Shown one piece after another: positions 1-64,000 of a stretch of 64,000 nt of DNA (position 1 is its first letter; each line of letters opens with the position of its first letter). Under the pieces are notes generated by a model that saw nothing but the letters and a program-made list of their open reading frames with translations, was not told where the DNA came from and did no database searches. The position numbers and the translations under genes were made by a program. Origin of the DNA: Bacteroidota bacterium (GTDB lineage: Bacteria; Bacteroidota; Bacteroidia; Cytophagales; Cyclobacteriaceae); NCBI GenBank assembly GCA_027593175.1, contig JAQCJI010000003.1, positions 1 to 64,000 of the forward strand. Direction: 5' to 3'.

Positions 1-156
1 TTAAAATTTAATTGGGAATAAGTCCTAGTTTACCCACCATTCAAAAACACATTGTACACAAGAAGTTTATTCACTTTATTAAAAAGGTATTTTGTACACA
101 AAAAATTATCTTTTTACTTAATATATTGATTAATAAGAAATTAAGACTGTGAGTCT

Positions 157-313
157 AGTGGATAAGGTGTGTAGAATACTAAGATTACGGGTTCCAATCT
201 GTGGTTAATTCTGAGAGAAACTGTTATCCACATGTCCACAGACTTAATAACTATTGTATTTTTTTTAATTAAATAGTTAACTATACATATAGTGAATAAA
301 AAACTGTGGATAT
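157..313. other. Putative oriC-like region: DnaA-box cluster in AT-rich DNA
   Basis: Perfect TTATCCACA at 224-232. One-mismatch boxes on the minus strand at 157-165 (AGTGGATAA), 200-208 (TGTGGTTAA) and 305-313 (TGTGGATAT). An A/T-only-like stretch lies at ~243-300. Confidence 0.5.
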
Positions 314-382
314 CCTATTCTTGTGGAATAACTAATGATTTGTTAATATTATAAAACCAATCAACCCAAACCCACATAAGAC

Positions 383-2131
383 ATGGAACTTACCCGACTA
401 TTTGATCTTATTCCTTACCAGATGAGTAAGTTTAATAAAGAGATTGCTTTCAGTAGAAAGGAAGAGGGGTTGTGGAAAACATATTCGTCGAAAGAAGTTC
501 AAGATATTATCGATGAATTGAGTTTGGGTTTCTTAGCACAAGGAATTCAATCTGGTGAAAAAGTTGCAATTATCTCAGAAAATCGGCCGGAATGGAATTT
601 CATTGATTTGGCTCTGCAGCAAATTGGAGTAATCTCCGTTCCTATGTATCCGACAATTACGGTAGCGGATTATACATATATATTTGATCATGCCGAGGTA
701 AAGGTAATTTTTGCTGGAGATCAAACGATTTATTATAAAGCTCTTCAAGCCGGAAAAGAGCGAAAGATCTATTCCTTTGACCGTTTACCTGATGTTGCTC
801 ATTGGACCGAAGTGCAAGCACTAGGAAAATCTGGAGATCGGCACCTTTTAGATGGGTACAAGTCAAATGTAAAGTCCGAGGATTTATTTACAATTATTTA
901 TACATCTGGAACTACGGGTAGGCCGAAAGGAGTAATGTTAACGCATGCGAATGTGCTCTCAAATTTGATTTCAGTATCACACATCATGTCCCCTCCTGCA
1001 GGAATATCCAAGGTTTTGAGCTTTTTGCCACTTTGCCATATTTTTGAGCGAACAGCTTCCTTCTGTTTTATGTATATGGGTTATTCGATATACTATGCAG
1101 AAAACATGGAAACCATTGGAGATAACCTGAAGGAAGTGCAACCTCATCTCTTCAACACAGTTCCACGGTTACTTGAGAAAGTTTACGATAAGATTGTAGC
1201 AAAAGGATATGAGCTCACGGGGTTAAAGAAAAAATTATTTTTCTGGGCCTTGGAATTAGGGCTTAGAAATGATCCCGCCGCGGACATGGGAGTATGGTAC
1301 GACGTTCAATTGAAGATTGCCAACAAACTTATCTTTTCGAAGTGGAGAGAGGCATTGGGAGGAAATATTACGCAAATTAACTCGGGAGCTTCTGCTTTAC
1401 AGCCTCGTCTTGCTCGTGTTTTTTGGGCTGCAGGCATTAAGGTTTGCGAAGGGTATGGACTTACCGAAACCTCCCCTGTGGTGACAGCTTCGATAGGGAC
1501 CAAGGCCGAAATTCGGATTGGCTATGTAGGCAAGATTGTAAAAGATGTGGAAGTAAAAATTGCTCAAGATGGGGAGATTCTTGTAAAAGGGCCGAATGTG
1601 ATGCAAGGGTATTATAAAGAACCTGAGATGACTGCAGAGGTAATCAAAAATGGATGGTTCCATACTGGAGATATTGGAGTACTTGATGGGAGGTATTTGA
1701 AGATAACCGATCGCAAGAAAGAGATGTTTAAAACCTCAGGAGGAAAGTATATTGCACCGCAAGCCATGGAAAATAAGTTTAAGGAATCTTCGCTTATCGA
1801 GCAACTTATAGTGGTAGGTGAGGGGCACAATTATGCAGCCGCTTTGATAGTGCCTAGCTTTGATGGGTTGAGAGAATTTTGCAAACGCAGTGATATTTCC
1901 TACACCACAGATGCAGAGATGATCCAAAATGAGCGGGTAGAGGAAAAATATTTGAGTGAGGTGGAGCAGTTCAATCAGTTTTTTGGCAATTGGGAACAAA
2001 TCAAACGATTTGAATTGCTTAATACTCCATGGGGAATTGAAACCGGCGAACTTACTCCCACTATGAAACTCAAAAGGAAAGTAATTATGGAAAAGTATGC
2101 AGATCGCGTTGAGAAATTGTATCAAAAGTAG
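383..2131 (+). CDS. Long-chain fatty acid--CoA ligase (AMP-binding)
   Basis: AMP-binding motif IIYTSGTTGRPKGVMLTH; YGLTETSP; TGDIG; DRKKEMFKTSGGKYIAP. Confidence 0.93.
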   Translation: MELTRLFDLIPYQMSKFNKEIAFSRKEEGLWKTYSSKEVQDIIDELSLGFLAQGIQSGEKVAIISENRPEWNFIDLALQQIGVISVPMYPTITVADYTYIFDHAEVKVIFAGDQTIYYKALQAGKERKIYSFDRLPDVAHWTEVQALGKSGDRHLLDGYKSNVKSEDLFTIIYTSGTTGRPKGVMLTHANVLSNLISVSHIMSPPAGISKVLSFLPLCHIFERTASFCFMYMGYSIYYAENMETIGDNLKEVQPHLFNTVPRLLEKVYDKIVAKGYELTGLKKKLFFWALELGLRNDPAADMGVWYDVQLKIANKLIFSKWREALGGNITQINSGASALQPRLARVFWAAGIKVCEGYGLTETSPVVTASIGTKAEIRIGYVGKIVKDVEVKIAQDGEILVKGPNVMQGYYKEPEMTAEVIKNGWFHTGDIGVLDGRYLKITDRKKEMFKTSGGKYIAPQAMENKFKESSLIEQLIVVGEGHNYAAALIVPSFDGLREFCKRSDISYTTDAEMIQNERVEEKYLSEVEQFNQFFGNWEQIKRFELLNTPWGIETGELTPTMKLKRKVIMEKYADRVEKLYQK

Positions 2132-2387
2132 CGATTGTAATAGGCAAGAAGTACAATACACTAAGATGTAATAGGGGTAAGAAACGAGGCTCATTGCGTG
2201 TGGACAAGAGTTTTGTGAGCACCACAATCTATTACGTCAAACTTCATTATTCTACAATCCGTGAGCGACATTTGACATTAACTGAGTATTAAGAGTGTAA
2301 GAATTAGGATTCTGGTTCACACCTTGTACCTGGTATATCGTACTTTTTCAACTTTCGTAACCCATTTTTCGTATTCTTTAAAAAATA

Positions 2388-2441
2388 GTATGCATGCATA
2401 CAAAATTTTTCTAATTTAGGGTCCCTATACTAGCTTAGGGA
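2388..2441. promoter_or_regulatory. Candidate MarR operator/promoter region
   Basis: 14-bp perfect palindrome GTATGCATGCATAC (2388-2401), then TAGGGTCCCTA (2417-2427) and a further TAGGGA (2436-2441), just upstream of the MarR gene. Confidence 0.4.
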
Positions 2442-2446
2442 TACCT

Positions 2447-2908
2447 ATGAAAAAGGAAGAGACAGTTGATTATCCCATTAAAAGTGCTTGGCATGCTATT
2501 TCAAGAATGTACAATCAGCAAGCTGCCGAGGAGGGATTTACTACCGCCATTGGGTTTGTGTTGATCAACATAAATTCAAAGGAAGGAACACCGGCTACCA
2601 AAATAGCGCCCTTAATCGGATTGGAGACGCGCAGTCTCACCCGCATGTTAAAGACGATGGAGGAGAAGGGGCTGATTTACAAAAAGGCGGACCCGGCAGA
2701 TAAGCGTTCCGTACGCATGTTTTTGACTGAAGAAGGAAAACGGAAAAAAGAAATCTCCGTTCAAAGTGTTAAGCGATTCAATGAACAGATTCGCGCAGCA
2801 CTCAGTGAACAAGAGCTTGCCAGTTTTTTCGGGGTGATCTCAAAAATTCAAAATATTGTTGATCAAATTCAAACAAAAGAAGCCACTTTCAGATTTAGTG
2901 AGCAATAA
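2447..2908 (+). CDS. MarR family transcriptional regulator
   Basis: Winged-helix pattern ...LIGLETRSLTRMLKTMEEKGLIYKKADPADKRSVRMFLTEEGK. Confidence 0.9.
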   Translation: MKKEETVDYPIKSAWHAISRMYNQQAAEEGFTTAIGFVLININSKEGTPATKIAPLIGLETRSLTRMLKTMEEKGLIYKKADPADKRSVRMFLTEEGKRKKEISVQSVKRFNEQIRAALSEQELASFFGVISKIQNIVDQIQTKEATFRFSEQ

Positions 2909-2940
2909 AGCCACCGCAACGCATTCTAATAAAATATACC

Positions 2941-5346
2941 ATGAATAAAACCATTAAAAAAGTTGCCATTTTGGGCTCAGGGGTAATGGGATCTAGAATT
3001 GCCTGTCACTTTGCCAACATTGGCGTGCAGGTACTTTTGCTGGATATTGTGCCCCTTGAACTCAATGAGGAAGAAGAAAAGAAGGGCCTGACGAAGGAAT
3101 CTCCCGCTGTCCGAAATCGCATTGTGACAACAGCCCTTCAAAATACACTTAAAGCCAACCCTTCGGCCATTTACGAAAAATCTAACTCCTCCAGGATTAT
3201 AACAGGGAACTTTGATGATGATCTTCCTAAAATCAAGGATTACGACTGGGTTATTGAAGTAGTGGTTGAGCGCCTAGATATTAAAAAGCTGCTGTTTGAA
3301 AAAGTAGAAAAATACAGAAAGCCTGGAACCCTCATTACCTCTAATACCTCGGGAATTCCGATGCATCTCATGTCTGAAGGCAGATCCGAAGACTTCCAAT
3401 CAAATTTTGTAGGAACTCACTTTTTTAACCCCCCGCGATACCTGAAGCTATTAGAAATTATTCCTGGACCAAAAACCAAACCTGAGCTAGTCGCCTTTTT
3501 GATGGCCTATGGAGATCGGTATTTAGGAAAAGAAACCGTTCTCTGTAAGGATACTCCCGCATTTATTGCGAATAGAATAGGAGTTTATGCCATCATTTCG
3601 GGCATGCACGCCGTTGAGAAAATTGGCTTTGGGGTCTCGGAAGTAGACAAACTTACAGGTCCTGTGATTGGTAGGGCGAAGTCTGCCACTTTCCGTACGA
3701 TGGATGTAGTCGGACTGGACACTACCGTCAATGTGGCCAACAACTTGTATAAGGCTTTGCCCCACGACGAATCCAGAGATAAATTTATCCTTCCCAAAAT
3801 TGTGGAGGTCCTTTACAACAACAAATGGTTTGGAGATAAAACGGGGCAAGGGTATTTCAAAATGACGCGTCATAAGGATGGAACGAAGGAGCTTCAGGAA
3901 TTAGACTTGAAGACTTTCACCTACAAAGAGGTGGAAAAACCTAAATTTAAAGCACTTGAGGCCGCCAAAGAGGTGGAAGACTTAAGAAGCCGCCTTAAGT
4001 TACTGGTAAATTTTGAAGATCGAGTGGGTGAATTTTACCGCAGCTCTTTTTACGATCTATTCAAGTATTGCTCCCATCGTATCCCTGAAATTTCAGATGA
4101 GTTGTACCGTATAGACCAGGCAGTATGTGCTGGTTTTGGTTGGGAGCTTGGTCCTTTCGAAACATGGGATGCCTTGGGCGTAAAAGAAACCATCGTTCGT
4201 ATGGAGGCCGCTGGTGAAAAAGTCGCAACGTGGGTACATGAACTTCTTGCCGCCGGATACGATTCCTTTTATAAGGTTGAAAACGGAAAGCGCAAGTACT
4301 ATGATATTGCTTCAAACTCCTACAAAGACATTCCGGGTTTGGAGGAGTTTATCCTTTTGGACACTCTCAAAGCTGCCGGCAAAAAAGTTTGGGGCAATGC
4401 TGGGGCAACCGTGTACGACTTGGGTGACGAGGTCATTGGCCTTGAGTTCCACACCAAAATGAATGCCATGGGTGCCGAAGTGATTGAGGGCATTAACACG
4501 GCCATCGGCATGGCAGAAAAGTCCTACAAAGGATTAGTTATCGGTAACGAAGGAGGTAATTTCTCTGCTGGAGCAAACTTGGCCATGTTGTTTATGTTTG
4601 CGGGCGATCAGGAGTTTGACGAGATCAACTTAATGATTGCGCAGTTTCAAAACACGATGATGCGCGCCCGCTACTCGACTGTACCAGTGGTGGTAGCCCC
4701 TCATAATATGGCTCTTGGCGGGGGATGTGAATTGTCGCTACACGCCGACCACATTCAGGCACACGCAGAACTATACATGGGTTTGGTGGAAGTCGGGGTA
4801 GGACTTATCCCTGCTGGTGGTGGAACGAAGGAGATGACGCTTCGTTTCTCCAATGGCATCATTGGAGGAGATGTAGAGCTCAACCAGCTGCAGGAGTACT
4901 TTATGAATATTGCTACTGCCAAGGTGTCTACTTCAGCTGAGGAGGCGCGAGGTTTGGGCTACTTGCGCGCTAAAGACGGGATATCGCTCAACAGAAAAAG
5001 ACAGTTGGCAGATGCAAAGTCAAAGGTTGCTTCCCTCTCAGATCTAGGCTATACCCAACCGATTCAACAAAATAACATCAAGGTGTTAGGAAATTCTGCA
5101 CTGGCCTACTTTGAAGCAGGGGTAACAGGAATGATCTATGGGGGCTATATCTCCGAGCACGATGCTAAGATTGCCAAAAAATTAGCCAATGTAATGGCAG
5201 GAGGGAATTTGTCTTCACCCACAGAGGTAACCGAACAGTACTTGCTTGACCTAGAGCGCGAGGCTTTCCTCAGCTTGACAGGGGAGAAAAAGACGCTGGA
5301 AAGAATACATAGTATTTTGTTTAAGGGAAAACCACTTAGAAATTAA
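2941..5346 (+). CDS. 3-hydroxyacyl-CoA dehydrogenase / enoyl-CoA hydratase fusion (FadB-like)
   Basis: N-terminal Rossmann AILGSGVMGSRIACHFANIG; HFFNPPRYLKLLEIIPG; C-terminal crotonase-like ALGGGCELSLHAD. Confidence 0.92.
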   Translation: MNKTIKKVAILGSGVMGSRIACHFANIGVQVLLLDIVPLELNEEEEKKGLTKESPAVRNRIVTTALQNTLKANPSAIYEKSNSSRIITGNFDDDLPKIKDYDWVIEVVVERLDIKKLLFEKVEKYRKPGTLITSNTSGIPMHLMSEGRSEDFQSNFVGTHFFNPPRYLKLLEIIPGPKTKPELVAFLMAYGDRYLGKETVLCKDTPAFIANRIGVYAIISGMHAVEKIGFGVSEVDKLTGPVIGRAKSATFRTMDVVGLDTTVNVANNLYKALPHDESRDKFILPKIVEVLYNNKWFGDKTGQGYFKMTRHKDGTKELQELDLKTFTYKEVEKPKFKALEAAKEVEDLRSRLKLLVNFEDRVGEFYRSSFYDLFKYCSHRIPEISDELYRIDQAVCAGFGWELGPFETWDALGVKETIVRMEAAGEKVATWVHELLAAGYDSFYKVENGKRKYYDIASNSYKDIPGLEEFILLDTLKAAGKKVWGNAGATVYDLGDEVIGLEFHTKMNAMGAEVIEGINTAIGMAEKSYKGLVIGNEGGNFSAGANLAMLFMFAGDQEFDEINLMIAQFQNTMMRARYSTVPVVVAPHNMALGGGCELSLHADHIQAHAELYMGLVEVGVGLIPAGGGTKEMTLRFSNGIIGGDVELNQLQEYFMNIATAKVSTSAEEARGLGYLRAKDGISLNRKRQLADAKSKVASLSDLGYTQPIQQNNIKVLGNSALAYFEAGVTGMIYGGYISEHDAKIAKKLANVMAGGNLSSPTEVTEQYLLDLEREAFLSLTGEKKTLERIHSILFKGKPLRN

Positions 5347-5350
5347 AAAA

Positions 5351-5361
5351 GTATCAAGTAG
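5351..5361 (+). repeat. Left arm of inverted repeat flanking the four-helix-bundle gene
   Basis: GTATCAAGTAG; exact reverse complement of CTACTTGATAC at 5753-5763. Confidence 0.7.
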
Positions 5362-5375
5362 TTAACTAATTACGC

Positions 5376-5729
5376 ATGCATAACTTCAAGGAACTTAAGG
5401 TTTGGCAGAAAGCAGTTGAGTTTGCGGTAAAAACGTATGCACTGACCAAGGCATTCCCTTCTGAAGAAAAATTTGGATTAGTTTCACAAATGAGAAGAGC
5501 GGTAGTTTCCATTCCCTCAAATATTGATGAGGGATGCGGCAAGACGTCTTCCAAATTGTTTGTTAACGCACCCGAAGTAAGTCTTGGTGAAAGTTATGAG
5601 TTGGAAACACAGTTGATTATTGCAGAAAAGACTGGGTTGATTTCTCCAGCGAAGGCAAAAGAAATGGATAAAGACTTATCTGAATTGCAACAGATGATCA
5701 TGGGTCTAAAAACTTCCAGTGCACACTAA
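5376..5729 (+). CDS. Four helix bundle protein (23S rRNA-intervening-sequence / S23 / avd-like family)
   Basis: F(K)ELKVWQKAVEFAVKTY...FGLVSQMRRAVVSIPSNIDEG...LGESYELETQLIIA, typical of the family. Confidence 0.9.
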   Translation: MHNFKELKVWQKAVEFAVKTYALTKAFPSEEKFGLVSQMRRAVVSIPSNIDEGCGKTSSKLFVNAPEVSLGESYELETQLIIAEKTGLISPAKAKEMDKDLSELQQMIMGLKTSSAH

Positions 5730-5752
5730 TTTTACTAAATCAGCAGATGCCC

Positions 5753-5778
5753 CTACTTGATACTAGCGACTTGATACT
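5753..5778 (-). repeat. Right arm of inverted repeat plus second partial copy
   Basis: CTACTTGATACTAGCGACTTGATACT: CTACTTGATAC (5753-5763) inverts the left arm; ACTTGATACT (5769-5778) is the reverse complement of 5350-5359. Confidence 0.7.
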
Positions 5779-5814
5779 CTTCTTCTACTACTCACTAAAA
5801 ACATTCAATACAAA

Positions 5815-6990
5815 ATGGACGCATACATTATAAACGGATATCGATCGGCGGTAGGGAAATCCAAAAAAGGGGGATTTCGTTTTTATCGCCCGGACGATTT
5901 AGCGGCAGATGTGATTAAACATCTGGTGGCAAATACCCTTGGTCTGGAACCCAAAATGGTCGATGACCTCATTGTTGGCAATGCGGTTCCTGAAGCAGAA
6001 CAAGGCATGCAAATGGGTAGAATGATTTCACTTTTGGCCCTGGGCATTGACATTCCGGGATTTGTGATGAACCGATACTGTGGTTCTGGCCTTGAAGCCA
6101 TTGCCCTTGCTGTGGGAAAAATCAAGGCAGGTATGGCCGATTGCATTATTGCGGGAGGCACGGAGTCCATGTCTTTGGTGCCCATGATGGGGTACAAAAC
6201 GGCGCTCAACTGGAAGATTGCCGCTCAATCACCTTCCTACTATCTCAGTATGGGATTGACTGCAGAGGAGCTTGCCAAAGATTACAGCATCACACGAGAG
6301 GAGGCCGATGCTTTTTCTGTTCGGTCTCACGAAAAAGCACTTGCAGCAATAGCGGCGGGGAAGTTTAAAGACGAAATAGTACCCGTGGAGGTAGAAGAAA
6401 CTTACCTAGATGAAAAAGGTAAAAAGAAAACCCGAAAATATGTGGTGGACACGGATGAAGGACCTCGTGCAGGTACCACCATGGAGGCCCTTGCAGCCTT
6501 GAAACCAGCCTTTAGACTTGGCGGGCAGGTGACAGCAGGAAACTCTTCTCAAACCTCCGATGGGGCGGCCTTTGTGGTTGTCATGTCCGAGCGCTTGATG
6601 AAATCCCTTGGCCTAGATCCAATTGCACGAATGATGTCCTATTCTGTGGCAGGGGTTGATCCTCGTATCATGGGTATTGGTCCAAAAGAGGCGGTTCCCA
6701 AGGCGCTTAAGCAGGCGGGACTTGGCCTTCAGGACATTGACCTAATCGAGTTAAATGAGGCCTTTGCCGCTCAGGGTTTGGCCGTGATGAAGTCTTTGGA
6801 TATGAATCCATCTTTGGTCAATGTCAACGGTGGCGCAGTGGCATTGGGACACCCATTGGGATGTACAGGAGCTAAGCTTTCCATACAGCTATTTAATGAA
6901 CTTCGAAGACAAAATAAAAAGTATGGCCTCGTAACGGCTTGCGTTGGTGGAGGCCAAGGAGTGGCGGGGGTATACGAATTGCTTAAATAA
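5815..6990 (+). CDS. Acetyl-CoA C-acyltransferase (thiolase, FadA-like)
   Basis: NRYCGSGLEAIALA; GGTESMSLVPMMG; NVNGGAVALGHPLGCTGAK; VTACVGGGQGVA. Confidence 0.95.
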   Translation: MDAYIINGYRSAVGKSKKGGFRFYRPDDLAADVIKHLVANTLGLEPKMVDDLIVGNAVPEAEQGMQMGRMISLLALGIDIPGFVMNRYCGSGLEAIALAVGKIKAGMADCIIAGGTESMSLVPMMGYKTALNWKIAAQSPSYYLSMGLTAEELAKDYSITREEADAFSVRSHEKALAAIAAGKFKDEIVPVEVEETYLDEKGKKKTRKYVVDTDEGPRAGTTMEALAALKPAFRLGGQVTAGNSSQTSDGAAFVVVMSERLMKSLGLDPIARMMSYSVAGVDPRIMGIGPKEAVPKALKQAGLGLQDIDLIELNEAFAAQGLAVMKSLDMNPSLVNVNGGAVALGHPLGCTGAKLSIQLFNELRRQNKKYGLVTACVGGGQGVAGVYELLK

Positions 6991-7173
6991 TTGTACCAAG
7001 AACGAGATCGAAGTAAGAAATGCGGTATTAAATTAATGTCGAACTCTGAGTGCAGAGTAGTGAAGTTTGAAGAGAAAATTTGTGGGAGAAATGAATTTCA
7101 TCTTACCATCGAAAGAGTCTCGTTTCTCGGCTCTTGCATCTAAAAAAAACATAACATAAAATAAACAAATCTA

Positions 7174-8967
7174 ATGTCTACACAAACTTACAGCATCCAA
7201 GGGGGTGAGTTTTTAATTCGAGAAACTCTAGCTCAGGACATTTTTATTCCTGAGGAATTCAGTGAAGAACAAAAAATGATGGCGCAGGCCTGTCAAGATT
7301 TTATTGAAACGGAAATCAATCCCAATGTTGAACAAATTGATAGCATGAAGCACCCGGAGTTGGTGCCGGCACTTTTTAAAAAAGCGGGAGAACTAGGTTT
7401 GCTCGGAATATCTGTTCCTGAGGAGTATGGGGGGTTGGGCATGAGCTTCAATACCTCTATGCTGATGGCTGACATTATTGGAGCCTCAGGCTCTTTTTCT
7501 ACGACCTATGGCGCCCATACAGGAATTGGCACCTTACCTATTTTGTATTATGGTACTGAAGCCCAAAAGCAAACCTACCTCCCTAAGTTGGCCACGGGCG
7601 AATGGGCCGCTTGCTACTGCTTGACGGAGCCAGATGCTGGTTCAGATGCCAACAGTGGCAAAACTAAAGCAACTCTTTCTGCCGATGGAGCCCACTACCT
7701 CATCTCAGGCCAAAAGATGTGGATTTCCAACGCTGGCTTTGCGGACTTATTTATCGTGTTTGCCAAGATCGGGGATGATAAAAACCTAACCGCATTTATT
7801 GTGGAAAAAACCTTCGGGGGAATTACAATGAATGAAGAGGAGAAGAAATTAGGCATCAAAGGCTCTTCTACCCGTCAGGTTTTTTTCAATGACTGTCCGG
7901 TACCTGTTGCCAACATGCTTTCTGACCGAGGTAATGGCTTTAAAATTGCCGTAAATATTCTCAACATCGGCCGAGTGAAGCTAGGAGCAGGAGTACTTGG
8001 AGGAGCTAGAACCGTTACCACTCAGTGTGTCCGCTACTCTACCGAGAGAAAGCAGTTTGGGGTATCAATCAACACGTTTGGAGCGATTAAGGCAAAGTTG
8101 GCGGAGATGGCGACACGAATCTATGCGACAGAGTCTCTCTGTTACCGTGCGGGCCAGGACATTGAAGATCGCATGGGCGCCTTGGCCGCACAGGGCCTTA
8201 CCGATTCAGAAGCCAAATTGAAAGCCATGGAACAGTTTGCGATCGAATGTGCAATTGCGAAAGTTCATGGATCCGAGGTGCTTGACTACATCGTGGATCA
8301 AGGGGTACAGGTTTATGGGGGCATGGGCTACTCTGCCGACGCACCGATGGAAAGAGCGTATCGTGATGCCCGTATCTCTCGTATTTATGAGGGAACTAGT
8401 GAAATTAATCGCATGCTGATGGTGGGCATGGTGTTGAAGCGCGCAATGAAAGGAGAGATTAATCTTTTTGAATCAGCGATGGCAGTGGCTTCGGAATTAG
8501 TGTCTGTTCCCTCCTTTGAAAGTATCGATACCTCTGAGCTATTTGCTATGGAAAAAGACCTAGTACACAAATTGAAGAAGGTATTTCTAATGGTGGGGGG
8601 AAAGGCAGCAATGGCCTTGCAAGATCGGATTGAGGACGAACAAGAAATCATGATGAATTTGGCAGATGTGATGATTGAAATTTATGCGGCTGAATCGGCT
8701 TTGTTAAGAACTGAAAAATTGATTAGCCTCCGCGGGGAAGCCGCCTGTGCTTCCCAATTGGCGATGGCCAGAATTTACCTGTATGAAGCCATTGACAAAG
8801 TGGAGACTGCTGCGAAAGAGGCGATAGTATCCTTTTCCAAGGGAGATGAACAAAAGGTGTTGCTGATGGGCTTGAAACGATTTACTAAGCCGGACTTTAT
8901 CAATACCAAGGAACTTCGTAGACAAGTAGCGGATGTGATGATTGCAGAAGGAAAATATCCTTTTTAA
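7174..8967 (+). CDS. Acyl-CoA dehydrogenase
   Basis: ACYCLTEPDAGSDANSGKTKA; YGGMGYSADAPMERAYRDARISRIYEGTSEINRML. Confidence 0.94.
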   Translation: MSTQTYSIQGGEFLIRETLAQDIFIPEEFSEEQKMMAQACQDFIETEINPNVEQIDSMKHPELVPALFKKAGELGLLGISVPEEYGGLGMSFNTSMLMADIIGASGSFSTTYGAHTGIGTLPILYYGTEAQKQTYLPKLATGEWAACYCLTEPDAGSDANSGKTKATLSADGAHYLISGQKMWISNAGFADLFIVFAKIGDDKNLTAFIVEKTFGGITMNEEEKKLGIKGSSTRQVFFNDCPVPVANMLSDRGNGFKIAVNILNIGRVKLGAGVLGGARTVTTQCVRYSTERKQFGVSINTFGAIKAKLAEMATRIYATESLCYRAGQDIEDRMGALAAQGLTDSEAKLKAMEQFAIECAIAKVHGSEVLDYIVDQGVQVYGGMGYSADAPMERAYRDARISRIYEGTSEINRMLMVGMVLKRAMKGEINLFESAMAVASELVSVPSFESIDTSELFAMEKDLVHKLKKVFLMVGGKAAMALQDRIEDEQEIMMNLADVMIEIYAAESALLRTEKLISLRGEAACASQLAMARIYLYEAIDKVETAAKEAIVSFSKGDEQKVLLMGLKRFTKPDFINTKELRRQVADVMIAEGKYPF

Positions 8968-9090
8968 CCACATAGTTAAAAAAAGGATAAAGCACCAGTT
9001 ACGAAGTATAACGTATGGATTTGCATTAAGGCCTGAATTTTGATCCTTAAGAATCTCTGTACAGTGTACTTGGTGCCTCATACTAATTAT

Positions 9091-9231
9091 CTTGATACTA
9101 GCAGACTTGCTACTTTTTTGATTCCGAATTCTGGGTGCTGAATAATGAAGGGAGAAGTGGGTGACTGAACAAAATACCAAGAAGGAGCAGAATTCTGACT
9201 TGTTACCCTCTGGGTACTTCGTACTTGGTAC
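9091..9231. repeat. Intergenic repeat-family copy
   Basis: CTTGATACTAGC (9091-9102) is identical to 5756-5767; GTACTTGGTAC at 9221-9231. Confidence 0.5.
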
Positions 9232-9235
9232 ACTA

Positions 9236-9772
9236 TTACCCTAAGTTTTCCAATTTGACCATCAGGTCCCAAACAGCAATACCTAGGCTCACGGAAATAT
9301 TGAGGGAGTGCTTGGTGCCCAATTGAGGAATCTCAAGCACTTCATCACAAGCATTGAGCACTTCTTCTTCTACGCCAAATACTTCGTTGCCAAAGATAAG
9401 TGCGTATTTGCTGCCTTTCTGGGGGGTAAATTGATGCAAGGGGATGGAGTTTTCTACCTGTTCCAAGGCACAGCAACGGATGCCTTCAGCTTTTAATCGA
9501 GCAACAGTTTCTAGGGCGGTGTTGCAATATTCCCAGTCGACGGACTCGGTGGATCCAAGGGCAGTTTTTTGAATATCTCGGTGTGGAGGGGTGCCGGTAA
9601 TTCCGCAGAGGTAAATTTTTTCCACTCGAAATACATCTCCTGTTCGGAAAGCAGAGCCCACATTATTGAGGCTACGAACATTGTCTAGCACCAGTATGAG
9701 GGGGGATTTTTCGGTTTCTTTAAACGCTTGAACGGATAGCCGTTTTAGCTCTTTCATGCTTAATTTCTTCAT
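9236..9772 (-). CDS. TrmH/SpoU-family RNA methyltransferase
   Basis: LDNVRSLNNVGSAFRTGD; ALIFGNEVFGVEEEVL; EIPQLGTKHSLNISVSLGIAVWDL. Confidence 0.92.
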   Translation of the reverse strand: MKKLSMKELKRLSVQAFKETEKSPLILVLDNVRSLNNVGSAFRTGDVFRVEKIYLCGITGTPPHRDIQKTALGSTESVDWEYCNTALETVARLKAEGIRCCALEQVENSIPLHQFTPQKGSKYALIFGNEVFGVEEEVLNACDEVLEIPQLGTKHSLNISVSLGIAVWDLMVKLENLG

Positions 9773-9849
9773 CTCTTTTATTTCCTTTTCGAATCGGCTA
9801 TTTTCAGGTCTATTTTCAGAGTCAAAAGTACGACAATTCTAATTTAAGC

Positions 9850-12453
9850 ATGAGCAAATCCAAAGATGGCCAAGAAACCCCCTTGATGAAGCAGTACAAT
9901 GCGATCAAGGCAAAGCATCCGGGGGCCTTATTGTTATTTCGTGTGGGAGATTTTTACGAGACTTTTGGCGAAGATGCGGTGGTGGCTAGTAAGATCTTGG
10001 ATATTGTGCTGACTAAGCGCGCAAATGGTGCCGCCTCTCACATTGAGCTGGCCGGCTTTCCACACCACTCTCTAGATACTTACCTTCCAAAGTTGGTTCG
10101 TGCAGGCAATCGAGTAGCGATTTGTGATCAGCTCGAGGACCCGAAAAGCGTCAAAGGAATCGTAAAAAGAGGAGTGACAGAATTGGTTACTCCAGGCCTT
10201 TCCTACAACGACCAAGTACTCGATACGCGAAAAAACAATTACTTGGCCTCCATTCACTTTGGAAAAGACTGCCATGGGATTGCCTTTTTGGATATTTCCA
10301 CTGGGGAGTTTATGTGTGCAGAAGGAAATGCCGCCTATTTGGAAAAACTGCTTCAAAGCTTTACTCCTTCCGAACTGATTTTCTCTAAAGCAGCAAAAAA
10401 GCCTGCCGCAGAACTCTTAAAAAATGAATTTGTCAGTTTTCACTGTGAAGATTGGGTTTATCAGCATGATTTTACCTATAACAAACTGAAAAACCACTTT
10501 GGCACTACTAGCCTGAAGGGTTTTGGAATTGAGAATTTGGCTTCCGCCAGTGTGGCTGCTGGAGCGATTTTATATTATTTGGAGGAAACGGAACACAAAG
10601 ATATTCAGCATATTTCTTCCATTTCTCGGATCCCGGAAGATAAATATGTCTGGTTGGATAAGTTTACCATTCGAAATCTGGAGCTGGTGCTTCCTCAAAA
10701 TGAAGGCGGGGTGCCGGTTATTCAAATTTTGGATCAAACGGTGACTCCGATGGGTTCCAGGATGATGAAGAAGTGGATGGTTCTGCCTCTAAAGGACAAG
10801 CAAGCCATCGAGGAACGCCTGAATGTGGTCGATTTTTTTTACCAAAATCCCACCTTAATCGATGAAATGTTGGGGCAGTTGAAGCAAACGGGAGACCTGG
10901 AGCGCTTGATTTCAAAGGTGGTTGTAGGTAGAGCCAATCCTCGAGAGATTAATCAGATTAGACGCGCGCTCCATGTGGTGGTGCCCATTAAAGCGCTGCT
11001 TAAAGCTCAGTCAAACCCTACCCTAAAGCGCCTATCTGAACAGCTGCACCCCTGTGAGCTTCTGGTAGAGAAAATTGAAAAGGAATTACAAGAGACGGCT
11101 CCGATGCTTTTGCATCAGGGAGGAGTCATCAAGGATGGGGTAGATCCTGGTTTAGATGAATACCGTGGGTTAGCGAATAGAGGGAGAGATTATTTACTGC
11201 AGATTCAACAGCGAGAGATACAGCTAACCGGCATTTCTTCTTTGAAGATCTCCTACAACAAGGTTTTTGGCTACTACTTGGAAGTGACGCATTTACACAA
11301 AGACAAGGTACCAGATTCCTGGATTCGTAAGCAGACGCTGGTGAATGCTGAGCGATATATTACGCCAGAGTTGAAAGAATATGAGGAGAAAATCCTTCAT
11401 GCAGAGGAGCGAATGATCGCACTAGAGCAAAAATATTTCCAAGAGCTGGTATTGGAAACAGCGGCCTATGTGGTTCCTATCCAACAAAACGCGAAGGTGC
11501 TGGGAATGTTGGACGCCTTGCTCTCTTTCGCAAAAGTTGCCAGTTCCAATGGCTATTGCCGGCCTAAAATTTCCAACAATGAAACCCTTGAAATTAAAGA
11601 AGGAAGGCACCCGGTTATTGAAAAGCAGTTACCATTTGGGGAAAAATACGTTCCAAACGACATCTACCTGGACCACGATAGTCAGCAAATTCTGATTATT
11701 ACAGGGCCCAATATGGCAGGAAAATCTGCGTTATTACGACAGACGGCGCTTATTGTTCTAATGGCACAGATGGGCAGTTTTGTGCCGGCAAGTTATGCGC
11801 GGGTTGGAATTATCGACAAGGTCTTTACGCGGGTAGGGGCATCCGATAATCTGTCTAAGGGAGAATCTACCTTTATGGTGGAGATGACAGAGACGGCAAG
11901 TATTCTAAACAATCTGTCCAATAGAAGCCTTATTTTGATGGATGAGATCGGAAGAGGCACATCCACCTATGATGGAATATCCATCGCCTGGTCTATTGTC
12001 GAGTACCTACATCAGCACCCAAATTGCAAGGCAAAAACCCTGTTTGCTACCCATTATCATGAGTTGAATCAGCTAGCGAGTGATTTTCCACGGATCAAAA
12101 ATTTTAATGTGTCCGTTAAGGAGGTGGGCAATAAAGTGATCTTTCTGCGTACACTCAAGGAAGGGGGAAGTGAGCACAGTTTTGGGATCCATGTGGCTCA
12201 AATGGCTGGTATGCCCAACCCTATTGTGCTTCGAGCGTCTGAAATTATGATGCATTTGGAGAAAGATAAATCCGTAAAGGAGAAAAATGCAAAGCTTGCT
12301 AGCGTTCCTAAATCCAATTTTCAATTGCAGTTGTTTGAGATGGATCCCAAGTTAGCGGAAGCCAAAAGATTGTTAGATGAGCTAGATATCAATACCATTT
12401 CACCTATAGAAGCCTTATTGAAACTCCATGAAATAAAGAAAAAAATGGAATAA
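9850..12453 (+). CDS. mutS: DNA mismatch repair protein MutS
   Basis: TPLMKQYNAIKAKHPGALLLFRVGDFYETFGEDA; Walker A TGPNMAGKSALLRQ; LILMDEIGRGTSTYDGISIAW; FATHYHEL. Confidence 0.98.
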   Translation: MSKSKDGQETPLMKQYNAIKAKHPGALLLFRVGDFYETFGEDAVVASKILDIVLTKRANGAASHIELAGFPHHSLDTYLPKLVRAGNRVAICDQLEDPKSVKGIVKRGVTELVTPGLSYNDQVLDTRKNNYLASIHFGKDCHGIAFLDISTGEFMCAEGNAAYLEKLLQSFTPSELIFSKAAKKPAAELLKNEFVSFHCEDWVYQHDFTYNKLKNHFGTTSLKGFGIENLASASVAAGAILYYLEETEHKDIQHISSISRIPEDKYVWLDKFTIRNLELVLPQNEGGVPVIQILDQTVTPMGSRMMKKWMVLPLKDKQAIEERLNVVDFFYQNPTLIDEMLGQLKQTGDLERLISKVVVGRANPREINQIRRALHVVVPIKALLKAQSNPTLKRLSEQLHPCELLVEKIEKELQETAPMLLHQGGVIKDGVDPGLDEYRGLANRGRDYLLQIQQREIQLTGISSLKISYNKVFGYYLEVTHLHKDKVPDSWIRKQTLVNAERYITPELKEYEEKILHAEERMIALEQKYFQELVLETAAYVVPIQQNAKVLGMLDALLSFAKVASSNGYCRPKISNNETLEIKEGRHPVIEKQLPFGEKYVPNDIYLDHDSQQILIITGPNMAGKSALLRQTALIVLMAQMGSFVPASYARVGIIDKVFTRVGASDNLSKGESTFMVEMTETASILNNLSNRSLILMDEIGRGTSTYDGISIAWSIVEYLHQHPNCKAKTLFATHYHELNQLASDFPRIKNFNVSVKEVGNKVIFLRTLKEGGSEHSFGIHVAQMAGMPNPIVLRASEIMMHLEKDKSVKEKNAKLASVPKSNFQLQLFEMDPKLAEAKRLLDELDINTISPIEALLKLHEIKKKME

Positions 12454-12552
12454 GAGAGGTTTATTTAAAAAAAGAGGAGGCTCAAAGGAAAGTTATTTAG
12501 GGAGAATGCGCGAAGAAATCCCTGGACAAGGAAAAAAATGTTGGTAATTGCC

Positions 12553-12582
12553 TTGTAAAAATATTTTGAGGGCTTACATTTG
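12553..12582 (+). promoter_or_regulatory. Bacteroidetes-type promoter upstream of tRNA-Gly
   Basis: TTG (12553-12555), 19-nt spacer, TACATTTG (12575-12582), matching TTTG/TTG-N17-20-TAnnTTTG. Confidence 0.6.
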
Positions 12583-12624
12583 CAACCACAATTTACGAGA
12601 ACAAGGGTCCTCGTAGCATATTTT

Positions 12625-12697
<73 letters not shown>

Positions 12698-12699
12698 CA

Positions 12700-12728
12700 A
12701 AAAGCCCTTGAAAAAGGGCTTTTTCTTT
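12700..12728 (+). terminator. Intrinsic terminator after tRNA-Gly
   Basis: AAAGCCCTT GAAA AAGGGCTTTTTCTTTT. Confidence 0.8.
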
Positions 12729-12773
12729 TCAGATCAAGGGAATTTGACTGAAGTATCTACATTGGTAGAGGAA

Positions 12774-12858
12774 GCCGGGATGGTGGAATAGGTAGACACG
12801 CAAGACTTAAAATCTTGTGGCCAGATCGGCCGTGCGGGTTCGATTCCCGCTCCTGGTA
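12774..12858 (+). tRNA. tRNA-Leu (anticodon UAA)
   Basis: GCCGGGATGGTGGAATAGGTAGACACGCAAGACTTAAAATCTTG..long variable arm GTGGCCAGATCGGCCGT..GCGGGTTCGATTCCCGC TCCTGGTA. Confidence 0.95.
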
Positions 12859-12860
12859 CA

Positions 12861-12893
12861 AAAGCCCCGTAGTACTACGGGGCTTTTATTTTT
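12861..12893 (+). terminator. Intrinsic terminator after tRNA-Leu
   Basis: AAAGCCCCGTAGTACTACGGGGCTTTTATTTTT. Confidence 0.8.
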
Positions 12894-12899
12894 CAAGGC

Positions 12900-14555
12900 T
12901 TAGCTGTAAATCAGTCTATAGTATTCTCGGGCCATGCGGTTGCTTTCAAAATTGGCTTTGACTTCTTGCATGCCTGCCTGCACAATATCCCGCCACTTTC
13001 GCTTGTTGCTGTAGTAGAGCGGGAGAATTTCGCCATTAAGAATCTCATAGAGGTGTACCAAATCGTGGTCATCCTGGTCTTTGATGGAAAGGCTTTCGTA
13101 GTCAGCTTGAGGCACGACGAAGCTGTTTTTTCCATGTTTGGCAAACTCACAGATCCAGCCATCGTCCGTACTTAAATTGACAGAGCCGTTCATGGATGCG
13201 GTCATTCCAGAAGTTCCCGAAGCTTCTTGGGGCACGCGAGGATTGTTTAGCCAGAGGTCTGAAGCTTGCTTGAGCCGCTTACTTAGAGTCAATTCATAGC
13301 CCACACATACGGCCACATTCTTGAAGCGCTTGCTCAGGTGTACCAAAGAATTGAATACCGAGATAGCTCCATAGTCCATAGGATAGGGTTTTCCTGCCCA
13401 GATTAACTGAACGGGCAGCTGTGAATTGTTGACCAAGGCTTCAAATCGCTCTAGATCTCGGGTGATTAAGTCTGGTCGCTTATAGGCAGCAAATCTTCTC
13501 GCCCAAACAATGGTGAGTACATTGGGATCAAGAATTTTGCCAGTTTGGTCTGCAACTAACTCAAAAGCCCGCTTTTTGAGGTATTGTTTACGGTCGTCAA
13601 AGCCCGCGTTGTCTCCCTCTTCCATGAAGCGATAGAGTTTTTTGTCGGACCAATATTTCCAGTTTTGTGCATTGGTGATAGATTGAATTGTCGGTATTCC
13701 AGCATAGCCCTCCCACATTTGGCGGCTCACTTCTCCGTGTAGCTTACTCACCCCGTTGGCAGCACGAGCAAAGCGCAAGGCAGCTAGACTGTGATTGAAC
13801 TGGGGTCCTTCAATTCCTGTAAGTTGCCGTACCTCTTCTTGGGAATGTCCGTAGAAGTAGCTCATTTTTTCACAGAGGTAGAAGTCGTGTTTTTCATTTC
13901 CTGCTTCCTCGGGCGTATGGGTAGTGAAGACTACACGCTTTTGCACTTCTTCCTTTTTTCTATATTTTTTCATGAGGTAAAAGGCACAACTTACGCCATG
14001 GGCTTCATTCAGATGGTATACCTCGGGGTTAAAGGCTAGGATATCGATCAGGGTAGCTCCGCCGATGCCTAAAAGCATCATTTGTGCAATCTTAGCCGCA
14101 GTATCTGAGTCATATAATCGGTGGGTAATGGTTTGACTTAGATAGTCATTTTCAGGAAGGTCCGTGCTGAGCAGAAAAAGGGGAGCAGACTGAAATGTTT
14201 CTGGAGCTAGGTAGTAGGCTTTCACCCATACAAGCTGATTGTGTACCGGTACGGTGAACTTGATTCCGGTGTCTTCCAAAAAGCTGTAATTTTTTTCGTG
14301 CCATTCTGGCTTTAAGGTTTGGTCTTGGTGGCGAACTTGATCGTAATAGCCATATTTCCATAGAATCCCTATGCCGATCAGGTTTTGTTTCAATTCATAA
14401 GCGCTGCGTAAATGGGAGCCGGAAAGGAATCCAAGGCCTCCACTGTAGGTTTTTAAAGGTTGGTGGAGGGCAAATTCCATGGAAAAGTAGGCCACCGACT
14501 TGGAGTATTCTGGTGCTGGACTATAAGGAAGCGTATAGTTGTTGAATTGTGTCAT
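12900..14555 (-). CDS. Alpha-glucan (glycogen) phosphorylase, GT35-type
   Basis: SVAYFSMEFALHQPLKTYSGGLGFLSGSHLRSA; VYHLNEAHG; IVWARRFAAYKRPDL; NNPRVPQEASGTSGMTASMNGSVNLSTDDGW. Start taken at the internal Met (MTQFNNY). Confidence 0.92.
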   Translation of the reverse strand: MTQFNNYTLPYSPAPEYSKSVAYFSMEFALHQPLKTYSGGLGFLSGSHLRSAYELKQNLIGIGILWKYGYYDQVRHQDQTLKPEWHEKNYSFLEDTGIKFTVPVHNQLVWVKAYYLAPETFQSAPLFLLSTDLPENDYLSQTITHRLYDSDTAAKIAQMMLLGIGGATLIDILAFNPEVYHLNEAHGVSCAFYLMKKYRKKEEVQKRVVFTTHTPEEAGNEKHDFYLCEKMSYFYGHSQEEVRQLTGIEGPQFNHSLAALRFARAANGVSKLHGEVSRQMWEGYAGIPTIQSITNAQNWKYWSDKKLYRFMEEGDNAGFDDRKQYLKKRAFELVADQTGKILDPNVLTIVWARRFAAYKRPDLITRDLERFEALVNNSQLPVQLIWAGKPYPMDYGAISVFNSLVHLSKRFKNVAVCVGYELTLSKRLKQASDLWLNNPRVPQEASGTSGMTASMNGSVNLSTDDGWICEFAKHGKNSFVVPQADYESLSIKDQDDHDLVHLYEILNGEILPLYYSNKRKWRDIVQAGMQEVKANFESNRMAREYYRLIYS

Positions 14556-14628
14556 TACGATTTGGGGTGAGCGAATCGAAATATACAACCCATTGCTGGA
14601 AAAGGGGGGAAGGAGGATAGACTTTTAT

Positions 14629-14714
14629 GATTATCCGCAATCCAACGATTAGTTCAAAATTAGTCTTAAATCCTGCGGATAATCGTCGACAGCTGACCGT
14701 CCACAGTCGACAGC
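14629..14714. repeat. Intergenic inverted repeat and short direct repeats
   Basis: GATTATCCGCA (14629-14639) / TGCGGATAATC (14674-14684) exact inverted pair; GTCGACAGC at 14685-14693 and 14706-14714. Confidence 0.6.
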
Positions 14715-14795
14715 ACATTTTCTTACTCTTCAAACCTTATTTTCTTTGGTTACTGGTAATAAGCGGATATACATATAAACTTTAAATCAAAACAA

Positions 14796-14822
14796 AAAAG
14801 GACCCATTTTTCGGAGCCTTTT
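14796..14822 (-). terminator. Intrinsic terminator of the carboxylesterase gene
   Basis: On the minus strand: AAAAGGCTCC GAAAAAT GGGTCCTTTT followed by T/A-rich sequence. Confidence 0.6.
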
Positions 14823-14827
14823 GCTAG

Positions 14828-16492
14828 TTAAGGATTCGGAAGTGCCGTCCTTGCCGCACGATCCGGGTCATTTTGAACTTCCGAAACATCGTTGAGCACC
14901 ATCGTTTCTCCCTTTTCCACACTGAATTTGGGCCAGGAGGGCAGCCCTGCACCATTGGGGTTCCCTGTTCTCATAAAGGAAAGCAGGGAAGCAGACATTT
15001 TATCTGCAAGAGCCCGTGGGCGCTTTCCTCCTCCTGTATGGGTGTACATTCGGTCGGTATTGTCGTACCAAAAACAAATGTCTATGCAGTGAAACGCGCG
15101 CATGCGGCTGTTGTATAAGTTGGGTTCCCAGCCAAACCAGGCCATGTAAACCGGGGCGGATTGCTTGGACTTTGCATTGCCACAGGCTACCGCGTTCTGT
15201 CTGTTGGATGCAGCAAGAGTCATGATTTCAGCTGGGGATTTTCCAGGAAAATTACTTTTGTAGGCCTGATATACCGCCGCCGCTTTATCTGCAAAGCGGG
15301 ACTTCATGGCCTCAATGACTTCTGCTTCCCCAGCAGCTTCCAGGGCAGCATTGGTCCGCGTAGCCCCCCATTCGTGAAAGGTGGTACAAATAAGTAAGGG
15401 AATGGAGGAAGAATGGTCCTTGGGGTCGCTAAAAAACTCCCCCTTGGGAACATATATTCCATCCGCGACTGGACTAAAGCCACCTCTAAATCCAGGGAAA
15501 GGATTTTCTTTACTCATACGGTCCAGCGCTTTATTTGCAATATCAATATAGGTTCTCCAGGGAATGTCTTGAAGTTTGTCTACTTCTGTTGGGCCGAGAC
15601 CCGCAGCTTCCAAAACAAAGCTTCCAAGCTTTCGGCTGTACTCTTGGCTATTTGCCTTGAGCATGCTTCCGCTGAGGGCGACACCTTTGTGTACCATTCC
15701 CTTGGCTGCGGGCATGGCCATGGTGCAAGTGACTTTTGCTCCCCCTCCGGATTGACCCATGATCGTGATATTGCCGGGGTCTCCTCCGAAATTTGCGATA
15801 TTGTTTCGTACCCAATTCAGCGATGCGATGATGTCTAGCTGGCTGACATTTCCCGATGCAGCATACTTTTCTCCGCCCACACCAGAGAGGTCGGTAAATC
15901 CGATGGGTCCCAAACGGTGGTTGATGGATACAAATACGGCATCTCCTTTACTGGCAAAGTTTTCCCCATGATAGCCATCTTGTTCAATGCCATTTCCATT
16001 CGTGAAACCACCTCCATGTAACCAAACCAACACGGGTCGTTTTTTGCCGTCTGCAAGTCCATTGGTCCAAAGGTTTAGCTTGAGACAATCTTCGGATACG
16101 TCATCATAGTTCCAGTGATCCGCAAATGAAGCATGTGCATTCGCATAGCGGCGGTCCATGATTTGTGGAGCAGTATTTCCCCACCAGATGGCATCTTTAA
16201 TGCCCTCCCAGGGACTGGGTTTTTGGGGCGGCATGAAGCGGTTTTTTCCAGAAGTATTAGCTCCATAGGGCACGCCTAAGAAGGTGTATACGCCATGGAG
16301 CTGATAACCCCTGATTTTTCCAAAACTGGTGGTTGCTACAGCGATGTCATCTCCGATGTATAGGTATTGCTCGTCCTCATTCTTTTGGGAGGGCGCAGGA
16401 TCAGTGCCAGCACTGACAGTAAATGGTGCTGCGGCTAAGGCGGCGGAACTTACGCCGACCTTTTGTAAAAAGGACCGTCTACTGTTTTTCAT
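14828..16492 (-). CDS. Carboxylesterase type B family protein (Tat-like/secretory N-terminus)
   Basis: PVLVWLHGGGFTNGNG; EDCLKLNLWTN; ITIMGQSGGGAK; N-terminal NSRRSFLQKVGVSSAALAAAPF. Confidence 0.92.
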   Translation of the reverse strand: MKNSRRSFLQKVGVSSAALAAAPFTVSAGTDPAPSQKNEDEQYLYIGDDIAVATTSFGKIRGYQLHGVYTFLGVPYGANTSGKNRFMPPQKPSPWEGIKDAIWWGNTAPQIMDRRYANAHASFADHWNYDDVSEDCLKLNLWTNGLADGKKRPVLVWLHGGGFTNGNGIEQDGYHGENFASKGDAVFVSINHRLGPIGFTDLSGVGGEKYAASGNVSQLDIIASLNWVRNNIANFGGDPGNITIMGQSGGGAKVTCTMAMPAAKGMVHKGVALSGSMLKANSQEYSRKLGSFVLEAAGLGPTEVDKLQDIPWRTYIDIANKALDRMSKENPFPGFRGGFSPVADGIYVPKGEFFSDPKDHSSSIPLLICTTFHEWGATRTNAALEAAGEAEVIEAMKSRFADKAAAVYQAYKSNFPGKSPAEIMTLAASNRQNAVACGNAKSKQSAPVYMAWFGWEPNLYNSRMRAFHCIDICFWYDNTDRMYTHTGGGKRPRALADKMSASLLSFMRTGNPNGAGLPSWPKFSVEKGETMVLNDVSEVQNDPDRAARTALPNP

Positions 16493-16634
16493 AGATTATT
16501 TGGGCTACAATTAAATGCTTAAGTTGTGCCTTAAATCCAAGAAAATCAAGTCTTTGCTTTGCGAAGTGTTGAGCGGAAAAAATTGGCCATTGGACAGGGA
16601 ATCCTACATAAGGACGGATTGTAAAGCAAATAAA

Positions 16635-16664
16635 AAGCCGTTGGGCAACAAAGACCAACGGCTT
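16635..16664 (-). terminator. Intrinsic terminator of the M28 peptidase gene
   Basis: AAGCCGTTGG / CCAACGGCTT stem, T-run on the minus strand. Confidence 0.75.
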
Positions 16665-16683
16665 AAATCTGTGGATAACTTTT

Positions 16684-17925
16684 TTAGAACTTCACTTTAA
16701 CAGAGATTTTTTGTCCTACTCGCTCGACAACGACCTGGGTAGAGTCGCCTTTTTTGAATATGCTTAGAGCCCGCATGTAGCCCATCATGTCGTTTATCGT
16801 AGAATCCCCTAGCTGGATGACAATATCTCCCTTTTGGAGCCCCGCAGCCTGTGCAGGCTTTCCTTCCGAGACACCATCCACTCGCATTCCTTTGCCATCA
16901 TAGAGGTAATCGGGAACTACTCCCATGGAAACAGTAAATCGTGGTGAGTCACTGGAGTCCTTGGTTTTGGTGAAGGCCAGTTTTGATTCACCATCCAACT
17001 GAGCGATCAATCGAGAAATGTAGCGAACCACTTTGACGAGCCCTTCGTAATTGATTTTATCCGCATCGTCACTGGGCTTGTGGTAGTCGGCATGCTGACC
17101 GGTAAAGAAGTGAAGTACGGGAAGGTCTTGGAGGTAAAAAGAAGTGTGATCCGATGGACCTACTCCTGATTCGGAGGGCACAAGCTTGAGGCTATCGGTA
17201 TTGATGGGATCTAAAATAGTGGTAAAACTGGGGCTCGTACCTACCCCATATATGGCTAGCGATTTTTCTTGGTTTAACCTTCCGACCATATCCATATTGA
17301 TCATGTAGTTGACCGTCTTCAGTTCAAGGGTTGGGGTTTTAACAAAGTAATTGGAACCCCAAAGCCCATTTTCTTCGCCTGAGAAGGCAACAAATAGAAT
17401 GTTGCTTTTTAAGGTCTCGTACTTGAAAATTTTTGCCAGCGCCAAAAGGGCAGCCGTGCCTGAGGCATTGTCGTCTGCCCCGTTGTGTATAGCTTTTTCT
17501 CCACGGTGGAGTGAACCCTCCCCCCCCATGCCCAAGTGATCAAAATGAGCGCCTATCACAATGGTTTTGTCTGCTTTTTTATCTAAAAAGGCAATTACAT
17601 TTCGGCCCGTGATGCCCACTCCGTCTGTGCCGATTACCGCCTCTTCGTGGGGGCTACTCGGCTTGGAAACCGTAAATTCTTGGAAAAACCCATCCGTACC
17701 CCTAGGCTCTAATCCCAGCTTTCCAAACTCGTCGGCAAGGTATTCTGCCGCTTTTTGCTCCCCTTCAGTACCGATAGCTCTTCCACCTAAGTCATCGGCA
17801 GCAAGGAAGGCAATATCTTTTTTTAGCTCGGTCAAAAGCGTCTCATCTGTTGGAGGACCATCACAGGATCCAACAAGTAGCCCAAAAATAAGAAGAGGAA
17901 TGAATTTTAAAAGGTGTGGTTTCAT
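16684..17925 (-). CDS. M28 family metallopeptidase with C-terminal PDZ domain (putative lipoprotein)
   Basis: IGAHFDHLGMGG; NGADDNASGTAALLALAK; FVAFSGEENGLWGS; PDZ-like AAGLQKGDIVIQLGDSTI; lipobox-like LLVGSC. Confidence 0.92.
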   Translation of the reverse strand: MKPHLLKFIPLLIFGLLVGSCDGPPTDETLLTELKKDIAFLAADDLGGRAIGTEGEQKAAEYLADEFGKLGLEPRGTDGFFQEFTVSKPSSPHEEAVIGTDGVGITGRNVIAFLDKKADKTIVIGAHFDHLGMGGEGSLHRGEKAIHNGADDNASGTAALLALAKIFKYETLKSNILFVAFSGEENGLWGSNYFVKTPTLELKTVNYMINMDMVGRLNQEKSLAIYGVGTSPSFTTILDPINTDSLKLVPSESGVGPSDHTSFYLQDLPVLHFFTGQHADYHKPSDDADKINYEGLVKVVRYISRLIAQLDGESKLAFTKTKDSSDSPRFTVSMGVVPDYLYDGKGMRVDGVSEGKPAQAAGLQKGDIVIQLGDSTINDMMGYMRALSIFKKGDSTQVVVERVGQKISVKVKF

Positions 17926-17997
17926 AGCAGGGGATATTTAGCCCAAAGATAATAAGTAGTATCTTTGCGACCACCTTCTTTCTAGTCAAGATTAAAC

Positions 17998-19095
17998 ATG
18001 AACTCGTTACGCCAACTGGGAATTATTCTCCCCCTGATTTTAATTACCCTTAGTCTTTCAGCACAGGAGAAGCTGGCTTCTTCTGACTCCTTGCTGCTTC
18101 ATCCTGAGGAAATGAAATACCTCAAAAATATCAAGCAGCTGACCTTTGGGGGTAACAATGCAGAAGCCTATTGGTCTTTTGACGACTCCAAATTGGTATT
18201 CCAGTCTGACTACTCGGAATGGGGCAACTCTTGTGATCAAATGTTTTTTTTGGACTGGAAAACCGATAATTTAGCTACCAGTTCCCCAAAAAGGATAAGC
18301 ACAGGCCTGGGACGCACCACTTGTTCCTATTTTTTACCAGGGGATAAGACCTTTGTTTATGCCTCAACCCACCTCGTTGATCCAGCTTGCCCACCTGTTC
18401 CTAAGCGAAGAGCAGATGGCAAATACGTGTGGCCCATCTACCCTAGCTTTGATATTTTTACAGCTGACCTGAATGGAAATTTACTTTCTCAATTGACGCA
18501 GGAAGACGGCTATGATGCGGAGGCGACCGTCTCTCCGAAGGGAGATAAAATCGTGTTTACTTCTATGCGTACTGGCGATCTGGAGTTATTTACCATGAAC
18601 ATCGACGGCACAGAAGTCAAGCAAATCACCAGTGACCTGGGATACGATGGGGGCGCATTTTTCTCTCCTGATGGCAGCAAGTTGGTTTGGAGAGCCTCTC
18701 GTCCAGAAACCTCCGAAGCGATCCAAGAGTACCAGGATTTGCTTAAAGAAGGGCTGGTAAAGCCTACTGACCTGGAGCTATATGTGGCCAACGCGGACGG
18801 TACAGACATCCGCAAAATAACTAGCTTGGGAAAAGCCAACTGGGCTCCCTTCTTTCATCCTTCCGGAAAGAAACTTATTTTCGCCTCCAACCACCAAACG
18901 CAGCGGGGGTATCCCTTCAACCTGTTTATGATCAATTTGGATGGAACAGGTCTTACCCGAATTACCCACGACAGCACCTTTGATGCCTTCCCTGTTTTTT
19001 CTAATGACGGCAAGTACCTGGTTTTTGCCTCCAACCGTAACAATGGAGGTACTCGGGATACCAATCTTTTTGTAGCCGAGTGGATTGGGGATTGA
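17998..19095 (+). CDS. TolB-like WD40/PD40 beta-propeller protein
   Basis: Repeated DG..I.FTSMRTGDLELFTMNIDGTEVKQIT..; SPDGSKLVWRASR; signal peptide. Confidence 0.88.
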   Translation: MNSLRQLGIILPLILITLSLSAQEKLASSDSLLLHPEEMKYLKNIKQLTFGGNNAEAYWSFDDSKLVFQSDYSEWGNSCDQMFFLDWKTDNLATSSPKRISTGLGRTTCSYFLPGDKTFVYASTHLVDPACPPVPKRRADGKYVWPIYPSFDIFTADLNGNLLSQLTQEDGYDAEATVSPKGDKIVFTSMRTGDLELFTMNIDGTEVKQITSDLGYDGGAFFSPDGSKLVWRASRPETSEAIQEYQDLLKEGLVKPTDLELYVANADGTDIRKITSLGKANWAPFFHPSGKKLIFASNHQTQRGYPFNLFMINLDGTGLTRITHDSTFDAFPVFSNDGKYLVFASNRNNGGTRDTNLFVAEWIGD

Positions 19096-19105
19096 TTCTT
19101 AGTTC

Positions 19106-20635
19106 TTACAATTCCTCCAAGTGTTCCAAGTAATACTCGGCCTGGTCTACTAATTCCTGTTGGTTGCTCATCTTATCCCAGGTGCGGTAGACCATCCCGA
19201 TGCGGGGATTTTTTTCAAGTAATTCACGGTTTCGGGCGTGGAAATGCCAATACAGACTATTGAATGGACAGGCATCGGTGCCGGTTTTCTTTTCGGCTTG
19301 GTATGCGCAGCTGCTGCAATAGTTTCCTTGTTTTTTGATGTAGTTTGCTGAGGAGACATAGGGCTTGGTGCCTACGATGCCCCCATCGGCAAATTGGCTC
19401 ATCCCCCTTGTGTTGGTAATTTCTACCCATTCGATGGCATCAATGTAGATACCGAGGTACCAGCGGTCTACTTCGTCAGGGTGAATACCTGCCAGCAGGG
19501 TAAAATTACCTGTCACCATCAGCCGTTGAATGTGATGGGCGTAGGCCAAATCCAAGGATTGGGTGATGGATTGGTGGAGGCAATTCATTTTTGTTTTTCC
19601 TGTCCAAAACCAATTGGGTAGCTTTCGCTCGTGTCCAAAGTAGTTGAGACGAGCAAACTCGGGCATTTTGGCCCAATAAATCCCGCGCATGTATTCTCGC
19701 CAACCGAGAATTTGTCGAATAAAGCCTTCTACTTGAGCTAGCCCAACCTCCTTCTGGTATTCACGCCAATAGGCCTCGACCGCTTGGATTACTTCCAGGG
19801 GAGAAAGCATTTTGCTATTGAGGGAAAAACTCAGCCGGGAGTGAAATAAGTAGGGGTCCCAAGTGGTGAGCGCATCTTGGTAGTTTCCAAAGTTAGCGAG
19901 CAGCTCTTCGCAAAAATAGTGTAGTACTTCCAAGCTCTCTTCTCTGGAGGTAGGCCAATAAAAGTTGTCTGGGTCAAGGTTACCGATGCACTTCACTCCA
20001 GAGGCCTCTAGCATTTGGGTAATGTGGTGTACCTGCTTGGGGTGCAGGCGGGGATTTTTGAGTAAGGATTTATCCTTTAGGGCCTTACGGTTATCTTGGT
20101 CGAAATTCCACTGTCCTGCGATGGGATCCTTTCCATCCATCAAGACCGTGTATTTTTTTCGCATTTCACGATAAAAGGTCTCCATGAGGTAGGTTTTTTT
20201 GCCTACAAAAAGTTGCTGGAGAAAGCCCCGAGAAGTTAAAAAGTGCTCTGTATCCACCGCTTCGCAGTGGATGCCAAGCGTCCCACAGCAGGCTCTCAGT
20301 TGCTCATCTAGTCTATATTCATCGGGCAGGAGGTATTCAAATCGCTTAAATTCCTCACTTTTTACCAACTGATGAATCTGCGCAGAAAGATCTTGAAGGT
20401 TCTGGGGATCATCCAGGGTCAAGTAGCGAACTTGGTGTCCTTGCTCCTGTAGGTCTTTAGCAAAGTTGCGCATGGATAAAAAAAAGCCAACCACTTTTTG
20501 AATGTGGTGGGTGACATAGTCGGTCTCCTGCCGCATTTCCATCATGAGGTAGGTGAGGGAAGGGTCTGGGGTAGTAAACCAGAAGTGTTGGCTGTTGAGT
20601 TGGTCTCCCAACACCAAACGGAGGGTTTTGGTCAT
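19106..20635 (-). CDS. Cryptochrome/photolyase-related protein (FeS-BCP / PhrB-like, deoxyribodipyrimidine photolyase-related)
   Basis: LRLVLGDQLNSQHFWF; GFIRQILGWREYMRGIYW; C-terminal Cys cluster NYCSSCAYQAEKKTGTDACPFNSLYWHF. Confidence 0.9.
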   Translation of the reverse strand: MTKTLRLVLGDQLNSQHFWFTTPDPSLTYLMMEMRQETDYVTHHIQKVVGFFLSMRNFAKDLQEQGHQVRYLTLDDPQNLQDLSAQIHQLVKSEEFKRFEYLLPDEYRLDEQLRACCGTLGIHCEAVDTEHFLTSRGFLQQLFVGKKTYLMETFYREMRKKYTVLMDGKDPIAGQWNFDQDNRKALKDKSLLKNPRLHPKQVHHITQMLEASGVKCIGNLDPDNFYWPTSREESLEVLHYFCEELLANFGNYQDALTTWDPYLFHSRLSFSLNSKMLSPLEVIQAVEAYWREYQKEVGLAQVEGFIRQILGWREYMRGIYWAKMPEFARLNYFGHERKLPNWFWTGKTKMNCLHQSITQSLDLAYAHHIQRLMVTGNFTLLAGIHPDEVDRWYLGIYIDAIEWVEITNTRGMSQFADGGIVGTKPYVSSANYIKKQGNYCSSCAYQAEKKTGTDACPFNSLYWHFHARNRELLEKNPRIGMVYRTWDKMSNQQELVDQAEYYLEHLEEL

Positions 20636-20741
20636 AAAAAAAGGAGCTTTAACTTCTAAAGTCCTTTTTAGTGAGTAATGTTTTGGCGCCTAGGGATAAA
20701 GCCAGGGAAATGTACCAGTAGAAGTCAATTTGACGATATAC

Positions 20742-21965
20742 TTACCATTGTATGATCTCTTGGTTTCGAATGAGGTCCTCAAACTGTTCCCGTTTCCGAA
20801 TAAGGTAGGCTTTTCCTTCCCAAACGAGTACTTCGGCAGGCCGAAGTCGTGCATTGTAGTTGGAAGACATGGTGTATCCATAAGCACCAGCATTTTGGAT
20901 TACCAGGAAGTCCCCTTCTTTTACGGTATGTAGCTGCCGCTGAGAAGCCAGCGTATCGGTTTCACAGATATAGCCAACTACGGTGTAGGAGGAAGTGGCC
21001 CCATCTAGGTTGCTCAAGTTGTAGATTTCATGGTAGGCATCGTACATCATTGGCCGGATGAGATGGTTCATCCCGGAGTCCACCCCTACAAAATGGATGG
21101 ATGGAGTTTCTTTGACTACGGTCGCCTTGACTACTAAGTATCCGGCTTCGCTTACGAGAAATTTGCCAGGCTCGATCCAAAGCTCTAGCTTACGACCAAA
21201 TTTTTTACAAAACTCTTGGAAGGCCCCACTGACTATTCGTCCCAATTCGGCAATATCTGTAGCCGAATCTTCTGGGCTGTAAGCAACTTTAAATCCGCCT
21301 CCAAAGTCCAAGAACTGCAAGTTTGGAAAGTGCATAGCTGCTTTAAACAAGACCTTTCCACCCTTTAAAAATACTTCTGCATCTAGGATGTCAGAACCTG
21401 TATGGAGGTGTAGCCCTACTATTGGAATTTGATACTGTTGGGCTAGCTCAAGAATCTGTGGAAGGTGTTCGATTGAGATTCCAAACTTACTTTCCTTGTG
21501 GCCCACGGAGATTTTCATGTTTCCACCAGCAAGGATATGTGGGTTGATTCGGATGCATACGGGTACACTATTTCCGTAGGTTTGGCCAAATCTTTCCAAA
21601 AGAGGAAGGCTGTCCAAATTGATCATGGCTCCAATTTGTACGGCTTCTTGAATTTCTTCAAAGCTTACCCCGCTGGGGGTGTACATAATTTCTGAGGCTT
21701 TACTTCCTGCAAGCAGCCCAAGTTTCACCTCCTCAAGTGAAACTGCATCCAGCTCTGCACCCGCCTTTCGGATAAGGCTTAGAACCGAAAGGCTGGAGAG
21801 CGCTTTCGCTGCATATTTTATTCGAACAGGAATTGTTGCAAAAGCTGTTTGAAGTGCCTGAATTTGGTTTACAATTTTTCCCCCATCATACAGATAAAGT
21901 GGGGTTCCAAATTCCTTAGCAAGAGCTTCAATGGCAACACCTTGAATATGCGTGGGTTTATGCAT
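20742..21965 (-). CDS. lysA: Diaminopimelate decarboxylase
   Basis: FGTPLYLYDGGKI; IRIKYAAKA; VGLHLHTGSDI; FLDFGGGFKV; EPGKFLV; GAYGYTMSSNYNARLRPAEVLV. Confidence 0.94.
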   Translation of the reverse strand: MHKPTHIQGVAIEALAKEFGTPLYLYDGGKIVNQIQALQTAFATIPVRIKYAAKALSSLSVLSLIRKAGAELDAVSLEEVKLGLLAGSKASEIMYTPSGVSFEEIQEAVQIGAMINLDSLPLLERFGQTYGNSVPVCIRINPHILAGGNMKISVGHKESKFGISIEHLPQILELAQQYQIPIVGLHLHTGSDILDAEVFLKGGKVLFKAAMHFPNLQFLDFGGGFKVAYSPEDSATDIAELGRIVSGAFQEFCKKFGRKLELWIEPGKFLVSEAGYLVVKATVVKETPSIHFVGVDSGMNHLIRPMMYDAYHEIYNLSNLDGATSSYTVVGYICETDTLASQRQLHTVKEGDFLVIQNAGAYGYTMSSNYNARLRPAEVLVWEGKAYLIRKREQFEDLIRNQEIIQW

Positions 21966-22009
21966 GAGCAATAGAGTTTAGGTTGATGGGGTAAAAATAC
22001 CGAAACAAT

Positions 22010-22040
22010 AAAAAAGGAAGGCATAGATCCTTCCTTTTTT
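22010..22040. terminator. Perfect 12-bp hairpin in the lysA/histidine-kinase divergent region (bidirectional terminator or attenuator-like)
   Basis: AAAAAAGGAAGG CATAGAT CCTTCCTTTTTT. Confidence 0.6.
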
Positions 22041-22180
22041 GGGTACGTAATTAAAAAACCAACAAATTCGATTTGTTAGAATACAGTCAAAAAGGGGAAA
22101 ATGAAAGAAATATATTTAGATTAATTGTTAAAACATGTTAAGAGGGGCTCCTTCCCTCGCTATCCGCTTAATTTTGTACT

Positions 22181-23899
22181 GTGTCCAAAAGCAACATTAC
22201 GTTGATTATTGTCTTGATGTCCTTAGCGAGCTTTGGCTTGATGGGCTTTCAATACTATTGGATACGAAATGCCATTCGAATTAATAAGGAGCGCTTTGAT
22301 CAAAATGCATTGCAAGCCATAGCTGGAACAGTAGCTGAACTGGAGAAGGGGGAAACCTCGGACGTGTTACTTAACGAGTTGATTAAGGACCCGGTATTGA
22401 AGGAGTCAATCTTTAAAAAAATTGATCCCATCGAATTGCAGATTAATACCAACCGAACTTACAGCCGCAAGTCTTTGGTAGATACTTTAGTCTTGGCTCC
22501 AGTGCCACAGGTAAGCAGCACCTTTCGTAGAATGTTGCTATCCAGAGGCTTGGATGTTACTATTTTATCGGAGCTGGAGAACTTTTTTGCTTATATGACC
22601 CCGGAAGTGGCGTCTACGATGTTTACGCCAGATGAAATGCAAATTCTCCTTCAGGAAAAAGAGCGGCAGCTGGAGTATTTAAACCAAAAACAAAGATTTG
22701 CTAGGGAGTCAGCCCGGCCTTACACGGGAATTGTACCTCAATTTGATACTCAAGTAAATCTTTCTGACGATGCGTTTGACAAAATACGAAAGACCAATAT
22801 CAAGATTGAGTTAATGAATCAGGCTTTTTCTGAACTTGCAGAGGGACAGCAAGCGATTATAGATCGCCTCGATACGGCACAATTGCGGAGCCTGTTGAGA
22901 AGTCAGTTTTTAGAGAAGGGAATTACGGAAAATTTTGAACTTGGAATTAAGCCTGCTGAGGAGGACAAACTAATTGGGATTGGGGAGATCATTGACCCAC
23001 AGGTTTTGCTACAAGAAGGACTACAGTCCAAGTTATTTCCTAATGATATTTTGGGCAAGGATAACTTTATTTATGTGTATTTCCCGGAGAAAAGTAGCCA
23101 CGTTTTTCGACAGGTTTGGCTTCCTATCTCGAGCTCTATTTTCTTTATTTTAGTCATCATTTTTTGTTTTTACTATGCGATTCGGATCATTTTGAGACAG
23201 AAAGCTCTTTCTGATATCAAAAATGACTTTATCAACAATATGACCCACGAGTTCAAAACCCCTCTTGCTACGGTAAGTTTGGCGGTGGAGGCCTTGCAAG
23301 ATCCGGAGTTAAGCAATCAGGATAAGTTTCGAACCCGTTACCTAGGAATTATCAAAGAGGAAAATAAACGGTTGGTAACCCAGGTGGAAAAAGTATTGCA
23401 AGCAGCGGCATTGGATAGGAATGAGTTTAAACTAAAACTAGAATCTATTCATCTTCCTGCCATGATACAAGCCTGTATGAATCAGTTTGCCCTTCAAGTA
23501 GAAAATAGGGGAGGAAAAATCGAGTTTAGCAGTCAGATGAAAGATCCCTATATTGAGGGCGATGTCTTTCACTTGACGCTCCTCTTCAATAACCTACTTG
23601 ACAATGCCAACAAATATTCTCGGGCTAATCCAACGGTTGATGTGGTGTTGAAGGAACAGGGTTCCCTGGTTCAAATCACCTTCCAAGATCAAGGGATAGG
23701 GATGAGCCGAGAGTCGGCGAAAAAAATTTTCGACAAATTTTACCGGATTCCCACGGGAAATGTGCACGATGTAAAAGGGTTTGGGCTGGGGTTATCTTAT
23801 GTGAAAACCATGCTTGAAGCACACAAAGGAGATATCCAGGTTCAATCCGAACTTGGCAAAGGGAGCACTTTCACCATTAAACTACCTAAAAAACAATGA
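22181..23899 (+). CDS. Sensor histidine kinase (GTG start)
   Basis: HisKA FINNMTHEFKTPLATVSLAVEAL; N-box LLDNANKYS; FYRIPTGNVHDVKGFGLGLSYVK; two TM segments. Confidence 0.93.
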   Translation: MSKSNITLIIVLMSLASFGLMGFQYYWIRNAIRINKERFDQNALQAIAGTVAELEKGETSDVLLNELIKDPVLKESIFKKIDPIELQINTNRTYSRKSLVDTLVLAPVPQVSSTFRRMLLSRGLDVTILSELENFFAYMTPEVASTMFTPDEMQILLQEKERQLEYLNQKQRFARESARPYTGIVPQFDTQVNLSDDAFDKIRKTNIKIELMNQAFSELAEGQQAIIDRLDTAQLRSLLRSQFLEKGITENFELGIKPAEEDKLIGIGEIIDPQVLLQEGLQSKLFPNDILGKDNFIYVYFPEKSSHVFRQVWLPISSSIFFILVIIFCFYYAIRIILRQKALSDIKNDFINNMTHEFKTPLATVSLAVEALQDPELSNQDKFRTRYLGIIKEENKRLVTQVEKVLQAAALDRNEFKLKLESIHLPAMIQACMNQFALQVENRGGKIEFSSQMKDPYIEGDVFHLTLLFNNLLDNANKYSRANPTVDVVLKEQGSLVQITFQDQGIGMSRESAKKIFDKFYRIPTGNVHDVKGFGLGLSYVKTMLEAHKGDIQVQSELGKGSTFTIKLPKKQ

Positions 23900-24591
23900 G
23901 TAAGGCGAAACTATTAGTTGTAGAAGACGACCTCAATTTGGGAGATATTTTGCAGGAGTACCTTCAAATGAAAGGATATGACACCACGCTTTGTCGCGAC
24001 GGGGAAGAGGGATGGAATAAGTTTAAAAAAGGCAAGTTTGACCTTTGCCTCCTCGATGTGATGATGCCCAAAAAGGATGGATTTACTTTGGCTAAAGGAA
24101 TAAAGAAGGTGCAAGAGGATCTGCCCGTTTTATTTCTTACCGCCAAAAACCAAAAAGAGGATGTGATTGATGGTTTAAAAATTGGGGCAGATGATTACCT
24201 GACCAAACCCTTTAGCATGGAGGAGCTTTTGTTGCGAATTTCTGCCATCCTCAAGCGCACGCAAAAAGGAACTGAGGTTAGCCCATTAAAAACCTATTCT
24301 TTTGGAGACTTCGTTTTGCACTATGACGAGCAATACATTGAAGGACCTTCAGGAAAGCAGAAGTTGACTTCCAAAGAAAATGAACTGATCCGGCTTCTTG
24401 CGTCAGAAATTAACAAATTGGTCAATAGAAGCCATGCGCTTAAACAAATATGGGGGGACGATAGCTATTTTAATGCGCGCTCTATGGATGTGTATCTGAG
24501 TAAAATCCGAAAAATTTTGAAAGATGATCCTAAGGTACAAATCATCACCGTTCATGGCGAAGGTTTCAAAATGATCGTGGGAGAGGCTTAA
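23896..24591 (+). CDS. OmpR-type response regulator
   Basis: Receiver LLVVEDDLNLGDIL...CLLDVMMPKKDGF...LTAK; C-terminal winged helix; ATGA overlap with the kinase. Confidence 0.94.
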   Translation: MSKAKLLVVEDDLNLGDILQEYLQMKGYDTTLCRDGEEGWNKFKKGKFDLCLLDVMMPKKDGFTLAKGIKKVQEDLPVLFLTAKNQKEDVIDGLKIGADDYLTKPFSMEELLLRISAILKRTQKGTEVSPLKTYSFGDFVLHYDEQYIEGPSGKQKLTSKENELIRLLASEINKLVNRSHALKQIWGDDSYFNARSMDVYLSKIRKILKDDPKVQIITVHGEGFKMIVGEA

Positions 24592-24659
24592 GCCTTTCTT
24601 CCGTCTTCTCAGAAAGGTTACAGTATTTTGATGATACTGAGATTTTTAGTTAAAAATGA

Positions 24660-25673
24660 TTAGATAATGAGCTCGGCGCCGATGCCCGGACCTTCTGGAA
24701 AGAGGACTTCTTCTGGAAAGATGCGTACCCCTTTTGCCGGGTCTTTGGAGAGAAGCATGGCACCATCCATGTCTACATAATCCAATAGGGGAGCAATATG
24801 CGCAATTGCGCTGATGCCAACGGATGATTCGGTCATGCAGCCGACCATTGTTTTCATACCCAAAGACTTAGCATTTTGGATCATGCGCAGCGCAGGGGTA
24901 ATGCCTCCAGCCTTCACAAGCTTGATGTTGACTCCATGAAATCGGCCTTTGCATTTTTGTACATCTTCTTCGCTGATGCAACTTTCATCTGCGATAAGAG
25001 GCAGTTTGGAGTAGGTAAAAACTTCGCTCATGCCGTCTAGGTTATCTTTTTCCAAGGGCTGTTCTATAAATTCCACCCCTAGTGTGGCTAGCTCTTCGGA
25101 ATAGGATATCGCTTGATCTACAGTCCATGCGCAGTTGGCATCCACTCGAAATATGGAGTTTGTGTTTTTTCTAAGTTCCCGTACGATTTCTATGTCTTGT
25201 GTAGTACCTAGCTTTATTTTGTAGATAGGCCAGTCCACCTCTCTTAGTTTCGCGCACATTCTCTCTACCGTATCTATCCCAATCGTAAAGTTGGTGGTAG
25301 GAATATGTCTTGGGCTGAGGCCAAGGTATTCGTAGAGTTTTTGTCCTCTCTTTTTGGTAAAAAGGTCCCACGCGGCCTGGTCAAGTGCACATTGAGCAAA
25401 GGGGTTGGACTGGAACATTTCTTTTCCCAGCTCCCACAATTCAGTTGGGCTGGACCAATTTCCACCTTGAATGACAGGACGGAAAAGCTCCAAGGGTTGC
25501 TGCATATTTTCCAAGGTAATGCCATAAAAAGGGTTGGTGCTAGACTCTCCGAGTCCATAAATTCCATCTTCTTTTAGGGTGACTATTAAGGTTTCCTGTT
25601 CCTCTCGGCTTTGGTGTGCAATGGTAAACCGATATTTTAGGGGAAGGATGAGGCTTTGGAAATATACCTTCAT
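24660..25673 (-). CDS. Dipeptide epimerase (enolase superfamily, L-Ala-D/L-Glu epimerase-like)
   Basis: YKIKLGT; FRVDANCAWTVDQAI; FIEQPLEKDN; LIADESC; NIKLVKAGGITPALRM. Confidence 0.88.
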   Translation of the reverse strand: MKVYFQSLILPLKYRFTIAHQSREEQETLIVTLKEDGIYGLGESSTNPFYGITLENMQQPLELFRPVIQGGNWSSPTELWELGKEMFQSNPFAQCALDQAAWDLFTKKRGQKLYEYLGLSPRHIPTTNFTIGIDTVERMCAKLREVDWPIYKIKLGTTQDIEIVRELRKNTNSIFRVDANCAWTVDQAISYSEELATLGVEFIEQPLEKDNLDGMSEVFTYSKLPLIADESCISEEDVQKCKGRFHGVNIKLVKAGGITPALRMIQNAKSLGMKTMVGCMTESSVGISAIAHIAPLLDYVDMDGAMLLSKDPAKGVRIFPEEVLFPEGPGIGAELII

Positions 25674-25756
25674 GGCAAGATTTTTTTTGGTTTGACAAAA
25701 ATAGCGGGAATTATTACAGTCGTTTTCCTAGTTTTAGTTTAAAATAGTTTAAAAAT

Positions 25757-27244
25757 ATGAAGATGCAGGTTTATGCGCTAAAAAGACACTTTTTGGGCAT
25801 CACTCTTTTTTTTGGTTTGGGAGTTACGGGCTCTTGGGCCCAGACTCCTCCTCCTCGACTAGAAATTTTGCAGCTTAAGAAAGCTTTCGAAAACCACAAA
25901 GAATCAGCAATTACCCATAGGCGATTTATGCATTCCGACTTGCAGCCCTTGATTCAGAAACATACGGATCAATTTGAGGTCAGCCTTGTGGGCAAGTCCG
26001 TCTTAGGCAAATCCATTTCCTCCCTAAACTGGGGCGCTGGTGAAACCAAGGTCATGCTTTGGTCGCAGATGCATGGCAACGAGAGTACAGCAACCATGGC
26101 TTTGTTTGATTTATTTAATTTTCTGGGAGGACAGGGAGAAGAATATGAGGGGGTGAGAAAGCTGCTCAAATCACAGCTTCAGCTCAAGTTTATTCCCATG
26201 CTCAACCCCGATGGGGCAGATGCTTTTAAACGTAGAAATGCGCTAGATATTGACCTTAACAGGGATGCGATTTCACAGATTTCGCCAGAGGCCGTGATTT
26301 TGAAAACGGTAAGGGATTTATTTCAACCTGAATTTGGCTTCAACCTTCACGACCAGCAAATCTATTATAACGTGGTCAACACGCCTAAGCAGGCGACTAT
26401 TTCTCTACTAGCCCCTGCTTACAACGAGGCAACGGAGATTAACGACGTTCGGGGTCGGGCGATGCAGACCATTGCAAGCATGAATCGCCTCCTCCAAGAG
26501 TTGATTCCTGGACAAGTAGGCAAATACGATGATGCCTTTGAGCCTCGAGCTTTTGGAGACAATATTCAAAAATGGGGTACCAGCACGATTTTGATTGAGT
26601 CGGGAGGATTAATGGGGGACCCAGAAAAGCAAGAGGTGCGCAAGATCAATTTTATGCTGCTCTTGGATGCCTTGTACACCATTGCTACCCGTAGCTACAC
26701 CCAGTACAGCACGGACCAATATTTTGCTATTCCGGACAATGGGTTTCAATTGATGGATTTGCTTATTCAGGAAATGCAGGTTCCGGTAAATGGTAGCTGG
26801 TATCCCATAGATCTTGCTATCCGCAGAAGGGAGACAGAGGGGAATGCCGGACAGTCTTTTTCTGGGTCAGTAGAAGACCTAGGAGACATGCAGATTTTCT
26901 TTGGGCTTGAGACCTTGGATGCCACTGGCCTCCAGTATAAGGAAGGGAAAGTGTACCCAAAGCCCTTTGAAAGCGTAAAAAAAGTAAGTATGGAAAAGGC
27001 GATGGAGCTCTTAGGCCAAGGATATATGGCTATACAAGTCAAGAAAGATAGAGCAAAAGATGTTCATGGACTCCCTTTAGCGGTCTTGAAATTGGCGTCT
27101 AGATTTTCAGGGGGCTGGACTACAGGTGCTACTCCCAACTTTTTCTTAACCAAAGACGGTAAATACGAATATGCCCTTGTGAATGGGTACTTGATTGACT
27201 TAGATAGAATTCCTAAGGAAAAATTCCGAAACCAGATCTATTGA
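25757..27244 (+). CDS. M14 family zinc carboxypeptidase (secreted)
   Basis: SQMHGNESTATMALFDL (HxxE); NPDGADAFKRRNALDIDLNRD; FNLHDQ. Confidence 0.9.
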   Translation: MKMQVYALKRHFLGITLFFGLGVTGSWAQTPPPRLEILQLKKAFENHKESAITHRRFMHSDLQPLIQKHTDQFEVSLVGKSVLGKSISSLNWGAGETKVMLWSQMHGNESTATMALFDLFNFLGGQGEEYEGVRKLLKSQLQLKFIPMLNPDGADAFKRRNALDIDLNRDAISQISPEAVILKTVRDLFQPEFGFNLHDQQIYYNVVNTPKQATISLLAPAYNEATEINDVRGRAMQTIASMNRLLQELIPGQVGKYDDAFEPRAFGDNIQKWGTSTILIESGGLMGDPEKQEVRKINFMLLLDALYTIATRSYTQYSTDQYFAIPDNGFQLMDLLIQEMQVPVNGSWYPIDLAIRRRETEGNAGQSFSGSVEDLGDMQIFFGLETLDATGLQYKEGKVYPKPFESVKKVSMEKAMELLGQGYMAIQVKKDRAKDVHGLPLAVLKLASRFSGGWTTGATPNFFLTKDGKYEYALVNGYLIDLDRIPKEKFRNQIY

Positions 27245-27272
27245 TAATTCAACGAACGCATTTACCGAAATC

Positions 27273-28184
27273 ATGAAAAGCAAAGAAAAGGGGGTTGGCC
27301 TTCATCCCAGAAATATCCATCAAGGGCGTTACGATCTTGCTGCCCTTGTGCAGACTTTGCCTGAATTAAGTCAAATTATTTTTGAAAATAATTATGGGCA
27401 GCAGAGCCTTGATTTTGCCAACCCAATTGCGGTAAAGCTGCTCAACAAAGCCCTTCTCCTTCACTATTATGAGTTGATTTACTGGGATATTCCGGAGGGA
27501 TACCTCTGTCCCCCAATTCCTGGCAGGGCGGATTACTTGCATCATGTGGCAGACTTACTTGCTAGGAAGAATGGCAAAAGAATCCCATTGGGGGAAGGAA
27601 CTCAAATTCTAGATGTGGGCGTAGGCGCCAACCTTATTTATCCCATTTTGGGAACATCCTTGTTTGGGTGGAACTTTGTGGGTACTGAAATTGACTTTCA
27701 GGCACTTTCCTATGCGGCATCGCTTATTACTTCTAATCCAAGAATGGAAGGCAAGGTGTCCTTACGATACCAAGCAGATGCTCAGCGGATTTTTGATTTG
27801 GTTATTGAGCAGGGTGATTTTTTTGAGGCATGCCTTTGCAATCCTCCCTTCCATGAATCTGCCGAAGTTGCGTTGGAAGGGAGCAAGCGAAAAATCAAAA
27901 ATCTGAAAGGGCAGGCGCCTGTTAATCCAGTGTTGAACTTTGGGGGGCAGCCAACAGAATTGTGGACTATTGGCGGGGAACTTGGATTTATTGGAAGGAT
28001 GATTCAAGAGAGCGTGACCGTTCAAACGCAGGTAGGCTGGTTTACGGTATTGGTTTCCAAGGCCACCCATCTTTCATTTTTTCAGGGCCAACTTGAAAAT
28101 GTAGGGGTCAAGTCTCAACGAGTAATTGAAATGGGGCAAGGAAATAAGCGCGGTAGAATTTTGGCTTGGAGCTTTTTCCGTTGA
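27273..28184 (+). CDS. rlmF: 23S rRNA (adenine(1618)-N(6))-methyltransferase
   Basis: LHPRNIHQGRYDL; PPIPGRADYLHHVADLL; LDVGVGANLIYPILG; CNPPFHES. Confidence 0.94.
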   Translation: MKSKEKGVGLHPRNIHQGRYDLAALVQTLPELSQIIFENNYGQQSLDFANPIAVKLLNKALLLHYYELIYWDIPEGYLCPPIPGRADYLHHVADLLARKNGKRIPLGEGTQILDVGVGANLIYPILGTSLFGWNFVGTEIDFQALSYAASLITSNPRMEGKVSLRYQADAQRIFDLVIEQGDFFEACLCNPPFHESAEVALEGSKRKIKNLKGQAPVNPVLNFGGQPTELWTIGGELGFIGRMIQESVTVQTQVGWFTVLVSKATHLSFFQGQLENVGVKSQRVIEMGQGNKRGRILAWSFFR

Positions 28185-28315
28185 TGCCCTTCTGTGAAAA
28201 GGGGTCCGTGGATTAGTACAATAGGGAAATTAGATTTCTGATAATTAAAAGAGGGGCTTTAGGAGAAAACGTATCTGCGGTATTTTTCCGTTTAGATCCG
28301 CGTGAAAAAAAGAGG

Positions 28316-29437
28316 TTACTTTTTTGCTAGCCTGTGGAAAACTTCTAGGTACTGTTCTGCAACGCGATCCCAAGAATATTTTTCAGTAAGACCTTGACGG
28401 GCAGTTTTACGGAGGGCATCTATTTTGAGAGCTTCAGTCTCTGCCTTTTCTACTAGATTTTTTACTTGGTCTTCTGTTTTTTCGAAATACCAACCATGAG
28501 CTCCATTTTGAAGCATTTCCTGATTGAAGGGAGTGTTTAAAGCTAATATTGCACAGCCATAGCCCAGGGCTTTGAGCATGGCAGGATTGGTTCCTCCAAA
28601 TTCATGTCCATGAAAGTAGGCGTAACAATGGGAATACAAGGAAGCAAGAACCAACTGGTCTCTAACATACCCAGTAAAGAGCACCCTTTCCCCATCTGCC
28701 GTCTTCACTTGCTGGGCCCAGGGGTCAGAAAAATGGGCATCACCTACCACAACGAGTGTTTTCTTGGACTTAGATTTCAGAAATCCAGAGATAATTAGAT
28801 CGGCATTATTGTCCGGAATCAGGCGTCCCACAATGAGGTAATACTCCCGAGAGGATAAATTCCAGCTGCGCAAGGGCTCAGGAGAGATGTCTTCCTTAGG
28901 GGTGGCTCCGTATGCAATGACTACTGAATCTTTGTTGAAAAGTTCCAGGTAGACGCGTCGCATCTCATCCGAATCATTAATGATCTGGTCAAAGGATTGG
29001 GTAGCCATCTTTGATGCCCATCGGAAATACCGAGCCCCCCAACCCTTCCATTTGGGTCTGAGCCATTCTAGACCGTCCACATTAATGGCAGTGGGCTTAC
29101 CAAAAACTCTTGCTAACAAACCGAAAGGGCCATTGCCAGAGTTAACAACGAAAATGACATCTACATCCGAAAAGCAAGCGTGTAGCATGGAAAAAAAAGT
29201 GTGGCTCAACTGTGTGAGGCTTTTTGTTTCTATCGCAGGGGTGTAAATACACTCAATGCCATTGACAAACTTAGGGCGAGATCGAAATAAGTTTCGGTGG
29301 TTGTATACCCGAATATGCACCCCTCTGGCCTGTAAGCGCTCCCCTAGTTCCTTGACAAGGGTATCGTAGCCACCATAAACATAGGGATAGCCCTTGGCGC
29401 CCATAATGGCTACTTTCAGCAGTTTTTCAGCGCCCAT
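28316..29437 (-). CDS. Glycosyltransferase (DUF1972/rhamnosyltransferase-like, GT4)
   Basis: VAIMGAKGYPYVYGGYDTLVKELGERL; YHGHEFGGTNPAMLKALGYG. Confidence 0.88.
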   Translation of the reverse strand: MGAEKLLKVAIMGAKGYPYVYGGYDTLVKELGERLQARGVHIRVYNHRNLFRSRPKFVNGIECIYTPAIETKSLTQLSHTFFSMLHACFSDVDVIFVVNSGNGPFGLLARVFGKPTAINVDGLEWLRPKWKGWGARYFRWASKMATQSFDQIINDSDEMRRVYLELFNKDSVVIAYGATPKEDISPEPLRSWNLSSREYYLIVGRLIPDNNADLIISGFLKSKSKKTLVVVGDAHFSDPWAQQVKTADGERVLFTGYVRDQLVLASLYSHCYAYFHGHEFGGTNPAMLKALGYGCAILALNTPFNQEMLQNGAHGWYFEKTEDQVKNLVEKAETEALKIDALRKTARQGLTEKYSWDRVAEQYLEVFHRLAKK

Positions 29438-30594
29438 AGGTGTGTGGATAACTTTGCTTGAAATGCTTCCAAACTAAACTCTTTGTGTACTCGAATTTGC
29501 CCTGCTTCCCCCATTTTCTTGCGCAAGGAGCGGCTAGAAAGCAATTTTTCCAAAGTCTTCACCAAGGTGTCGACTTCTCCAATAGGAACAAGAAATCCTG
29601 TCACGCCTTTTTCTATCATTTCAGATGTGCCGCCTGACTCGGTTGCAACTACTGGAGTACCCGAGGCCATGGCCTCCAATACTACTGTTGGGAAGGAGTC
29701 TGGAAGAATAGAGGGTAAAACAAAAACAGAAAGTGATGCCATTATTTCAGGAATGTCCTCTCGAAAACCCAGGTAGCTCACTCGATCGCTTAGCCCGAGG
29801 TCTTGGATGGATGCTTTTAGTTGCTCCAATAATGGTTCGTAGGACGCAAAGGGATCGCCTACTAGCACAAAATGTACATCTGGGAAGGATGCGGCTAACT
29901 TTTCTGCCGCTTCAAGGAAGAAAAACTGTCCTTTTCCAGGGTTGATTCTGCCTACCATCCCAACGAGAAGGGCATTTTCTGGTAGTCCCAATTCCTGTTT
30001 AATATGGGGTTGAGCTTGCGTAAACGAATCGTAAGGGAGCCCATTGTGGATAACTTGAAGTTGAGCCTTCTTTACATGGGCCTGCCAATGACTTGCTACT
30101 GCTTGGGAGACTGCTATTGGCTGAGGGGTGCTGTAGTCCATCAGCCAGCTCAAGCCGCGGACGAGTGTGCTAGGCCCTAGTACAATTTCATGAATATGCC
30201 ACTGGTGTGAAATACCTTTATACTTTGCCCAAATGGCTCCTACTATTACTGCCAGCGTATTGGAATAGACCATTTCAAAATTGTGTTCCGAATGAAGCTG
30301 AGATAAAAAGCGGGATGCAGTCCAGAGTTTTTTCAGTCGATTGAGCAGTCCCAAGGGGCTCAGGTATTTTCGCCTTAATATTCCCAAGTTTTGCACGGAA
30401 TAAGGCACCTGTAGTTTGTTTAACTCTCCCTCTAGAGGCCCAGGATTGGTAAGGACCACATGGGGAAAAAGACCTTGCCGCTGAAATAGTGGAAGTACTT
30501 GGAGCAAGATTTTCGCTGACCCATAGCCTTCTGAAGAGCTCTGCAAAAAAAGTACGTTTCTCAACTTAGCCATGCTTTTGGAAATATACACCAC
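29416..30594 (-). CDS. Glycosyltransferase family 4
   Basis: VGMVGRINPGKGQFFFLEAAEKL; LPSILPDSFPTVVLEAMASGTPVVATESGG. Confidence 0.9.
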   Translation of the reverse strand: MVYISKSMAKLRNVLFLQSSSEGYGSAKILLQVLPLFQRQGLFPHVVLTNPGPLEGELNKLQVPYSVQNLGILRRKYLSPLGLLNRLKKLWTASRFLSQLHSEHNFEMVYSNTLAVIVGAIWAKYKGISHQWHIHEIVLGPSTLVRGLSWLMDYSTPQPIAVSQAVASHWQAHVKKAQLQVIHNGLPYDSFTQAQPHIKQELGLPENALLVGMVGRINPGKGQFFFLEAAEKLAASFPDVHFVLVGDPFASYEPLLEQLKASIQDLGLSDRVSYLGFREDIPEIMASLSVFVLPSILPDSFPTVVLEAMASGTPVVATESGGTSEMIEKGVTGFLVPIGEVDTLVKTLEKLLSSRSLRKKMGEAGQIRVHKEFSLEAFQAKLSTHLWALKNC

Positions 30595-31462
30595 AAATCC
30601 CTGATTTGCTTTTCCCTATTGAGAGGACTTCCAATGCCCAAGCAAGAGGAAGGAAGGTGGCAATTAGCAACAATAGTCCCAAACTCTTCTTCTTTTTTAG
30701 TTGTAAAACTAGGTTTTTGTGATAGCCAACCTTACTGAGGAGGGCTTGGAGCATGCCCAATACCCCAAGGTGAATCGAAAAATTTCGGGTTCCTACTTTT
30801 TTTAGGCCTAAGGCTTCAAGCTGCGCGGAAAGAACAGGCTCTGTCCAGTGGCTAAGGTGTTTTGGGATATCCCAATGCATCCAGGTTTCCCCAGCGAGTT
30901 GAGCTTGCCAAGAATCCGAACGAGGGACCTCTACATAAAGTAATCCTCCGGTACTCAAGTTGTGGTTTAATAACTCTCTGAGTAAAAAGACCGGCTCGGG
31001 CAAATGCTCCAATACATGATTTAAGGTGATTAGGTCCACAGGAGCTTTGGTCAGTGGGCCCTGTCTGTAGTAACCAATGTGGACCTCTACCTCGTATTTA
31101 TTGCGTGCAAATTCTCCGCGAGTAGCTTCCGTTTCTATCCCTATTCCTTCCCAGCCTTGGGTCTTGGCTACAGCCAGAAACTGTCCTTTTCCTGACCCAA
31201 AATCAAGGAGGAGAGTTGCGTTTGGCTTTAATTTTTTAGCTTGTTTTAAGATGGAGCTCGATTCTGAAAAAATGATTTTTTCAAATAAAGAGTTTCGGTT
31301 ATCCACAATGGCATAGACCTCATCGCGGTACAAGGCTGCAGCATCTATTGCCTCTGAAAGGAAGGTCCAGGCGACCTTACAGGAGGAACAGGTGGTCCGA
31401 CTGCCTGAAGCAGGGGGAAAAATTGGGGGAGTTTGACAAACCGGACAGTAGAGTTGTCGCAT
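30566..31462 (-). CDS. Class I SAM-dependent methyltransferase with N-terminal Cys motif
   Basis: CPVCQTPP...CSSC; LLDFGSGKGQFLAVAKTQGWEGIGIE; LITLNHVLEHLPEP. Confidence 0.87.
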   Translation of the reverse strand: MRQLYCPVCQTPPIFPPASGSRTTCSSCKVAWTFLSEAIDAAALYRDEVYAIVDNRNSLFEKIIFSESSSILKQAKKLKPNATLLLDFGSGKGQFLAVAKTQGWEGIGIETEATRGEFARNKYEVEVHIGYYRQGPLTKAPVDLITLNHVLEHLPEPVFLLRELLNHNLSTGGLLYVEVPRSDSWQAQLAGETWMHWDIPKHLSHWTEPVLSAQLEALGLKKVGTRNFSIHLGVLGMLQALLSKVGYHKNLVLQLKKKKSLGLLLLIATFLPLAWALEVLSIGKSKSGICGVYFQKHG

Positions 31463-31471
31463 GGCCTCAGG

Positions 31472-32590
31472 TTAAGCGCTTAAAATGTGCCTGTAGAAGG
31501 CCTCAATAAATTTTTCAGGAGAAAAAGCTGTAATCCGTTCTTTTCCTTTCCGAATTAAGGCCTTAGTAAGATCCTCTGCTTGTTCCAAAAGTATCATTTT
31601 TTCGGTCAAATCAGTCGGGCTATCCGTTTGAAAAGCCAAGGCAGCCCCTCCAGCGACCTCCACTAAGGCGGGTTGATCTGAGTGGATTACTGGGATGCTA
31701 AAGCTCATCGCTTCCAAAATCGGGATGCCAAAGCCTTCATTCTTGGAGGGGAATACATAGGCAAAGGCACCTTGATATAGCGCCTTGATCTCCCCATCGC
31801 TGAGGTAGCCGGGTAGCAAGACCTTCTGTTGCAATCCAAGGGATGCAATCAGGGCCTGTACCTGGGAAAAGTCGTTTAATTGGCGGCTTTGCCCTGCCCC
31901 GCCAGCAAGGACCAATTTCTTGGGATTTTTGCTTAGGGTAAGGTACGTAGCATAGGCCTGTACGAGGAGTGGAATATTTTTTCTTCGATCGAAGGTCCCG
32001 ACATGTAAAAAATATCCACCCTGCTCCAAGCCATGAGTGGGTATAAAATGAAGATCAGCCGCGCAGGATAGACTTTTGGGGACTTGGTAGATGACATCAA
32101 TTGGCAAAGAATCTCCTAGAAATTGGTGTAGGCAATTTTTGGAATATGCGGTAGTGGTCAGAATTTGTGTGTTTTCTCTCAATCCCTTTTTGATTAGACG
32201 TAGAAAATACTTCCTCCACCACTTCGGATAGTTTTCGGGCATTTGCCAAAAGAAGGCGTCGTGGATGACGGTCAGTCTTTTGCAGGGAAGGGAAGCTGCA
32301 GAAGAGACAAAGTCAGGACAAATCAAGACGTCGGGTTTGTATTTTTTGACAAGGTCTGGAAGCTGAAACTCTTTCCACCGAAAGTAATCCAAATGGTAGC
32401 TTAGCTTTTGAATTTTGGTTTTAAGGCCCACTTCCTTGGAAGTGGAGGCCTGGAGTTCTGGGTCGTGGGTAAATATCCATTCTACCTCAGGATGAGGATG
32501 GTTGCGGGCAGCCTTTACCAACTCCAGCATGTACGTTTTGATGCCAGTGGTGGCGACATTTAAGTACTGAAGATCTAGGAGAACTTTCAA
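31472..32590 (-). CDS. Glycosyltransferase family 4
   Basis: YFLHVGTFDRRKNIPLLVQAY; YVFPSKNEGFGIPILEAMSFSIPVI. Confidence 0.9.
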   Translation of the reverse strand: MKVLLDLQYLNVATTGIKTYMLELVKAARNHPHPEVEWIFTHDPELQASTSKEVGLKTKIQKLSYHLDYFRWKEFQLPDLVKKYKPDVLICPDFVSSAASLPCKRLTVIHDAFFWQMPENYPKWWRKYFLRLIKKGLRENTQILTTTAYSKNCLHQFLGDSLPIDVIYQVPKSLSCAADLHFIPTHGLEQGGYFLHVGTFDRRKNIPLLVQAYATYLTLSKNPKKLVLAGGAGQSRQLNDFSQVQALIASLGLQQKVLLPGYLSDGEIKALYQGAFAYVFPSKNEGFGIPILEAMSFSIPVIHSDQPALVEVAGGAALAFQTDSPTDLTEKMILLEQAEDLTKALIRKGKERITAFSPEKFIEAFYRHILSA

Positions 32591-32667
32591 GGCAGTGAAA
32601 AATGTGTAGCACCCTTCAAGAAAGGGATTTGAAGAAAATTAAACTCTAAGATACAGATTTTTGTAGG

Positions 32668-34074
32668 TTAGTGACTCACCTCTTTCACCTGAGGGCTCTT
32701 CAAAGCACTATATTCTCGAACGGTATAGCCGATCATCCACCAGCTGATCCAAGTGACATAGGTATAAAGCTCTGCATTGGCGGTAAATAATGGCAAAAAT
32801 AAAGCCACCTTGGTGACAGATCCCACAAATGCTAGGCGGGCTGAATATACATTCGCTGTAGTATAAAACACGCGTAAACTTAACACCACTCCTGTACCAA
32901 GTGCGAGTACATATAGGATCATTCCTATCCAGCCCAGCTGTACTCCATAGATCAGAAATTGATTTTCTCCGCCTATCCTCAAGGCGTCGCTAACACTACC
33001 TGCATTGCCACTCATAGCCAAGCCGATACCCAGTGGATTGGCAACCATGGATTCCAGGGCAACGAGCCATTCGAGAACATGCCCCACACTGGAAGAGTTT
33101 TCAAAGGTAAGCGTATCCAAAACAAAGAAATAAAAGTCATCTGAGGCAAACCAGACCACATACCCTGCAAAAACAAGAAGCAAGACAAATCCAAGTCCAA
33201 TCAACTTGTACAGGCGAAAGACGAGAGCCACAAAAAACAATAAGATGAAAAAAGCTCCAAAAGCAGCTCTCGAGGCAGAGAAAATCAAGCTACCCAAGGA
33301 ACAGGCCATGATTACTAAGTACAGCCATTGCTCTTCCTTCTTGGTAGTTAAATACCAGATAAGGCCCGCAGCAAAACCCATCAGCACCGAGCTAGCCATC
33401 TCCAACGGATCTGAAAAGAAGCTGGCCAAGCGCTTGGTGACAGTCTGGGTTTCGAAAGTCCAGGTCAGTCCAAAGTTCCCGCTGGGATCAATATCGTTGA
33501 TCATTTGATTATAAAGCGAGTAGCCGGTGTACTGTTGTAGGTGGGCCTGCAAGACAAATTGCTCGATCAAATTGACTACAAAGGCAAGGATTGCTACTAT
33601 AAAAATCATAGAAAAAAGGCGAGAAAGCTCTCGCTTTTCAAAAATTGTATTTCTCCCCAAAAAGTAGGTTAGTCCGGGAAGTAAAATACCTTTGAAATAG
33701 AGGGCTTTGGTAAGAAAAGGAACTTCCCCAATCGGTAAAACCAGGTAGCTAAATCCTAAAATTAAAAATCCTCCCATCCACCAATCGGTGCTCTGGGGGC
33801 GAAATGGATAGTCTGCGGGATTTTTTTGAAAGAGTACAGTTACTACCAAAGCGATTCCAACGATTCCTTCTTTCAGGGCTTGAAAGAGGATAACCAGTTC
33901 CACGGATCGGGTGTTAAGGTAAGCCAAACATAGGAATGTAATATAGATCGGTAAAAAACCAGCTAAAAAAAAGATAAAATAATTCCATTTCCCCTTTACA
34001 ATCATCTCTTGTAAAGTCCATAGGAGTCCAAATACCAGCCCCAGAGTCAGAATCAAGAATGCTACCGAAGCCAT
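32668..34074 (-). CDS. O-antigen ligase/polymerase-like multi-TM protein
   Basis: More than 10 hydrophobic segments, Wzy/WaaL-like topology, position inside the EPS cluster. Confidence 0.7.
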   Translation of the reverse strand: MASVAFLILTLGLVFGLLWTLQEMIVKGKWNYFIFFLAGFLPIYITFLCLAYLNTRSVELVILFQALKEGIVGIALVVTVLFQKNPADYPFRPQSTDWWMGGFLILGFSYLVLPIGEVPFLTKALYFKGILLPGLTYFLGRNTIFEKRELSRLFSMIFIVAILAFVVNLIEQFVLQAHLQQYTGYSLYNQMINDIDPSGNFGLTWTFETQTVTKRLASFFSDPLEMASSVLMGFAAGLIWYLTTKKEEQWLYLVIMACSLGSLIFSASRAAFGAFFILLFFVALVFRLYKLIGLGFVLLLVFAGYVVWFASDDFYFFVLDTLTFENSSSVGHVLEWLVALESMVANPLGIGLAMSGNAGSVSDALRIGGENQFLIYGVQLGWIGMILYVLALGTGVVLSLRVFYTTANVYSARLAFVGSVTKVALFLPLFTANAELYTYVTWISWWMIGYTVREYSALKSPQVKEVSH

Positions 34075-34985
34075 TTCTTTTCCGTGTTAAGTGGGACAAA
34101 AAGACCGTCTCGTAAGCCCTGCATCACGGCCGACAGCTTTTGGAATCGCCCTCGAATTAAAAAATAAGCAATCCAACCCAAAAAACGAAGGAGGTGGTAG
34201 GGATATCCAAGATGCACTGAATGCTGACGGAGCAGAAACAGCTGGTTTCTCACATGGAGATAAAATACACGAGGGCTAAGTATACCTTCGGCATGTTGTT
34301 TTTTGGAGGCAGCACCCGCTTCGTGGTAGATTACTGCATTTTCAGCCAAGCCAATCGTAAAGCCAGCTTTACGAATTCGTAAACTCCATTCCACATCTTC
34401 AAAATAGGCAAAATAGGATTCATGGAGGAGCCCTGATTGCAGCAGAACTTTTCTGGATACCAGCATGCAGCATCCCGTAGCCCAATCGAGACTCTTGGTT
34501 TGTGGGCGGTACTCTGCAAAAGAAACCCGGTTACCCAAGGTGATTGCCCTCCCTAAAAGCGAGTTCCACCGCCCTCCTGCACTCCAGAGGGTATGTGGAT
34601 CATGAGCAAACAGGATCATGGGTTGTGCTACGCCGTAACCTGGTTGTTGAAGGCAAGATTGGAGCTCTTTCAAAAATGAGGGCTTGACGGAGGTATCGTT
34701 GTTGAGTAATAAAACTTGCTCAAATCCTTGTTCCAAGGCATAGCGGATACCTACATTATTTCCCCCTGCAAAACCCAAATTTTCTTGATTGACGATTAAG
34801 TGTACTTGCGGGAAGAGTGCTTTGAGGCGCTCGCCTTCTGTCTCCTGAGATCCGTTATCCACTAAGATTACCTGAAAAGCGGGCTCCTTTACCTCCTTAA
34901 GGGACTCTAAGCAGGCTTTGGTATAGGCATAGCCATTCCAATTGACTAAGATTAGTGCTACTGAAATCTCAGTAGTAGAGGCCAT
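34062..34985 (-). CDS. Glycosyltransferase family 2
   Basis: VALILVNWNGYAYTKACLESL; VILVDNGSQE; LGFAGGNNVGIRYAL; LLNNDTSV; start taken at the internal Met. Confidence 0.92.
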   Translation of the reverse strand: MASTTEISVALILVNWNGYAYTKACLESLKEVKEPAFQVILVDNGSQETEGERLKALFPQVHLIVNQENLGFAGGNNVGIRYALEQGFEQVLLLNNDTSVKPSFLKELQSCLQQPGYGVAQPMILFAHDPHTLWSAGGRWNSLLGRAITLGNRVSFAEYRPQTKSLDWATGCCMLVSRKVLLQSGLLHESYFAYFEDVEWSLRIRKAGFTIGLAENAVIYHEAGAASKKQHAEGILSPRVFYLHVRNQLFLLRQHSVHLGYPYHLLRFLGWIAYFLIRGRFQKLSAVMQGLRDGLFVPLNTEKKWLR

Positions 34986-36261
34986 ACAAGAGTTCTTTTT
35001 TGTGGACATACAAGAGATACAAGCAAATAAAGAAGACCATGAGCTCAGTGCTCAAGATACCGAAGCAGAGGCCAGCGCCTCCAAAATAGTGGGTTAGCAC
35101 TGTTGAGGTGCAGATCATATAGGTACAAAACATCCAGCTGGCACGAAATAGCAGGTCTTTGAGGTCCGTGACAAGGAGAATGGTCACATTCCCTACATTG
35201 AGGCAAGCCAAAAATGGAATTGCGGCAAGCAGGCGAAGGTAGCCGACCGCATCATTAAACTCACCACGGGAAAGCACCTCAATGATCCAGGGAGCAGCCA
35301 AATAAGTTCCGATGCTAATTGATGCGCCAATTGCTAGGGTGCCGAGATAAACTTTCTTGAGAAAGGAGAAAAATTCCCGTTGGTCCGTTAGGTAAAGCTT
35401 GGAGGCATTGGGAAAAACTGCTTGAATGATCAAGGCAGGGAATAGTCTTAGGATCATAGCCACTCTTTCTGCCAAACTGTACATCCCCAGCGTAGTGGCG
35501 TTCGAAAAGAAGCTCAAAATAATTAGGCCCCCATTGATGGAGATATGGCTGGCAAGGTTGCTAAAAAATAGGAGGAGGTTATCCTGTAGATTTTTCCAAA
35601 TAGAAGAAAACTGAGGCCTAAAAAAACGAATATCTAGTACGACATGAATGTAAAGTAGAAGGCCGAGGTTGATGCCTAAGCCAGAAATACCAAGAAGAAA
35701 ATTTACCCAAATACTCTGTGAGGGCTGCTGCACAAAAAATACCAAACCCATCAAAAATAGAAGTTTAGAGAAAATAGTTGCGACAGAGACCAGCTTCATT
35801 TTTTCCATCCCTTGAAAAAACCAGAGCGGAAAGGTGGCTTCAGAAAACAGCAAAAATACCGATAGCACTAAAATATGTTGGTACCCTTGGAAGAGGTTTA
35901 GGCCATAGGCTCCGATCAAAATTGTGCTTGTGGAAAGTAAGGCGAGGAGGAGTTTGGCTGAAAACACATTGGAGACCAACTGCGAGAGTTCCGCCTTATT
36001 GGATTGGTTGATGGCAACTTCCCGAGGGGCACTCAAGTTGAATCCAAAGCCAACTAAAATATTGAAAACAATGATGACGGAAAGCGATAAGTTGACCCAT
36101 CCAAATTGTTCTGCCCCGATACTTTGAATCAGTAGGGGCATGGAAATGATTGAAATCAAGACCGTTGAGGACTGGATGAACGCCAGAAAAAGAAAGTTCT
36201 GGAGGGACTTATTCCGGATAAAATTCCCAAATGGGATCAACAGATTGATTTTTTCAAACAT
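34969..36261 (-). CDS. Oligosaccharide flippase (Wzx-like)
   Basis: Multi-TM polysaccharide biosynthesis topology; ...FGWVNLSLSVIIVFNILVGFGFNLSAPREVA. Confidence 0.88.
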   Translation of the reverse strand: MFEKINLLIPFGNFIRNKSLQNFLFLAFIQSSTVLISIISMPLLIQSIGAEQFGWVNLSLSVIIVFNILVGFGFNLSAPREVAINQSNKAELSQLVSNVFSAKLLLALLSTSTILIGAYGLNLFQGYQHILVLSVFLLFSEATFPLWFFQGMEKMKLVSVATIFSKLLFLMGLVFFVQQPSQSIWVNFLLGISGLGINLGLLLYIHVVLDIRFFRPQFSSIWKNLQDNLLLFFSNLASHISINGGLIILSFFSNATTLGMYSLAERVAMILRLFPALIIQAVFPNASKLYLTDQREFFSFLKKVYLGTLAIGASISIGTYLAAPWIIEVLSRGEFNDAVGYLRLLAAIPFLACLNVGNVTILLVTDLKDLLFRASWMFCTYMICTSTVLTHYFGGAGLCFGILSTELMVFFICLYLLYVHKKELLYGLYY

Positions 36262-36273
36262 GGAAGCTTTGGT

Positions 36274-37338
36274 TTAGACTTCCTGCAAATGCTTTTGATA
36301 GAGTTTTCTCAGATAAAGTAAGCTTAGGGCCAAACCACCGAGAAAAAAGGCCCCATAAACCATTCCTTTCATCAAGCGGATTTCAGTTCGTTTCAAAGGC
36401 AGCTTGGGAGAATCGATCAATTGGATTAATGGAGTGTTGATGCGGTGGCTGATTTTAGCCATCTCGAGATTTTTTACGATCTCCATATAAACAGATGCGC
36501 TAGATTGAACATCTATCTGCTTGCGGCGGCTATTAACGGTTGCAGCGCTAAGCAAAGGGTTGGCATTAGGAATCCGATCTTGTTCGACGGCTAATGTACC
36601 CATGCTTTGGTCAAGAATTACCCGAACTGAATCTGCTTGAATTTGCAAAATACGGAGGTTCTCTCCTGTTTTTTTAGTTTTAGTCTCCAAGTAAAAGGTA
36701 TTCACCTTGCTCACCAGAGTTTCGTTGAAAAGCTTCGCAAAAGCCTCGTCCTTGGAAGAAACAGTCACCTGAATAATACTCAGCTTCCGGTCCGGCTTGA
36801 CTACTACCAGCTGTTTTTCTCGGATAATTTTGGAAATTTCCTTGATTACGGAATCCTGCTTGACCCCTTGATTTTCTCTAGAAGCTGAAAAAGATAGAGC
36901 CGACAGATCGATGGTGGAAGCCCATTTTTCTTCTAGGTCTTCGGATTCAATAAATCGTTCTATCAATAAACCGTCGTTTTCAAATGGACTCAATAGGGTT
37001 TCTTCCAACATACGGTCAGAGCGATATAGCTCCATGATGTTGTCTCCTTGAAAGAGACCGTTTGTTCCTATACCTCCTAGGTTAACACCAAGAAGGTTGG
37101 CAATTCCCGACATTTGCCCGATTCCTGACATGCCCTCCTCTTCCAAAACAAAAGAAGTTTCAGCATGAAATACAGGATCTTTTACTTGAGAAAATCCAGC
37201 CCCCAGCCCAGCCCCTATTGATAGGAATAAAACTAGAAGTTTCCACTTGGAGCGAAAAAATTTTACCCAATAGATGAGATTTTTTACAACCTCTCTCAAG
37301 GTGAATTGAGGGGGAGAAAAATGTGGATTTCCGCTCAT
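36274..37338 (-). CDS. Wzz/chain-length-determinant protein
   Basis: Two terminal TM segments, periplasmic coiled-coil-like region, terminal P-rich/TM2 motif. Confidence 0.85.
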   Translation of the reverse strand: MSGNPHFSPPQFTLREVVKNLIYWVKFFRSKWKLLVLFLSIGAGLGAGFSQVKDPVFHAETSFVLEEEGMSGIGQMSGIANLLGVNLGGIGTNGLFQGDNIMELYRSDRMLEETLLSPFENDGLLIERFIESEDLEEKWASTIDLSALSFSASRENQGVKQDSVIKEISKIIREKQLVVVKPDRKLSIIQVTVSSKDEAFAKLFNETLVSKVNTFYLETKTKKTGENLRILQIQADSVRVILDQSMGTLAVEQDRIPNANPLLSAATVNSRRKQIDVQSSASVYMEIVKNLEMAKISHRINTPLIQLIDSPKLPLKRTEIRLMKGMVYGAFFLGGLALSLLYLRKLYQKHLQEV

Positions 37339-39932
37339 GGGGTATTCTGAAGGTTGATTTGAGAAAGAACCAAAGCCAAGGTGGCTAGTCCAGTGGTGAC
37401 ACCTACTAATTCTCCTAAACGAAGGGGGGATTTAGGGCCTTTACTTGGAATGATAACTTCTGCTCCTGGTTCAACAGCTGGGTAGCTTCGAACTCCAAAG
37501 ACGCCTTTTGTTCGTTTAACCGCCCCATTTGCATAGACTACATAGGTTTGCTTGCGATTGGCTCCTCGATCAAAGCCTCCTGCTCCATTGATATAAAAGC
37601 GAAGTCCACGACCTTGTTCGTGTCTCAAAGTAGTCGGATAGACCACATCTCCACGCATACGAACGGTTTGTGAGAGCTTAGGAACATCGAGAATATCTCC
37701 TTCTTCCAGCAAGAGGTCTTCTTCAGAACCAGGATTGGCTAATATTTTTTCCAGGTTGATGGCGACTGCTTCTGTTTCCTTAATTTTTAAAGCTACGCCA
37801 GGGGTTTCTGCAGCAATTTCATCCAAAGACTCTCGTTTGGCATCATTTGCTATGGAATCTTTCTCTTCTACTTTTTCTTTTGGAAGGTCTCTGAATAGGC
37901 GTTTAAGGAGTTCTTCCTGAGCTTCTGCATTGTTAGGCTCATCCTTCAAGAGTACCCGAAGCGCTTCCAAATTTTTCTGTCTACGCACCTGCTCGGACTC
38001 CGTGGTAAAAAACTCTGTTTTACGAATCAAGGTAGCACCTTTAGTGTAGGCAAATTGATTGACTCCTCCGGCTCTTTTTACCAAATCAGAGATCCGATCT
38101 ATGCTGGTTTGAATCGCAAAAAGCCCTGGTGAATTGACCTGCCCTTCTACCGAAACGAGGCGCTGCATTGTAAAATTGGCCCGCTTTCTCACGATCACCT
38201 GATCAAAAGGCTCCAAGGAAATTGCATTTGGGTTAAAGGATAAATCTGGGTTTATAGAAGTGGTTATAATATCAGAAAGTGTCCCTGAATCCGAATCTTC
38301 AAGCCTTCTGGCAATTTCAATGTCTTTGATGTTGGCAGATTCTTGAAGTCCACCAGCTGTTAAAATTAATTCTTCAGGCGTCATTCCTGTGGCATAAGAG
38401 TAGGTGCCTGGACGCTTTACCTCTCCCAGGATCTGTATGTAACGTTCGTTTTGCACATCATAAATGCTAGAAATACGGATTACATCTTCACGCTGTAATA
38501 CCACATCTTCTTGGCGGCCTTCCATAACTGCTTGAAGATTCACTTCCAATACTTCTGAACTGAGGTCTCCTTTTGTTCTCAAGATGCTGGCCCGCTGGGT
38601 GTAGGCATCGCCTTTTAGGCCATCTGCATTTTTGATCAATTGGCTAAGGGTAAGCCCTTCTGTCAATGCAAAGGTTCCAGGTCTAAACACAGCTCCCTTA
38701 ATTTGAATTCTGTTGCTAAATCGATCCAGAATTCTACCGACAGCAATTTCATCTCCACCTTTGAGTGTAAATAAGTCGAGCTGGTTACTGTACACATCGG
38801 AGATGGAGCGCTGATTTCCTGTGATGCGTGAAATGGAAATTCGGTCCTTAAAGGCCAAGTCGGTAAATCCCCCTGCATATCGAAGGAGATCGTCTAAGGT
38901 ATCTTCAGGGGAAACTTCAAAAATCAAAGGCCGCTTAACTTCACCCAATACTTTTGCCCGCGCGAGGTAAGGGTTTACTAGCAGCACATCTTGGTCTTGG
39001 AGCTGCACATTCAAATTGGCCGTTCCATTGATGAGTAGGTCATACACATCTATTTCGGCTATTTTTTTATTGTTTCGAATCAGTTGGATTGCTCGTAGGG
39101 TTCCATTATCTGAAGGCCCTCCTGCAGCATAAAGCGCATTGAATACGGTTGAAAAGGCACTTAGCGTAAAGGTTCCAGGAAGGCGCACTTCATTCAAAAT
39201 ATGGACCTTGATGGTTTTGACATTGCCAAGCGTTACTTGCAAAAATGTTTTTGGGTTGGCTCCAGAAAGCCCTGTATAAAATGAGGCTACCCGGTTTTTG
39301 ACAATCTCGGTGGCTGCTTCAATGGTTTTTCCAGAGACAGCAATCAAACCGATATTATCTAATAAAATGGAGCCTTCAGGATTGACCGTGGCTTCGTAGT
39401 ATTTTTCTGACTGTCCATAGATATCCACATAGATAAGGTCTCCAGGACCAAGAATGTAGTTTTTTGGAGTGGCCTGATTTAGGCTTGGCTCAAAGCTCAA
39501 TTTTCGGTTTTTTTGAAAAAATAAATTACTCCCAAACAGCAGGGTGTCTGCCTCTTCCTCTTCCATCAACTGCTCTGCCTCCATTAATCCTTTGGTGATG
39601 TCGTTTAAGTTAATCTGTTCTCGCGCAGATCTTTTAGACACATTCGTGGAACGCGATTTACTTGATCCCACGCTCAACCCTTCTATTCTACTGCGGAGCT
39701 TTTCTACTTCACCTGAGGGCATGCCCCGCATTTGAGCGATCATCAAGAAATCCGTGCTACTCAGTCCGGCATCCTGTGCGCGCTTGACGAGCTCCTCGAT
39801 TTGATCATCACTGAGTTGATCTACTCGGATGGTGTTGAGGTCGACATTTTGCTGCGCAAAAACGAAAGCAGGAGCGAAGGCGCAAAAGCAAAGTAGCACT
39901 AAAAAGTAGGTAAATTTGTGAATAGACTTCAT
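37335..39932 (-). CDS. SLBB-domain polysaccharide export outer-membrane protein (Wza-like)
   Basis: YILGPGDLIYVDIYGQSEKYYEATVNPEGSILLDNIGLI; several repeated SLBB-like domains; signal peptide. Confidence 0.93.
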   Translation of the reverse strand: MKSIHKFTYFLVLLCFCAFAPAFVFAQQNVDLNTIRVDQLSDDQIEELVKRAQDAGLSSTDFLMIAQMRGMPSGEVEKLRSRIEGLSVGSSKSRSTNVSKRSAREQINLNDITKGLMEAEQLMEEEEADTLLFGSNLFFQKNRKLSFEPSLNQATPKNYILGPGDLIYVDIYGQSEKYYEATVNPEGSILLDNIGLIAVSGKTIEAATEIVKNRVASFYTGLSGANPKTFLQVTLGNVKTIKVHILNEVRLPGTFTLSAFSTVFNALYAAGGPSDNGTLRAIQLIRNNKKIAEIDVYDLLINGTANLNVQLQDQDVLLVNPYLARAKVLGEVKRPLIFEVSPEDTLDDLLRYAGGFTDLAFKDRISISRITGNQRSISDVYSNQLDLFTLKGGDEIAVGRILDRFSNRIQIKGAVFRPGTFALTEGLTLSQLIKNADGLKGDAYTQRASILRTKGDLSSEVLEVNLQAVMEGRQEDVVLQREDVIRISSIYDVQNERYIQILGEVKRPGTYSYATGMTPEELILTAGGLQESANIKDIEIARRLEDSDSGTLSDIITTSINPDLSFNPNAISLEPFDQVIVRKRANFTMQRLVSVEGQVNSPGLFAIQTSIDRISDLVKRAGGVNQFAYTKGATLIRKTEFFTTESEQVRRQKNLEALRVLLKDEPNNAEAQEELLKRLFRDLPKEKVEEKDSIANDAKRESLDEIAAETPGVALKIKETEAVAINLEKILANPGSEEDLLLEEGDILDVPKLSQTVRMRGDVVYPTTLRHEQGRGLRFYINGAGGFDRGANRKQTYVVYANGAVKRTKGVFGVRSYPAVEPGAEVIIPSKGPKSPLRLGELVGVTTGLATLALVLSQINLQNTP

Positions 39933-40175
39933 CGTGAAAATGGAATTCCGTGGGGTGTAGAAGAATCTAATGGATAAAAATCCGTTTAATTCTTAATTAT
40001 ACCAAATGTATGGACAGATTTGACAGAAAGAGATGGACTTTTGAAGGCGGATTTTAAATCGATTAGCCCAAAACTTGTGAGCAAAAGCAACTCAGATTTA
40101 GCTCTTTTAAACTCTTAGGCCACCTTCCTCTACTTAATTGTTCGCGTTTCTTTAACTTACCAAAAAATCAAATTC

Positions 40176-41177
40176 ATGTATATCCGCTTCTTCTTTTTGT
40201 TGTTATTCTCGTTGCTTTTTTCCTGTCAATCTTCGGACACCACTTGTTCCCTTGACGAAAAACGGCTAGTGGGCCGGGTGGATTTGGATATTCAGCGCCT
40301 GGAACAAGTTTTTTTTGGAGCAAAAAATAAGGAAGAAATACTTTCCTTACTTGAAAAATATCCTGAGGTAACTTCCAAGGCTCTGGGCTTGGAAACCTAT
40401 CCGAATATGGATTCTTTGGCAGGGGAACTTGTACGTTTGCATTTAGACTCGTCCATGCAGAAATTGAATGCAGCAGTTGCCACGGAGTTCGCCGACCTCA
40501 CTGATGTTAAAGTAGAATTGGAACAAGCATTTGCATATTTAAAAAGCTATTATCCCGACTTTAAAGAGCCCAAGGTCTACACTTACGTATCTGGATTTGG
40601 ATTTGACCTGATCGTAGATGAAGAAGTGATCGTGATTGGGCTGGATTATTTTTTGCCCATTAATCATGCTTTCCAACCTGATATTCCCAGATACCTTACC
40701 TCGCGTTACGAGCGAAAATACCTCGCTCCAATGGTTGTTTTAGCGATTTCTTCTCGTTACAATGTGATTGATTCAAAAGAAAATACGCTATTGGCAGAAA
40801 TGGTTTACTATGGCAAGGCCTATCATTTTGTCAAATCCATTCTCCCCTGTACCTCAGATCAATACCTGATTGGGTACACCCCAGAACAAATTCAGGCTTG
40901 TTGGGATAATGAGGACATTATTTGGGCGCATTTTATTGAGAACGAATTGTTATTTGAAACCAATCCTTTCGAAATCCGCAAGTATATCGGGGAGGCACCT
41001 GCAACTGATGCAATCAGTGCTGATGCACCTGGCAGAATTGGGCGGTGGCTTGGGTGGAATATTGTAGAGGAATTTGCGATCAATCAGGACCTCGCCTTAC
41101 CAGAGGTGATGCGCGAAGCCGATGCAAAAAAGTTGTTTAAAGATTCTGGATACCGGCCTCGAGGAGGGGAAAAATAA
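40176..41177 (+). CDS. gldB: Gliding motility lipoprotein GldB
   Basis: Lipobox LFSCQSS; FGFDLIVDEEVIVIGLDYFLP; PRYLTSRYERKYLAPMVV. Confidence 0.87.
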   Translation: MYIRFFFLLLFSLLFSCQSSDTTCSLDEKRLVGRVDLDIQRLEQVFFGAKNKEEILSLLEKYPEVTSKALGLETYPNMDSLAGELVRLHLDSSMQKLNAAVATEFADLTDVKVELEQAFAYLKSYYPDFKEPKVYTYVSGFGFDLIVDEEVIVIGLDYFLPINHAFQPDIPRYLTSRYERKYLAPMVVLAISSRYNVIDSKENTLLAEMVYYGKAYHFVKSILPCTSDQYLIGYTPEQIQACWDNEDIIWAHFIENELLFETNPFEIRKYIGEAPATDAISADAPGRIGRWLGWNIVEEFAINQDLALPEVMREADAKKLFKDSGYRPRGGEK

Positions 41178-41224
41178 GGCTTTTACCACTAGCTTAGTTC
41201 GGGAAGTATCTTAATTAGGTTTCT

Positions 41225-41881
41225 TCAGAGCGAGACTTTTGATTTGTTTTTTTCAAAGTGTTTGCAGAGGTGCGTGATCGTGCAGGTACTGCACTTTGGA
41301 CTTCTGGCCAAGCAAGTATACCGTCCGTGAAGAATCAACCAATGGTGTGCGCGATGAATATGTTGTTTGGGAAGGTGCTTTACCAATTGTTTTTCTACTT
41401 CTAAGGGGGTTTTGGCGGTTAAAGGCACCAAGCCTAAACGTCTTGAAACGCGATACACATGGGTATCTACGGCCATATTGGGTTGTTGCCAAACCACGGA
41501 GGTAATCACATTGGCGGTTTTTCTACCCACGCCTGGTAATTTGACCAATTCCTCCACGGTGGAGGGCACCTCACCTCCAAAATCAGCAAGTAGCATTTTA
41601 CCTAGACCAATAAGGTGCTTGGTCTTGTTGTTGGGGTAGGAAACAGAACGGATGTAGGGAAAAAGTTCATCAAAATGAGCCGCTGCTATAAGTGCTGGGG
41701 TCGGAAAGTGATTAAATAAGATTCGGGTCACAATATTAACGCGCTTGTCGGTGCATTGTGCGGATAAAACCACCGCTACGAGCAATTGAAAGGTGTTTTC
41801 GTATTCTAACTCCGTTTCTGCAACAGGCATGTTTTCAGAAAAATGCTGGATAAAGGCTTCGTATCGCTGTTTTTTGAGCAT
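41225..41881 (-). CDS. nth: Endonuclease III
   Basis: LLVAVVLSAQCTDKRVN; LPGVGRKTANVI; AVDTHVYRVSRRLGL; FeS C..C..C motif. Confidence 0.95.
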   Translation of the reverse strand: MLKKQRYEAFIQHFSENMPVAETELEYENTFQLLVAVVLSAQCTDKRVNIVTRILFNHFPTPALIAAAHFDELFPYIRSVSYPNNKTKHLIGLGKMLLADFGGEVPSTVEELVKLPGVGRKTANVITSVVWQQPNMAVDTHVYRVSRRLGLVPLTAKTPLEVEKQLVKHLPKQHIHRAHHWLILHGRYTCLARSPKCSTCTITHLCKHFEKNKSKVSL

Positions 41882-41949
41882 GGAATCGTGAAGAATAGGT
41901 TGCTATTGATGTAGTTGCCAAGACCAATTTATTGGCTTTTTCGGAATGA

Positions 41950-43326
41950 TTAATTTCGAATTCGCCATTCTTTGGGATAATAGTTGTTTACCCGGTGAGC
42001 CAAATTTTTAATCCATCCCAAAGGGAGTTTTTGGTAGCTCAAGAGCACCCATCCCAAGGGTTGATTGGAAAAAGATTGTTCTTTTTTTCGCAGAAAATCC
42101 AAAGCCTCTTCTAAAGTGAGCTCATGCTTTGGAAACCCATTCTTTGGAAGCAAAGAAAGTGCCCATTCAGGACTAGGGATCCATTCTTTCCCTTGCTTTT
42201 TTCCTAACTCCACCCCAAAATATCGAATACTTAGCACCTGAGTTAACTTTTCTAGCTCTCGGAAATATTCCCCTTTCATTCGGAAAAAGGTATCTTGCAA
42301 TAGGTAAAACTTCCCTGTCCCATTGCCCCCTACCTCCTGCTCAAGCACAGCAGATTCTTTCTCTCCCACCCTCCTGAGACTATGGTGTTTAAATTCTTTA
42401 GTTACCGAAACCCCTTGCGAATGCTCTCCCTCTGGACGCCGCAATACCGTAATAAAAAATCCCTCCCCAGCTACCTTATGGGGGAAAAAGCGGTACCCAA
42501 AAAAGACCTCCTTTTCAGAAATAACCTGCGTTTCGACGATTCCCCAGCTGGGATCTAATGGGATTTGTACCGGTTCAAAGGCAAATTCCTCAGTTAAAAA
42601 CCGAAGGATTTCCTCATTCTCTTTTTCGTTGAAGGTGCAGGTGGAATACAGGAGGTAGCCTCCTCCTTTTACTAATTCTCCTGCTTTATCCACAATGCGC
42701 TTTTGCCTGGCGGAACATAGTGCGACATGATCTGCCGACCATTCAGCACGGGCTAAAGGATCTTTTCGAAACATTCCTTCTCCAGAACAGGGAGCATCTA
42801 CCAGCACTAGGTCAAAAAATCCCTCCAAAGGGCTGAAGTGCTCTGGGTCGTTGTGGGTGACTACCGTGTTCCCAAGCCCCCATTTGATTATGTTTTCTTT
42901 TAAAATTTGTGTGCGCGAGGCAATGACTTCATTGGCTACCAGTAAGCCATCTTCTCCCAAATAACTCGATAGCAAGGTGCTTTTTCCCCCAGGAGCAGCT
43001 GCCAAATCTAAATAAATACCTTTGGGAATTTTTTGTGATTCTAGAATATGGGAAATAAACATGGAGGAAGCTTCCTGTACATAGTAGGCCCCAGCATGGA
43101 AGGTAGGGTCCATAGTAAAGCTGGGTCGCTCTTCTAAAAAATAGCCATCTTTCGCCCATGGGATTGGTTGCTTAGGAAAGGGTAGTGCGATAGCCTTCCT
43201 CTGGTTGAGCCGAATGGAAGTTTGCGAAGGAAGCGCTAATCCCTCCTTAAATAAGGCATACTCTGCGGACCCAAGTAGCGACTGCATTTGAGATTCGAAC
43301 GCCTCTGGAAGTTGATTTTCGTCCAT
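41950..43326 (-). CDS. RsmB/NOP2-family RNA (cytosine-C5) methyltransferase (RsmF-like)
   Basis: YYVQEASSMFISHIL; LDLAAAPGGKSTLLSSYL; VLVDAPCSGEGMFRKDP; LLYSTCTFNEKENEE. Confidence 0.92.
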   Translation of the reverse strand: MDENQLPEAFESQMQSLLGSAEYALFKEGLALPSQTSIRLNQRKAIALPFPKQPIPWAKDGYFLEERPSFTMDPTFHAGAYYVQEASSMFISHILESQKIPKGIYLDLAAAPGGKSTLLSSYLGEDGLLVANEVIASRTQILKENIIKWGLGNTVVTHNDPEHFSPLEGFFDLVLVDAPCSGEGMFRKDPLARAEWSADHVALCSARQKRIVDKAGELVKGGGYLLYSTCTFNEKENEEILRFLTEEFAFEPVQIPLDPSWGIVETQVISEKEVFFGYRFFPHKVAGEGFFITVLRRPEGEHSQGVSVTKEFKHHSLRRVGEKESAVLEQEVGGNGTGKFYLLQDTFFRMKGEYFRELEKLTQVLSIRYFGVELGKKQGKEWIPSPEWALSLLPKNGFPKHELTLEEALDFLRKKEQSFSNQPLGWVLLSYQKLPLGWIKNLAHRVNNYYPKEWRIRN

Positions 43327-43422
43327 CTTACAAATATAGAGGATATCGTAGTAGGACTTTGGAAAGGAGCTATAAAAACAAGTAGCTGCACTTAAGAGCC
43401 TGAAACATGCAATTCCTACTAC

Positions 43423-44952
43423 TTAAGAATCATCTTCTTCGTCCTCAAAGCCCTCTTCGTCTTCTCCGCTCAACTCAAACATTGAGCTGAATAGGTCTTT
43501 AAATTGAAGACCAATATCTACCATTTTTTTGCTGAGCTGTGAATATTCTGCCAAGCCATGAAGTGCAAATTCCATATAGAACTCTCTTTCTTTTTCTGGA
43601 AGCTGATCCACCAATTGGGTTACTACAGCTTCTAATCCTGGAACCCCATGCAAAAGGCTTTTATATGCTTTGTCGCTGAGATCACTCAAAATGTCTAATT
43701 CATTTCCTTCTCCAAACCAAGCCAAGGGGACTACATAAGGATTGGTGGATTTTTCCTTTTTCTTTTGTTCTGGCGAAGGGAAGTAATGGACAAACTGTGT
43801 TCGGATGGCTTTGCCAATCAGATTGTAGGCCACCAATCCTGCACCTTCCTGCTCCCCCTCGTATACGAGTTCTACCTTACCAGTAATGGCAGGAATGACC
43901 CCTATCAAATCGGAAATTCGGATTATGGTAGTTGACTCATTATTTCTGTACATTCTTCTTTCTGCTGCAGAAATTAGATTTTCATAGGCGGAAATGGTAA
44001 GTCTTGCAGATACTCCACTTTTTTCATCCACAAATTCTGAATGACGGGCCTCTATGGCAATTTGCTCGATGAGGTCCTTCATGAGCTCTGGAATATGGAT
44101 GCTGCTCACGGGCTTACCTTGCAGTCGCGCTTCCTGTCCTGTGATTTTTTTACCTATGGCAATGGACTTCGGGTAGTGCGTGATAATTTGGCTTTCGATT
44201 CGGTCCTTGAGTGGGGTGACAATGCTGCCCCGGTTGGTGTAGTCTTCGGGGTTGGCAGTGAATATAAACTGGATGTCCAATGGTAACCTCAGTTTAAACC
44301 CACGAATCTGTATATCTCCTTCTTGCAAGATATTGAATAAGGCAACCTGTATTCTCGCCTGAAGGTCTGGTAGTTCGTTGATTACAAAAATGCAGCGATG
44401 TGAACGAGGAACTAAGCCGTAGTGGATAACACGTTCGTCATTGTAATTAAGTTTGAGCGTTGCTGCTTTAATAGGATCTACATCCCCAATTAGGTCGGCT
44501 ACGGAGACATCTGGAGTGGCTAATTTTTCTGTATACCGTTCTGCGCGCGGCAACCAGGAGATGAGGCAGTCATCGCCCTTTTCGTCTATCAGGGTTTTCC
44601 CAAAAGTGGAAAGCGGGAGGAGTGGATCTTCATTGAGCTCCGAACCAAATAGGACGGGGACATATTCGTCTAAAAGCAGCGTCATCATCCGTGCAATTCT
44701 GGTTTTTGCCTGACCGCGAAGTCCAAGCAAATTGATGTTGTGACGCGAAAGAATTGCCCGTTCAATGTCAGGAATGACGGTGTCTTCATAGCCCCAAACG
44801 CCTTCAAACACATTTTCCTTTGCCTTAATTTTTAGGATCAGATTATCTCGAAGCTCCTCCTTGATTGACTTGGGGCGATAGCCTGAAGCCTTCAACTGGC
44901 CAAGGGTTTTGATTTGAAGGAGCTGCGCTTCCTTAAGTTGTGCGTAATCCAT
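43423..44952 (-). CDS. AAA+ ATPase, magnesium chelatase ChlI/MoxR-like
   Basis: NLLGLRGQAKTRIARMM; SWLPRAERYTEKLATPDVSVADLIGDVDPIKA; FVINELPDLQARIQVALFNILQEGDIQIRG; FTANPEDYTNRG. Confidence 0.88.
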   Translation of the reverse strand: MDYAQLKEAQLLQIKTLGQLKASGYRPKSIKEELRDNLILKIKAKENVFEGVWGYEDTVIPDIERAILSRHNINLLGLRGQAKTRIARMMTLLLDEYVPVLFGSELNEDPLLPLSTFGKTLIDEKGDDCLISWLPRAERYTEKLATPDVSVADLIGDVDPIKAATLKLNYNDERVIHYGLVPRSHRCIFVINELPDLQARIQVALFNILQEGDIQIRGFKLRLPLDIQFIFTANPEDYTNRGSIVTPLKDRIESQIITHYPKSIAIGKKITGQEARLQGKPVSSIHIPELMKDLIEQIAIEARHSEFVDEKSGVSARLTISAYENLISAAERRMYRNNESTTIIRISDLIGVIPAITGKVELVYEGEQEGAGLVAYNLIGKAIRTQFVHYFPSPEQKKKEKSTNPYVVPLAWFGEGNELDILSDLSDKAYKSLLHGVPGLEAVVTQLVDQLPEKEREFYMEFALHGLAEYSQLSKKMVDIGLQFKDLFSSMFELSGEDEEGFEDEEDDS

Positions 44953-44953
44953 G

Positions 44954-46054
44954 CTAAAAGCGTTTGGTTCGGTTTCGTCTGTAGTCCTCAAAAATTAAAT
45001 TTCCCAGCCCTTTCAAGCTGCTGTAATAGGCATTGCCATTGTTGACCTTTGTAAATTCTTTTACAAACTCCTTGAGGTAGGGATCAGAGGCAATCATAAA
45101 GGTGGTTACAGGGATTTTTAATTTCCTGCATTGCGCGGCAAGTTTGAGGGTTTCTGCTAAGATCTTACTGTCAATGCCAAAAGCATTTTTGTAATATTTA
45201 ATACCCACTTTCAGGCAGGTAGGTTTGCCATCAGTGAGCATAAAAATTTGCTTGTTTGGGTTTTTTCTTCTACGTAATAAATCCATGGCCAGCTCAAGTC
45301 CCGCAACTGTATTCGTATGGTAGGGGCCGACTTGGAGGTAAGGCAAATCCTTAATTTCAATCTGCCAGGCATCGTTTCCAAAGACGATTATGTCTAAAGT
45401 ATCTTTTGGATAGCGGGTTTTGATCAACTCAGCCAAGGCCATGGCCACTTTCTTTGCTGGAGTGATCCGGTCCTCTCCATACAAGATCATAGAGTGGGAA
45501 ATGTCAATCATCAGTACCGTGGAAGTTTGGGTAAGTTGCTCGTTTTCCACCACTTCCAAATCGTCTTCGGTTAACAAAAAATCAGCGCTAATTCCATGAT
45601 TGGCCTGTGCATTGCGTAGGGAGTCGGTTAGTGCAATTTGATCTAGGCTATCTCCAAATTCATAGGCGCGGCGCTCACTGCCCTGTTCATCGCCAGGTCC
45701 AGAAATTTGGGTTCTGTGTTGACCAGTTTTGCTGCGCTTTAGTTTGCCAAAAATTTCCTCAAGTGCACTTTTTCGAATATTTTGTTCTGCTTTTCCAGTG
45801 ATTTTCAAGCTCCCCTTCTGGTTTTCTTCACTCATGTAACCCTTGGATTTCAGGTCTTCAATAAAGTTGCCTATCCCATATTCTGGACTGGTCAACTGGT
45901 AGCGTTTGTCCAGATTGGTCAACCAACTCAGGGCCTCTGAGACATCCCCTCCCGTCATCGTAACTAGCTGAAGGAAGATATCCAGCAGGTTTTCAAACCG
46001 GTTTTTTTCCGGATCAAGAAGAGGAACATATTTCGTAAACTTGAACCCTTTCAT
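44954..46054 (-). CDS. VWA (von Willebrand A) domain protein
   Basis: MIDISHSMILYGEDRITPAKKVAMALAELI (MIDAS DxSxS); TDGKPT; start taken at MKGFKFTKY. Confidence 0.88.
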   Translation of the reverse strand: MKGFKFTKYVPLLDPEKNRFENLLDIFLQLVTMTGGDVSEALSWLTNLDKRYQLTSPEYGIGNFIEDLKSKGYMSEENQKGSLKITGKAEQNIRKSALEEIFGKLKRSKTGQHRTQISGPGDEQGSERRAYEFGDSLDQIALTDSLRNAQANHGISADFLLTEDDLEVVENEQLTQTSTVLMIDISHSMILYGEDRITPAKKVAMALAELIKTRYPKDTLDIIVFGNDAWQIEIKDLPYLQVGPYHTNTVAGLELAMDLLRRRKNPNKQIFMLTDGKPTCLKVGIKYYKNAFGIDSKILAETLKLAAQCRKLKIPVTTFMIASDPYLKEFVKEFTKVNNGNAYYSSLKGLGNLIFEDYRRNRTKRF

Positions 46055-46305
46055 GCGTACAATTAGGTAAAACAATCCTCCACTAGTAGGGTGACTGACT
46101 TGGTTAAAGGTGTAACACTCAAGTGAGGCAAGGGGTTTTGATTGGAAGGAAAATTTCAAGAAAATAGTGCCTATCTCCTCTTGGGCCTACTTGTGGACTC
46201 GCCAATCTCTACCTCGTGTCCAAACCTCGCAAGCGGGGAGGGCAAGGATTCAAGAGTCCGCTTCAATATGGGAAAAAATAGCCGAAAACTTCCTATTTTC
46301 GGTTT

Positions 46306-47283
46306 GTGATGACTCCTTCCGACCGACATGCTCACCTTCTCAAAGCCACAGCCAAGCGCTTGGGCTTTGACTTTTGTGGCATTGCCAAAGCGGAGTTTTT
46401 GGAAGATGAAGCCCCTAAGTTGGAAGAATGGTTGCGCCGAGATTATCATGGGCGTATGGGTTATCTCGCCAATCACTTTGATAAAAGGCTAGACCCACGA
46501 AAGCTTGTGGAAGGGGCGAAAACTGTGGTATCCTTAGTCTATAACTACTTTCCCGAGACCGTCCTCCCACAAGGGGCGGAAGACATTAAGCTGGCCAAGT
46601 ATGCCTACGGTCAGGATTACCACGATGTCATTCAGGAGAAGTTACGTCACTTTTTGATGCATCTTCGAGAAGAGGTGGGGGAGATCGATGGACGGAGTTT
46701 TGTGGATTCTGCCCCAATTATGGAAAGGCAGTGGGCTCAGCGGTCAGGCATAGGATGGATTGGTAAAAACAGCCTCTTGCTCAATCGGCAGATGGGGAGC
46801 TTTTTCTTTTTAGCAGAGCTGATTATTGATTTGGAAGCTACGCCAGATCTTCCCATGGCCGAAGACTATTGTGGGAGCTGTACAGCTTGCTTGGATGCCT
46901 GTCCTACAGCAGCCATTGTGGCACCGGGTGTAGTCGATGGTTCCCGTTGCATTTCTTACCTCACCATTGAACTAAAGGATGCAATCCCCACCTCTTTTGT
47001 AGGAAAAATGGACAATTGGGTGTTTGGTTGCGATGTCTGTCAAGATGTATGCCCTTGGAACCGTTTTTCAAAAGCACACCAGGAACCTGCATTTACGCCT
47101 TCTTCAGACTTGACCCTGTTTAATGCCCAAGATTGGAAGGAGCTCACGGAAGAAACGTTTAAAAAAGTTTTTTCTGGTTCGGCTGTCAAACGAACCAAGT
47201 TTAAAGGGATCAAAAGGAACCTGGAATTTCTGTCACACGACAGGCCTTCAGAGGGGGATCAAGGCTTGAAACCGAATGGGTGA
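46306..47283 (+). CDS. queG: Epoxyqueuosine reductase
   Basis: [23 protein letters not shown]; two ferredoxin clusters [16 protein letters not shown] and [11 protein letters not shown]. Confidence 0.95.
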
Positions 47284-47579
47284 GCGCAGCCATGGAGATA
47301 AAGTCTACCCCACATGCTGCAATCTCCACAAGATTTTTCTCCCAATTCTAGAGAAAAACCGCCTTAATGGCTTGTTGTGAATAGGATACAATTGCTGCGG
47401 ATTTCAATGATGTCGTAGTTGCTTCAATAAAGATCACTTCACTTCTCAATGAACCAGTGAATGTAGACTACAATTAACCTCTTCTTTTCTAGCAGTCTAA
47501 AAGAGAAAAAACCTTCTTTAATTGGTAAAACCCCAACATTCCATCCCCATTTTGGTTTCTATTGTATTATATTTGAAGC

Positions 47580-49103
47580 ATGAATAAGAATGTTTTATTG
47601 ATGATTTTAGATGGTTGGGGATTAGCTACCAATCCTGCGGTTTCTGCCATCGATAAGGCCAACACCCCTTTTGTGGACAGCTTATTCAGGACTTATCCAC
47701 ATTCCAAGCTGGAGGCTTCAGGGCTTGCAGTAGGGTTACCTGAGGGTCAAATGGGGAACTCGGAAGTGGGACATATGAACATTGGTGCTGGCAGGATTGT
47801 CTATCAAGACCTGGTGAAAATTAATTTGGCTGTTCAGCAAGGAGAACTTCTCACGGATCCAGTCTTAAACGCTGCCTTTGCAAGAGCAAAAGCAGGAAAG
47901 AAAAAAGTCCATTTTTTGGGATTGGTGTCCGATGGAGGGGTGCACGCACATATCCAACACCTCAAAGGATTATGTGATGCCGCCAAACACCATGGTATGG
48001 AAGAGGTGTTTATCCATGCTTTTACCGATGGGAGAGACGCGGATCCCAAGGGTGGATTGGCATACTTAGGAGATCTTCAAAATCATTTGCAGCATTCAGT
48101 AGGAAAAATTGCTTCGGTGATTGGCCGCTACTATGCCATGGATAGAGACAACCGTTGGGAGCGAGTTAAACTTGCCTACGACGCCATGGTGCTTGGCGAG
48201 GGAGAAAAATCCAAAGATATTCTCTCCTCTATTAAAAAATCATACAGCAATAATGTTACAGATGAATTTATCCGCCCCATCATTCAAGTTGGAACTGATA
48301 ATAAGCCCCTAGCGACTATTCAGGACGGAGACACGGTACTATGTTTTAATTTTAGGACCGATCGTGGAAGGGAAATTACTCAGGCCCTCAGCCAACGAGA
48401 TTTTGTGGACTTCAACATGAAGAAGTTGGACTTGGATTACCTCACCTTAACCACCTACGACGAGACTTTTACGGGGGTTCAGGTCTTATTTGAAAAAGAT
48501 AAACTCAACAATACCCTAGGGGAGGTTTTGGAGAAGGCAGGAAAAAAACAAATTCGCATTGCAGAAACTGAAAAATACCCTCATGTCACCTTTTTCTTCT
48601 CAGGCGGTAGAGAGAAAGAATTCGTAGGTGAAAGTAGAATCCTTTGCCCCTCTCCAAAAGTTGCTACTTATGACTTGATGCCTGAAATGAGCGCGGGTGA
48701 AATCTCCCTAAAAATCACGGCAGAGCTCAACAAAAAAAGTGCAAACTTTATTTGCCTCAATTTCGCTAATGCAGATATGGTAGGCCATACTGGAAATTTT
48801 GATGCAGCTGTCAAGGCCTGTGAAGCAGTTGACCACGCTGCTGAAAAAGTAGTTAAGGCGGCTATCGCCAACGACTATTCTGTGTTAGTGATAGCCGATC
48901 ATGGCAACTCAGATGTAATGATTAATGAGGATGGTACTCCAAATACGGCGCATACCACCAATTTGGTGCCGTTCATTGTGGTCGACAAACAAAAATTTTC
49001 AGTGAAAGACGGGAAATTAGGAGATTTAGCACCCACTATCCTTCAGTTGATGGGGGTAAACATTCCCGAAGAAATGACAGGAGATATTCTTATTGATCTA
49101 TGA
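47580..49103 (+). CDS. gpmI: 2,3-bisphosphoglycerate-independent phosphoglycerate mutase
   Basis: LLMILDGWGLA; GQMGNSEVGHMNIGAGRIVYQDL; FTDGRDADPKGG; VIADHGNSDVMI. Confidence 0.97.
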   Translation: MNKNVLLMILDGWGLATNPAVSAIDKANTPFVDSLFRTYPHSKLEASGLAVGLPEGQMGNSEVGHMNIGAGRIVYQDLVKINLAVQQGELLTDPVLNAAFARAKAGKKKVHFLGLVSDGGVHAHIQHLKGLCDAAKHHGMEEVFIHAFTDGRDADPKGGLAYLGDLQNHLQHSVGKIASVIGRYYAMDRDNRWERVKLAYDAMVLGEGEKSKDILSSIKKSYSNNVTDEFIRPIIQVGTDNKPLATIQDGDTVLCFNFRTDRGREITQALSQRDFVDFNMKKLDLDYLTLTTYDETFTGVQVLFEKDKLNNTLGEVLEKAGKKQIRIAETEKYPHVTFFFSGGREKEFVGESRILCPSPKVATYDLMPEMSAGEISLKITAELNKKSANFICLNFANADMVGHTGNFDAAVKACEAVDHAAEKVVKAAIANDYSVLVIADHGNSDVMINEDGTPNTAHTTNLVPFIVVDKQKFSVKDGKLGDLAPTILQLMGVNIPEEMTGDILIDL

Positions 49104-49654
49104 AAATAAAACGATACTTCAGCTTTCTTCTTTTGGGCGCTGTCCTTGCCTGCGCTCCAACCAAAGAGGAGCCTGCACTTGAGAAACTTCCTTACTTTGA
49201 TTTGAAAGGGTTTATTGATTTGGAAATCAATAAATTAGAAGGTGATTCCGTGTTTAAAACCTCTGAAATTAATGGAGAAAAGCAAATTCAGGAATTGCTG
49301 TATACCTCTAAAGATTGGAAAGAGGAGTTTGTCTCCTTTTATCAAGCTGATATCAATGTTCCTTCCCTTGCGACTGCGTATTCTACACGAACTACCCCAG
49401 ACCAGCTGATTCATGAATTACTTCCTGAGGCAAAGGGAAAGGTGAAGGAAATCACCATTCGCTATGTAGAGAATTACCCTGCTTGGGTGACCTTTAGACT
49501 CAAGGATGAAAACATGTTTTACCAAAGCAGCACGCTTGGGGAGATTTCTATGAACCAGGCTACGGGAAAAATAGATCACTATAAAATAGAAACTACCCAG
49601 AAGGTACTATTTCTATCTCCTACTAACATCAAGATCTCTGGGATCATTCACTAA
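49100..49654 (+). CDS. Putative lipoprotein of unknown function, overlapping gpmI
   Basis: Signal peptide/lipobox FLLLGAVLACAPT; ATGA overlap with gpmI stop. Confidence 0.8.
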   Translation: MKIKRYFSFLLLGAVLACAPTKEEPALEKLPYFDLKGFIDLEINKLEGDSVFKTSEINGEKQIQELLYTSKDWKEEFVSFYQADINVPSLATAYSTRTTPDQLIHELLPEAKGKVKEITIRYVENYPAWVTFRLKDENMFYQSSTLGEISMNQATGKIDHYKIETTQKVLFLSPTNIKISGIIH

Positions 49655-49657
49655 TAT

Positions 49658-49690
49658 AAAACAGGCTTTCTACATCAGATAGTCTGTTTT
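49658..49690 (+). terminator. Probable terminator after the gpmI-lipoprotein pair
   Basis: AAAACAGgCT...AGtCTGTTTT imperfect stem followed by ATTT. Confidence 0.5.
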
Positions 49691-49754
49691 ATTTCGGAGA
49701 TATGGAGCTTAGATACCAGTTTCTACAGCAGAATTTTTTTGCTTTTCTTTTTTC

Positions 49755-51431
49755 TTATTTATTAAACAAAGGAGGACGCTTCGTCTGCCAGTCGGAGTTT
49801 TCCTGAATTAGTCGCCCGAGCATGATGAGTTTTTCTTCCTCAAATAGGTTGGCAAGCAATGTAATCGAAGTAGGGCTTCCGTTGGAGCCAAATCCATTGG
49901 GAAGGCACAAGGCTGGATGACCAGTTAGGTTGGTGATCTGAAGCTGTTGACCAGCAAAGGATGGCGTAATGATGACATCGTATTCCTTCATCAGGGTATG
50001 CATTTCTTTAATAAGTAGATTCCGCTGCCGGCTCATCTGTATGTATTCGACGGCAGGAATAAAACGGGCTGCTCGGAATACATTGGGCCATGCGCTTTTG
50101 TGTTGACTTACAAGTTGGTCGTCCAGGCCAAGACGGGTAAGGTCATCGAATGCGGCTGCTCCTTCCACCAAAAGCATAGATACCAAGGGGGCTGCATTGA
50201 TGCTAGTTTTCAGCGCAACGGGATGGAGGGTTATGCCTTGATTTTTTAGAAGTTCAAGTACACTGCGGTCATTTTCAATGCCGGCGCGATTTCCTTCAAA
50301 GTATTCACTGAAGTAACCGATTTTTAGTTTTTTAACTTCCTTTTTAGAAGAATAATTGAAGGCTGCTGGGATAGTGGAGGGATCTTTGGAGTCGCTTCCA
50401 TTCAGTACAGAAAGCACAATGGCATTGTCGAGTGCTGACCTAGATATTGGCCCGACTTTGTCCATAGACCAGCTGAGCGCCATGGCGCCATGTCTGCTCA
50501 CACGACCAAAGGTAGGACGCAGGCCCGTTACCCCGTTACGGGTTGAGGGGGAAACGATGGAGCCGAGGGTTTCGGTACCGATGGCAAAAGGAACTAGTCC
50601 AGCGCTTACCGCAGAAGCAGATCCTGCCGAGGATCCACTTGACCCTTGCTTCAAGTTCCAAGGGTTTTTGGTTACCCCTCCAAACCAGACATCACCCATG
50701 GCCAAGGCACCAAGAGTGAATTTTCCTACCAGCACCCCGCCGGCTTGTTCCAATTTGGTCACAATCGTGGCAGTTTCATCAATTACTTGATCCTTGTATG
50801 GCATGGCTCCCCAGGTGGTTCGAGTTCCTGGTACGGCAAATAAATCTTTGATGCCGTAGGGGATCCCATGAAGGGGTCCTCGGTACTTCCCTGCAGTGAG
50901 TTCCCGGTCTAAGGCTCTAGCCTGATTTAGCGCCTGATTCTCTAGGAGTGTCACGAGACAGGCCAAGGTATCAGAATGAGTTTTGATTCGTTGAAGGTAT
51001 ATTTTTGTAAGCCGTTCGGAACTCAATTGCCCCGATTTGATCAGTACGGATAGCTGGTGAACAGGCATAAAAGCCAGATCATGATCATTTTTGGGAAGTA
51101 CAACCGTAGGCAAGCCCCAATCGAAAGCACCTTGTTCTTGGTTAGGATAAAAACCCTGAGGGAGAGGATTGAATACCAACGCTGGCCCCACTGAATTGTC
51201 AAGGGTTGTTTTGCGCAGCAGCTCAAAATTATTTCGATGGCTGGTCAAGGTGCCGATCATGCTGTCCTTTTCTTGGGGGGTAAAAGATAGGCCGATCAAA
51301 TCAGCCGCCACATCAATGGAAAGCGGGGTGATATCTCCGCTGGTTCTCCCGATGCCAAAGCCCAAAGCCGAGAAAGTCGCTGCGCCAAGAAAAAGAAAAG
51401 CGAAGGAAGGAAGGTTGTTTTTTCGATTCAT
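49755..51431 (-). CDS. Amidase signature family protein
   Basis: GPLHGIPYGIKDLFAVPGTRTTWG; KQGSSGSSAGSASAVSAGLVPFAIGTETLGSI; start taken at MNRKNNL. Confidence 0.92.
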   Translation of the reverse strand: MNRKNNLPSFAFLFLGAATFSALGFGIGRTSGDITPLSIDVAADLIGLSFTPQEKDSMIGTLTSHRNNFELLRKTTLDNSVGPALVFNPLPQGFYPNQEQGAFDWGLPTVVLPKNDHDLAFMPVHQLSVLIKSGQLSSERLTKIYLQRIKTHSDTLACLVTLLENQALNQARALDRELTAGKYRGPLHGIPYGIKDLFAVPGTRTTWGAMPYKDQVIDETATIVTKLEQAGGVLVGKFTLGALAMGDVWFGGVTKNPWNLKQGSSGSSAGSASAVSAGLVPFAIGTETLGSIVSPSTRNGVTGLRPTFGRVSRHGAMALSWSMDKVGPISRSALDNAIVLSVLNGSDSKDPSTIPAAFNYSSKKEVKKLKIGYFSEYFEGNRAGIENDRSVLELLKNQGITLHPVALKTSINAAPLVSMLLVEGAAAFDDLTRLGLDDQLVSQHKSAWPNVFRAARFIPAVEYIQMSRQRNLLIKEMHTLMKEYDVIITPSFAGQQLQITNLTGHPALCLPNGFGSNGSPTSITLLANLFEEEKLIMLGRLIQENSDWQTKRPPLFNK

Positions 51432-51505
51432 TGGATAGTTTTGTATACGCTTCAAACTTGTTTCACCTCAAGGTGTTCATTTCGCATTTAAAAATCAACC
51501 CTTCC

Positions 51506-51949
51506 ATGGACCAAGCTTCAAATTTTCCCAAATTCCCAATGCATTTCCGAGGGCTCCTCTTGTTGGCAGGCATGTATACAATCGCCTGGTCTGGCTTTTA
51601 TGTTTATTTTGGAGAGACGGTAGTCAACTGGATGGCAATGGGGATTGTGCCAGCTAGTACCCTGCCAAGCTATTATTTTGGAATCTTTGGGATGGTAGTG
51701 GGACTGGCGATTTTTTTCGCTGCCTTTTACCCGGTTTCTTGGGTATGGTTGATTTTGATTGGTATTTCAGGTAAAATTATCTCAGCAGCCTGGTTTACCT
51801 TTGGCTTTGCTCCTGAACTAGGCTGGAATAAACGCAGTATTTTTCATTTGGGAGGGAACGAGCTGCTCTGGCTGATTCCTTTAACCCTTATTTTTCTGCG
51901 AAGCATTCAAGTAAAAAGTTACCTAAAAGAGCTAGAGAAAGAAGATTGA
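51506..51949 (+). CDS. Hypothetical four-TM membrane protein
   Basis: Clean ORF with regularly spaced hydrophobic segments, codon usage like neighbours; start taken at MDQASNF. Confidence 0.7.
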   Translation: MDQASNFPKFPMHFRGLLLLAGMYTIAWSGFYVYFGETVVNWMAMGIVPASTLPSYYFGIFGMVVGLAIFFAAFYPVSWVWLILIGISGKIISAAWFTFGFAPELGWNKRSIFHLGGNELLWLIPLTLIFLRSIQVKSYLKELEKED

Positions 51950-52064
51950 CTCAGCTTGTCTGAATTTAGAAATCACTGCACAGTTTTGAGTCTGTTCGCC
52001 TACGGAAAAGTTGTACCTTAGTAAGCAGGATTGTTTCCTTTATTTACCCCAACCTTTTGTTCGA

Positions 52065-54893
52065 ATGTCACAAACTCAAGCCCATAAACTTTTTCTTTTG
52101 GATGCCATGGCCCTGATTTATAGGGCACATTTTGCCTTCAGTAAGAACCCCAGGATCAACTCCAAAGGGCTCAATACTGGGGTGATGCTTGGGTTCACCA
52201 ACACCCTTTTGGAGGTATTGGAAAAAGAACAACCCAGCCACATAGCAGTTGCATTTGATACCAAGGCGCCTACTTTTCGACATGTGCAGTATGCCCCCTA
52301 CAAGGCAAATCGACTGGAGCAGCCAGAAGACATTACCGTGTCTATCCCTTGGGTCAAGGAGATTTTGCGTGCCTTCAAAATCCCTGTTTTGGAATTGGAT
52401 GGATTTGAGGCAGACGACATTATTGGTACAATTGCAAAAAAAGCAGAAAAGGAATACTTTATGGTATACATGATGACTCCAGATAAGGACTACGGTCAAC
52501 TGGTGGACGAGCATATTTTTCTCTACAAGCCTGCCTTTATGGGAAATGGAGTGGATGTGATGGGTGTAAAGCAGGTCTGTGAAAAGTGGGATGTTACCCA
52601 TGTGGACCTTGTCCGGGATATTCTTGGACTTATGGGAGATGCGGTAGACAATATTCCCGGGATCCCTGGGATTGGAGAAAAAACAGCCGTTAAGCTCCTG
52701 AAGGAATACGGAACACTTGAAGGTATTCTAGAAAATGTAGACCAGCTCAAAGGCAAACAGAAAGAGAATGTTGAAAACTTTGCGCAGCAGGGGAGATTAT
52801 CAAAAGAATTGGCAACGATAAAAATCGATGTGCCAGTGGATTTTGATGAGGGAGACTTGAGGTATAAGGGATTTGACGCCGAAAAGCTACGGGGGATTTT
52901 TAGTGAGCTGGAGTTCCGAACCTTGGCCAGTCGAATTTTTAAGGAAGTCCCAGTAAAGAAGGTAGCAGCCTCCGCCCCTGCACAGATGGATCTTTTTGGT
53001 GTGCCTGCACCCAGAACAATAAGCCTGGTGGAGGACGAGGAGTTGGAAGAGGAAATTTCCCTCTCCACTCCATTTGTCTTGGACACCATTCATAGCAATG
53101 CCCACAATTACCACAAGATAAAAGGGAAGTCAGCTATTCAGGAGCTGGTGGAGTATTTGCTTTTGCAAAAAGAAATCTGCTTTGATACAGAAACGACTAG
53201 TTTGGACGCTATGAATGCCGAGCTGGTAGGTATTTCCTTCTCTTATGTGGAAGGGGAAGCGTATTACCTTCCTCTGGAGGCAGATCAAAAGGAGGCTCAA
53301 GCTGTGTTGGAGATCCTTAGGCCGGTCTTAGAAAATGCTGAAATCCTCAAAATCGGACAAAACATCAAGTATGACTTGCTCGTCCTCAAAAATTATGGGA
53401 TCGAAGTGAAGGGGACCCTGTACGATACCCTGCTGGCGCATTACCTCATCGAGCCAGAAGGCAAGCACGGCATGGACTGGCTGGCACAGCAGTACCTGCA
53501 ATACAAGCCTGTATCAATCACCGAATTGATTGGGAAGAAAGGCAAAGGGCAAGGAAATATGCGGGATGTGGAAGAGGATGAGGTGACGGCTTATGCATCC
53601 GAAGACGCAGACATTACCTTGAGACTGAAGGGGAAATTGGACCCAATTTTACTTTCCAACGGCTTGAAAAAACTGGTTGAGGAAGTAGAAAATCCGTTGA
53701 TCAGGGTATTGACTGACATGGAGTTCGAAGGAGTTCGCATAGATACGGGGAGCTTGGCAGAGCTGTCTGTGGCTTTGGAACAAGAAAGCAAGGAAATTGA
53801 AAAGAGGGTCTGTGAATTGGCGGGAGTACGATTTAATCTTGCTTCTCCCAAGCAGCTAGGGGAAGTGCTTTTCGAAAAGTTGAAATTAGACCCCAAAGCA
53901 AAAAAAACCAAGACAGGGCAATATGCCACCGGGGAAGAAATCTTGAGTAAGATGGCCGATGAACATGAAATCGCTCAGGCAATTCTCGAGCATCGACAAA
54001 TGATTAAGCTCAAATCCACTTACGTAGATGCGCTTCCTACGATGATCAACTCTAAAACAGGAAGAATTCACACCACCTACAATCAGTTCGTGGCGGCAAC
54101 AGGGCGTTTGTCTTCGATCAACCCCAACTTGCAAAATATTCCGATCCGGACGGCTAGGGGCAGAGAAATTAGAAAAGCATTTGTGCCTAGAGACGAGTAT
54201 TATGTGTTGCTGTCTGCCGATTATTCACAGATTGAACTTCGTTTGATGGCGGCATTTTCTCAGGATGAGTCCATGCTAGAAGCCTTTCGAACGGGGCGAG
54301 ATATCCACGCTACTACTGCAGCCAAAATCTTTAAGGTTCCCTTGGAGGGGGTGACGACTGACATGCGAAGAAAGGCTAAAACAGCCAATTTTGGCATTAT
54401 ATATGGTATCTCAGCCTTTGGCCTAGCCCAGCGACTTTCCATTCCTAGAGGGGAAGCGAAGGAAATTATCGATGCCTATTTCACAGAGTTCCCTGCCGTC
54501 AAACAGTACATGGATGGAGCAATTGAAAAGGCTCGGGCCCAGGAGTACGTGGAAACCATTCTTGGTCGCCGCCGCTACTTGCGCGATATCAATAGTCGTA
54601 ACATGACCATGCGGGGCTTTGCCGAAAGAAATGCCATCAATGCTCCTCTTCAAGGTTCTGCCGCAGATCTAATCAAAGTTGCCATGATTCATGTGCACGA
54701 CTGGATGAAAAAGGAAAAGCTGAAGTCAAAAATGATCCTTCAAGTGCACGATGAATTGGTGTTTGATGCGCATAAGGATGAGGTGGAGCTACTCAAAAAA
54801 AATATTCCCGGTTTGATGTCCAATGCCATCCCCCTCCCCGTGCCGATTGAAGTGGAAGTTGGTGTGGGAATGGATTGGTTGCAAGCGCATTAG
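52065..54893 (+). CDS. polA: DNA polymerase I
   Basis: LFLLDAMALIYRAHFAF; GDAVDNIPGIPGIGEKTA; FDTETTSLD; LSADYSQIELRLMA; RRKAKTANFGIIYGIS; QVHDELVFD; start taken at MSQTQAH. Confidence 0.98.
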   Translation: MSQTQAHKLFLLDAMALIYRAHFAFSKNPRINSKGLNTGVMLGFTNTLLEVLEKEQPSHIAVAFDTKAPTFRHVQYAPYKANRLEQPEDITVSIPWVKEILRAFKIPVLELDGFEADDIIGTIAKKAEKEYFMVYMMTPDKDYGQLVDEHIFLYKPAFMGNGVDVMGVKQVCEKWDVTHVDLVRDILGLMGDAVDNIPGIPGIGEKTAVKLLKEYGTLEGILENVDQLKGKQKENVENFAQQGRLSKELATIKIDVPVDFDEGDLRYKGFDAEKLRGIFSELEFRTLASRIFKEVPVKKVAASAPAQMDLFGVPAPRTISLVEDEELEEEISLSTPFVLDTIHSNAHNYHKIKGKSAIQELVEYLLLQKEICFDTETTSLDAMNAELVGISFSYVEGEAYYLPLEADQKEAQAVLEILRPVLENAEILKIGQNIKYDLLVLKNYGIEVKGTLYDTLLAHYLIEPEGKHGMDWLAQQYLQYKPVSITELIGKKGKGQGNMRDVEEDEVTAYASEDADITLRLKGKLDPILLSNGLKKLVEEVENPLIRVLTDMEFEGVRIDTGSLAELSVALEQESKEIEKRVCELAGVRFNLASPKQLGEVLFEKLKLDPKAKKTKTGQYATGEEILSKMADEHEIAQAILEHRQMIKLKSTYVDALPTMINSKTGRIHTTYNQFVAATGRLSSINPNLQNIPIRTARGREIRKAFVPRDEYYVLLSADYSQIELRLMAAFSQDESMLEAFRTGRDIHATTAAKIFKVPLEGVTTDMRRKAKTANFGIIYGISAFGLAQRLSIPRGEAKEIIDAYFTEFPAVKQYMDGAIEKARAQEYVETILGRRRYLRDINSRNMTMRGFAERNAINAPLQGSAADLIKVAMIHVHDWMKKEKLKSKMILQVHDELVFDAHKDEVELLKKNIPGLMSNAIPLPVPIEVEVGVGMDWLQAH

Positions 54894-54904
54894 AAGTAGA
54901 AAGG

Positions 54905-55080
54905 CGCTAGTATCAAGTGGCAAGACGTGAAAATCTGCATGAAGTACCATGTACAAGGTACCAAGTATGAATTTCTAGAAAGAGAGTAATTCTGCTTTTT
55001 GATTGCCTATTGGTCTTTTTCTTTGGAAACACAACGTTCATTTAGAAAATACTTTGTACTTGGTACTTTGTACCTTGTAC
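54905..55080. repeat. Intergenic inverted-repeat element upstream of radA
   Basis: CGCTAGTATCAAGT (54905-54918) matches the reverse complement of 5755-5768; GTACAAGGTAC (54951-54961) / GTACCTTGTAC (55070-55080) exact inverted pair. Confidence 0.65.
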
Positions 55081-55099
55081 AACCTTAAATTCCTTTCCC

Positions 55100-56473
55100 T
55101 TGGCTAAAGTTAAAACTACCTTTTTCTGTCAAAACTGCGGGACGCAAAGTCCCAAATGGATTGGTAAGTGTCCTTCTTGTGGAGAGTGGAACACCTATGT
55201 AGAAGAAATTATTCAAAAAGATGAGCCTGGAAAAGGAAGTTGGAAACCGCAAGGGTCTGGGCTCAAAAAAGTTAGTGCCCCCAAAAAAATTGATGAGGTC
55301 AATTACGATGAGCAGCCCCGATGGATTACTTCCGACCCAGAATTGGATCGGGTCCTGGGAGGAGGAATTGTATCGGGGTCTCTGGTTTTGATTGGGGGTG
55401 AACCCGGAATCGGTAAGTCTACGCTTATGCTTCAGATAGCCTTGACGCTAAAAGGCAAGAAAGTGCTCTACGTTTCTGGAGAAGAAAGTGAGGCGCAAAT
55501 AAAAATGCGAGCAGATCGAATGGCAGCTAAAAATCCGGATTGCTATGTTCTTTCTGAAACCAATACTCAACAGATTTTTCAACAAATAGAGGCCCTTGAC
55601 CCCGACTTTTTGGTTATTGATTCCATCCAAACCCTCCACAGTCAATATGTGGAATCTGCGGCTGGATCGGTTTCCCAGGTGCGCGAATGCACCGCAGAGT
55701 TGATGAAGTTTGCCAAGGAGACTGGGACGCCTGTATTTTTGATTGGTCATATCACTAAGGATGGCTCCATTGCTGGGCCCAAAGTTTTAGAACATATGGT
55801 GGATACTGTGTTGCAATTTGAAGGGGACCGGCATCTGACCTACCGCATTTTACGAACTTCCAAAAACCGCTTTGGTTCTACGCACGAATTGGGGATCTAT
55901 GAAATGCGTGCGGAGGGATTAAGAGCCGTTTCTAATCCATCCGAAATCCTGCTCACACAGCGAGAAGAGGTGCTCAATGGAGTTGCTATCGGTGCAATGT
56001 TAGAGGGTAACCGCCCCCTACTGATCGAGATTCAGTCCCTAGTCAGCCCAGCTACCTACGGCACCCCACAGCGGAGCAGCACGGGCCACGATGCCAAGCG
56101 ACTCAATATGCTTTTGGCAGTTTTAGAAAAACGGGGAGGCATGCGCCTCGGACAGCAAGATGTATTTTTGAATGTGGCAGGAGGACTACGCGTAGACGAT
56201 CCGGGGCTAGACCTTGCCGTCTGTGCATCGTTAATTTCAAGTTATGAGGATACACCCGTCTCAGAGCAAATTTGCTTTGCGGGAGAGGTGGGCTTGGGTG
56301 GAGAAATCCGTGCTGTTTCGCGTATCGAAAACCGTATTGCGGAAGCAGAGAAGCTGGGCTTCAAAAAAATTATGGTTTCCAAGTATGCAGTTAAAGGCCT
56401 GGATTTGAGAAAGTTTAAAATTCAAATCATCCAAGTAAGCAAGTTGGAAGAGATGTATCAATTGATTTTTTAA
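55100..56473 (+). CDS. radA: DNA repair protein RadA (TTG start)
   Basis: MAKVKTTFFCQNCGTQSPKWIGKCPSCGEWN; LIGGEPGIGKSTLMLQ; KNRFGSTHELGIYEM. Confidence 0.97.
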   Translation: MAKVKTTFFCQNCGTQSPKWIGKCPSCGEWNTYVEEIIQKDEPGKGSWKPQGSGLKKVSAPKKIDEVNYDEQPRWITSDPELDRVLGGGIVSGSLVLIGGEPGIGKSTLMLQIALTLKGKKVLYVSGEESEAQIKMRADRMAAKNPDCYVLSETNTQQIFQQIEALDPDFLVIDSIQTLHSQYVESAAGSVSQVRECTAELMKFAKETGTPVFLIGHITKDGSIAGPKVLEHMVDTVLQFEGDRHLTYRILRTSKNRFGSTHELGIYEMRAEGLRAVSNPSEILLTQREEVLNGVAIGAMLEGNRPLLIEIQSLVSPATYGTPQRSSTGHDAKRLNMLLAVLEKRGGMRLGQQDVFLNVAGGLRVDDPGLDLAVCASLISSYEDTPVSEQICFAGEVGLGGEIRAVSRIENRIAEAEKLGFKKIMVSKYAVKGLDLRKFKIQIIQVSKLEEMYQLIF

Positions 56474-56513
56474 AGGGAATCCTACTCTGAAAATCAACCC
56501 AACAACTAAAAAA

Positions 56514-56753
56514 ATGAAACCGAGCACAACCTCAAAAAATTGGCCTTTGGGCCTTGGCCTTTTCTTTTTGGTGCTGGGTACGGGTCCATTGGCTATGGTT
56601 ATGTTCGCTGCCAAGTTGGGCTTTGGCAACGATCCGAATCCGAACCCAGTTATTTTGGGAATTTTGGCGGGACTTACCTTTTATCCCTCTCTCGGCTTGG
56701 TAGCCTAGGGGCTCTACCGAAGGAGAAAGGAAAAAAATACTTCTAGGAAATAG
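56514..56753 (+). pseudogene. Small membrane protein, possibly truncated by in-frame TAG at 56706-56708
   Basis: 64-aa ORF with two TM segments; same frame continues GLYRRRKEKNTSRK* past the TAG, a typical positive cytoplasmic tail. Confidence 0.5.
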
Positions 56754-56823
56754 GAGGGCATTTCTCTGTGCCTTGGCAATTTTCATTCTGTTTGTGCAAC
56801 TTACAGCCCTAAACCTCTCGCCC

Positions 56824-57192
56824 ATGAAAGCCCTCCTGACCATCGGACTCCTCGTACTTTTCAATACCTTTATGATCTTGGCCTGGTACGGTCATTTGAA
56901 GTTTGCAGAATGGAAATGGTTTAGCAAGCTTGGCCTAGTTTCAGTAATCTTGATTAGCTTGGGCATAGCTTTATTAAAATATTTCTTTCAAGTACCAGCT
57001 AATAAAATTGAATTTTCTGGCAATAGCGGGCCTTTTTTCTTGATTCAACTTAAGGTCTTATAAGAGGGGATCTCCTTGGTAGTCTTTCTGTTCTTTTCCC
57101 TGATTGCCTTTAAAATAGAGACACTAAAACTGAAAAATATGAAGGGTATTTTCTTCCTAATTCTTGCTGGGTATTTTATTTCCAAAAAATAA
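56824..57192 (+). pseudogene. DUF486 (DMT-like) small membrane protein interrupted by in-frame TAA at 57061-57063
   Basis: MKALLTIGLLVLFNTFMILAWYGHLKF...FQVPANKIEF...QLKVL*EGISLVVFLFFSLIAFKIETLKLKNMKGIFFLILAGYFISKK*; terminator directly follows. Confidence 0.7.
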
Positions 57193-57210
57193 GCCCAAAC
57201 GGGCTTTTTT
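57191..57210 (+). terminator. Intrinsic terminator
   Basis: AAGCCC AAAC GGGCTTTTTT. Confidence 0.75.
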
Positions 57211-57221
57211 CACTTCTGCTC

Positions 57222-58697
57222 ATGACTCCAACCGATCCCATTCCCGACCAATCGCTAGATCCCAAAGATTGGGAAGCTATGCGTCGCCTTGGCCACCAGA
57301 TGGTCGATGACCTGATCGACTATTGGGCGGGCATTCGCGAGCAAAAAATATGGAGACCGATTCCAGACGAGGTCAAACAGGTTTTGAATCAGCCCATTCC
57401 AGAACAGGGGCAATCTCCTGAAGAGGTTTACCGGGAGTTTAAGAAATACATTTTTCCCTACAACAAGGGCAATGTTCATCCTCGATTCTTTGCTTGGATC
57501 CAGGGGACGGGCACTCCAATGGGAACTTTTGCGGACTTGCTTGCTTCGGGGATGAATCCAAATACTACCATCGGGGAGCATTCGGCGATGTATGTGGATC
57601 GGCAGGTGGTCAACTGGTGCAAGCAGCTCATGAATTTTCCGGAAGAAGCCTCTGGAATCTTAGTCAGTGGAGGCTCTATGGCTAATATTACTGCCCTTGC
57701 TGTTGCTAGGAACTCCTTTGGGGAAGAAAAAATTCGGCAAAGAGGGCTCAAAGCAGCCTCTGGCCAATTGCTAATTTACTGCTCGGTAGAGACGCACTCC
57801 TGCATACAAAAGGCGGTGGAAATTCTTGGGCTTGGTACCGATGCTGTACGCAAAATTGGGGTGAATGAACGTTTTGAAATGGATACTGAGCTGCTGAAAG
57901 TCCAGCTGGAAAAGGACCTTCAGGCAGGATTCCTTCCCTTCTGTTTGGTGGGCACCGCAGGCACAGTCAATACAGGGGCCATCGACCCCATGGAGGAACT
58001 GTTGGAGATTTCCAAGGCCTACCAACTCTGGTTTCATGTAGATGGAGCCTATGGGGCATTGGCCAAACTTGACCCTAGTTATGCTCCACCGCTAAGGGCA
58101 ATAGAACAAGCAGATAGCCTAGCCTTTGACCTACACAAGTGGCTGTATGTGCCTTATGAAGTGGGTTGTACCCTGATTCGTGATGCTAAAAAACATCGCG
58201 ATGCCTTTGCTATAACGCCCAATTACCTCCTACAGGAGCAGCGAGGACTTTCTGGAGGATTGGATTCTATCAACAATTATGGATTTGAGCTCTCTCGTGG
58301 CTTTAAAGCATTGAAAGTTTGGATGTCAATTAAGGAGCAGGGAAGGGAGAAATATGCGGCCATGATTGCTCAGAATAACCGTCATGCAGCCTATTTGGCA
58401 GCGCTCGTAGAAGAAAACCCATACCTGGAACTCACGGCCCCACTCTCCATGAGTATTACTTGCTTCCGAATGACTCAGCCCGGCTGGGAGGAAGAAGCGC
58501 TCAGAGAACTCAATAAGGAAATCCTACTCCGTCTTCAGGAAGAGGGAATTGCTGCCCCTAGTTCGACGATATTGAACGGGAAGTATACCCTGCGGGTGGC
58601 GAATACCAACCAACGAACCCGTAAGGAAGATATGGAGCTGTTGGTGCGAGAGGTGATTCGTATTGGAAAACAGAAAATTGCGGAGGGTAAAACTTGA
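57222..58697 (+). CDS. PLP-dependent group II (aromatic-L-amino-acid type) decarboxylase
   Basis: HPRFFAWIQGTGTPMG; YCSVETHSCIQKA; WFHVDGAYGALAKL; ADSLAFDLHKWLYVPYEVGC. Confidence 0.93.
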   Translation: MTPTDPIPDQSLDPKDWEAMRRLGHQMVDDLIDYWAGIREQKIWRPIPDEVKQVLNQPIPEQGQSPEEVYREFKKYIFPYNKGNVHPRFFAWIQGTGTPMGTFADLLASGMNPNTTIGEHSAMYVDRQVVNWCKQLMNFPEEASGILVSGGSMANITALAVARNSFGEEKIRQRGLKAASGQLLIYCSVETHSCIQKAVEILGLGTDAVRKIGVNERFEMDTELLKVQLEKDLQAGFLPFCLVGTAGTVNTGAIDPMEELLEISKAYQLWFHVDGAYGALAKLDPSYAPPLRAIEQADSLAFDLHKWLYVPYEVGCTLIRDAKKHRDAFAITPNYLLQEQRGLSGGLDSINNYGFELSRGFKALKVWMSIKEQGREKYAAMIAQNNRHAAYLAALVEENPYLELTAPLSMSITCFRMTQPGWEEEALRELNKEILLRLQEEGIAAPSSTILNGKYTLRVANTNQRTRKEDMELLVREVIRIGKQKIAEGKT

Positions 58698-58748
58698 ATT
58701 GGCTCAATTTTCGCTGGGTATAGTTTTGACATCTAAATAAAACCAACT

Positions 58749-59192
58749 ATGCGAAAAGGAACACGAGTTATTCTGATTTTTGCAGCCCTATTTTTTGGTG
58801 CAATCACCGCTCAGGCACAAGAAATTGGCCTTCGATTTGGGCACATTAACGGCAACAATGTGGCTCTAGATGGAATATTCTCTACAGGAGAATTTAGTAG
58901 AGTACACGGAAATCTAAGCTTTGGACAGAATGGACTTGGATTGGATGCACTTTGGAACCCGATTTATGATGATATTCCAGATACCAAACTCAAGTGGTAT
59001 GCGGGCTTTGGTCCATCGGTATACCTTTCAGAAAACTTTAGGCTAGGAGGAGCAGGGGAAGTAGGTGTTGAATATAACTTCAAAGAAGTCCCTATAAGTC
59101 TTGGCCTGGATTTTAGGCCTTATCTGTTTTTGGTGGAGGTCACCGAATTTAGAGCTGGCTTTGGATTCAATGCACGCTGGAGGTTGAATTGA
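58749..59192 (+). CDS. Hypothetical outer-membrane beta-barrel-like protein
   Basis: Signal peptide ending AQAQE; alternating amphipathic strands, small Gly/aromatic-rich barrel. Confidence 0.65.
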   Translation: MRKGTRVILIFAALFFGAITAQAQEIGLRFGHINGNNVALDGIFSTGEFSRVHGNLSFGQNGLGLDALWNPIYDDIPDTKLKWYAGFGPSVYLSENFRLGGAGEVGVEYNFKEVPISLGLDFRPYLFLVEVTEFRAGFGFNARWRLN

Positions 59193-59212
59193 TATTCTCT
59201 TCCGAATTGCTT

Positions 59213-59239
59213 AACCCGCCTAATTCATGGCGGGTTTTT
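59213..59239. terminator. Terminator between convergent genes
   Basis: AACCCGCC TAATTCAT GGCGGGTTTTT. Confidence 0.8.
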
Positions 59240-59249
59240 AGTTTACCGC

Positions 59250-61652
59250 TTAGAACTCGACGATTAAGCCTACTGTCGGAAGTAATGACCCTGCTGGATT
59301 AGCAATCGATTTGAGTTGGTAACGACTTGGATCGCTGGGGTCCAAGATGAGGTTTCCTTGCCCATTTCGTACTGGTAGTATAACTGGAGCTTGTTCCGCC
59401 TGAAAGTTGTAGGCGTTTTGAATGTCAAAGTACCAATTGAGGGTCCATCGATCAAAAAAATACTTTTTATCCACGCGAATGTCTAGTTGATGAAAGGGTT
59501 TAAGTCGAATGCCATTGATCTGCGAAAAATCCAAGATGGCGGCATTGCGTAAATCCCAGTTCTCTCGAAGACTCGAGGAACTCAGATCAGATGGAGTATA
59601 GGGGGTTCCACCCAAAAACCGCCATCTTCCCCCCAATTCCCAGTTTTTTGTAAAGCGCTTGCCGGCAGTCATGCTGACGATAAATCGATTGTCCCAAGAA
59701 GAAGGAATCATACCTTTGGAGTTGGGGTTGCTAAACTCACTGCGCACTAAGGTTAGGGAGGCGATTCCATAGAAATTTCGGTAGAGGCGCTGTTGAGCAA
59801 AAACCTCTAATCCATAGGCTCTTCCTGTGGAGTTTGATAGGACAGGCTCGTTTCCAATAGCCCCAAAATCTGCACCTAAATTGGCGAGGGAAATGCCATT
59901 CCGAATGGAGCTTGGGTAGTGGCTGTACTTTTTGTAAAAGGCTTCTGCTGTAAATCTTCTCAATTTTTCGGGTGCCAGGTATTCTATACCTCCAATCAGC
60001 TGTGCATTTCGGATAAATCGTACATCATTGTCTTGGTTGACAAATTCTCCCGCATTGTTTTGAAATCCGAGTATGGTATAGGCAGGCCGTTGGTAGTAAA
60101 TGCCGGCATTTGCAGTAGCAAAAAGGTTGGGCCTGAGTTGATAGGAAATGGAAAATCGTGGACTGAGCTGGTTCAGCGGGTTGAATGCAGTCTTGGCAAA
60201 GTCAGACCCATCCATTCGTATTCCTCCACTCAAGAGTAGCCGATCGTTCAACCAATTTTTGGTACCCGATACAAAAGCCCCATAGCTTGTATAGTTTGAA
60301 GTAGCCAATAAGTCAATGGTTCCACCAGTTTGGGAAAGCACGGCTCGGTCAAAGTTATCAATCAAGTAGCGGGAATATTCCAGGTTGATGCCATATTTGA
60401 GGGTGTAGCCCTTACCAAAAATGCTGTTTTCTGCACGAAACTTGTTTTCGGACTCCTGCGAGCGGTACTTGAAAAGTAGATTTTTCTCGTCTCCTTCTTG
60501 ATTTCCAGCATATTTATAGGATTCGTTGTTGAGCATATTTCTGCTCAACACAAAAGTCCAAAATCCGTTGTCGCGAAAGCGTTTTAGCTTGGCGCCAGTC
60601 GTGTAATTCCACTGGGATTGTACAGGGAGGACATTCAAGAGGTAAAGTCGATTTTCTTTTTCCTCTAGCGTTTCTTCCTCGGGCGCATCTTCGTTAAGGG
60701 CAAATTGATCAATTGCTCCTAGCCCTATAAAGGTCAACTCGGTTTTTGAATTGATTTTGGTAGTGGTTTTTACCTGAAAATCATTGAAGGTGGGTAGGAA
60801 GGGCAACTGAAGCAAACGAAATAATCCCTGGAGGTAAGATCTTCTGGCGGACAGGGAATAAGTAGTTTTTGGAGAGAGAGGGCCCTCATTGGAAAGTGTC
60901 AATTCGGATGCGCCTACCGTCAGTTGGGTTGCCATGCGGTCTCTCCTTCCTTCATTAAGCTGAATATCAAAAAAAGAACTCAAGCCATTCATACGATTAG
61001 CTGGAAATCCCCCTGTAATTAGATCCACACTTTTTATCAAATTGACATTCAGGATTCCTACAGGACCTCCAGAGGATCCTTGCGTGGAGAAGTGGTTGAT
61101 AACAGGAACCTCAATTTCATCTACAAAAAAGCGGTTCTCGTTTGGCGCACCGCCGCGGATCAAGATGTCGTTACGGAAACTTGGGGTGCTTGCTACTCCG
61201 GGAAGTGACTGGATCACTCGGGAGATGTCTCTATTGCCGCCTGGATAGCGCTCGATTTCGTTAGTGTTGAGCTTTCTTACGGATAGAGGGGTTTCTTCAG
61301 AGCGGGTAAATTCACTGCTGACCACCACTTCGCTTAGTTCGGAAGCATCTTCTACAAGGCTAAAATCCAATTGAATTGGCTTTGCCAAGCTCACTTGTAT
61401 TTCGAATGCGGTAGACGATTTATAGCCTACATAGCTCGCCCGCAGATTGTAAAGACCTGCAGGGATATTGCTGATTTCGTAGAATCCCTCCTCGTTGGTG
61501 ATGGCTCCTAGCTCTGTATTGAGTAGGAGCACATTGGCAAATGCAATAGGTTGGTTGTTGATGGGATTGGTAATCTTCCCTCGGATTATTCCTTGTCCCA
61601 TACTTGTAAGGGAAAGGAGAAAGAGGAATCCAAAGAGACCTGTGATTCGCAT
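59250..61652 (-). CDS. TonB-dependent receptor with N-terminal carboxypeptidase-regulatory-like domain
   Basis: IIRGKITNPINNQPIAFANVLLLNTELGAITNEEGFYEI; plug SLPGVASTPSFRNDILIRGGAPNENRFFVDEIEV; C-terminal Phe. Confidence 0.93.
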   Translation of the reverse strand: MRITGLFGFLFLLSLTSMGQGIIRGKITNPINNQPIAFANVLLLNTELGAITNEEGFYEISNIPAGLYNLRASYVGYKSSTAFEIQVSLAKPIQLDFSLVEDASELSEVVVSSEFTRSEETPLSVRKLNTNEIERYPGGNRDISRVIQSLPGVASTPSFRNDILIRGGAPNENRFFVDEIEVPVINHFSTQGSSGGPVGILNVNLIKSVDLITGGFPANRMNGLSSFFDIQLNEGRRDRMATQLTVGASELTLSNEGPLSPKTTYSLSARRSYLQGLFRLLQLPFLPTFNDFQVKTTTKINSKTELTFIGLGAIDQFALNEDAPEEETLEEKENRLYLLNVLPVQSQWNYTTGAKLKRFRDNGFWTFVLSRNMLNNESYKYAGNQEGDEKNLLFKYRSQESENKFRAENSIFGKGYTLKYGINLEYSRYLIDNFDRAVLSQTGGTIDLLATSNYTSYGAFVSGTKNWLNDRLLLSGGIRMDGSDFAKTAFNPLNQLSPRFSISYQLRPNLFATANAGIYYQRPAYTILGFQNNAGEFVNQDNDVRFIRNAQLIGGIEYLAPEKLRRFTAEAFYKKYSHYPSSIRNGISLANLGADFGAIGNEPVLSNSTGRAYGLEVFAQQRLYRNFYGIASLTLVRSEFSNPNSKGMIPSSWDNRFIVSMTAGKRFTKNWELGGRWRFLGGTPYTPSDLSSSSLRENWDLRNAAILDFSQINGIRLKPFHQLDIRVDKKYFFDRWTLNWYFDIQNAYNFQAEQAPVILPVRNGQGNLILDPSDPSRYQLKSIANPAGSLLPTVGLIVEF

Positions 61653-61673
61653 GGTTACTTGTGGCTTAGTGCT

Positions 61674-62399
61674 TCAATTAAAGGAGGAGGTGGGGTTGGC
61701 TGCCTGATTTTCTTTTACTCGCCAAAGGCGCCACCAAGGGGTGCCAGGAGAGTCGTGGTGTTCGTAGTGGTAACCAAAAAAGTAACAGCTAAGAAATGCC
61801 CAAAGATGGTTTTTGGACTGTGAACCGGAATGGTGCGCATTGGCCTGTTCCCCCATGTGAGGAAGATAGGTTCCAAAGTAAAATAGCTGTAGAGTAGAGA
61901 GCCCAGCGGGAAGCATCCAAAAAAGGATCAAGTTTTCTGTTGGGAGGACTAGTTTGAGTAGATTGAATGAAACGGCCATCAGTAGAAATTGCCATACATT
62001 GAGGTACTGAAAAATAAAGCTGAGATACCATCGAAAGAATATTCCGGAGGCATGGTAATCGGGATCCTTATCCGTGGCTACGTAGCGGTGGTGTTCGTGG
62101 TGCTTGGGAAAGAGTTTCCAGTAAAAGTTGTACGAAAACAGGAGAGCCGCGATCCATCCTGTGGCATGGTTAGTTTTTTTATTGCTGGAAACAATCCCGT
62201 GCATGGCATCGTGTGCGGTAATAAAAAGACCTGTATACAGGTGGGTCTGAAGGAGAATGGCAAGGTAGGTTAGTGGGGTTTTCCATGAAATTTCCCAAGT
62301 CAGCAAAAAAGCCAAAGAAATTCCCCAAGCGAGAATGATGCCCCACCCAATTAAAAGGCCTTTTGGATCTATGGAATTTATTTTTGATTTAGCCTCCAT
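61674..62399 (-). CDS. crtW: Fatty-acid-hydroxylase/desaturase superfamily, CrtW-like beta-carotene ketolase
   Basis: GLFITAHDAMHG; PKHHEHHRYVAT; FFGYHYEHHDSPGTPWWRLW His motifs; carotenoid neighbourhood. Confidence 0.72.
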   Translation of the reverse strand: MEAKSKINSIDPKGLLIGWGIILAWGISLAFLLTWEISWKTPLTYLAILLQTHLYTGLFITAHDAMHGIVSSNKKTNHATGWIAALLFSYNFYWKLFPKHHEHHRYVATDKDPDYHASGIFFRWYLSFIFQYLNVWQFLLMAVSFNLLKLVLPTENLILFWMLPAGLSTLQLFYFGTYLPHMGEQANAHHSGSQSKNHLWAFLSCYFFGYHYEHHDSPGTPWWRLWRVKENQAANPTSSFN

Positions 62400-62409
62400 G
62401 ATGAGGAGA

Positions 62410-63255
62410 TTAGAAAATTAAAATATGTTCTCGGACCTGCTCCATCAACCACATTGGGGTGGAAGTAGCTCCGCAAATGCCGACACTTTCACCAGGAGCA
62501 AACCAGTCCGATTCAATTTGTTCTGGATTGGAAATAAAAAAAGTATTGTTGTTTTTCTCTTTACATACATTGTACAGCACTTTTCCATTGGAGGATTTGG
62601 TGCCACTTACAAAAACGATTTTATCAAACTTTTCCGCAAAGCTACGAAGCTCCTTGTCTCGGTTGGATACTTGCCTGCAGATCGTATCGTTTGTATTTAC
62701 GGTGATTCCGTTGTCATTTAAAATCTGGCGGATTTCGTAAAACTTGTCCGTGCTCTTCGTGGTCTGACTGTATAGTGTGATGATTTTTGGAAGGGTAGGA
62801 ATATCCAATTCCGAAATATCTTGAAATACCACTGCCTTGTTATTGGTTTGTCCCAAAAGCCCAATTACCTCTGCATGGCCATGTTTGCCATAGATGTAGA
62901 TATTATGCTCCTTATCGAAGGAGTTTTTGATGCGGTTTTGGAGCTTGAGGACCACTGGGCAGCTTGCATCAATCAACGTCAGGTTATTTTTAATCGATAG
63001 CTCGTAGGTGGAGGGAGGCTCGCCATGTGCACGGATCAGTACCTTTTCATCCGTTAGCTTGGTTAAGTCCTCATGATCAATGATTTTAAGTCCCTTGTGG
63101 GCGAGACGACGGACTTCCTCGTCGTTGTGCACGATATCACCTAGGCAATAGAGATAGCCTTGTTCCTCCAGGATTTCTTCTGCCATTTCAATGGCATATA
63201 CAACCCCAAAGCAAAAGCCCGAATGATCATCTATTTGAACCTCTAGGTGTTTCAT
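62410..63255 (-). CDS. ispH: 4-hydroxy-3-methylbut-2-enyl diphosphate reductase
   Basis: DDHSGFCFGVVYAIEMAEE; IVHNDEEVRRL; IRAHGEPPSTYE; DASCPVVLKLQ; CGATSTPMWLMEQV. Confidence 0.95.
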   Translation of the reverse strand: MKHLEVQIDDHSGFCFGVVYAIEMAEEILEEQGYLYCLGDIVHNDEEVRRLAHKGLKIIDHEDLTKLTDEKVLIRAHGEPPSTYELSIKNNLTLIDASCPVVLKLQNRIKNSFDKEHNIYIYGKHGHAEVIGLLGQTNNKAVVFQDISELDIPTLPKIITLYSQTTKSTDKFYEIRQILNDNGITVNTNDTICRQVSNRDKELRSFAEKFDKIVFVSGTKSSNGKVLYNVCKEKNNNTFFISNPEQIESDWFAPGESVGICGATSTPMWLMEQVREHILIF

Positions 63256-63262
63256 GTTCTAA

Positions 63263-63970
63263 TTAACCGCTAATGGGTGAAATTGTTTGTCTATTTCTCA
63301 GGGATTCAAAGAAGCTGATGTTCATCAAGAACAGGGTCATGGAATAAATCAAGTCTTCAATAGGCACCGTCCAAATCCGTATGCCTAGATTTTCAGCATT
63401 ATTGTAAATCACCACAGGTTCCTCGGTAAGCCCTCCCGTGAGGATACCATTGCATAACATAAGAGGGACGAGGTGTACGAGATAGGCAAAAATAAAGCGC
63501 CCTAGATATTTTTCTTTGAAGATAAGATAGTGGATAACCAAGGTAAAAGCACCAATAAAGAAGTTGACCGAGGTATACCACTTGTCGAGGTGAAGGACAG
63601 CTAAGACTAGAAGAACTGGGACAAGTACCCAAACAAAAGCCTTGGCAAAGGGGAGAAAATGATCCTTTTGAAAAAAGTAATTCAGTACTTCATAGATGAA
63701 GATGGAGGAAAATGGCACGATAAAGAAAAAAAGCCATTCTTCAATTGGGAGGTCCATGAGGGAAAATCCCAACACATACCTGGTGTTAAACTCCCAAACA
63801 CCCAGGTTGGTAAACCATACGTCCCAAACGATAAAAAATGTAGCGGTTGCTAGCAAGCCTGGAAAAAGGTATTTCCATTGGGAGGCATAACGGATACGGT
63901 GTTCAAAGGATTGGGCTAGTGGATAGCTGATGGCGAAGAGAAGGACTCCTAGATAGATGTACTTTTCCAT
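63263..63970 (-). CDS. Lycopene cyclase (CrtYcd-type membrane protein)
   Basis: Two repeats of the cyclase domain: WDVWFTNLGVWEFNTRYVLGFSLMDLPIEEWLFFFIVP and LGIRIWTVPIEDLIYSMTLFLMN. Confidence 0.9.
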   Translation of the reverse strand: MEKYIYLGVLLFAISYPLAQSFEHRIRYASQWKYLFPGLLATATFFIVWDVWFTNLGVWEFNTRYVLGFSLMDLPIEEWLFFFIVPFSSIFIYEVLNYFFQKDHFLPFAKAFVWVLVPVLLVLAVLHLDKWYTSVNFFIGAFTLVIHYLIFKEKYLGRFIFAYLVHLVPLMLCNGILTGGLTEEPVVIYNNAENLGIRIWTVPIEDLIYSMTLFLMNISFFESLRNRQTISPISG

Positions 63971-64000
63971 CAGGAAAAACCAAGTTTGTTTTCCACATAG

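Follow-up and report, generated by a model that had tools for sequence, protein, structure and literature searches.

What does a gene for an IVP (S23p) four-helix-bundle protein, bracketed by inverted repeats, do between a FadB-like gene and a thiolase gene? The locus lies in the 64,000-nucleotide stretch of Bacteroidota DNA analyzed here (the window), and a preliminary description had taken the gene and its repeats for a candidate mobile cassette. Here, we find that the window repeat is a locus-specific example of the heptamer-array anatomy found generally around IVP genes. We propose, with a probability of about 0.6, that the feature is an intervening sequence (IVS)-type element outside rRNA, in which an IVP gene and its inverted heptamer arrays lie in sense orientation in a fad operon and are looped out and processed by RNase III. 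The elements of the locus are as follows.

2941..5346, + strand: upstream host gene, FadB-like 3-hydroxyacyl-CoA dehydrogenase/enoyl-CoA hydratase (PF02737, PF00725 and PF00378 above cut-off)
5347..5364, + strand: left heptamer arm AAAAGTATCAAGTAGTTA, with the perfect core AGTATCAAGTAG at 5350-5361; longer AAGTATC tandems stand in orthologous left arrays (L016, L086)
5376..5729, + strand: IVP/S23p four-helix-bundle protein gene, 117 aa (PF05635, 1.3e-35; TIGR02436, 2.3e-33; PDB relatives 2GSC and 2RLD)
5753..5764, + strand: right heptamer arm 1, the perfect reverse complement of 5350-5361; its predicted RNA pairing with the left arm has a mean probability of 0.62
5764..5781, + strand: right heptamer arm 2, with ACTTGATACT at 5769-5778 (alternative pairing register; pairing probability, 0.32)
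5815..6990, + strand: downstream host gene, thiolase (FadA-like; PF00108, PF02803)

The layout in the preliminary description holds. Domain matches confirm both neighbors as FadB-like and thiolase genes, and profile searches place the enclosed gene well inside the IVP family (PF05635, 122.3 bits against a cut-off of 33.8; TIGR02436, 114.7 against 24). The repeats reported on either side of the ORF form a perfect 12-nt pair (AGTATCAAGTAG at 5350-5361 and CTACTTGATACT at 5753-5764; 12 of 12 positions matched), and the second right copy, ACTTGATACT, is likewise present, 14 nt, i.e., two heptamers, beyond right arm 1. A longer arm pair, 5347-5364 with 5764-5781, is 83% complementary. In the predicted folding of the window RNA, the left arm pairs with either right arm at the probabilities listed above, and the terminal repeats are thus able to form a stem around the ORF. 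The motif ACTTGATAC has four copies in the window, where 0.27 would be expected, and three of them border the IVP gene. The window arms are short (∼2 units on the left and ∼4 on the right) and the period-7 array detector gives no call on them; they are recognizable as heptamers mainly because AAGTATC tandems occupy the orthologous sites in relatives (L016, L086, and L110). An Rfam scan of the window returned two tRNAs only, and the IVP locus, between fadB and fadA, is outside any 23S rRNA gene. As had been stated, neither a transposase nor a reverse transcriptase was identified next to the IVP gene. Elsewhere in the window (54905-55086), a gene-less inverted heptamer array, AGTATCAAG..GTACCATGTACAAGGTACCAAGTA / TACTTTGTACTTGGTACTTTGTACCTTGTAC, lies between polA-like and radA-like genes and has the same arm type without an IVP gene.

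What the preliminary description overlooked is the heptamer-array nature of the repeats, in which they match the arrays of 23S rRNA intervening sequences. This anatomy was followed in 261 nonredundant IVP genes with their flanks, comprising 2 from the source genome, 41 from fad regions, 128 others from Algoriphagus, and 90 from Bacteroidota phylum-wide. Left and right flanks of the same gene match as inverted copies with scores of 14.0 to 15.2 (13.8 in the phylum-wide set), compared to 8.2 to 8.5 for swapped flanks and ∼8 for shuffled ones. Depending on the group, 48 to 69% of IVP genes score at least 13, as do 2 to 6% of swapped flanks; the remaining 31 to 52% of IVP genes miss this threshold, and ∼13% have an array on neither flank. 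Autocorrelation of the flanks peaks at lags 7, 14, and 21 only, on both sides. With the detector tuned per period, period-7 arrays occupy the left flank in 76% and the right flank in 73% of IVP genes, while other periods reach 3 to 25% and non-IVP intergenic windows of related loci carry period-7 arrays in 17% of cases. The heptamer itself is locus specific (AAGTATC, AAGAGCC, GAGAAGC, AACGTTC, ATTAGGG, TTGGTTG, GAGCTAT, and others) and varies even within one genome; despite this variation, the left and right arrays of each locus mostly agree as inverted copies. Accordingly, array composition compared between the left flank and the reverse-complemented right flank gives a cosine of 0.38 for the same gene, 0.07 for other genes, and 0.10 for the same-strand comparison. 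For AAGNNNC arrays, the reversed-pattern control was unusable because the reversed pattern is itself another dialect. The arrays are placed a median of 28 nt before the IVP start codon and 3 nt after the stop codon, and IVP genes mostly lie between codirectional genes, in sense orientation at 65 of 75 such sites (p=5e-11). IVP genes were present in 73 of 76 Algoriphagus genomes and in 233 of the 297 Bacteroidota genomes searched.

The source genome (2.49 Mb, 117 contigs, 83.5% completeness; closest named relatives Algoriphagus and other Cyclobacteriaceae) contains one further IVP gene, which has an in-frame stop and lies between an odhB/pdhC-like gene and lpd. It is framed by inverted repeats of another sequence, GTACCAAGTACC... 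/ ...TACTTTGTACC, of the GTACCAA type. Because this gene and other sites carry different heptamers, a common terminal sequence, for which the preliminary description had proposed to look among the IVP genes of this genome, was rejected. Genome-wide, ACTTGATACT occurs 12 times compared to once for the reversed control, and the dispersed copies are mostly intergenic, often within 7-nt-periodic stretches. Across Algoriphagus genomes, GTACNNNGTACNNNGTAC arrays range from 0 to 183 copies (0 to 1 for the reversed control); several small MAGs have 60 to 183 copies with few IVP genes, and in these genomes the arrays therefore multiply independently of the gene. The idea that IVP number drives array number was rejected, as there is no overall correlation (rho −0.15); a value of 0.46 is reached only with the small freshwater MAGs left out, which is a post hoc choice.

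The IVP protein is under purifying selection, with a median dN/dS of 0.09 over 78 pairs, and internal stops interrupt 16 of the 261 genes; thus, the protein is generally maintained. This contrasts with S23p of Coxiella, which its authors argue is not made in vivo (PMC4990558). The window IVP departs twice from 90%-conserved columns (A51D and L66P), and these substitutions may reflect early decay or tolerated change. The solved relatives 2GSC and 2RLD each have five chains in the PDB, and an IVP-family protein of Xanthomonas is described as a homopentamer (PMC4990558). Isoelectric points are mixed (median 8.0; window copy 6.7), so that charge gives no evident sign of general RNA binding.

The same anatomy recurs in other phyla. 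Plasmid-borne IVP genes from cyanobacteria and one spirochaete have the lag-7 signal and inverted matching, with 15 of 24 scoring at least 13 compared to 9.8% of swaps. A Nostoc edaphicum plasmid gene has GGGAGTA units and another Nostoc gene (C052) has GGGAACA units; some plasmid loci have 8-nt units, as do the arms of a Gemmatimonadota plasmid IVP gene, and the arrays in Pseudanabaena are direct rather than inverted. On cyanobacterial plasmids, IVP genes were also seen within CRISPR operons, between cas6 and cas4 (Pseudanabaena, Anabaena 90) and between cas10 and cmr3 (Picosynechococcus; L322, L331, and L346 for the three). On N. edaphicum plasmid pNe_5 (L321), an IVP gene with strong inverted arrays has ribonucleotide reductase genes on either side and is antisense to both, which breaks the sense-orientation rule. 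No IVP was found in phages among 50,697 records. In Azospirillum lipoferum, an IVP gene is located within a 23S rRNA gene (Rfam LSU hit of 2529 bits); GGACGGA/TGACAGA heptamers flank it, and the predicted duplex reaches −75.8 kcal/mol. In the Coxiella 23S IVS, RNase III cuts the terminal stem, and the S23p gene is preceded by GACAGAT heptamers in tandem (PMC4990558). On the basis of these two cases, intergenic elements and rRNA IVSs share both protein and anatomy.

Because IVP genes have these boundaries on most of the cyanobacterial plasmids tested and in the Azospirillum 23S IVS as well, we interpret the window feature as being of the IVS type. At orthologous sites, the predicted duplexes of a locus's own left and right arrays reach −28.7, compared to −22.1 for swaps between diverged species, although only 23 of 30 are more stable than the swap mean. 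We suggest that the arrays would pair within the polycistronic mRNA, with a choice of several heptamer registers, thereby looping out the IVP message. By analogy with rRNA IVSs, RNase III would then cut the array stem, freeing the IVP message and parting the fadB from the fadA transcripts. IVP, which forms pentamers in the PDB and has Avd relatives, may act on its own stem or on related RNA. Over evolution, the element would mostly stay in place, and its loss or replacement would involve the entire unit.

The history of the sites bears directly on the earlier idea of a mobile cassette. According to this explanation, the heptamer arrays are terminal repeats recognized at the DNA or cDNA level, and IVP is the mobility factor of a non-autonomous element or a reverse transcriptase or transposase acts in trans. 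The presence/absence comparison proposed in the preliminary description indeed found both states at the fadB-fadA junction: 30 of 73 sequences have the IVP gene, and the FadB tree needs 18 changes, 11 of them forced by supported branches. The culturable species Algoriphagus aquaeductus and A. boritolerans are among those with the element. The suggestion that the repeats delimit the gene as a unit is also borne out, as whole cassettes, arrays with gene, differ as units among close relatives. For instance, L017 and L018 have FadB proteins that are 96.6% identical and IVPs that are only 58.5% identical, and their arrays match within (15.5 and 12.0) and not across loci (5.5 and 7.0); in general, close relatives with different complete cassettes have FadB ∼97% identical, IVP 58 to 60%, and gene ends at the junction 84 to 93%. 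Such replacement could have occurred either via exchange of flanking DNA or by insertion, and loss together with homologous exchange of flanking genes can also yield presence and absence. Relatedness of IVP to Avd of diversity-generating retroelements (DGRs) and the existence of inverted arrays without a gene, which resemble MITEs, are likewise consistent with mobility. By contrast, the two IVP copies in one genome have different termini, and copies are bound to slots. IVP sites recur across species (fadB-fadA, fadA-acyl-CoA dehydrogenase, odhB-lpd, trpE-trpG, sufB-sufC, and others, with slot names from our own reading of the flanking protein ends), and for 146 of 163 IVP genes the nearest IVP in the tree comes from the same genomic slot. 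Comparison of tree and slot for these 163 genes revealed no recent copy between slots; apparent close cross-slot pairs were mostly one site split by contig ends or by site assignment, and none was a clear jump. Polymorphism was thus seen at the fadB-fadA site, while new sites between close relatives were not seen in the sample. The target-site duplication looked for at the window element was also not found, with abutting direct repeats of 0 to 2 nt for the boundaries tried. We, therefore, regard the mobile cassette as unlikely, while retaining from it the polymorphic site and the unitary cassette. Some gene-less fadB-fadA junctions retain the array hairpin (Cognataquiflexum rubidum and Aquiflexum TKW24L vs. 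C. nitidum and C. aquatile). In Belliella species (L040, L048, and L050), this gap holds a different repeat, AACCCTGAAAGGGTTAAAC..CCCCGGGTCGCAACCCGGGG, with heptamer-like remnants on either side, and in Algoriphagus faecimaris and Anditalea andensis (L034 and L055) it holds decaying, internally deleted IVP genes with the arrays still there.

Fixed sense orientation, conserved slots, the tight placement of the arrays, and the low dN/dS would also be expected if IVP were an ordinary, domesticated operon protein and the arrays a cis-regulatory binding site or an mRNA stabilizer or attenuator, without excision. We consider this improbable: the host operons are unrelated (fad, odhB-lpd, sufB-sufC, trpE-trpG, and others), the gene is repeatedly lost at one site, and a matching anatomy is found within 23S rRNA, a host without any protein-coding operon that could be regulated. 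Least probable, and already disfavored, is that the heptamers are generic simple repeats born by slippage that gather in long intergenic gaps in which the IVP gene merely sits. Heptamers are the commonest class of 5- to 11-nt repeats in many bacteria according to Mrazek 2007, as cited in PMC4679880, and up to 183 GTAC arrays are present in genomes that have few IVP genes, array counts not following IVP number overall; yet the excess of period-7 arrays on IVP flanks over other intergenic windows (73 to 76% vs. 17%) and a left/right match that exists only between inverted partners of one locus argue against a by-product.

Our findings bring together two puzzling features of bacterial genomes, common IVP genes and dispersed heptamer repeats, which occur together both in mRNA operons and in rRNA. 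This association leads to a testable shared role in structured RNA processing within operons, and it gives the long-standing IVS question a clear experimental handle, as each arm, the gene, and RNase III can be varied separately. More speculatively, and with more doubt than confidence, IVP genes with heptamer arms might form a single class of RNA-level elements, ancient and spread across phyla, which colonized both mRNA operons and rRNA operons. The heptamer repeats scattered through bacterial genomes (cyanobacterial STRRs, Xanthomonas GGGAATC, and Algoriphagus GTAC arrays) might then be gene-less derivatives, and IVP might work on heptamer stems and keep left and right arrays matched. Published work reports heptamer repeats from cyanobacteria, Xanthomonas, Beggiatoaceae, and Bacteroidetes, as well as rRNA IVSs (PMC4692102, PMC4679880, and PMC4990558 among the sources). 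A full-text literature search, with subscription journals and preprints largely outside its scope, found no paper tying heptamer arrays to IVP genes outside rRNA; the novelty of this link is, therefore, provisional.

Among known systems, DGRs share with the window element a related four-helix-bundle protein, Avd (DivGenRetAVD, 6.7e-5; phrog_3206, 1.1e-8). The window IVP scores 23.2 bits against the Avd model, far below the cut-off of 80; the ORFs next to its gene are fad genes, and neither a reverse transcriptase nor a template or variable repeat was found there. Similar to REP sequences with RAYT transposases and to MITEs, the elements described here are dispersed palindromic intergenic repeats, some copies of which surround a small gene; they differ in having no transposase in or beside the element, a locus-specific 7-nt array rather than a shared terminus, and slot-bound copies. 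Cyanobacterial STRRs, the GGGAATC repeats of Xanthomonas and GGGGATT repeats of Nostoc (PMC4692102), and TAACTGA repeats (PMC4679880) are also largely intergenic 7-nt tandem arrays; those in PMC4692102 lie mostly between codirectional ORFs, are transcribed, and form inverted pairs in Xanthomonas. In contrast to the arrays around IVP genes, most of these arrays enclose no gene, and a link to IVP genes was not found in PMC4692102 or PMC4679880. The 23S rRNA IVSs of Coxiella burnetii, Leptospira, and A. lipoferum differ in their host, which here is a protein-coding operon, in that the IVP gene here is under strong purifying selection, and in that excision has been demonstrated for rRNA IVSs while we infer it here. 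They have the same protein family, stem-forming inverted arms around the gene, sense orientation to the host transcript, and heptamer tandems, GACAGAT in Coxiella (PMC4990558) and of the GGACGGA type in Azospirillum.
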